A DNA stretch of 32,022 nucleotides from Oscillospiraceae bacterium (GTDB taxonomy: Bacteria > Bacillota > Clostridia > Oscillospirales > CAG-272): the NCBI GenBank assembly GCA_015063765.1, contig SVTN01000006.1:1-32022 (forward strand), read 5' to 3'. Made by a program: the position numbers and the translations under genes. Below the pieces are notes generated by a model. That model did no database searches. It was not told the DNA's origin and worked only from the letters and a program-made list of their open reading frames with translations. Shown piece by piece: positions 1 to 32,022 of this stretch (the stretch's first letter is position 1; each line of letters opens with the position of its first letter).

Positions 1-2
1 CC

Positions 3-1145
3 GTGAAGGTAAAGCTGCAGGGTACGGTTGATTTCACCGACTCTGCGACCGCACCCTCTGCCTTCGTGACCACCTACACCTATCCCGATGACGCCACCGG
101 TACCTACACGGTCGGCTCGGAAAAGAAGGATCTGAAGGGCACCGAGTGCACCGTATACACCTACGTGATCGAAAGAGCGCCCTACACCCGTCCCGACTAT
201 AACGCGGCGACCGTCAAGGAGAAGCTCGGCTTTGCCACCGAAAGCACCGACGACGCAACCGTCGTTGCCGAATACGAGGCAAGCATCAAGTCCAGACTCC
301 AAAAGGCATGCGACGCCTTGGCTGAGGAAGAGGTCAAGCAGGTGCTTCTCGCTCAGATCCTGGCAAACACCACCCTTCTTGAGGATCCCGTCCGCAACAT
401 CAAGAACTATGTGAACGGCGTGATCGACCAGGCGAAGGAGCAGTACCACGCAGGCGGCTACCGCGACAAGGTCAACGCGAGCGGTGAGTACGTCTACGAC
501 GATTTTGAGGACTTCCTCATCACCACCTTCTACACGCACAAGAAGGATGCCGATAACAAGACCATTTACTTCGGCTCCCGCAAGGAGGTCGAGAACGACC
601 TGTACGCTGAGGGACGCGAGCTTGTAAAGGAAAGCATCCTTATCTACTACCTTGCAGATCAGATCGGCTGCCGCCTGAGCGACGACCAGCTTCTTGCTAT
701 GGCAAAGGAAAGAGGCACAGCATGGGCGAAGGAGCAGATCGAGGCAGGCAGAGAGTATCTCCTCGCTTCGAACACCGTGGAAAATCTGAAGGCAAGCTAT
801 CCCGACTCCTACGCATCCTCGACCGACACCAAGACCAAAAAGCAGCAGCTCTTCGAGACCTGGGGGGCTGACAGCTACGAGGACTGCCTTGCAAAGCAGC
901 TCGCATATTACGGCGAGATGTACGGCGAGAACTTTGCAAGCTGGGATGAGTTTGCAAGGGCTGCATATCCCGACGATGCTTACGATTGGGAGGACTATGT
1001 AGAGTCCAAGCAGGGTAGAGAGAACCTTTACGGCATCTACCACGCCGAGGTCGTTATGGCGAAGCTTCTTGAGCTGAACGCAGAAAACGTTGCCGCAAGC
1101 TACAAGGAGATTGCTTTCGACGCGACCAAGGTCGAACTGAAATAA
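3..1145 (+). CDS. Trigger-factor-like C-terminal domain protein, 5' truncated by window edge (paralogue 1)
   Basis: ORF open to the window start. Tail of FKBP-like segment (YTYPDDATGTYTVGSEKKDLKGTECTVYTYVIE) followed by a long helical region resembling the trigger factor C-domain (LLAQILANTTLLEDPVRNIKNYVNGVIDQAKEQY...LYAEGRELVKESILIYYLADQIGCRLSDDQL). Similar in layout to the ORFs at 1726 and 3593. Confidence 0.6.
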   Translation: MKVKLQGTVDFTDSATAPSAFVTTYTYPDDATGTYTVGSEKKDLKGTECTVYTYVIERAPYTRPDYNAATVKEKLGFATESTDDATVVAEYEASIKSRLQKACDALAEEEVKQVLLAQILANTTLLEDPVRNIKNYVNGVIDQAKEQYHAGGYRDKVNASGEYVYDDFEDFLITTFYTHKKDADNKTIYFGSRKEVENDLYAEGRELVKESILIYYLADQIGCRLSDDQLLAMAKERGTAWAKEQIEAGREYLLASNTVENLKASYPDSYASSTDTKTKKQQLFETWGADSYEDCLAKQLAYYGEMYGENFASWDEFARAAYPDDAYDWEDYVESKQGRENLYGIYHAEVVMAKLLELNAENVAASYKEIAFDATKVELK

Positions 1146-1148
1146 TTT

Positions 1149-1178
1149 CTTTTGCTCCGACTTTTGTCGGAGCAAAAG
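1149..1178 (+). other. Perfect 13-bp inverted repeat, TTTT loop (intercistronic hairpin)
   Basis: cttttgctccgac-tttt-gtcggagcaaaag, starting 3 nt after the stop of the upstream CDS; no downstream T tract on + strand. Confidence 0.8.
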
Positions 1179-1244
1179 GCTTCTAAAGGCAAGAAAAATT
1201 CTGCCGATTTTGGGATCTTTACCAAGGACGGGAAGGAAAATTCT

Positions 1245-1706
1245 GTGAAAAAAGTGACCGTTTATACCGACGGCGCCTGCCGCGGAAACCCCGGTGTGGG
1301 GGGATGGGGAGCCATTCTTTCCTACGCGGGGGTGGAAAAGGAGCTCTCGGGCGGAGAGATGGAAACCACCAACAACCGCATGGAGCTTTCCGCCGCCATC
1401 TTTGCGCTTGAAGCGTTAAAGGAGCCTTGTGAAGTGACGCTTTACACCGACTCCAAGTATCTCTCCGATGCCGTTACGCTCGGCTGGTTAGAGGGCTGGC
1501 GACAGCGCGGCTGGCGACGCGGGAAAAACGAGCGCGTCTTGAACCCCGATCTTTGGGAGCGGCTTTACGGTCTTCTTACCCGTCACTCGGTGACCTTCGT
1601 TTGGGTGAAGGGACACGCCGACAATCCCTACAACTGCCGATGCGATGCACTTGCCACCGCCTATGCGGACTCCCTAAAAGCGAATGCATCTCAAAGCATA
1701 GAGTAA
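1245..1706 (+). CDS. rnhA: Ribonuclease HI
   Basis: [24 protein letters not shown] ... [18 protein letters not shown] ... LYTDSKYL ... [21 protein letters not shown] start at 1245 preceded by GGAAGG; the upstream extension in the ORF track runs through a hairpin and is probably not translated. Confidence 0.92.
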
Positions 1707-1725
1707 ACAGGAAAGGATCTTTTTT

Positions 1726-3558
1726 ATGAAGAAGAACCAGAAACAACAGCCGCTTTCCAAGAAGCAACGCAAGAAGCTGGAAAAGAGCGGCGCGACGATC
1801 AAGACGCGCGAGCCGCGTGCTAAAATGCCGCGCGAGAAGAAATGGCTCATCTCGCTCGTTGCCGCCGTCTGCGTGATGGCGATCGCGTGTGCGTCCTTTG
1901 GCGGCATTCTGCTTGCCCGTGTGATCACGGATGCGCTTCACGACCCCTATGCCTCGGCATTTGAAGAGATCAAGTTGAACAAGCACATTGATACGAGCGC
2001 GATCGACGAAAAATTCTACACGGCGAACATCTTTGATTTTTCCGCGATCGAAAAGAATTACGTACCCATGACGCTTGCCGATATGGACGATTATATCGAG
2101 GGCGTGCGCGTGAACTACCGCACCCTGAACAAGGAAATGCAAAGAGATCGTGTGATCGGTCTTGGCGATACGGTTGCGGCTTACGTTACCGATATCTTCA
2201 AGGGAGGATCTCCCTTGACGTCGGAGGACGAAAAGGCAAACCGCTTGACCGTTCCCTCCAAGATGGAGGAGCTGTTCGGCTCCTACACAGGATATATCAC
2301 CTTCGTTGTGGGCGCTGAGCTCTTCGGCAAGGACTTTGATGACAAGCTGATCGAGGCAGGCATCAAGCCTGTCGATACCGTAAGAGAGATCCGCCAAAAC
2401 AACAAGAAATTAGAGGGCGGCTCCTTGGTTGCGATCACCGAGGAGGATACCGTTTGTATCACCTATTACTTCCAAAAGAGCAAGGGCGCGTCCGCGACTC
2501 CCTATGCGGAGGAGCTGAAGGACCGTTACAACTGGTCGACCACGGCGGAGGCGGAATCCAAGCTCCAATCGCGTGTAAAGCTTTCCGAGCTTGACGAGCG
2601 CTTCCGCACGGCACTCATCGACAACTGCAAGGCGATGGGGGAAACCTTCACCTTCGTAATGGAAAACTACGACCTCACGGGCGGTGGCAAGGAATCCGAC
2701 CGTGAAAGCGATTACCTGGTCACGGCTCAGGTGCATTTTGCTTTGACCGAGGAGGTGACCAAGGATATCACCTTTACCTTCCCCGAGGGCTACTTCGGCG
2801 AGAGCGACGGTGATTTCTACGAGCTTAACGGCAAGACCGCGACGCTGCGCCTGCACATTCTGTATTCGGACGACTATGAGCCTGCCACCTTTGACCGTCA
2901 GTTCATCACCGAGCAGTTAAAGATGGAGATCTCGGCAACGGACGACGCGGGTGCCATCGCAGAATACAAGCAAGCGGAGCTTGACCGACTCAATCGCGAG
3001 ATTGCCGAGAACAAGCTTCTCGCGAAGTACGATGCGGCGATCGCTCACCTCGTAAAGAAGGCAAACGGAAGCAAATATTTCTTGGAAACGACCGCAAACA
3101 CGGATCAGATCGCGGCTGCTGTGCAGGCGCAGATCACCCGCAATCTGCTTGAGCGCTATCTTGCCGCCAAGGGTCATCCCCCCACGACGGCAGAGCTGGA
3201 CGAGTATGCCGTTAGCCTTGCAAAAATGCAGGATATCAGCGTCAGCGGCGCACAGGAATATATTGAAACCGTCTTTTCGAGCGAGGCGGCTTCGAGAAAG
3301 CAGTCGGAGCTTTTGGTCTACACCATTTTCAAGGCTGAAAATATGAAGATCACCGACGAGATGCTTGAAAAGGCGTATGACGAATATATGGAAAAGGTTA
3401 CAGGCAGCATGTGGGATGCCGAAACGCATAACGAGGAATATTTCGTTAAGCTGTACGGCGAAGATACCATTAAGTCCTGGGTGCGCCACGACCTTGTTTA
3501 TAAGATGGTCGGCGAGTATCTTGTAAGCGTCAACAGCTACAATATCAAGGCGCAGTGA
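1726..3558 (+). CDS. Membrane-anchored trigger-factor-like protein with FKBP-like and C-terminal chaperone-like domains (paralogue 2)
   Basis: Basic N-terminus plus TM segment (WLISLVAAVCVMAIACASFGGILLA); FKBP/TF-like strands (GSYTGYITFVVGAELFGKDFDDKLIEAG; ITFTFPEGYFGESDGDFYELNGKTATLRLHI); C-terminal helical TF-like region. Confidence 0.6.
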   Translation: MKKNQKQQPLSKKQRKKLEKSGATIKTREPRAKMPREKKWLISLVAAVCVMAIACASFGGILLARVITDALHDPYASAFEEIKLNKHIDTSAIDEKFYTANIFDFSAIEKNYVPMTLADMDDYIEGVRVNYRTLNKEMQRDRVIGLGDTVAAYVTDIFKGGSPLTSEDEKANRLTVPSKMEELFGSYTGYITFVVGAELFGKDFDDKLIEAGIKPVDTVREIRQNNKKLEGGSLVAITEEDTVCITYYFQKSKGASATPYAEELKDRYNWSTTAEAESKLQSRVKLSELDERFRTALIDNCKAMGETFTFVMENYDLTGGGKESDRESDYLVTAQVHFALTEEVTKDITFTFPEGYFGESDGDFYELNGKTATLRLHILYSDDYEPATFDRQFITEQLKMEISATDDAGAIAEYKQAELDRLNREIAENKLLAKYDAAIAHLVKKANGSKYFLETTANTDQIAAAVQAQITRNLLERYLAAKGHPPTTAELDEYAVSLAKMQDISVSGAQEYIETVFSSEAASRKQSELLVYTIFKAENMKITDEMLEKAYDEYMEKVTGSMWDAETHNEEYFVKLYGEDTIKSWVRHDLVYKMVGEYLVSVNSYNIKAQ

Positions 3559-3592
3559 TTGGCAGAGTCCGGAAAGGAATTGGTAAAAAACG

Positions 3593-5668
3593 ATGAATGA
3601 AAAGAATAATATTCCCGTAAACGACTCTCCCGAAGCTGTAATTGCGGTAAAGAAGCCCTCGCGCCGTCTTTTCGTCGTGCTGATCTCGCTTCTTACGGCA
3701 CTTTCCCTTTTGACCGCCGCGTTTGCCGTTCTCACCTTTGTGGATTTTTCAAAGGACGGGAATGACGGTACGACGGGCGGCGCAGGCTCGACGAATACGG
3801 TATTTAATTACTTCGACGCTCCCTATGCGGACTATATTGCCCTGACCGAGAGCATGCTGAAGGGCTTGACCCTCCCCGGCTACGACAGCCGCGTGGACGA
3901 GGTCACGGAAGAGAACGTTGCGAAGTATATCAACCGCATCCTTTTGAATGCGGTGGCGCTCACCGAGGACCAGATCACGCAAAAGAGCTATTCGGCGAAT
4001 GTGAAGTGGTCGGAAGCGATCGACTATGCCGATGATGTTTTCCTTTATATCGTCCGTGTCGAGAAGGGCGGCGATACCGTCAAAACGGACTACTTTGAGA
4101 ACGCCTATATGGAGCCCGGCCGTGTGCAGATCGGCATGGAGTATTTCGGCAAAAGCTTTGACGACGCCCTCACGGGTCTGATCCCGATGAACGTGGGCTC
4201 TTATGAAAGACGCACCAAAGGGGAAGTCAAGGCGACCGATGTCATCCTTATTTCCTACACCGCAACCGAAACGGTGAAGGCGACCGAGGAGGGCAAGGAG
4301 GACACGGTCAAGAACCATAAGAACTATGAAGGATTGCGCCTTGACCTTAACACGGTGGAGGATGCCGCATGGCGCGACGCGCTCCTTGCAAGCTACGGTA
4401 CCGTCGGTCAGTATTTCTCCTTTGAATACGAGGAGGATGTGAACGAGGACGGCACGAAGGAAAAGCTCAAGTATGAGGGCGTGATCGAAGCCGTGGTCGA
4501 AAACGAGGAAACCTATCCTCTCGTCGCGACCCTTCCCGAAAATTTCTTCGGTGAGAATCCCGAGGACGAAACGCTTGCCGCCCTCAACGGTGCGGAGCTG
4601 ACCTTCCATATCGTGATTGACCATATGGTGCCCCACGAGGCAAACACCGCCGAAACTCTCACGAAGGCGGATATTGATACCATCAACGCGTACCTTTCCG
4701 AGGGCGGGGCGCTCACATTTACCCCCTCGAACGATAAGGACGGCAAGGGCGAGCTTTCGACCCTGACCACCCAGAAGAGCACGCTGGAAGCGGAGATCAA
4801 GAAGCTAGAGGGCGAGATCGAAACTCTCCAAAAGGGCGATATCACAAAGCTCACCGCTGAGATCGCCGCTCTGGAAGAAGAGATCGCCGAGATGGAAGCG
4901 GAGGGCTCCGGCGCAAGTGCACAGGACATCACCGCCAAGAAGACCGCCTTGACGACCAAGACGAAGACGCTGGAAGCAAAGCAGAAGACGCTTGGCGAGA
5001 AGCAAACCTCGCTTGAAGCCAAGAAAGCAAAGCTCGCGGAAACCGAGCCGGCACTTGCTTCGGCAGAGGAGAAGGCACGCACCGAATGCCGCGCCTTCTT
5101 CAAGAAGGAGCTTGAGGACTCCTATGCGGAAACGGTGAAGATGACGGCAGGTCAGCTGGTCTACGATCATCTTGTCAAGACCCTCACCTTCATCAAGCTT
5201 CCCGAGAGCGAGATCGAAGCCATGGAGGAGAAAGCAAAGTCGTCGGTAGAGTATTATTACTCCCAGCTCTCTGTCACGGATAAGCGCAACTACAGAGATA
5301 TCGAGGCGTTTGCCGCCATGTACTTCGGCTACGAGGAAAAGGATTATAACGGCTACGTCCACTATATCGAGAGCTATCTTGCTCCCTACGAGATCAAGAC
5401 CCAGCTTCTCTTGCCCCTCATTTATAATACCTTTATCAACGACGAGAGCAAGCTGAACGCTAAGATCGACGCGCACGTCGCAGATCTCATTGAGATCACC
5501 GCCGCCGAGGGAACTCCCATGACGCGCGACGAGATCTTAAAGAATTATGAAACCAATGCCGGCAAGGATTACCTGCGCAACTACTACGCAATGCCCCTCG
5601 TCGTTTACGACTACCTTGCTGACAACAACAATGTTGATTTCACGCTTCGCGAAATCGAAAGCAAATAA
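3593..5668 (+). CDS. Membrane-anchored trigger-factor-like protein with inserted coiled coil (paralogue 3)
   Basis: TM segment (LFVVLISLLTALSLLTAAFAVLTFV); VATLPENFFGENPEDETLAALNGAELTFHIVI resembles the TF FKBP domain end; heptad-rich insert LEAEIKKLEGEIETLQ...; C-terminal helical region. Confidence 0.6.
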   Translation: MNEKNNIPVNDSPEAVIAVKKPSRRLFVVLISLLTALSLLTAAFAVLTFVDFSKDGNDGTTGGAGSTNTVFNYFDAPYADYIALTESMLKGLTLPGYDSRVDEVTEENVAKYINRILLNAVALTEDQITQKSYSANVKWSEAIDYADDVFLYIVRVEKGGDTVKTDYFENAYMEPGRVQIGMEYFGKSFDDALTGLIPMNVGSYERRTKGEVKATDVILISYTATETVKATEEGKEDTVKNHKNYEGLRLDLNTVEDAAWRDALLASYGTVGQYFSFEYEEDVNEDGTKEKLKYEGVIEAVVENEETYPLVATLPENFFGENPEDETLAALNGAELTFHIVIDHMVPHEANTAETLTKADIDTINAYLSEGGALTFTPSNDKDGKGELSTLTTQKSTLEAEIKKLEGEIETLQKGDITKLTAEIAALEEEIAEMEAEGSGASAQDITAKKTALTTKTKTLEAKQKTLGEKQTSLEAKKAKLAETEPALASAEEKARTECRAFFKKELEDSYAETVKMTAGQLVYDHLVKTLTFIKLPESEIEAMEEKAKSSVEYYYSQLSVTDKRNYRDIEAFAAMYFGYEEKDYNGYVHYIESYLAPYEIKTQLLLPLIYNTFINDESKLNAKIDAHVADLIEITAAEGTPMTRDEILKNYETNAGKDYLRNYYAMPLVVYDYLADNNNVDFTLREIESK

Positions 5669-5677
5669 GTGAATCGC

Positions 5678-5698
5678 GCCGCGGGCTTTGCCCGCGGC
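5678..5698 (+). other. GC-rich intercistronic hairpin upstream of alaS
   Basis: gccgcgggc-ttt-gcccgcggc, perfect 9-bp stem, 3-nt loop, no T tract. Confidence 0.8.
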
Positions 5699-5723
5699 AA
5701 ACCTACGAAAGGAACACCGCGTT

Positions 5724-8339
5724 ATGAAATGGACCTCTTTGAATGAGCTGCGCGAAGCCTATCTTTCCTTCTTTGAAAGCAAAGGGCATCTGCGCCTCCC
5801 GAGCTTTCCCCTCGTACCGATGGGGGACAAATCCCTGCTTCTTATCAACTCGGGCATGGCTCCCATGAAAAAGTATTTTACGGGTGAGGAAATTCCCCCC
5901 CGCCGCCGTGTCACCACCTGCCAGAAGTGCATCCGCACCCCTGACCTTGAGCGCGTGGGACACACCGCACGCCACGGCACCTTCTTTGAGATGCTGGGCA
6001 ACTTCTCCTTTGGTGATTACTTCAAGGAGGAGGCAATTCCGTGGGCGTGGGAGTTTTTGACCGAAACGCTTGCCATCCCCGCTGACCTTCTTTGGCCCTC
6101 TATCTACGAGGAGGACGATGAAGCGTACCACATCTGGGCGGACAAGATCGGCGTTTCCCCCGAGCACATCGTGCGCCTTGGTAAGGCGGACAACTTCTGG
6201 GAGCACGGTACCGGCCCCTGCGGTCCCTGCTCCGAGATCTATTTCGACCGCGGCATCAAGTACGGATGCGGCAAGCCTGACTGTAAGCCCGGCTGTGACT
6301 GCGACCGTTATATGGAGATCTGGAACAACGTCTTCTCCCAGTTCAACAATATGGGCGACGGCACCTATACCGAGCTTGAAAACAAGAACATCGATACGGG
6401 CATGGGTCTTGAGCGTCTTGCCTGCGTGATGCAGGGCGTGGACAACATGTTTGAGGTGGACTCGGTCCGCAAGATCCTCGACCACGTGGTGGCGGTTTCG
6501 GGCAAGAGGTACGGCGATGATAAGGAGAACGACATCTCCATCCGCGTCATTACCGACCATACCCGTTCGGCAATGTTTATGATCGCCGACGGCGTGATCC
6601 CCTCCAACGAGGGCAGAGGCTACGTGCTTCGCCGCATCCTTCGCCGCGCATGCCGTCACGGCAAGCTGCTCGGCATCGACCGTCCCTTCTTATGCGAGAT
6701 CTGTGTGACCGCCATTGGAGAGAGCGATGCGGCATACCCCGAGCTGAAGGAAAAGCGCGACTATATCTTAAAGGTGATGTCGATGGAGGAGGAGCGCTTT
6801 GACGCCACCATCGACGGCGGTATTTCCATTTTGAACACCCTCTTTGCCGAGGCAAAGGAAAAGGGCGAAACGGCACTTGCCGCTTCCGACGTCTTTAAGC
6901 TTTACGATACCTACGGATTTCCCTTCGACCTCACCCGTGAAATGGCAGAGGAGCAGGGTCTTTCGGTGGATGAGGAGGGCTTCCGCGCTCTCATGGAGGA
7001 GCAACGACAGCGTGCCCGTGCCGCCCGCGCCAACATCTCGGGCTGGGCATCTGCGGAAAGCGGTGCGCTTTCGGGTCTTCCCGCAACGCTCTTCTTCGGC
7101 TACGACAGCACCGAGGGCGAGGGCAAGATCCTTGCCATCCTCACCGACGAGGGTGCTGTAGAAACGCTCTCCGAGGGAGAAGCCACCCTTGTTCTTGATA
7201 AAACCGTCTTCTACGGAGAGGGCGGCGGTCAGGTGGGTGACGTCGGCGTGATGTGCGCCGAGGGCGTGGCTCTCACCGTCACCGATACCAAAAAGACGGA
7301 CGGCGTTTATCTGCATATGGTCACGCTGGACGAGGGCAAGATCGCCGTGGGCGATACCCTTTCGCTGCGCGTGAACGCTTCCCGCCGCGATGCCATTCGC
7401 CGCAACCATTCGGCTTGCCACCTTCTTCAGGCGGCACTCCGCACGGTGCTTGGCACGCACGTTGAGCAGGCAGGCTCTTACGTCGATGCCGATCGCGTTC
7501 GCTTTGACTTCTCGCATTTTGCCGCTATGACGCGCGAGGAGATCGCCCGCGTTGAGGCGATCGTAAATGAGAGCATTCTCCGCGCAGAGGGTTGCTCCAC
7601 TACCGTGACCGACATCGAAACGGCACGTGCGATGGGCGCGATGGCTCTCTTTGGAGAAAAGTACGGCAACACGGTACGCGTGGTCAAGATCGGCACAGGC
7701 TCGACCGAGCTTTGCGGCGGTACGCACGTGGGCAATACGGGCAACATCGGTCTTTTCCGCATTCTTTCCGAAAGCTCGGTGGCGGCAGGCGTTCGCCGTA
7801 TCGAGGGCACGACGGGTCTTGGCGTCCTTTCGCTTCTCGGCGAGAAGGAAGAAACGCTTGCATCCCTCGCACATGAATTGAAGGCACCCTCGGTGTCCGA
7901 CCTCTCTCGCCGTGCGTCCGCACTCCAAGCAGAGCTGAAGGAAACGAAGGCGGCACTCGCCGCCGCGGAAAGCAAGCTCGCTGTGGCAGAGCTTGGCGCA
8001 TTGCTTGACAAGGCAGAAGCGGTGGGCAAGGTTCGCTTGCTGGCAACCAAGCTGCAGGGCACGACCGATGCGGCGCGCACCATCTGCGATGCCATCAAGG
8101 AAAAGTACAGCGACATGGTAGCCGTTCTTGCCGTCACCGACGGAGAGAAGCTCGGCTTTGTGGCTTGTGCAGGTGCCGATGCCGTCAAGGCTGGCGCACA
8201 CGCGGGCAAGCTTGCATCCCTCGCCGCATCCGTCACAGGCGGTAAGGGCGGCGGCCGTCCCGACAGCGCACAGGCAGGCGGTAAGGATCTGAACAAGGTC
8301 GACGAGGCACTCGCCGCAGTCAAGGCAGCGCTTGCGTGA
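5724..8339 (+). CDS. alaS: Alanyl-tRNA synthetase
   Basis: MKWTSLNELREAYLSFFESKGHLRLPSFPLVP...LLLINSGMAPMKKYFTGEE; C-terminal NHSACHLLQAALR (HxxxH) and ELCGGTHVGNTG motifs. ATG at 5724 with an upstream GAAAGGA site. Confidence 0.97.
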   Translation: MKWTSLNELREAYLSFFESKGHLRLPSFPLVPMGDKSLLLINSGMAPMKKYFTGEEIPPRRRVTTCQKCIRTPDLERVGHTARHGTFFEMLGNFSFGDYFKEEAIPWAWEFLTETLAIPADLLWPSIYEEDDEAYHIWADKIGVSPEHIVRLGKADNFWEHGTGPCGPCSEIYFDRGIKYGCGKPDCKPGCDCDRYMEIWNNVFSQFNNMGDGTYTELENKNIDTGMGLERLACVMQGVDNMFEVDSVRKILDHVVAVSGKRYGDDKENDISIRVITDHTRSAMFMIADGVIPSNEGRGYVLRRILRRACRHGKLLGIDRPFLCEICVTAIGESDAAYPELKEKRDYILKVMSMEEERFDATIDGGISILNTLFAEAKEKGETALAASDVFKLYDTYGFPFDLTREMAEEQGLSVDEEGFRALMEEQRQRARAARANISGWASAESGALSGLPATLFFGYDSTEGEGKILAILTDEGAVETLSEGEATLVLDKTVFYGEGGGQVGDVGVMCAEGVALTVTDTKKTDGVYLHMVTLDEGKIAVGDTLSLRVNASRRDAIRRNHSACHLLQAALRTVLGTHVEQAGSYVDADRVRFDFSHFAAMTREEIARVEAIVNESILRAEGCSTTVTDIETARAMGAMALFGEKYGNTVRVVKIGTGSTELCGGTHVGNTGNIGLFRILSESSVAAGVRRIEGTTGLGVLSLLGEKEETLASLAHELKAPSVSDLSRRASALQAELKETKAALAAAESKLAVAELGALLDKAEAVGKVRLLATKLQGTTDAARTICDAIKEKYSDMVAVLAVTDGEKLGFVACAGADAVKAGAHAGKLASLAASVTGGKGGGRPDSAQAGGKDLNKVDEALAAVKAALA

Positions 8340-8367
8340 GCCCATATAATATAATGTAACCCTTTAT

Positions 8368-8412
8368 CCCCAAAAAGCCCCTAAAAATGGGACTTTTTGG
8401 GGAATTATTTTT
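8368..8412 (+). terminator. Rho-independent terminator after alaS
   Basis: ccccaaaaagcccctaaaaatgggactttttggggaattattttt: stem with one mismatch followed by a T-rich tract. Confidence 0.85.
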
Positions 8413-8437
8413 ATTCGTGAAAATTTCCCGAAAAGGG

Positions 8438-8466
8438 TTGACTTTTTGATTTTGATGTAGTATAGT
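8438..8466 (+). promoter_or_regulatory. SigA-type promoter for the ABC transporter
   Basis: TTGACT-17 nt-TATAGT. Confidence 0.75.
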
Positions 8467-8520
8467 TTGGGTGAAGAGGTGTAAGCTCTTCGAATAAATG
8501 CAGTAGCGGAGGCATACGCT

Positions 8521-10446
8521 ATGAAGACTGTGGAGAAGGAAACCGAACGCACGGAAGAGAAAAAGACATCCACGGAGCAAAAGACACCGCCGAAAAGAAC
8601 ACCCTTTAAAAGGGAAGACAAGACGGCGGGCTTCTGGAGAACGCTTTTCCCCTACATGAAGCCCTTTAGGAAAAACATCATCATCGCAACCGTTCTTTCG
8701 ATGATCACGGGTGCATGCGTTGCGCTTCAGCCGCTCGTTATCAAGTATGTCGTGGACTCGGGCATCTCGGGGCAGCCCTTTGTGTTGTTTGGCAAGGAGA
8801 TCCCCGTCGCCGATCCCGTCCTCTTTATTGCCATTCTTGCGGGTGCGTACGTTCTGATCTCGCTTGGACGTATCTTCACCTGGCGTTACGGCTACAAAAA
8901 CATCTTAAAGCTGCAAGAGGGTACGCTTTTTAATCTGCGAAGCAAATTTTTTGGACATGTTCAGCGAATGTGCATGCACTTCCGCGACAAAAACTCGTCG
9001 GGTGAGCTGTACAACTACATCATGGGCGCGCCCATGACCAACATCAAAAGCTTTCTTGCGGGCATCTTCCAGGGTGTGCCGTATCAGGCGGTATCGCTTG
9101 TCATTTCGGTGGTGCTTCTCATCAGCTATGAGCCCATTTTGACCCTCATCGTGGTTGCCGCCGCTTTCGTGATGGCGTTCTTCAACCGCCGCTCGCGCAA
9201 AAAGATCCGCGAGGTCAGCCGCAACTATCTCGATGCGGAAAAGGAAACCTCGCACTATGTGTCGGATGCGCTCCACGGCGGAGAAGCGACCAAGATGTAT
9301 GCCATTGAGGACGCATCCATCACCGCCTTTGACCAAAGGCTCAACACCCTGCGTATGACGGGCATCCGCGCCCCCTTCGTGAACATCGTGGAGGCGGCAA
9401 AGCCCGAAATGGTGCAGTACATCTGCACCGCGCTCGTCTATTTCGTGGGCGGCTATTTCTGCCTTTCGGAAAGGATCCAGGTGGGTGAGCTGTATCTCTT
9501 CATTTCCACCATGGGCACCATTTTCGGTGTCATTATCGCCTGGCTCAACCTCTTTTTCTCGCAGTCGACGGCGGCGGTCGCGCTTGAGCGCATCGATGCC
9601 ATCATCGCCGAGCACAGCACCACCCCCGAGGTGGCGGCGGACTCCCGTCGCTCGGTTGAGATCGAGAAGGAGTCGGCACAAAGACACGGCAAGCCCTGTA
9701 TCGCCTTCCACAACGTCGATTTTGCGTATGGCGATAAGAAGATTTTTGAAAACCTCTCCTGTGAATTGAAATATGGCGAGAGCTTGGCACTCGTCGGCGG
9801 CTCGGGCTCGGGCAAATCCACCTTCACCAAGCTTGTCATGCGCCTTTACGAGGTGAATGGCGGTGAGGTCCTGCTCCACGACCGAAACGTCAAGGACTAC
9901 GCGACGCACGACCTGCGCCTCTCCTTCGGCGTTGTGCCGCAGAACCCCTACATTTTTAACGGTACGGTGTGGGATAATATCCGTATCGTGCGCCCCGATG
10001 CCTCAAACTATGAGATCATCAAGGCAATGGAGGTCGCCCGTGTGCATGAGTTCGTCAACGACCTGCCGCACGGCTGGAGCACCGTGATCGGTGACGGCGC
10101 GCTCGGTCTTTCGGGCGGTCAGAAGCAAAGAGTCGCCATTGCGCGCGCCATCCTCAAAAACCCCGATATCTTTATCTTCGACGAGGCAACGAGCGCGCTG
10201 GATAACGTTTCGGAGCGTCTGATCCAAGAGGCGATGGAGGAGCTGATGCAGTCGCACACCGTCATTTTCGTGGCGCATAGACTTTCCACCATCCGCAACG
10301 TCAACCGCATCCTCGTTTTTGATCACGGTAAGATCGTCGAGGAAGGAAACTACGATACCCTTGCGGCATCGAACGGTGCGTTCCGTGAGCTGTTGGATGC
10401 GGCAGAGGGCAAGCTTGCTCGCCTTGAAAATCCCCCGAAATTCTAA
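8521..10446 (+). CDS. ABC transporter, fused permease/ATP-binding half-transporter
   Basis: TM domain then Walker A (ALVGGSGSGKSTFTKL), signature (LSGGQKQRVAIARAIL), Walker B (IFIFDEATSALD), H-loop (VIFVAHRLSTI). Confidence 0.95.
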   Translation: MKTVEKETERTEEKKTSTEQKTPPKRTPFKREDKTAGFWRTLFPYMKPFRKNIIIATVLSMITGACVALQPLVIKYVVDSGISGQPFVLFGKEIPVADPVLFIAILAGAYVLISLGRIFTWRYGYKNILKLQEGTLFNLRSKFFGHVQRMCMHFRDKNSSGELYNYIMGAPMTNIKSFLAGIFQGVPYQAVSLVISVVLLISYEPILTLIVVAAAFVMAFFNRRSRKKIREVSRNYLDAEKETSHYVSDALHGGEATKMYAIEDASITAFDQRLNTLRMTGIRAPFVNIVEAAKPEMVQYICTALVYFVGGYFCLSERIQVGELYLFISTMGTIFGVIIAWLNLFFSQSTAAVALERIDAIIAEHSTTPEVAADSRRSVEIEKESAQRHGKPCIAFHNVDFAYGDKKIFENLSCELKYGESLALVGGSGSGKSTFTKLVMRLYEVNGGEVLLHDRNVKDYATHDLRLSFGVVPQNPYIFNGTVWDNIRIVRPDASNYEIIKAMEVARVHEFVNDLPHGWSTVIGDGALGLSGGQKQRVAIARAILKNPDIFIFDEATSALDNVSERLIQEAMEELMQSHTVIFVAHRLSTIRNVNRILVFDHGKIVEEGNYDTLAASNGAFRELLDAAEGKLARLENPPKF

Positions 10447-10470
10447 CTAATGCAACGAAAGGTTTGCAAA

Positions 10471-11121
10471 ATGACGAAAATTTGCATCTTTGACCTGGAC
10501 GGAACACTGCTTGACACCCTCGATAACATCGGCGGCAACATGAACCGCACGCTCGCCGACTTTGACCTTGCCCCCTTTGCGCGGGAGGATTACCGCTATT
10601 TCGTGGGCAACGGATCGCGCCGCCTTACGGAGTGCGCGCTTGAGGCACGCGGCAAGCTGACGCCTGATTTTTTTGAGGAATTTTATCCCCACTTTATGAC
10701 CTATTACGCGGCATCGCCCGATGAGGGCGTGCGTGTTTACGACGGCATCCCCGCGCTTCTCTCTGCCTTGAAGGAAAGAGGGGTTCGCGTTGCCGTTTGC
10801 ACCAATAAGCCGAATGCGGCGGCACAGGGCTCGATCGCACGCTTCTTTCCCGGCGGCACCTTTGACGACATCATTGGTGCTGTTGACGGTATGCCGCTGA
10901 AGCCCTCGCCCCACGGTGTCTTGACCCTGCTTGAAAAATACGGCTTTTCCCCCGACGAAGCCGCCTTTATCGGCGATAGTGACGTCGATATGATGACTGC
11001 AAAGGCGGCTTCTACGCGCGGCTTCGGTGCGCTTTGGGGCTTCCGTACCGCCGAGGAGCTTGCGGCGGCAGGGGCGACGGCACTTCTTTCGTATCCTACA
11101 GACCTATTAAATCATATTTAA
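10471..11121 (+). CDS. HAD-family phosphatase (phosphoglycolate phosphatase-like)
   Basis: KICIFDLDGTLLDTLDNIGG (DxDGT), VCTNKP, KPSPHGV, FIGDSDVDMMTA. Likely start at ATG 10471 rather than 10450. Confidence 0.85.
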   Translation: MTKICIFDLDGTLLDTLDNIGGNMNRTLADFDLAPFAREDYRYFVGNGSRRLTECALEARGKLTPDFFEEFYPHFMTYYAASPDEGVRVYDGIPALLSALKERGVRVAVCTNKPNAAAQGSIARFFPGGTFDDIIGAVDGMPLKPSPHGVLTLLEKYGFSPDEAAFIGDSDVDMMTAKAASTRGFGALWGFRTAEELAAAGATALLSYPTDLLNHI

Positions 11122-11139
11122 CCACGGAGGATTTTTACT

Positions 11140-11769
11140 ATGCAAAACGCTGCAACCTATCGCGCCCGCGCAAGAGAACAGATGGGAGGAAACATCTTCG
11201 CCAACAACTGGCTGATGGCGCTCGTCATTTGTCTTCTTTGCTCGCTGGTCCTGTCTGCCGCATCGGTGGTGCTGTTTGTGGGTTCCTTTTTGATCGAGGG
11301 CATCTGTCTTTACGGTATGGCACACGCCTTTTTGTCGGTGGTGCGCGGAAAAAGAGATACCTACGAGGTGCGTGACCTCACGGTGGGCTTTGACAGCCTT
11401 GGCGATCTTTTGATCCTTTCCCTGATCAAAAACATCTTCCTCTTCCTTTGGATGCTCGTCCCCGTTGTCGGCTTTATCAAGTATTACGCTTATGCCATGA
11501 CCTATTATGTCAAGTACGACCATCCCGAGTACGATTGGCGCACCGCCATCACTGAGAGCCGCCGTATGATGAACGGCCACAAGTGGCAGCTGTTTTGCCT
11601 AGAGCTGTCCTTTATCGGTTGGATGATCGTCGGCGCGCTTTGCCTTGGTGTCGGTACCCTTTGGGTCATGCCTTATATGCGCGTTGCCGAAGCCAACTTC
11701 TACGAGGACCTCAAGAAGCTTGAGGAGCCCGAGGTCGAGATCCCGCACGTCGAAGAAACCGCGGCATAA
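11140..11769 (+). CDS. DUF975-family integral membrane protein
   Basis: Several TM segments; YYAYAMTYYVKYDHPEYDWRTAITESRRMMNGHKWQLFCLELSFIGW resembles the DUF975 core. Confidence 0.75.
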   Translation: MQNAATYRARAREQMGGNIFANNWLMALVICLLCSLVLSAASVVLFVGSFLIEGICLYGMAHAFLSVVRGKRDTYEVRDLTVGFDSLGDLLILSLIKNIFLFLWMLVPVVGFIKYYAYAMTYYVKYDHPEYDWRTAITESRRMMNGHKWQLFCLELSFIGWMIVGALCLGVGTLWVMPYMRVAEANFYEDLKKLEEPEVEIPHVEETAA

Positions 11770-11772
11770 ATA

Positions 11773-11802
11773 AAAAACCACGGCGAGAGCCGTGGTTTTC
11801 CT
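11773..11802 (+). terminator. Rho-independent terminator
   Basis: aaaaccacggc-gaga-gccgtggtttt followed by a T-rich stretch. Confidence 0.85.
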
Positions 11803-11836
11803 TTTGAAATAACCCTTCCATCAAAATCGGGAAGGG

Positions 11837-12052
11837 TTACTTTTTATTATAATCAGTCGAAAGACCTAAGATATAATCTGCGCTGACATTGTAATATTTG
11901 CATAGCGTTATCAAATGATGAATGGGCATTTCATTCGCCCCGCGCTCGTATCTTGCATACATCGTTTGTGATGTGCCAAGGACATCGGCTATTTGTTGCT
12001 GTGTTTTGTCATGATCCTCGCGCAAATCTCGAATGCGTTTGATGTATGTCAA
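11837..12052 (-). CDS. XRE-family helix-turn-helix transcriptional regulator
   Basis: TYIKRIRDLREDHDKTQQQIADVLGTSQTMYARYERGANEMPIHHLITLCKYYNVSADYILGLS. Likely TTG start at 12052 with GAGGTG just upstream; upstream extension in the track overlaps the promoter region. Confidence 0.9.
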   Translation of the reverse strand: MTYIKRIRDLREDHDKTQQQIADVLGTSQTMYARYERGANEMPIHHLITLCKYYNVSADYILGLSTDYNKK

Positions 12053-12076
12053 ATTTATCACCTCTGCTTTGATCTT

Positions 12077-12085
12077 ATTATAACA
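12077..12085 (-). promoter_or_regulatory. Extended -10 element (TGTTATAAT on minus strand) for the XRE regulator
   Basis: Minus strand reads cttgTTATAATaagatc; no good -35, consistent with an extended -10 promoter. Confidence 0.5.
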
Positions 12086-12121
12086 AGTAAAAATCTTTAC
12101 TATTGACATTAGTAAAGATTT
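12086..12121. promoter_or_regulatory. Putative operator: 12-bp perfect inverted repeat (31 bp overall) plus a third half-site
   Basis: aaatctttacta-ttgacat-tagtaaagattt at 12091-12121; an additional AGTAAA half-site at 12086-12091 facing TTTACT at 12096-12101. Confidence 0.75.
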
Positions 12122-12131
12122 GTGTTATAAT
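12103..12131 (+). promoter_or_regulatory. SigA promoter for the lipoprotein operon
   Basis: TTGACA-17 nt-TATAAT with extended -10 (TGTTATAAT). Confidence 0.88.
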
Positions 12132-12390
12132 GAGATATCATTCGACATCAAAGGAGGAAAAAACAAAAGATTTGCTTCCTTAGTCTTTGCTTTTGCGTTG
12201 CCGGTAGTTTGTTTCGTAACTCTATCTGTTCAGAGCGCAGGAAGCATGGCAGGTGCGGGAAACGGAGAAAACAAAAAACAGAAACGGCGGAGGAATTCGC
12301 GGAGCTGTTGTCAAAGACGGGCGGAAAAGTTTTTTCCTTCGTACAAGGCGATGCTTGCTTTCGTTCCGCGATCAAGAAAAAAGGAGAAAA

Positions 12391-13170
12391 ATGATGTTAA
12401 AAAGAATTACTGCGCTTTTTATGCTGCTTGCACTTTGCCTTGGTATTTCGAGCTGTGCAACGGCAGGCATTCAATTCACCCTTTCAAAGGATGGTACGTA
12501 TTATATTGCTTCGGGCTATGAGTCCGGCACAGAGCTGACGAAGTTGAATATCCCCGCGGAATATAAGGGCCTGCCCGTGAAAGGGCTTTCCAATCAAATG
12601 GATCACCGTCAGGTCGTCGAGGGGACTACCGCGATTTCCCTTCCTGAAGGGCTTATTTGCCTTGATGCAAACTTTTGGGCAACCGCATATTATGCCGACG
12701 AAGGCAACTGGGAAACGGTAACGGAGGATGGGGTAACCTATCGGGCACTGTATCTTAACAGCTATCTTCTTAGTGTCGAGATCGTGTCGGGTAAAAAGAC
12801 GGATGGCTTCAACTCCTTCACCGTCAAGGATGGGACGAAGGGAATTGCAAGTCTGGCGTTTGCCGACGACAGCTCTGTGGCATACCGCTTGACCATTCCC
12901 TCTTCGGTTGATTTTTTGGGCTCCTCGGTCGCGGTTAATAAGACGGAGGTTGAGAAGAGGTGCAATCTTTTTGGAAGCTCAAGCAATCACAAGCGCATTA
13001 CCTTTGGCGGAACCGCGGAGGAATGGAAAGAACTCACCGTAGATTTGGAAGACCAGGTCGGCGAAATGACATTCTATGAGGATCCGGCGTACGATGCGAG
13101 AGACATTCTCGCAACCGGGTACGGCATCTGGATCGTAAACTGCACGGACGGCACGTGCGTATATGACTGA
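12391..13170 (+). CDS. Lipoprotein, divergent BspA/LRR_5-like
   Basis: Signal peptide and lipobox MLKRITALFMLLALCLGISSC; AAGGAG Shine-Dalgarno before ATG 12391; C-terminal FGGTAEEWKELT...VNCTDGTC resembles the tail of BspA-like LRR proteins. Confidence 0.7.
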   Translation: MMLKRITALFMLLALCLGISSCATAGIQFTLSKDGTYYIASGYESGTELTKLNIPAEYKGLPVKGLSNQMDHRQVVEGTTAISLPEGLICLDANFWATAYYADEGNWETVTEDGVTYRALYLNSYLLSVEIVSGKKTDGFNSFTVKDGTKGIASLAFADDSSVAYRLTIPSSVDFLGSSVAVNKTEVEKRCNLFGSSSNHKRITFGGTAEEWKELTVDLEDQVGEMTFYEDPAYDARDILATGYGIWIVNCTDGTCVYD

Positions 13171-13193
13171 TTTTAACATAAGGGGAATATGAA

Positions 13194-14015
13194 ATGAGAA
13201 AAATTGCTTTTTTGCTTAGTTGCATTATGTTGTTCGGTTGCTTCTTTTTGTTGACCTCTTGCGGAGACGAATCCGGTCTGCTTTTTGCGGAGTATGTCGA
13301 GGAGGGGAAGGTGGTTGGCTATTCGGTTACGGGACGCGGCGAGTCCACCGCAACAGATCTTGTTGTTCCCGAAACGTATAAGGGAAGGCCTGTCATGGCA
13401 ATCGGCGATTCGGCGTTTTTGGAATGCGAAGCGCTCACATCCGTAACGCTTCCGGATAGCATCGTTTCCGTTGGCAACACTGCTTTCAAGAATTGTACGG
13501 CACTGAAGCGCATCAATACACCCGCATCCTTGAAAACCATTGGTATAGAGGCGTTTTTTGGATGCGAGGCACTTGAAGCCTTTGATATACCCGACGCTAC
13601 CATCAAAAGCATTGGTGCGGATGCCTTTGGGGGAACGGCTTGTATTACAACCGACGAAGCTACCAAAACACAGTATGTTGATGGGTGGGCAGTCAGAATT
13701 GTAGATGCACAAAGCCTCTCTTGGAGCGATGTTGTTTATTTGCGCGATGATACGGTCGGTGTCGCAGACGGTCTTGCTGCCACGGGGTACGATATGAAAA
13801 ATATTTTCTTTGAAAAGGTCGTTGTGCCCAAATCCGTTAAGCGCCTGCTGATGAACAAGGCGTTTAATTACAAGGGTATTGAATACGCCGGAACGATGGA
13901 AGAATTTAAAGAGATCGCTCCCAATTTGGGATATACAATCGTTACTTGGTCGTCTACTGTAACCTGCACGGACGGAGAGATTCGTTTTTCGAGCATGACG
14001 GCATACCCATACTAA
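13194..14015 (+). CDS. Lipoprotein with BspA-type leucine-rich repeats (LRR_5)
   Basis: Lipobox FFLLTSC; repeats such as VMAIGDSAFLECEALTSVTLPDSIVSVGNTAFKNCTALKRINTPASLKTIGIEAFFGCEALEAFDIP. Confidence 0.85.
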   Translation: MRKIAFLLSCIMLFGCFFLLTSCGDESGLLFAEYVEEGKVVGYSVTGRGESTATDLVVPETYKGRPVMAIGDSAFLECEALTSVTLPDSIVSVGNTAFKNCTALKRINTPASLKTIGIEAFFGCEALEAFDIPDATIKSIGADAFGGTACITTDEATKTQYVDGWAVRIVDAQSLSWSDVVYLRDDTVGVADGLAATGYDMKNIFFEKVVVPKSVKRLLMNKAFNYKGIEYAGTMEEFKEIAPNLGYTIVTWSSTVTCTDGEIRFSSMTAYPY

Positions 14016-14039
14016 ACGCAGAGTACTATTAGATAGAAA

Positions 14040-14066
14040 AAGGGCTTTCGCATTGCGAAAGCCCTT
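14040..14066. terminator. Bidirectional terminator hairpin between convergent genes
   Basis: aagggctttcgc-att-gcgaaagccctt. Confidence 0.8.
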
Positions 14067-14079
14067 CTTCGTTAAGTGA

Positions 14080-15156
14080 TTATTTTTTTAAGCAATTCTT
14101 GACGATCTCGTGCAGCTCGGGAAGCAGCTTTTCGATCTCCTTAGCCTGCTTGATCTGGTTGCGGGCGCGGTCGAGGTTGTGACGGGGACGGTGAGTGCGG
14201 AAGTAGACGTCGCCGTTCAGGTCGTCGGTGAGGAAGCGCATGCCGCATTCCAGCGTCAAAAGAAGCGCGCTTTCGGGGAGAAGGTCGATCTCCTCCTCGG
14301 TGATGGCGTCGCCCGTCGCTTCGAGGTAGCCCTTGGTGAAGGCGGCGAACTTTGCGGTATCAAAGCCGACAAGCGAGAGGTCGGTTTCGTCCTCTGCGGC
14401 GGTAGCCGCACCCGTGCGGAGCGCGTCGCCAAAGTCGTAAAGACGGGAGCCGGGCATAACGGTATCGAGGTCGATGACCGCGAGGGGGTGTCCGTCCTCG
14501 GCATCAAAGAGGATGTTGTTGATCTTGGTATCGTTGTGGGTCACGGCGAGGGGAAGTCTGCCGTCAGCAAGACGCTCGGTTACCGTGCCGTAGAAGATGG
14601 CGTATTCCTTGAAAAATTCGATCTCTGCCACATCCTCGGCGGCTCTTCCTGCCGTATCCTTTTCGATGGCGGCGAGAAGATCCTCGTAGCGCGAGGGGGT
14701 GTCGTGGAAGTGGGGAATGACCTCGGAGAGGGTTTCGGCAGGGTAGTCGGCGAGATGGCGGCCGAACTCACCGAAGGCAAGACCTGCGAGGCGGAGCGTT
14801 TCGGGGGTCACCATATCGAAGCACTGCGAGTCCTCAATAAAGAGATACGCTCTGTAGAACTTGCCGTCAAAGGTCTTGTACATGGCGCCGTCCTTGGCGG
14901 GAACGACGGTGAGGGTGTAGCGGTCGGGATCCTTGCCGTTTGCCTTCAGCTTCTTGCCGAGGTGCTGGGTCACGCCGACGATGTTTTCCATCATGGCGAC
15001 GGGGTCCTTGAAAATGTTTGTGTTGATCTCCTGCACGATGAGGCGGGGATAGGTTTCGGTAACGTAGGTCTTGTTGATATGACCGTTGCCGTACAGCTCA
15101 GGGATGATCTTAATGCCATATGCCTCTTCAACGAGGGCGAGAGTATTGTTTTCCAT
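14080..15156 (-). CDS. APH-family kinase resembling N-acetylhexosamine 1-kinase (NahK)
   Basis: GNGHINKTYVTE, RLIVQEINTNIFKDPVAMMENI, LAVTHNDTKINNILFD, LAVIDLDTVMPGSRLYDFGDALRTGA. Confidence 0.8.
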   Translation of the reverse strand: MENNTLALVEEAYGIKIIPELYGNGHINKTYVTETYPRLIVQEINTNIFKDPVAMMENIVGVTQHLGKKLKANGKDPDRYTLTVVPAKDGAMYKTFDGKFYRAYLFIEDSQCFDMVTPETLRLAGLAFGEFGRHLADYPAETLSEVIPHFHDTPSRYEDLLAAIEKDTAGRAAEDVAEIEFFKEYAIFYGTVTERLADGRLPLAVTHNDTKINNILFDAEDGHPLAVIDLDTVMPGSRLYDFGDALRTGAATAAEDETDLSLVGFDTAKFAAFTKGYLEATGDAITEEEIDLLPESALLLTLECGMRFLTDDLNGDVYFRTHRPRHNLDRARNQIKQAKEIEKLLPELHEIVKNCLKK

Positions 15157-15309
15157 GGATGCTCTTCCTTTTGCTTTTTGTTTGCGGCGAAAGCCACATC
15201 TCTTTTATTATACAACAGTTTCCAAAAAAAAGAAAGGGGGAAAAGGGGTATTTTTTCAAAAAAGAGGGAAAAATACATAAAAAAACAAAAGAAGGGAAGG
15301 AAAAGGGCA

Positions 15310-15759
15310 ATGCAACGGTTTGACAAGGAGAAATATGCGGCGTACGCGAACAAAAGAGCGGGGCGCTCCCCCGTTTTGAAAAATCTTTTGTTTGCCTTTT
15401 TGATCGGGGGCGGCATTTGCCTTCTCGGCGAAGCGCTCTTTTCGCTTTACGTGTATTTGGGGCTTGCGGAAAAAACGGCAGGTGTTACGGTCACAGTCAG
15501 CCTGATCTTCCTCTCGGCACTCTTTACCCTCCTCGGCGTCTTTGACCGTATCGCCCGTGTGGCGGGCGCGGGGACCCTTCTCCCCGTGACGGGCTTTGCA
15601 AACGCCGTCGTTTCCCCCGCGATGGACAATAAAAGCGAGGGCTTCGTCATGGGCGTCGGGGCAAAAATGTTTATCGTTGCAGGCCCTGTGCTTGTGTATG
15701 GCACGGCGGCAGGGGTTTTGCTGGGTGTGGCGCTCTACGTGGTCGGATTGTTTCAATAA
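15310..15759 (+). CDS. spoVAC: Stage V sporulation protein AC (SpoVAC) family membrane protein
   Basis: LLFAFLIGGGICLLGEALF ... ALFTLLGVFDRIARVAGAGTLLPVTGFANAVVSPAMDNKSEGFVMGVGAKMFIVAGPVLVYGTAAGVLLG is SpoVAC-like. Start ATG 15310; the longer track ORF reads antisense through the NahK-like gene. Confidence 0.9.
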   Translation: MQRFDKEKYAAYANKRAGRSPVLKNLLFAFLIGGGICLLGEALFSLYVYLGLAEKTAGVTVTVSLIFLSALFTLLGVFDRIARVAGAGTLLPVTGFANAVVSPAMDNKSEGFVMGVGAKMFIVAGPVLVYGTAAGVLLGVALYVVGLFQ

Positions 15760-15773
15760 AGGTGCTGTCTCGG

Positions 15774-15863
15774 CAAGAATAGAGAAAAAGGAACGTGGTT
15801 TTCGTTTGGAAACCAAGTTCCTTTCGCTTTTTGAAAAAAAGCGGCTTCGCATCTCTATTCTTG
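15774..15863. other. Structured non-coding element with potential three-way junction
   Basis: Outer perfect 12-bp inverted repeat caagaatagaga (15774-15785)/tctctattcttg (15852-15863) enclosing a 17-position stem-loop (15787-15824, one mismatch) and an 8-bp stem-loop (15825-15843). Confidence 0.7.
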
Positions 15864-15918
15864 TGTTTTTAGCAAAGGGGCTTGTCAGATTTAGAACAGA
15901 ATTTTTCGTTCTCCGAGC

Positions 15919-16028
15919 GTAAACGAGAAAAAACAATTGATAATTGTTTTTTCGAAGTGCTTAACTGAAATAAGAAGAAATGAAGTGAGGCTATGCCGAA
16001 CGCACATTTCGACTGTATTTCAGGAAGT
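15919..16028. repeat. 110-bp direct repeat, copy 1 (contains two hairpins)
   Basis: gtaaacgagaaaaaacaattgataattgttttttcgaagtgcttaactgaaataagaag...tatttcaggaag; matches 16069-16178 at 99/110 positions by hand alignment, no gaps. Confidence 0.9.
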
Positions 16029-16068
16029 AAAGGCGTATATATATACGTCGAGCGAGGAAACGGAAAAG

Positions 16069-16178
16069 GTAAGCGAGAAAAAACAATTGATAATTGTTTT
16101 TTCGAAGTGCTTAACTAAAACAAGAAGAAATGAAGCGAGGCTGTGCCGAGTGCGCATTTCGACTATGTTTTAGGAAGC
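16069..16178. repeat. 110-bp direct repeat, copy 2 (contains two hairpins)
   Basis: Offset of exactly 150 bp from copy 1; 11 substitutions, no indels. Confidence 0.9.
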
Positions 16179-16246
16179 GCAACAAAAATTGATTATAACG
16201 GAGAAAACCGTAGGTTTTCAACCTTGAAATTCAAAGGCGCAAAAGT

Positions 16247-16273
16247 AAAGGCAGGAAACAAGCTCCTGCCTTT
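16247..16273. terminator. Terminator hairpin downstream of the minus-strand lipoprotein
   Basis: aaaggcagga-aacaagc-tcctgccttt. Confidence 0.75.
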
Positions 16274-16325
16274 TGTTTATCAATTCCTTTTTTGTTTGCG
16301 GTTATGCCTAAATGTGACAGCCCAT

Positions 16326-16709
16326 TTATTCCTCGGGGACGAAGATGAGAACATAATCTCCAACAAAGAGCGTCAAATTGGTCACGGTTTCGCCCTTGCT
16401 GTTCTCACCGACGGTGACGAGGGCGCGTCCCTTGACGTGATCTAATGTGATGTGATAGTCCGCAGAGGTGGGGGAAAATTCGTCTCTTTCCGAATAAGTA
16501 CCCTTGTAGGTATCCTCGTATTTGGTATCCGTGAAGGTGAGCTTGCCGCCGCCGGCGGTCAGTGTTCCGGTAATGTGGATCTCTTCCTCACCCTTTGTGA
16601 CCGAGAAAAGCTCCCAATCGTATTTTTGAATTCTCGGCGTATTGCCGCAAGCGACAAGGGAGAGGGTAACGAGAATGAAGGAGAGAAGAAGGGCAAGCGT
16701 TTTTTTCAT
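16326..16709 (-). CDS. Small lipoprotein of unknown function
   Basis: MKKTLALLLSFILVTLSLVACGN: signal peptide with lipobox (LVAC). Confidence 0.75.
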   Translation of the reverse strand: MKKTLALLLSFILVTLSLVACGNTPRIQKYDWELFSVTKGEEEIHITGTLTAGGGKLTFTDTKYEDTYKGTYSERDEFSPTSADYHITLDHVKGRALVTVGENSKGETVTNLTLFVGDYVLIFVPEE

Positions 16710-16808
16710 AGCAGCCTCACTTTTGATGTATTATAGACCCATTTTAACATAAAAGCCGCGCGAAATCAAGGGGATATGCACAAAAAGCATCGAAAACGCA
16801 AAAACCTC

Positions 16809-16837
16809 TTGACAAACGGCGGGGGATATGCTATAAT
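16809..16837 (+). promoter_or_regulatory. SigA promoter for the mgtC-like gene
   Basis: TTGACA-17 nt-TATAAT. Confidence 0.88.
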
Positions 16838-16922
16838 TCTTGCTATGTTAACTCTGTGTTAAAAACAGGTAAAGCCATGCCGATATGGCAGGGTATATCA
16901 CATAATGCAAGGAGGACGGAAA

Positions 16923-17651
16923 ATGTTTGATCCGTCACAAATTACATCCTTTTGGGAAATGAATCTGATCGGAACGGTGTGGGAGCTTCTTCTGCGCATC
17001 GTTGTTGCGGGTCTGTGCGGCGCTCTCATCGGTCTTGAGCGCGGCATCCGTCAAAAAGAGGCGGGCATCCGTACTCACGCGATCGTGGCAATGGGCGCAG
17101 CCCTTCTCATGATCATCTCCAAATACGCTTTCGCAGATATGGGCATGGGAGAGGCGCTCTTCCTCGGCACCAAGGGCGCTGACCCGACGCGCGTTGCTTC
17201 GCAGGCGATCACCGCCATTGCCTTCCTCGGTGCAGGTGTCATCTACCGCCACGGCAACGTCGTGAAGGGACTGACCACCGCCGCAGGCGTTTGGGCGACT
17301 GCCGCCATCGGTCTTTGCATCGGTGCGGGACTTTACACCTTGGGTGTTACGGTCGCCGTTCTCGTGCTTCTCATCAACATCTGCTTGCACAAATGGCTTG
17401 TCAGCCTTGAGTCGCTGGCGACCACCGTTTTCACCGTTACCATGAACGACACCCCCGAGGTGATGGACCGTCTGCGCTTACAGCTTGCCGACCACAAGAT
17501 GCAGGTGCAAAGAATGGACGTCAAGCGCAAGGGTGACGGCATGATCAAGGCGCATATCGTGGTCCGTATTCCCAAGAACACCGCGCTCAACGACCTTCTT
17601 CTCTTCCTCAACGAGAATGAGGATGTCAAGGAGTTTTCTGTTGAGGTATAA
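16923..17651 (+). CDS. MgtC/SapB-family membrane protein
   Basis: ELLLRIVVAGLCGALIGLERGIRQKEAGIRTHAIVAMGAALLMIIS ... VASQAITAIAFLGAGVIYRHGNVVKGLTTAAGVWATAAIGLCIGAG. AAGGAGG before ATG 16923. Confidence 0.93.
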   Translation: MFDPSQITSFWEMNLIGTVWELLLRIVVAGLCGALIGLERGIRQKEAGIRTHAIVAMGAALLMIISKYAFADMGMGEALFLGTKGADPTRVASQAITAIAFLGAGVIYRHGNVVKGLTTAAGVWATAAIGLCIGAGLYTLGVTVAVLVLLINICLHKWLVSLESLATTVFTVTMNDTPEVMDRLRLQLADHKMQVQRMDVKRKGDGMIKAHIVVRIPKNTALNDLLLFLNENEDVKEFSVEV

Positions 17652-17682
17652 AAAACCGCCCGAAAGGGCGGTTTTTGTTTTA
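17650..17682. terminator. Bidirectional terminator between convergent genes
   Basis: aaaaaaccgccc-gaaa-gggcggttttt. Confidence 0.85.
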
Positions 17683-20067
17683 TAGTTTCGTCAGCTTGGC
17701 GTAGGTTGCCATCAGCTTTTTTACGGTGCCGTTATCGAAACGGATCTCGTAAAGGGTATCGGCGCCCATCGGGCGGACCGAGAGAACGGTGCCCGTGCCG
17801 AAGAGCAGATGCTTTACACGGTCGCCTGCCGAGAAGGCGGCAGCTCCCGTGCGCTTTGCTTGGGGCGCGCCCGTTGCGGCGCGGCGGGTAAATTCGCTGT
17901 TGCCGACGGAGGGTGCTTCGCGGCGCGGGGGCGATGTTTGACCCTGTGCCTGCCCGAAGGCGGGGCGCGTGGGTACCGTTTTCTCCTTTAAGGCGGGCGG
18001 GATCTCATCCGCGATAAAGCGAGAGGGACGGTGGTATTGGGTGGAGCCGTACATTAAGCGCTCGGATGCGCTTGTGACAAAGAGCTTTTCCTTTGCGCGG
18101 GTGATGGCGACGTAGGCGAGCCGTCTTTCCTCCGACATCTCCTCGGGGTTGGAGATGGAGGCGTTGCCGGGGAAGATGCCCTCCTCGGCACCGGCAAGAA
18201 AGACGATGGGGAACTCAAGTCCTTTCGCCGAGTGAATGGTCATCATGACCACCGCCTCTGCCTCCTCGTCGTACTTATCGACGTCGGACACGAGTGCTGC
18301 CTCCTCGAGGAAGCCGACGAGCGAGGGCTCTTCGGTCTTGGTTTCGTATTCGACGGCGGCGGACACAAGCTCGCCGAGGTTGTCGATATCGCTCTTCATG
18401 GCTTCGCCGCCTGCTTTAAGCATGTCGAGATAGCCCGTCTTTTCCATCACGAGCGGAATGAGCACCGAGGGACGGAGCACTTCGGCGTCAAAGCTCTCGA
18501 TGAGGGCGACAAAGCTCTTCAGTTTTTCGGCGGACTTTGCAATGGCGGGATATTCGTCGGCGTGCTTCATCACCGCGAAGCAGGAGATGCCCTCCCCTTC
18601 GGCGATCGCCGCCACCGTTTCCATCGTCTTGTCGCCGATCTTGCGCTTGGGCTCGTTGACGATGCGCATAAGACGCCCGTCGTCGTTGTGATTCAAAATG
18701 AGGTAGAGATAGGCGAGGATATCCTTGATCTCCTTGCGGTCGTAGAAGCGCATGCCGCCGAGAATACGGTGGGGAACACCGCTCTTGGCGAAGGTGGTTT
18801 CCAGGTGTCGGGAGATCTCGTTGACACGGTAAAGAATGGCGAAATCGCTGTATTTTCTCTTTTGGGTGACGACGAGGCGTAAAATGGTGTCGATGATGTA
18901 GCGGCATTCGCGGTCGCCGTTCTCGGCTTGGTGAACGGTGATTTTTTCGCCCTCCTCACCGTCACACCACAATACCTTTTCGTGGCGGTCCTTGTTGCCT
19001 GCGATCACGGCGTTGGCGGCGGCGAGGATGGTTTTGGTCGAGCGGTAATTCTGCTCCAGCTTAACCACCTTGGCGTCGGGGTAGATCTTGTCGAATTGCA
19101 GGATGTTCTCGATGGTGGCACCGCGGAACTTGTAGATGCTCTGGTCGTCGTCGCCCACCACCATGATGTTGCGGTGTCCTGCCGCCAAGATGGCGCAAAG
19201 ACGGAACTGCGCGGGGTTGGTGTCCTGATACTCGTCGATGCAGATGTAGGAGAATTTGCCCTGATAATAGGTGCGTACCTCCTCGTCCTTCTCAAGGAGC
19301 TTGACCGTTTTCATGATGATGTCGTCAAAGTCGAGCGCGCCGTTCTTTTCTAAGCGTGCTTGATATGCCTCGTAGATGCGGCGGATATGCTTTCCGCGCA
19401 GATCTCTTCCTTCCGTCATTTCATCGGGGGTGCGCAGATGGTCCTTTTCCTCCGAGATGGCGGACATGACCGAACGGATGGGTAAGATCTTGTCGTCGAT
19501 GTTTAATTCCTTCATCACCTCGGACACAAGGCGCTTTTTGTCCTGCGTGTCGTAGATGGAGAAGCCCTCGGGAAGCCCTGCGCGGTCATGGTAGCGGCGC
19601 AAAATGCGCATACAGACGGCGTGGAAGGTGCCCGCCCAGATATCCCTTGCCGACTCCTCCTCGCCAAGGGCGGAAAGAAGACGCTCGCGGATCTCGCCCG
19701 CCGCCTTGTTGGTAAAGGTGATGGCGAGCATCGCCCAAGGGGGGCAGGCGTTGTGGATGAAGGCGGAGAGCAGAGGCTCGATCTCGCGCGCCGAGAGGGC
19801 GCACGCCATCTCCATCGTTTCAATGTCCTCCTCCGTGACGTGGGCGGGGACGTAGTCGGTTTCGTAGGCGGTGCCGTACTTGATGATGTGGGAGATGCGG
19901 TTGACAAGCACGGTGGTCTTTCCGCTTCCCGCACCCGCAAGAATGAGGAGAGGCCCCTTGGCGGTGAGCACCGCTTGACATTGCTCGGGGTTGAGCCGTT
20001 CTCCGTAATATTTTTCAAAAAGCGCTCTTTTTGCCTTCAGGTAGCGCGCTTTGCATGCGTCGGTCAT
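17680..20067 (-). CDS. pcrA: ATP-dependent DNA helicase UvrD/PcrA
   Basis: LNPEQCQAVLTAKGPLLILAGAGSGKTTVLVNRI, CIDEYQDTNPAQF, VVGDDDQSIYKFRGA, VMMTIHSAKGLEFPIVFLAGAEEGIFP, AYVAITRAKEKLFV; PcrA-like C-terminal tail (GDRVKHLLFGTGTVLSV). Confidence 0.95.
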   Translation of the reverse strand: MTDACKARYLKAKRALFEKYYGERLNPEQCQAVLTAKGPLLILAGAGSGKTTVLVNRISHIIKYGTAYETDYVPAHVTEEDIETMEMACALSAREIEPLLSAFIHNACPPWAMLAITFTNKAAGEIRERLLSALGEEESARDIWAGTFHAVCMRILRRYHDRAGLPEGFSIYDTQDKKRLVSEVMKELNIDDKILPIRSVMSAISEEKDHLRTPDEMTEGRDLRGKHIRRIYEAYQARLEKNGALDFDDIIMKTVKLLEKDEEVRTYYQGKFSYICIDEYQDTNPAQFRLCAILAAGHRNIMVVGDDDQSIYKFRGATIENILQFDKIYPDAKVVKLEQNYRSTKTILAAANAVIAGNKDRHEKVLWCDGEEGEKITVHQAENGDRECRYIIDTILRLVVTQKRKYSDFAILYRVNEISRHLETTFAKSGVPHRILGGMRFYDRKEIKDILAYLYLILNHNDDGRLMRIVNEPKRKIGDKTMETVAAIAEGEGISCFAVMKHADEYPAIAKSAEKLKSFVALIESFDAEVLRPSVLIPLVMEKTGYLDMLKAGGEAMKSDIDNLGELVSAAVEYETKTEEPSLVGFLEEAALVSDVDKYDEEAEAVVMMTIHSAKGLEFPIVFLAGAEEGIFPGNASISNPEEMSEERRLAYVAITRAKEKLFVTSASERLMYGSTQYHRPSRFIADEIPPALKEKTVPTRPAFGQAQGQTSPPRREAPSVGNSEFTRRAATGAPQAKRTGAAAFSAGDRVKHLLFGTGTVLSVRPMGADTLYEIRFDNGTVKKLMATYAKLTKL

Positions 20068-20185
20068 AAAACATCCTCTTTTCGTGATCGGTCTTCCTTT
20101 ATTGTAGCATATTTCTCTTCAAAAATCTACCCTTCCGAAAAAGAAAAAGTTTTTTATGGGAAGGGATGGAAAATTGAAAGACATC

Positions 20186-20214
20186 TTGACAAAAAGAAGG
20201 ATTCCATATATAAT
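20186..20214 (+). promoter_or_regulatory. SigA promoter for the Sel1-repeat gene
   Basis: TTGACA-17 nt-TATAAT. Confidence 0.88.
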
Positions 20215-20260
20215 TATAATGTATGAGTATATTTTGCTGATCTTTTAGAAGGAGTCAGAT

Positions 20261-22069
20261 ATGAAGTGTAAGAAATGCGGCTTTGAATGGCAGTCATACG
20301 GGGAAGCGCTTGCTTGTCCCAGCTGTGGCGGTCAAACCGTTTTAACGCAGAGTGAAAAGCAGACCTTGTGGGAAGAAGCCCACGAGGCTGAAATGATAAA
20401 GGATTACGACCTGCTTGCGAAGTGCTACTATGAGTTAGCAGAGCAGGGGGACGAGCGTGCGGCGTATTCGTATGCGGAGTGCTTATACAACGGTGTCGGT
20501 GTCAAGGCAAACGCAGAGGAATCCGTTTTCTGGTACCGTGCATCCGCAAGACGCATGTATCCTGCCGCCGCATACCGCCTTTCGGTCCTTCTTGGCGACG
20601 ACACGCGCTTTGGCGACAGCAAGAAGCAGTCCTTCTTCTGGCTTCGCGTGGCGGCAGAGCTGGGTGACAGCGATGCTGCGGTCCGCTTGGCGCAGGTCTA
20701 CGAGAAGGGTGACGGGGTGGACGCATCCCACCGCCATGCGCTGTTCTGGCTGATGAAGGCGGCAAAGGCGGGACACGGAGGCGCATGCCTCTCCCTCTCC
20801 AAGAGCTATTTTGACGGCAACGGGGTAGAAAAGGATCTCGCCGCCGCCCGTTACTATGCAAGACAGGCGTCCGACGCAGGTCTTCGCGGAAAGCTTGCAT
20901 CCCTGCTCTTTAGCTTCGGCGACAGCAGAGAGCCTGCCGAGATCACCCTTCCCACGCGTGAAGAGGATCGCGTATCCCTCGGTAAGGAAGCAGAGGCGGC
21001 AGGAGAATATGCCATCGCCGCCAGCCTGTATTTCTATGCCGCACGCGGCGGAAACGCCGATGCGACCTACCGCCTCGGTACCTTTTATGAGGAGGGTCGC
21101 GGTGTTCCGAAGAGCCTTCCCGAGGCACGCCGCCGCTACGGCATTGCGGCACGCGCCGACCATCCCGAGGCAACCCTCCGTATTGCCCGCTTCTTAGAGA
21201 ACGGCACGGGCGGTGACAAGGATCTTTCGCTGGCAAGACAGTGCTACGAAAAGCTCGAGGAAATGAACGTTGCCGAGGGTGCATATCTTCTCGGCGAGGT
21301 ATACCGTCAGGGCAAGGACGTTCCCGTGGATTTCCCGCACGCCCTTCGCCACTACCGCAAGGCTGCCGCTCTTGGCTTCAAAAAGGCAGAAACGGCATTA
21401 GAAGAGCTGAAGGTGACTGCCGACGGCATTTACGAGCGCGCCGTATCGCTTGAGGAGCGCGGCGAAATGAAGGCTGCCGTCAAGGAATACCGCACCGCCG
21501 CCGAAATGGGTCATGCGGCAAGCGCGTACACCATCGGCTCTATGATCGAAAAAGAGGCAACGAAGATCGAACAGCGTAAGGAAGCCGTTTCCTTCTACCG
21601 CGTTTCCGCCGAGGGCGGACACATCGGCGGCATCTACCGCTTGGGTCTTTGCTACAGCCGCGGCTACGGCGTGGCACGCAACTATGCCAACGCAAACAGC
21701 CTGCTGACCATCGCCGCCAAGAAGAATTATGAGGGAGCTGCCGAGGAGCTTGCCGTGCTCAAGGCGAGAAAGTATCGCCGCACCGCGCGCCGCTTCTACT
21801 CCATTTCCTCGGTGCTTTACCGCAAGGGTAAGGTTGCGGAGGCGATCAAGTTCCGTAACATTGCCGCAAAGCTCGGCTCGGCACGCGCCATGTTCATGCT
21901 TGGCTGTCACCTGGAGTTCGGTGACGGCGTTGCTCCCGACAGAGCAAAGGCGAGCGCATGGTACACCCGCTCGATGGAGCTTGGCTTCGATCCCGCACGC
22001 TCCGACCTCAAGGGCGGTTTCCTGCGTGCGCGCAAGAAGCTGCTTTTGACCAAAAAGAATATCGTATAA
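20261..22069 (+). CDS. Sel1-like repeat protein with N-terminal zinc ribbon
   Basis: N-term MKCKKCGFEW...LACPSCGG (two CxxC); many SLR units such as AAYSYAECLYNGVGVKANAEESVFWYRASA, ATYRLGTFYEEGRGVPKSLPEARRRYGIAA. Confidence 0.9.
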   Translation: MKCKKCGFEWQSYGEALACPSCGGQTVLTQSEKQTLWEEAHEAEMIKDYDLLAKCYYELAEQGDERAAYSYAECLYNGVGVKANAEESVFWYRASARRMYPAAAYRLSVLLGDDTRFGDSKKQSFFWLRVAAELGDSDAAVRLAQVYEKGDGVDASHRHALFWLMKAAKAGHGGACLSLSKSYFDGNGVEKDLAAARYYARQASDAGLRGKLASLLFSFGDSREPAEITLPTREEDRVSLGKEAEAAGEYAIAASLYFYAARGGNADATYRLGTFYEEGRGVPKSLPEARRRYGIAARADHPEATLRIARFLENGTGGDKDLSLARQCYEKLEEMNVAEGAYLLGEVYRQGKDVPVDFPHALRHYRKAAALGFKKAETALEELKVTADGIYERAVSLEERGEMKAAVKEYRTAAEMGHAASAYTIGSMIEKEATKIEQRKEAVSFYRVSAEGGHIGGIYRLGLCYSRGYGVARNYANANSLLTIAAKKNYEGAAEELAVLKARKYRRTARRFYSISSVLYRKGKVAEAIKFRNIAAKLGSARAMFMLGCHLEFGDGVAPDRAKASAWYTRSMELGFDPARSDLKGGFLRARKKLLLTKKNIV

Positions 22070-22072
22070 AAG

Positions 22073-22104
22073 GAAGAGGTCTCCCCCTGTGGGAGACCCT
22101 CTTC
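22073..22104 (+). other. Strong intercistronic hairpin between the Sel1-repeat gene and luxS
   Basis: gaagaggtctccc-cctgt-gggagaccctcttc; 13 bp with one bulge, no T tract. Confidence 0.75.
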
Positions 22105-22119
22105 GCCTAAGGTGAAACG

Positions 22120-22584
22120 ATGGAGAATATAGAGAGAATTGCAAGCTTTTCGGTGGATCACACCACCCTTACCCCCGGCATCTACGTGTCGCGCGTGGAT
22201 GGGGATGTCGTGACCTACGATCTGCGCACCCGTACCCCGAACACTCCCGATCTCATGGACAACATGACGATGCATAGCCTAGAGCATATGCTTGCCACCT
22301 ACCTGCGCAACTCGGCGATCGCCAAGGACGTGCTGTATTTCGGTCCGATGGGCTGTCAGACAGGCTTTTACCTGCTTGTCCGCAACGCACAAAACGACCG
22401 CGTGCTGTCCGCCTTGAAGGATGCGCTTCGGAAAACGGTCGCCCACGAGGGGGAGATCTTCGGTTGCTCGGCGGTCGAATGCGGCAACTACCGCACCCTT
22501 TCTCTCGCCGCGGCAAAAAAAGAGGCGGAAGCGTATCTTGCCGTCCTCGAACAAAAGGAAGAATGGAGCTTTTGCTATGTGTAA
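22120..22584 (+). CDS. luxS: S-ribosylhomocysteine lyase (LuxS)
   Basis: FSVDHTTLTPGIYVSR, MHSLEHMLATYLRN (HxxEH metal site), YFGPMGCQTGFYLL (catalytic Cys). Confidence 0.96.
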   Translation: MENIERIASFSVDHTTLTPGIYVSRVDGDVVTYDLRTRTPNTPDLMDNMTMHSLEHMLATYLRNSAIAKDVLYFGPMGCQTGFYLLVRNAQNDRVLSALKDALRKTVAHEGEIFGCSAVECGNYRTLSLAAAKKEAEAYLAVLEQKEEWSFCYV

Positions 22585-23299
22585 GCCTTGCAAGGACATT
22601 TCCACCGTTGGCTTTATTTGCCCGATGGACTGTGAGTTAGATGCTGTCAGGCGCCTGCTTGAAAAAACGGAAACGGTGCGCTATGCGGGCATGGATTTTT
22701 ATAAGGGAAGCATCGCGGGCCATAGCGCCGTTGCGGTCAAATGCGGTGTCGGCAAGGTGTTTGCCGCCATGGCGGCAGAGGCAATGATCCTCGGCTTTTC
22801 TCCCGATCTTATCATCAACACGGGGGTAGCGGGCAATCTCGCGGACGGGCTTTCGATCGGGGACGTCGTCGTTTCGTCGTCCGTCGTACAGCACGACATG
22901 GATACCTCTCCCCTCGGTGACCCCGTGGGTCTTATTTCGGGCATCAACAAGGTGTATCTTGAGAGCGACGCGGATGCGTCGGCGTTGATGTGTCGGGTGC
23001 TTGATTCGCTTGGCATCCGTTACGTGCAGGGGGTGGTTGCTTCGGGCGACCAGTTCGTCGCCACGCAGGAGAAGCGCGACTTTATCCGCCAAGCCTTTGG
23101 TGCCGCCTGCTGTGAGATGGAGGGCGCCGCTGTCGGACAGGTCTGCTATGCGTCGGGCGTGCGATTCCTCATTTTGCGTGCCCTTTCGGACGATGCAAAC
23201 GGACATTCGCCCGATGATTTTCCCGCATATTGCGTGAAGGTGTCGGAAACGTCGTCGAAGGTGATTGCGGCGTTTATGAAAGCAATTCCAACATTATAA
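22577..23299 (+). CDS. mtnN: 5'-methylthioadenosine/S-adenosylhomocysteine nucleosidase
   Basis: GFICPMDCELDAVRRLL, VGKVFAAMAAEAMI, INTGVAGNLADGLSIGDVVVSSSVVQHDMD, ATQEKRDFIRQAFGAACCEMEGAAVGQVCYASGVRFLILRALSDDAN. Start at ATG 22577, 8-nt overlap with luxS. Confidence 0.95.
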   Translation: MCKPCKDISTVGFICPMDCELDAVRRLLEKTETVRYAGMDFYKGSIAGHSAVAVKCGVGKVFAAMAAEAMILGFSPDLIINTGVAGNLADGLSIGDVVVSSSVVQHDMDTSPLGDPVGLISGINKVYLESDADASALMCRVLDSLGIRYVQGVVASGDQFVATQEKRDFIRQAFGAACCEMEGAAVGQVCYASGVRFLILRALSDDANGHSPDDFPAYCVKVSETSSKVIAAFMKAIPTL

Positions 23300-23314
23300 G
23301 AGTTTTTGGGGTGA

Positions 23315-23342
23315 TAGGGGGCTTTTTGCAAAAAGCCCCCTA
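23315..23342. terminator. Bidirectional terminator between mtnN and spoVFB
   Basis: tagggggctttttgcaaaaagccccctaattttt. Confidence 0.88.
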
Positions 23343-23346
23343 ATTT

Positions 23347-23907
23347 TTATAGAAACAAGGGTCTTAACTGCTTGCCTGACAGCGCCGCTGTAAGACAGTC
23401 GGAGATGTAGGTGAAATCTGCGACGAGGGAATGCGGCTTTCTCTCGGGGTCGTCTTGGCGCATCGGCACGAAGAAGACCTGCTTGCGCAAAAGAAGCCTT
23501 GAGATGTTTTCAAGGTTCGCCGACATGGAGTCGTTGGAGGCAAGGGCGAGAAGAAGGGGTCTATCCTCTCTTAAATGCGCCTTTGCCGCCATGGTGACGG
23601 GGGTATCGGTGATGCCCTGCGCGATCTTGGCGAGGGTGTTTCCCGTGCAGGGGGCGATCACAAGGGCTTCTAACGGGGTTGTCGGTCCGAGCGGCTCGGC
23701 GTCCACGATGGTGTGAATGATCTCACGGTCGGTGAGGGCGCGTACCGCATTTGCAAACTCCTTTGCCTGCCAGAAGCGTGTGTCGGTAGAAAAGACGTTG
23801 TTTGAAAAAATGGGCAAAAGATCCGCGCCGTCCGCCCGTAAGCGCCGCATGGCGGCAAGCGAATGGGAGAGGGTGCAGAAGGAGCCGGTAAAGGCGTAGC
23901 CTATCAT
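23347..23907 (-). CDS. spoVFB: Dipicolinate synthase subunit B
   Basis: IGYAFTGSFCTLSHSLAAMRRL ... LVIAPCTGNTLAKIAQGITDTPVTMAAKAHLREDRPLLLALASNDSMSANLENISRLL ... FVPMRQDDPERKPHSLVADF; flavoprotein-like, adjacent to the dpaA-like gene. Confidence 0.93.
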   Translation of the reverse strand: MIGYAFTGSFCTLSHSLAAMRRLRADGADLLPIFSNNVFSTDTRFWQAKEFANAVRALTDREIIHTIVDAEPLGPTTPLEALVIAPCTGNTLAKIAQGITDTPVTMAAKAHLREDRPLLLALASNDSMSANLENISRLLLRKQVFFVPMRQDDPERKPHSLVADFTYISDCLTAALSGKQLRPLFL

Positions 23908-23927
23908 GGGTCAAAATCCTTTCGGGG

Positions 23928-24716
23928 TCATGTTTGGTTGAGATGGGTGATAAAGCGGAGAATAGAGCCTGCATACAGCTCACCCGCCGCACGCGGCGCA
24001 AAAACGCCCGGCGCACCGCGCAGGGGAAGGGTGCGCACACAGCTTCCCGTGGGTGTTTTCATTTCTGTGGGCAGTCCGCCGCCAAGGTCGTAGAGAACGG
24101 CGTCCTCGGTGACGGTGAGGAGGGAAAGATTTTCCGCAGGGGCAGGCACGGTGCCAAAGACCAGCCCTTCGGGGATATGGGAGATCTCCTTTAGCGTGTG
24201 CGCCTTGAAGCCGTCCTCGATTGCCTGCTCCTTGACCGTCCCGCGCCGCACGTAGACGGTCACCTCTGCCCCAAGCGCGCGGAGCATTTTTGCCGTTTCG
24301 CGCCCGATGCGCCCGTAGCCGAGCACCGCCGCCGTGACGCGAAAGAAGGCGCGCTCTCCCGCCCTGAGGGCGGTCGCTACCCCTGCGGCGGCGGTGAGGT
24401 AGGCGTTGCCGAGCAGAAATTCCTCGTCCCCCTCGGCATCAAAGAAGACCCGCCCTTCGCAAAAGCTCTTGGGCAAGCGCCCGCCAAAGAGGGCGGTATG
24501 GGACGAAAGAGGAAGCGAGGAGAAGGCAAGGTCGGTCATGGCGACGTGGATATCGTCACGCGTGGCGGGGTAGGGAAGCACAAGCAAGTCAAGCGGCGCG
24601 AAGAACGCCGCCGTCGGCGTTCCTTCCCCCACAAGGCTGACGGTGTGCCCTTCCTTGGTTAAGAAATCGGCGGCAACCTTCATGCGGCGGTCGCCGCCCA
24701 AGAATCCGATCTTCAA
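23928..24716 (-). CDS. spoVFA: Dipicolinate synthase subunit A
   Basis: KIGFLGGDRRMKVAADFLTKEGHTVSLVG ... AAVLGYGRIGRETAKMLRALGAEVTVYVRR ... YDLGG. Probable TTG start at 24716 preceded by GAAAGGA. Confidence 0.9.
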   Translation of the reverse strand: MKIGFLGGDRRMKVAADFLTKEGHTVSLVGEGTPTAAFFAPLDLLVLPYPATRDDIHVAMTDLAFSSLPLSSHTALFGGRLPKSFCEGRVFFDAEGDEEFLLGNAYLTAAAGVATALRAGERAFFRVTAAVLGYGRIGRETAKMLRALGAEVTVYVRRGTVKEQAIEDGFKAHTLKEISHIPEGLVFGTVPAPAENLSLLTVTEDAVLYDLGGGLPTEMKTPTGSCVRTLPLRGAPGVFAPRAAGELYAGSILRFITHLNQT

Positions 24717-24782
24717 AATAAGTAATTCCTTTCGGTTGTTGACGGCAGAGCCGTCTAATACATTATATGAGCAAACAAAAAA

Positions 24783-24806
24783 ACGGGCAAGCGATTCGCT
24801 TGCCCG
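24783..24806 (-). terminator. Terminator downstream of the SPFH gene (minus strand)
   Basis: Minus strand: cgggcaagcg-aat-cgcttgcccg followed by ttttttt. Confidence 0.85.
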
Positions 24807-24823
24807 AAGTTGTTTCGGTGAAT

Positions 24824-26089
24824 TTAAGATCTCGGTTTTCCGCACTCGGCGCAGAATTTACCCTCGTTTTCTGCACCGCAGGAGCAGGTCCATTTGCCGT
24901 CATCGGGGCGCTTTGCGCCGCACTCGGAGCAGAACTTACCCGTGTTTTCCTTGCCGCAGGCGCATTTCCATGCCCCTGCGGGTGCGGGCTTGGGGCTTCC
25001 GCACTCGGAGCAGAATTTGCCCGTGTTTGCTTTTCCGCAGGCGCATTTCCAGCCGCCCTCGGCAGGTGCCTTGGGTGCTTCCGCGGCTGCCATATTGTAG
25101 AGGTTCTGTGCCGAGGCGCCGCCCGCGACGGACGCCATATTCATGCCCATAAAGCCGACCATCGCACCGCCGTCGTTGCCTGCCGCCGTCTTCATTGCTT
25201 CTGCCTGTGCGTCGACGAGCGCGGCGGCACCCATGGATGCGTTGCGGTAGACTGCCTTCTTTTGCAGCTCCTTGATCATCTCCTCATCCTCATCCGAGGC
25301 GGTGGCAGAGCCGATGCCGACAGATACGACCTCAAGACCTCTCTTTTCGGTCCATTCCTTGGAAAGCTCCTCTTTGAGAGCGTCGCGGATGGCGATGGAG
25401 TGTGCGGGGAGCATGCTGTAGCGAATGCCCTGTGCCGAGATGCGGGCAAGAGCGGGACCGAGGTGGGTGAGAAATTCGGTCTTTAATTGCGAGTCAAGCT
25501 CCTCGCGGGTGTAGTCCTCGGTCACGTTGCCCGAAACGTTGGTGTAAAAGAGCAGAGGGTTGGCAATGCGGTAGGAATAGACACCGAACAGACGGATGGC
25601 GATGTCGATGTCAAGCCCGATGGCGTGGTCGACCACGCGGAAGGGAACGGGCTCACGCGTGCCGAACTTGTTGTCCACCAGCTCCTTGGTGTTGAAGTAG
25701 TAGACTCTTTGGTCCTTGGGGGCGTCGCCGCCGAAGGTGAAGCGCTTGCCGATGGTGGCAAAGACCGCCTTGATGCCCGCACCGAGAGAGCCCTCAAAGA
25801 TGCTGGGCTCGGTGGAGGTGTCGTAGATAAACTCGCCGGGCTCGGCACAGACCTCAACGATCTTGCCCTGTTCAACGATCATCATACACTGACCCTCGTT
25901 GACGGCGATCACGGCGCCGTTCGAAATGATGTTTTCCGCGCCCTTCTTGTTCGAGGAGCGACGGGAAACCTTTTTCTGTCCCTTGGTCACAAGAACATCG
26001 GCGTCAAGTGCGTCGGCGTAAAAATATTCCTTCCATTGGTCGCCAAGGGTGGTGCCTGTGGCGGTGAGTGCTGCACGGATCAATCCCAT
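24824..26089 (-). CDS. SPFH-domain protein (YdjI-like / virion-core-protein-like) with three C-terminal zinc ribbons
   Basis: LGDQWKEYFYADALDADVLVTKGQKK ... NEGQCMMIVEQGKIVEVCAEPGEFIYDTSTEPSIFEG; C-terminal triplicate WKCACGKANTGKFCSECG / WKCACGKENTGKFCSECG / WTCSCGAENEGKFCAECG. Confidence 0.9.
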   Translation of the reverse strand: MGLIRAALTATGTTLGDQWKEYFYADALDADVLVTKGQKKVSRRSSNKKGAENIISNGAVIAVNEGQCMMIVEQGKIVEVCAEPGEFIYDTSTEPSIFEGSLGAGIKAVFATIGKRFTFGGDAPKDQRVYYFNTKELVDNKFGTREPVPFRVVDHAIGLDIDIAIRLFGVYSYRIANPLLFYTNVSGNVTEDYTREELDSQLKTEFLTHLGPALARISAQGIRYSMLPAHSIAIRDALKEELSKEWTEKRGLEVVSVGIGSATASDEDEEMIKELQKKAVYRNASMGAAALVDAQAEAMKTAAGNDGGAMVGFMGMNMASVAGGASAQNLYNMAAAEAPKAPAEGGWKCACGKANTGKFCSECGSPKPAPAGAWKCACGKENTGKFCSECGAKRPDDGKWTCSCGAENEGKFCAECGKPRS

Positions 26090-26124
26090 AATACATATCT
26101 CCTTTGTAAAGAATTGTTTGCAAT

Positions 26125-26442
26125 TTATTTGCGGTTGTTATTGTTGTTGACGCGCACACGGGTGACGGTGCTGTAAAGAAAGAGGTCGCGCGATTCGGTG
26201 AGCGAAAAGCTGCCCTCCTTGACGTAGGTGTCGGCGCGTTTTTGCTTGCGGACGGTGGACATGCTTCTCTTCATAAGAAGGGTGACGGTAAGTCCGACGG
26301 CAAGCCCGATGAGAAGACAAACGACGATCTTCAAGAGGGTGTCGTCCCCCGTTTGCGCCTGCGCGCCGTCCGTAGCCGCGGCGGAAACCGTCAGCGCAGC
26401 AGAGGACAAAAGGGTAAGAAGTAAAGCAAATAATTTTTTCAT
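26125..26442 (-). CDS. Small membrane protein resembling the C-terminal part of YdjH
   Basis: Signal peptide and TM (LLKIVVCLLIGLAVGLTVTLLM) then MSTVRKQKRADTYVKEGSFSLTESRDLFLYSTVTRVRV, similar to the post-TM tail of YdjH-like proteins; located between YdjG-like and YdjI-like genes. Confidence 0.65.
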   Translation of the reverse strand: MKKLFALLLTLLSSAALTVSAAATDGAQAQTGDDTLLKIVVCLLIGLAVGLTVTLLMKRSMSTVRKQKRADTYVKEGSFSLTESRDLFLYSTVTRVRVNNNNNRK

Positions 26443-26454
26443 TCTGTGACCTCC

Positions 26455-27522
26455 TTACAGCGCGAAGAACGCAACCAGCATCGCAAGCGCCGCGACAAGG
26501 GCGGTGATGCCGCCGAGAAAGGCGAAGAACTTACCGAGAGAAACGGGGAGCGAGCCCGACATCTTGCCCGTCTGTCCGTTGATGACGAAGGTATAGCTTT
26601 TGCCGCGATAGCGTGTGTTCATAAACCAAAGGGGCAAAAGGGCGTAGCGCACCTCGTTGCGCGTCATGAGGATATCCTCCGAGGTCTTGCGGACCGAAAG
26701 ATAGCCGAACACGGTACGCCTGAGCGCCACATCCACGCTTGCCGCCACACGCTCACGGGCGCGCACGCCGCAGCTTTCGGCGCTGTCGTCGTATCTTTGC
26801 GCGGTGTAGCCTGCGAGTAGGGCGTCGGTGTATGGGACGGCCTCTTCAAAGCGGAAGGGCTCGACCGATTCGAGCAGGGTATTGTCTGCGGCGACCGAGG
26901 CATCGACGGGGATGCTTTCAAAGTCGAGCAGTCCGCGGCGGATCAGCTTGTAGTAGCTGGTGCGCGTGTAGCGGTAATCGCCCGCACGCCACGAGGTCTT
27001 GCGGATGGCGGAATAGGTGAAGCGAGAGTTGGTGTCGCAGTCGTAGAGCCAGAAGGGAATGTAGATTCCCTTTAAGGATTCCGTCTTGTTTTCCTTGCGG
27101 AAGAAGCGGGGCAAGAGCCACTTGCGCTTGCAGAACTTGGCAAACGCGCCCTTGGCTTCCTTTTCGGTGACGGTAAAGGGAAGCACCACGTCGGGGCGGA
27201 AGGCGCCCGAAAGACGTCCCTCGATCAGGGCGGGGTTGTCGCAGTAGGGGCAGACGGTGGATGATGTGTTGCTCTCGCAAACGATCTCGCCGCCGCAGGA
27301 GGGACAGGTATAGAGGGTGACGTCGGAATCCGACCAATCCGCCTTTCCGTCGCCGTATTTATCCCAAGAGCGCGGCGCGCTCTCGTCAAAATCCTCTTCG
27401 TCAAGAAAGGCGTCGGGCTCGATCTCGGCACCGCAGTGCGCGCACGTCAGCTTGGCGTCTGCGCCGTCGTAGGAGAGAGGTGCGCCGCAAGAGGGACATT
27501 TGAAGGTTTTGGTTTCTGTCAT
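26455..27522 (-). CDS. Zinc-ribbon membrane protein (YdjG-like, TFIIB-type zinc ribbons)
   Basis: FKCPSCGAPLSYDGADAKLTCAHCGAEI and YTCPSCGGEIVCESNTSSTVCPYCDNPALIEGRLSGAFRPDVVLPF; C-terminal TM segment. Confidence 0.85.
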   Translation of the reverse strand: MTETKTFKCPSCGAPLSYDGADAKLTCAHCGAEIEPDAFLDEEDFDESAPRSWDKYGDGKADWSDSDVTLYTCPSCGGEIVCESNTSSTVCPYCDNPALIEGRLSGAFRPDVVLPFTVTEKEAKGAFAKFCKRKWLLPRFFRKENKTESLKGIYIPFWLYDCDTNSRFTYSAIRKTSWRAGDYRYTRTSYYKLIRRGLLDFESIPVDASVAADNTLLESVEPFRFEEAVPYTDALLAGYTAQRYDDSAESCGVRARERVAASVDVALRRTVFGYLSVRKTSEDILMTRNEVRYALLPLWFMNTRYRGKSYTFVINGQTGKMSGSLPVSLGKFFAFLGGITALVAALAMLVAFFAL

Positions 27523-27559
27523 AGAAGCTCCTTTTTAAAATTTGAATACAAAGCTGTCG

Positions 27560-28837
27560 TTACAGTGTAAGAAGAAGGGCGCGGAGCGCCTCCGTGTCGG
27601 CGTGATGGGATTTTAACGTCAGGGTAGCGTTTTCGGGGCGGAAGATCTCCTCTGCCACCGCCGACAGCCGTTCTCCCGTCACGCGTGCATACGCATCGGC
27701 GCGATGACGGACGGTGGGGTAGGGAAGCCCCAAAATATATCTTTCGTACGCGCGGTTGAAGCCGAGCGCCTGTGCGTCGTCAAAGAGAAAGGCGGCGTTG
27801 TCGGTGTACGAGGCGCGCACGTAGGGAAGCGCCTCGCCTGCCTCGCGCTTTGCAAGACGGATGGCGTCCAGTGCCAAGCGGAGAGAGGGGAAAAGATTTC
27901 TTCCCGGGATCTCGTAGGAAACGCCGATCGAGCCAAGCCCTCGATAGAGGTCCATATAGCCGCGGAAGCTGTAGATCATGCCCGTCTTCTCGGAGAGGGC
28001 TTGGTGAAAGAAGCATTCCTCTCCTTCCCCGAAGAGGACGTCGTAAAGCAGGGTGAGCTCAGCGTCGGTATAGCGTGCGGTATCCACGTCAAAGGAAAGG
28101 CGCACGACCGTCTTTTCGCTCGTCTTTTGGGCGACGGTGGCGTTTCTTTGAAAATAGGCGTCGGGGAGGGGGAGATTTCCGTCCGGCGCGCCGAGCGAGA
28201 GGGGGAAATAGTCCTTGGTTTCTTCCAGCAGGGTGTCGACCGCCCCATCGGGAAATCCGCCCGAAAGATAGAAAAAGATGTTTTCCCTTGAAAACAGTCT
28301 TTCCTTTTCCTCGCGAAGGCGGGAAAGGGACAGGCGATCAAGGCCCTTGGCGGTACCCGTGATGGTACGGGAAAGGGGGTGTCCCTCTCCGTAAAGAATG
28401 CCGTCGGTGAAAAAGTCGAGCGAGGTTCTTTCGCCCTCCTCGCGGATCTCCGCCTTGACGCGCGCCCGTTCGGTGCGAAGCTCCTCCGAGGAAAGGGAGA
28501 GCGGTGCGAGAGCAAGCGAGAGAATATGTGCCGCTTCCGCAAAGTGCTCGGGTGCACCCGTGACGGTGAACTGCAAAAATTCGCGGTAGGTCACCCCCTC
28601 CACGGCAAGACCCAAGCGGTCAAGCGTTTTGTAGAGGGAGCCGCCCATATAGCGGTTGATGCTGCGGAAGACGAGATGCTCGATGAGGTGGGAGATGCCT
28701 GCGGTGTGTTCCGTTTCGTAGATCGCGCCGCCGCGCACGTAAAGCGAGAGGGCAAAGCTGTGTAAATGCTCTGTGGGAAACGCATAGACGGGAATGCCGC
28801 CCGCAGTCAGATATTCTTGTTCGGTTCTGTCAAGCAT
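27560..28837 (-). CDS. M16-family (insulinase-like) zinc metallopeptidase
   Basis: GISHLIEHLVFRS carries the inverted zinc motif HxxEH; ARVKAEIREEGER downstream acidic helix. Confidence 0.9.
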   Translation of the reverse strand: MLDRTEQEYLTAGGIPVYAFPTEHLHSFALSLYVRGGAIYETEHTAGISHLIEHLVFRSINRYMGGSLYKTLDRLGLAVEGVTYREFLQFTVTGAPEHFAEAAHILSLALAPLSLSSEELRTERARVKAEIREEGERTSLDFFTDGILYGEGHPLSRTITGTAKGLDRLSLSRLREEKERLFSRENIFFYLSGGFPDGAVDTLLEETKDYFPLSLGAPDGNLPLPDAYFQRNATVAQKTSEKTVVRLSFDVDTARYTDAELTLLYDVLFGEGEECFFHQALSEKTGMIYSFRGYMDLYRGLGSIGVSYEIPGRNLFPSLRLALDAIRLAKREAGEALPYVRASYTDNAAFLFDDAQALGFNRAYERYILGLPYPTVRHRADAYARVTGERLSAVAEEIFRPENATLTLKSHHADTEALRALLLTL

Positions 28838-28855
28838 GCGTGCATTCCTTTCTTT

Positions 28856-30307
28856 TTATTTGTAATGGCGATAGCTCTCCATATCCATATAGCGGTTGAT
28901 GAGCTGCTGGACGTTTTTCATCTCTTCCTCGGAGCTCAGGATGCCGACGAAGTTGGTGCTTTTGCCCTTGTAGATCTTCTCTATATAGGAGTCCATTTGG
29001 AAGCGGAGCGCAAAGCCCGTTTCGGTGCCGTTTTCAAGCATCGTCGGCTGACCGACCGCCGTTTCGCCCGTGATGGCACAATAGGTCATGACGGCGTGGA
29101 TATATCCGCTGAGCAGATTGGGCTGATTTCCGTCGGGGGTGATCAGACTGCTCTCGGTGCAACGCACCGTTGAATCGGGGAGAAGGGTATCTCGTTTGAC
29201 AAGATCGTAGACGAGTCTTCCCCAGTCGATCACGGTGACGTTGTCAAGCTCGGCGAGCTTCTCCGCAAAGGTGACGTAATCGTACGCGCCCAGCTTATCC
29301 TGATGGTTGTACCAATAGGCACCCGAGGGAATGGAGAAGATGAACTTGCAATCGGGGTTGACATCGGTAAAGAGCTTCATAAAGGACTTGATCTGTGCGA
29401 TATATTCGTCCTCGGTCATACCTGCCGCCCGATTCATGTCCATAAGGCTGACGTAGTCGTAATTGCGGTCGGTGAGGTCGGCGAGATGATCGTGTCCCGC
29501 CGTGCATTCCTTGTCTGCGGTGCAGGAGCTTGAAAAGATGTCGGAGAGAGTGTGGCTGCCGAAGGACCAGTTGGTGACGTTCACCTCGGCACCGTTTTGC
29601 TTGCAAAGCTCGTAAAAATAGCCCGTATCGTTCATGCGTGCGGCTTGCTCGGTGATGCCGCCGTCGATATAGTTGACCGTCTTGCCGTAGTAGTTGAAGG
29701 AATTGCCTGCAAAGAGGATCTTCTTTCCGTCAAGGAGATCCGCCTTTTTTCCCACCGAAAGCAGCTCGGAGGTCTTTCTTCCGTGGGTGAAGGTCTTGTA
29801 GCGCGCGCCCTCACCGCAGGCACAGGAATAGCGGAAGATCGCCGCTTCATCCCGCGTGGCGTCCTTGACGAAAAATTGTGCGGTGGTTGCCTTTTCATTA
29901 AAGAGATGGACGTGCTCGGGGTCCTCCTCCTTCACAACGTCGCCCCGCCAAGCGGAAATGCCGCCAAAGGTAAAGACCTTTTCATATCCAAGGTCGGCAA
30001 GCTTTTTCGCCGCTTGGTTGCCCGCGCTTTCGCTTTCGCCGTATACGATGATGGGCAGATCCTTTGCAGGGAGCGCCTCGATCTCACCGTCCCCGACGGT
30101 ATCCGCGGGGATATTGATGGCATCGGGAACATGTCCCTCCGCATACGCCTCGGGCGAGCGTGCATCGACCACGGTGCAGTCGTGCATCTCCGTCATTCTC
30201 GTGATGACGTTTTCAGAGGCGATGATGCGATAATCGCTCCCGCAGGCGGACAAAAGCGCCATAGAAGAAAGGAGCAAAAGAAGAAGTGCGAGCTTTATAC
30301 GTTTCAT
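28856..30307 (-). CDS. Lipoprotein with rhodanese-like domain, Cys-rich spacer domain and SGNH-like hydrolase domain
   Basis: Lipobox ALLSAC; rhodanese fold CTVVDARSPEAYAEGHVPDAINIPAD...LADLGYEKVFTFGGISAWRGDV; HVHLFNEKATTAQFFVKDATRDEAAIFRYSCACGEGARYKTFTHG; then KKILFAGNSFNYYG. Confidence 0.8.
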   Translation of the reverse strand: MKRIKLALLLLLLSSMALLSACGSDYRIIASENVITRMTEMHDCTVVDARSPEAYAEGHVPDAINIPADTVGDGEIEALPAKDLPIIVYGESESAGNQAAKKLADLGYEKVFTFGGISAWRGDVVKEEDPEHVHLFNEKATTAQFFVKDATRDEAAIFRYSCACGEGARYKTFTHGRKTSELLSVGKKADLLDGKKILFAGNSFNYYGKTVNYIDGGITEQAARMNDTGYFYELCKQNGAEVNVTNWSFGSHTLSDIFSSSCTADKECTAGHDHLADLTDRNYDYVSLMDMNRAAGMTEDEYIAQIKSFMKLFTDVNPDCKFIFSIPSGAYWYNHQDKLGAYDYVTFAEKLAELDNVTVIDWGRLVYDLVKRDTLLPDSTVRCTESSLITPDGNQPNLLSGYIHAVMTYCAITGETAVGQPTMLENGTETGFALRFQMDSYIEKIYKGKSTNFVGILSSEEEMKNVQQLINRYMDMESYRHYK

Positions 30308-30386
30308 CGTGTATCTCCCGAAGAAAATTTTGTAAGATTATATCATTTATATCATATCACAGTTTTCATGCTTTGTCAAGAAAACA

Positions 30387-30420
30387 AAAAAGGCACGCGC
30401 GGAAGCGCGTGCCTTTTTTA
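30387..30420 (-). terminator. Terminator downstream of gdhA
   Basis: aaaaaaggcacgcgc-ggaa-gcgcgtgcctttttt. Confidence 0.88.
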
Positions 30421-30426
30421 GAAGAA

Positions 30427-31773
30427 TTATACGCAACCCTGTGCCTTCATTGCCTCAGCTACCTTGATGAAGCCTGCAATGTTTGCACCTGCGACGAGGT
30501 CGCCCTCCATACCGTATTCCTTTGCTGCTGCATAGGAAGCGGAGTAGATGTTCTTCATGATCATCTTGAGCTTTGCGTCAACCTCTTCAGCCTCCCAGCT
30601 GTAGCGCATGGAGTTCTGGGACATTTCAAGACCCGAAACGGCAACGCCGCCTGCGTTTACAGCCTTGGAGGGAGCAACGACAACGCCGTTCGCCTTAAGG
30701 AAGGCAACTGCCTCGTTGGTGGTAGGCATGTTCGCAACCTCAACGTAGTACTTAAGGCCGTTTGCGACCATAGCCTCTGCCTCCTTCATGCCAACCTCGT
30801 TCTGGGTTGCGCAGGGCATCATGATGTCAGCCTTGATGCCCCAGGGCTTTTCGCCCTTGAAGAAGGGAACGCCGAACTTGTCTGCATAATCCTCAACGCG
30901 GTTGCGGCAGGATGCGCGCATCTCAAGCATGTATGCGATCTTTTCGGGGGTGGAAACGCCGTCCTTATCGTAGATGTAGCCGTCAGGACCCGAGATGGTG
31001 AGAACCTTACCGCCAAGCTCGGTGATCTTCTGTACGGCACCCCAAGCAACGTTACCGAAGCCGGAGATGGCAAAGGTCTTGCCCTTGATGTCTTCGCCGA
31101 GGGTCTTCAGCATCTCAACGGTGTAGTAAACAGCACCGTAGCCCGTTGCCTCGGGACGGATGAGAGAGCCGCCGTAGGGACGACCCTTACCGGTAAGCAC
31201 GCCGGTGAACTCGTTGCGCAGTCTTTTGTACTGACCGAAGAGGTAGCCAATCTCGCGTGCGCCGACGCCGATATCGCCTGCGGGAACGTCGGTGTCTGCA
31301 CCGATGTGTCTTTCAAGCTCGGTCATGAAGGACTGGCAGAAGCGCATCACTTCAGCGTCGCTCTTGCCCTGAGGATCAAAGTCGGAGCCGCCCTTACCGC
31401 CGCCCATGGGGAGAGAGGTGAGGGAGTTCTTGAAGGTCTGCTCAAAGCCGAGGAACTTCATGATGGAAAGGTTGACGGTGGGGTGGAAGCGAAGACCGCC
31501 CTTGTAAGGACCGATGGCAGAGTTGAACTGCACGCGGTAGCCACGGTTGACCTGAACCTTGCCCTGGTCGTCGACCCACGGAACACGGAACATGATGGTG
31601 CGGTCAGGCTCGACCATACGCTCAACAACGCCGGCTGCGACAAGGTCGGGGCGCTGCTCGATGACGGGCTCAATGCTCTCAAACACCTCGGTTACGGTCT
31701 GAATGAACTCAGGCTCGCCGGGGTTTCTCTTTTTTACGCTCTCAAGAACGTCGATCAAATACTGATTTTTCAT
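30427..31773 (-). CDS. gdhA: NADP-type glutamate dehydrogenase
   Basis: YRVQFNSAIGPYKGGLRFHPTVNLSIMKFLGFEQTFKNSLTSLPMGGGKGGSDFDPQGKSDAEVMRFCQSFMTEL; start MKNQYLIDVLESVKKRNPGEPEF at 31773. Confidence 0.97.
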   Translation of the reverse strand: MKNQYLIDVLESVKKRNPGEPEFIQTVTEVFESIEPVIEQRPDLVAAGVVERMVEPDRTIMFRVPWVDDQGKVQVNRGYRVQFNSAIGPYKGGLRFHPTVNLSIMKFLGFEQTFKNSLTSLPMGGGKGGSDFDPQGKSDAEVMRFCQSFMTELERHIGADTDVPAGDIGVGAREIGYLFGQYKRLRNEFTGVLTGKGRPYGGSLIRPEATGYGAVYYTVEMLKTLGEDIKGKTFAISGFGNVAWGAVQKITELGGKVLTISGPDGYIYDKDGVSTPEKIAYMLEMRASCRNRVEDYADKFGVPFFKGEKPWGIKADIMMPCATQNEVGMKEAEAMVANGLKYYVEVANMPTTNEAVAFLKANGVVVAPSKAVNAGGVAVSGLEMSQNSMRYSWEAEEVDAKLKMIMKNIYSASYAAAKEYGMEGDLVAGANIAGFIKVAEAMKAQGCV

Positions 31774-31807
31774 GGATGGATCCTTTCTTGTATTAAAGTA
31801 CGAAAAT

Positions 31808-31836
31808 ATTATAAAACGATTTTTTTTGTTTGTCAA
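31808..31836 (-). promoter_or_regulatory. SigA promoter for gdhA
   Basis: Minus strand TTGACA-17 nt-TATAAT. Confidence 0.88.
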
Positions 31837-31941
31837 CCCGTAGGGAAAAGTTTTTTGACATTTTATCCCTAAAATTTGCAAGGAAGAGGGCATGGCTTTT
31901 GTCGAAAAGGGAAAAAAACGGCTTTGCCTGTAAAAAAGATA

Positions 31942-31970
31942 TTGACTTTGACAAAAATATATGTTAAAAT
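31942..31970 (+). promoter_or_regulatory. SigA promoter for a gene beyond the window end
   Basis: TTGACT-17 nt-TAAAAT. Confidence 0.6.
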
Positions 31971-32022
31971 AAGCGGTGGTGAAAAAGGACTTTTACCAAA
32001 AGTGGTTTATTCAAAACAAAAA

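Follow-up and report, generated by a model that had tools for sequence, protein, structure and literature searches.

The two direct repeats in the window (the whole stretch of 32,022 nucleotides that was analysed) are probably independent insertions of a non-autonomous, two-hairpin mobile DNA element of about 109 bp into a MITE-like intergenic repeat of a gut bacterium. Direct sequence comparison placed the two inner copies (15919-16028 and 16069-16178) 150 bp apart with no indels, as had been read from the sequence alone. The copies differ at 12 of the 110 positions, not at the 11 counted before, since the last base (16028/16178) also differs; the extent of an inner copy is 109-110 bp and the element itself measures about 109 bp. 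Ten of the 12 differences fall within a 59-nt hairpin, a count on which the sequence-only reading was right. The A/T hairpin and the interrupted 59-nt hairpin that it described in each copy were recovered in the predicted folds (z-scores of -6.6 and -4.7 against dinucleotide shuffles). All three proposed compensatory pairs were retained. Two are unambiguous (15967-16021, G-C to A-T; 15971-16017, T-A to C-G). In the third, the partner of 15986 is 16000 in the predicted fold and the family alignment, instead of 16004 as proposed; the pair is compensatory whichever partner is taken, because both 16000 and 16004 change from A to G. The claim that the four other changes all lie in loops or bulges did not hold, because G15985-C16001 becomes a wobble pair in the predicted fold of copy 2.

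Table 1. Features at the window locus, with positions counted from the first letter of the window.
Feature	Position	Strand	Basis
Outer MITE-like repeat carrying both inner copies	15760..16323	+	Alignment with other outer copies
Inner copy 1, GTAAAC type, stem CTGAAATA/TATTTCAG, later insertion	15919..16027	+	Covariance model, 128.7 bits
Copy 1 hairpin 1, A/T palindrome	15927..15953	+	Fold, covariation
Copy 1 hairpin 2, interrupted, variable tip	15965..16023	+	Fold, covariation
Outer-repeat sequence separating the insertions (1-2 junction bases uncertain)	16028..16068	+	Uninterrupted in empty outer copies
Inner copy 2, GTAAGC type, stem CTAAAACA/TGTTTTAG, earlier insertion	16069..16177	+	Covariance model, 128.5 bits
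Copy 2 hairpin 1	16077..16103	+	Fold
Copy 2 hairpin 2	16115..16173	+	Fold, covariation
spoVAC, 3' end adjoins the outer repeat	15310..15759	+	PF03862, E 8.8e-36
Convergent gene, 3' end adjoins the outer repeat	16326..16709	-	ORF; Pfam search without match

The outer repeat of the window measures 564 bp (346 bp without the inner copies) and occupies the whole spacer from spoVAC to the convergent gene. Its terminal inverted repeats are present but imperfect (AAAGAGGCTGTC / GACAGCCTCTTT), and it contains terminator-like hairpins and a highly paired interior. More than 20 matches were found in the source genome, and 13 of the 30 genomes searched had matches. Outer copies without any inner copy were present on contigs C43, C147, C134 (two), C15 and C27. 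The insertion point of copy 1 was empty in all of these and also in C51, whose outer copy carries copy 2 alone. Three loci have an outer repeat with at least one inner copy, and two of them (C85 and C137, with different neighbouring genes) have both. The inner element occupies points that are left empty in other outer copies; copy 2 was inserted first and copy 1 afterwards, because C51 has copy 2 alone. Empty outer copies could in principle be deletions, yet the absence of inner copies is the commoner state. An empty site in a relative, a check that the sequence-only reading had suggested, was also found: in the relative G019 no outer repeat stands in the orthologous spacer from spoVAC to the convergent gene. 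The outer repeat makes up a large family of its own, and G011 holds dozens of copies of its core of about 120 bp. In the window it abuts stop codons at both ends and may serve as a bidirectional terminator of the convergent genes. Elsewhere in the window, three tandem 77-nt coding repeats (24840-25075, 69-81% alike to the reference copy) sit within a minus-strand ORF (24824-26089).

A covariance model built on 29 copies revealed at least 16 dispersed copies of the inner element in the source genome (a 1.66 Mb MAG in 153 contigs, 75.6% complete), so that the expected further copies do exist. The model matched 47 of the 60 genomes of the genus but only 4 of the 148 other genomes sampled across the order (two from other genera of the same family and two from further afield). 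In this genus the inner element forms a multi-copy family, which can be classed with the small dispersed palindromic repeats. An exact pattern recovered it from three MAGs that bear names, SIG648 plus RGIG4119 and RGIG3844 (both roe-deer caecum bins); viral contigs had no copies. The element has two 5' types (GTAARC...GCTTAAC and GTCMCC...GTAAC) and an almost invariant 3' end (AGGAAG). In several copies the tip of hairpin 2 is swapped for unrelated sequence, and some of these replacement tips (L016, L056) retain the ability to pair. Both stem types of the window recur at other loci, and therefore the compensatory differences between the window copies are mostly older subfamily variation. This disagrees with the divergence in place by compensatory mutation that the sequence-only reading implied; the copies are separate insertions with stem types common to other copies. 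We found no earlier description of the element in the open-access literature, and other papers could hold one.

Stand-alone copies of the element are often close to tRNA genes (5 of 13 loci in the source genome; P about 1e-3, assuming a 15% intergenic share and about 25 tRNA loci), and other copies sit after rpsI and rplQ. Among the 56 copies with enough flank for this analysis, 22 lie between exact direct repeats of 14 bp or more, compared to 4 of 494 control positions at the same loci. In about 12 copies the left repeat stops at the first base of the element or a few bases from it. These junction repeats are 15-51 nt long (about 105 nt with mismatches at rplQ in G004) and correspond to tRNA 5' ends (sense), tRNA 3' ends (antisense, up to the T-arm) or the ends of rpsI or rplQ. 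A gene-end fragment is present at the junction of six of the seven GTCCCC-type copies and at neither window copy. The junction repeats resemble a long, variable target duplication. The flanking target-site duplications anticipated from the sequence alone were not found at the window copies: no clear duplication of fixed length was seen in the window, and lengths elsewhere vary (15-51+ nt).

Several loci show the junction fragments individually. A copy of a tRNA 5' end (26-38 nt), starting 1-3 nt ahead of the mature tRNA end, precedes the element at L010 (C33), L200 (G082), L056 (G019) and L197 (G004). Truncated tRNA-Pro 5' halves lie near element copies at L056 (G019) and L040 (G024). The element is downstream of rplQ in two species (L008 in G000 and L053 in G004); at L053 the rplQ 3' end plus the terminator is duplicated, and L189 (G019) has a similar terminator repeat and may be the same site as the rplQ copies. 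Where copies in more than one species follow the same gene (rplQ, tRNA-Leu), they may have been inherited and not newly inserted, which weighs against the mobile reading. Variant copies at L190 (G019) and at L194, L195 and L196 (G004), whose 3' end runs into CCGTCGGCGAACC or similar, are located at T-arm positions of tRNA genes, antisense. At the source-genome tRNA loci L149 (C118), L156 (C120), L162 (C143) and L151 (C89), the terminator is often continued by a near-perfect palindrome in which the tRNA 3' end is mirrored, whether or not the element is present. Inverted tRNA 3'-end copies past terminators were rejected as an element-specific feature, as they are present also at tRNAs without the element; the palindromes would fit fold-back copying that acts generally in the source genome.

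Simple target-site duplication is a doubtful account of the tRNA copies. At L010 the stretch that separates the element from the intact tRNA is similar to the native leader at the orthologous locus, so that this copy is not plainly an element between two repeats. At the tRNA-Ser locus, the orthologous site in G019 is empty of the element, and the arrangement suggests that fragment and element lie between the promoter and a native-leader-like sequence (the similarity to the leader is modest). Plain target-site duplication does not explain this order of promoter, fragment, element and leader. A possible, although rather unlikely, reading is that the element spreads by template-switching copying, carried out by a reverse transcriptase or occurring at a replication fork. 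The copying would begin on the end of a tRNA gene or protein gene close by, run as far as a GG and then switch to the element, and so leave a gene-end fragment fused to the start of the element.

The covariation among homologues that the sequence-only reading anticipated was strong. Paired cells make up 96% of the 29-copy alignment, and two-sided changes were observed at 17 of the 29 pairs, a number that none of 500 shuffles reached (their mean was 10.4). Shifting the pairing by 1-3 columns destroyed the signal, and the tested pairs underwent 2 to 11 state changes on a copy tree built without their columns. G-U pairs were much rarer in the main helices of the element (6 of 657 paired cells, 0.9%) than in tRNA helices of the same genome (58 of 705, 8.2%; Fisher P about 1e-11, a comparison limited by copy relatedness and base composition). 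Changes in one hairpin arm are matched in the other, and wobble intermediates are almost absent. Compensatory changes in RNA are commonly believed to go via G-U, and template-switch mutation is able to rewrite both arms in a single step (PMC8794818). The near-absence of G-U intermediates points to arm matching at the DNA level or template-switch correction instead of ordinary RNA covariation. Selection on a DNA hairpin would likewise disfavour G-T. From template-switch mutation in hairpins (PMC8794818) one would expect both arms to change in one step and stems to be perfect, free of wobble intermediates, which is its likeness to the pattern here. It has been described for RNA genes, whereas the pattern here is in a mobile DNA repeat, in which such a mechanism may operate.

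The same covariation and the stable fold could also reflect a functional structured RNA (a small RNA, or a 3'-UTR terminator or stabiliser) spread by duplication and kept by selection on the RNA fold, and the position of copies downstream of genes, often by terminators, fits this as well. We consider it improbable. Rfam gave no match at the gathering score, and matches at relaxed thresholds were at chance level. In addition to the scarcity of G-U pairs, the tip sequence of hairpin 2 is variable, hairpin 1 is A/T-rich and unlike a terminator, and the element, which lies inside an outer repeat that is itself dispersed, occurs at some paralogous sites and is missing from others. Of the two readings offered from the sequence alone, the small structured RNA family is disfavoured by the Rfam result and the missing G-U intermediates, and the REP- or MITE-like mobile hairpin is favoured by dispersed copies, strong covariation and both paralogous and orthologous empty sites.

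Compared with known systems, the inner element works in the manner of REP, RUP/BOX/SPRITE and MITE repeats (PMC3733652, PMC3049150) but does not show those defining features of GTAG/CGTC REPs or of MITEs for which it was tested. Described REPs are 20-40 bp long, with a single stem (5-13 bp) and a tetranucleotide tag (PMC3733652), whereas the inner element has 109 bp and two different hairpins. REPs of the GTAG and CGTC types are likewise short dispersed palindromes in spacers, often downstream of genes, and the CGTC type sometimes lacks a dedicated transposase, like the inner element (PMC3733652). A REP moved by a RAYT (Y1 transposase) would agree with short dispersed palindromes with imperfect stems in spacers, and RAYT-type genes are present in some genus members. 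This explanation is nevertheless quite improbable. PF01797 (Y1/RAYT) was not found in the source genome (75.6% complete), the RAYT loci examined had no copy of the element within 1.5 kb, and the element is 2 to 5 times longer than described REPs. The GTAG or CGTC tag is absent from the hairpin feet, which are TAAC and GGAAG in the 29-copy alignment.

Regarding MITEs, the same alignment showed no terminal inverted repeats in the inner element (5' GTAAGC/GTCCCC is not complementary to 3' AGGAAG). The outer repeat does share imperfect terminal inverted repeats and a highly paired interior with MITEs, but its parent transposase was not found: a search for IS1182-type transposase (PF13751), the only family searched for this parent, gave no match in the genus genomes searched. 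An autonomous relative beside the outer-repeat end in G005 (L078, L090) was not apparent on inspection of the listed ORFs, which revealed no obvious transposase. The pneumococcal RUP is a structured non-autonomous repeat of about 107 bp, similar in size to the inner element, and RUP, BOX and SPRITE are enriched between convergent genes, a further likeness; the ends of RUP and BOX resemble those of resident IS, whereas no matching IS was found for the inner element (PMC3049150). The resemblance of the element ends to spliceosomal introns and attC sites was dismissed as coincidence, as GTCCCC-type copies break it.

The exact 150-bp offset without indels would also be expected from a plain tandem duplication of a 150-bp segment followed by compensatory mutation, which is very improbable: the intervening sequence is outer repeat, uninterrupted elsewhere, C51 holds the second copy alone, the stem types of both copies recur at other loci, and local duplication is refuted because the outer copies exist empty and half-filled. 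An assembly artefact of a repeat-rich metagenome might be suspected from the fragmented MAG (153 contigs) and from several genus contigs that end at element copies, and is the least credible explanation, as the element is also in independent MAGs, three of them named, and the window copy lies well inside a 32-kb contig.

Under the preferred reading, a mobile two-hairpin DNA element, copying may proceed via a single-stranded or fold-back DNA state, with mobilisation in trans by a putative enzyme. The lack of terminal inverted repeats weighs against this reading, as do the negative searches for a mobilising enzyme (PF01797 in an incomplete source genome and unlinked elsewhere, PF13751 in the genus genomes searched). 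The match between the arms would be maintained by selection on the DNA hairpin, by one-step template-switch repair of one arm from the other, or by both, and insertion might, more tentatively, often place a copy of the neighbouring gene's end at the 5' junction. As a caution for similar analyses, a bacterial repeat can show strong covariation without being a functional RNA. The dozens of related palindromes, with arms that change together, allow a direct test of whether compensatory changes arise by stepwise selection or by one-step template switching. Should the gene-end fragments at the junctions be a product of how insertion takes place, this would be an unusual way of moving for a small bacterial element; if spread by template switching is true, the junctions would derive from copies of local genes and not from a cut-and-join transposase.
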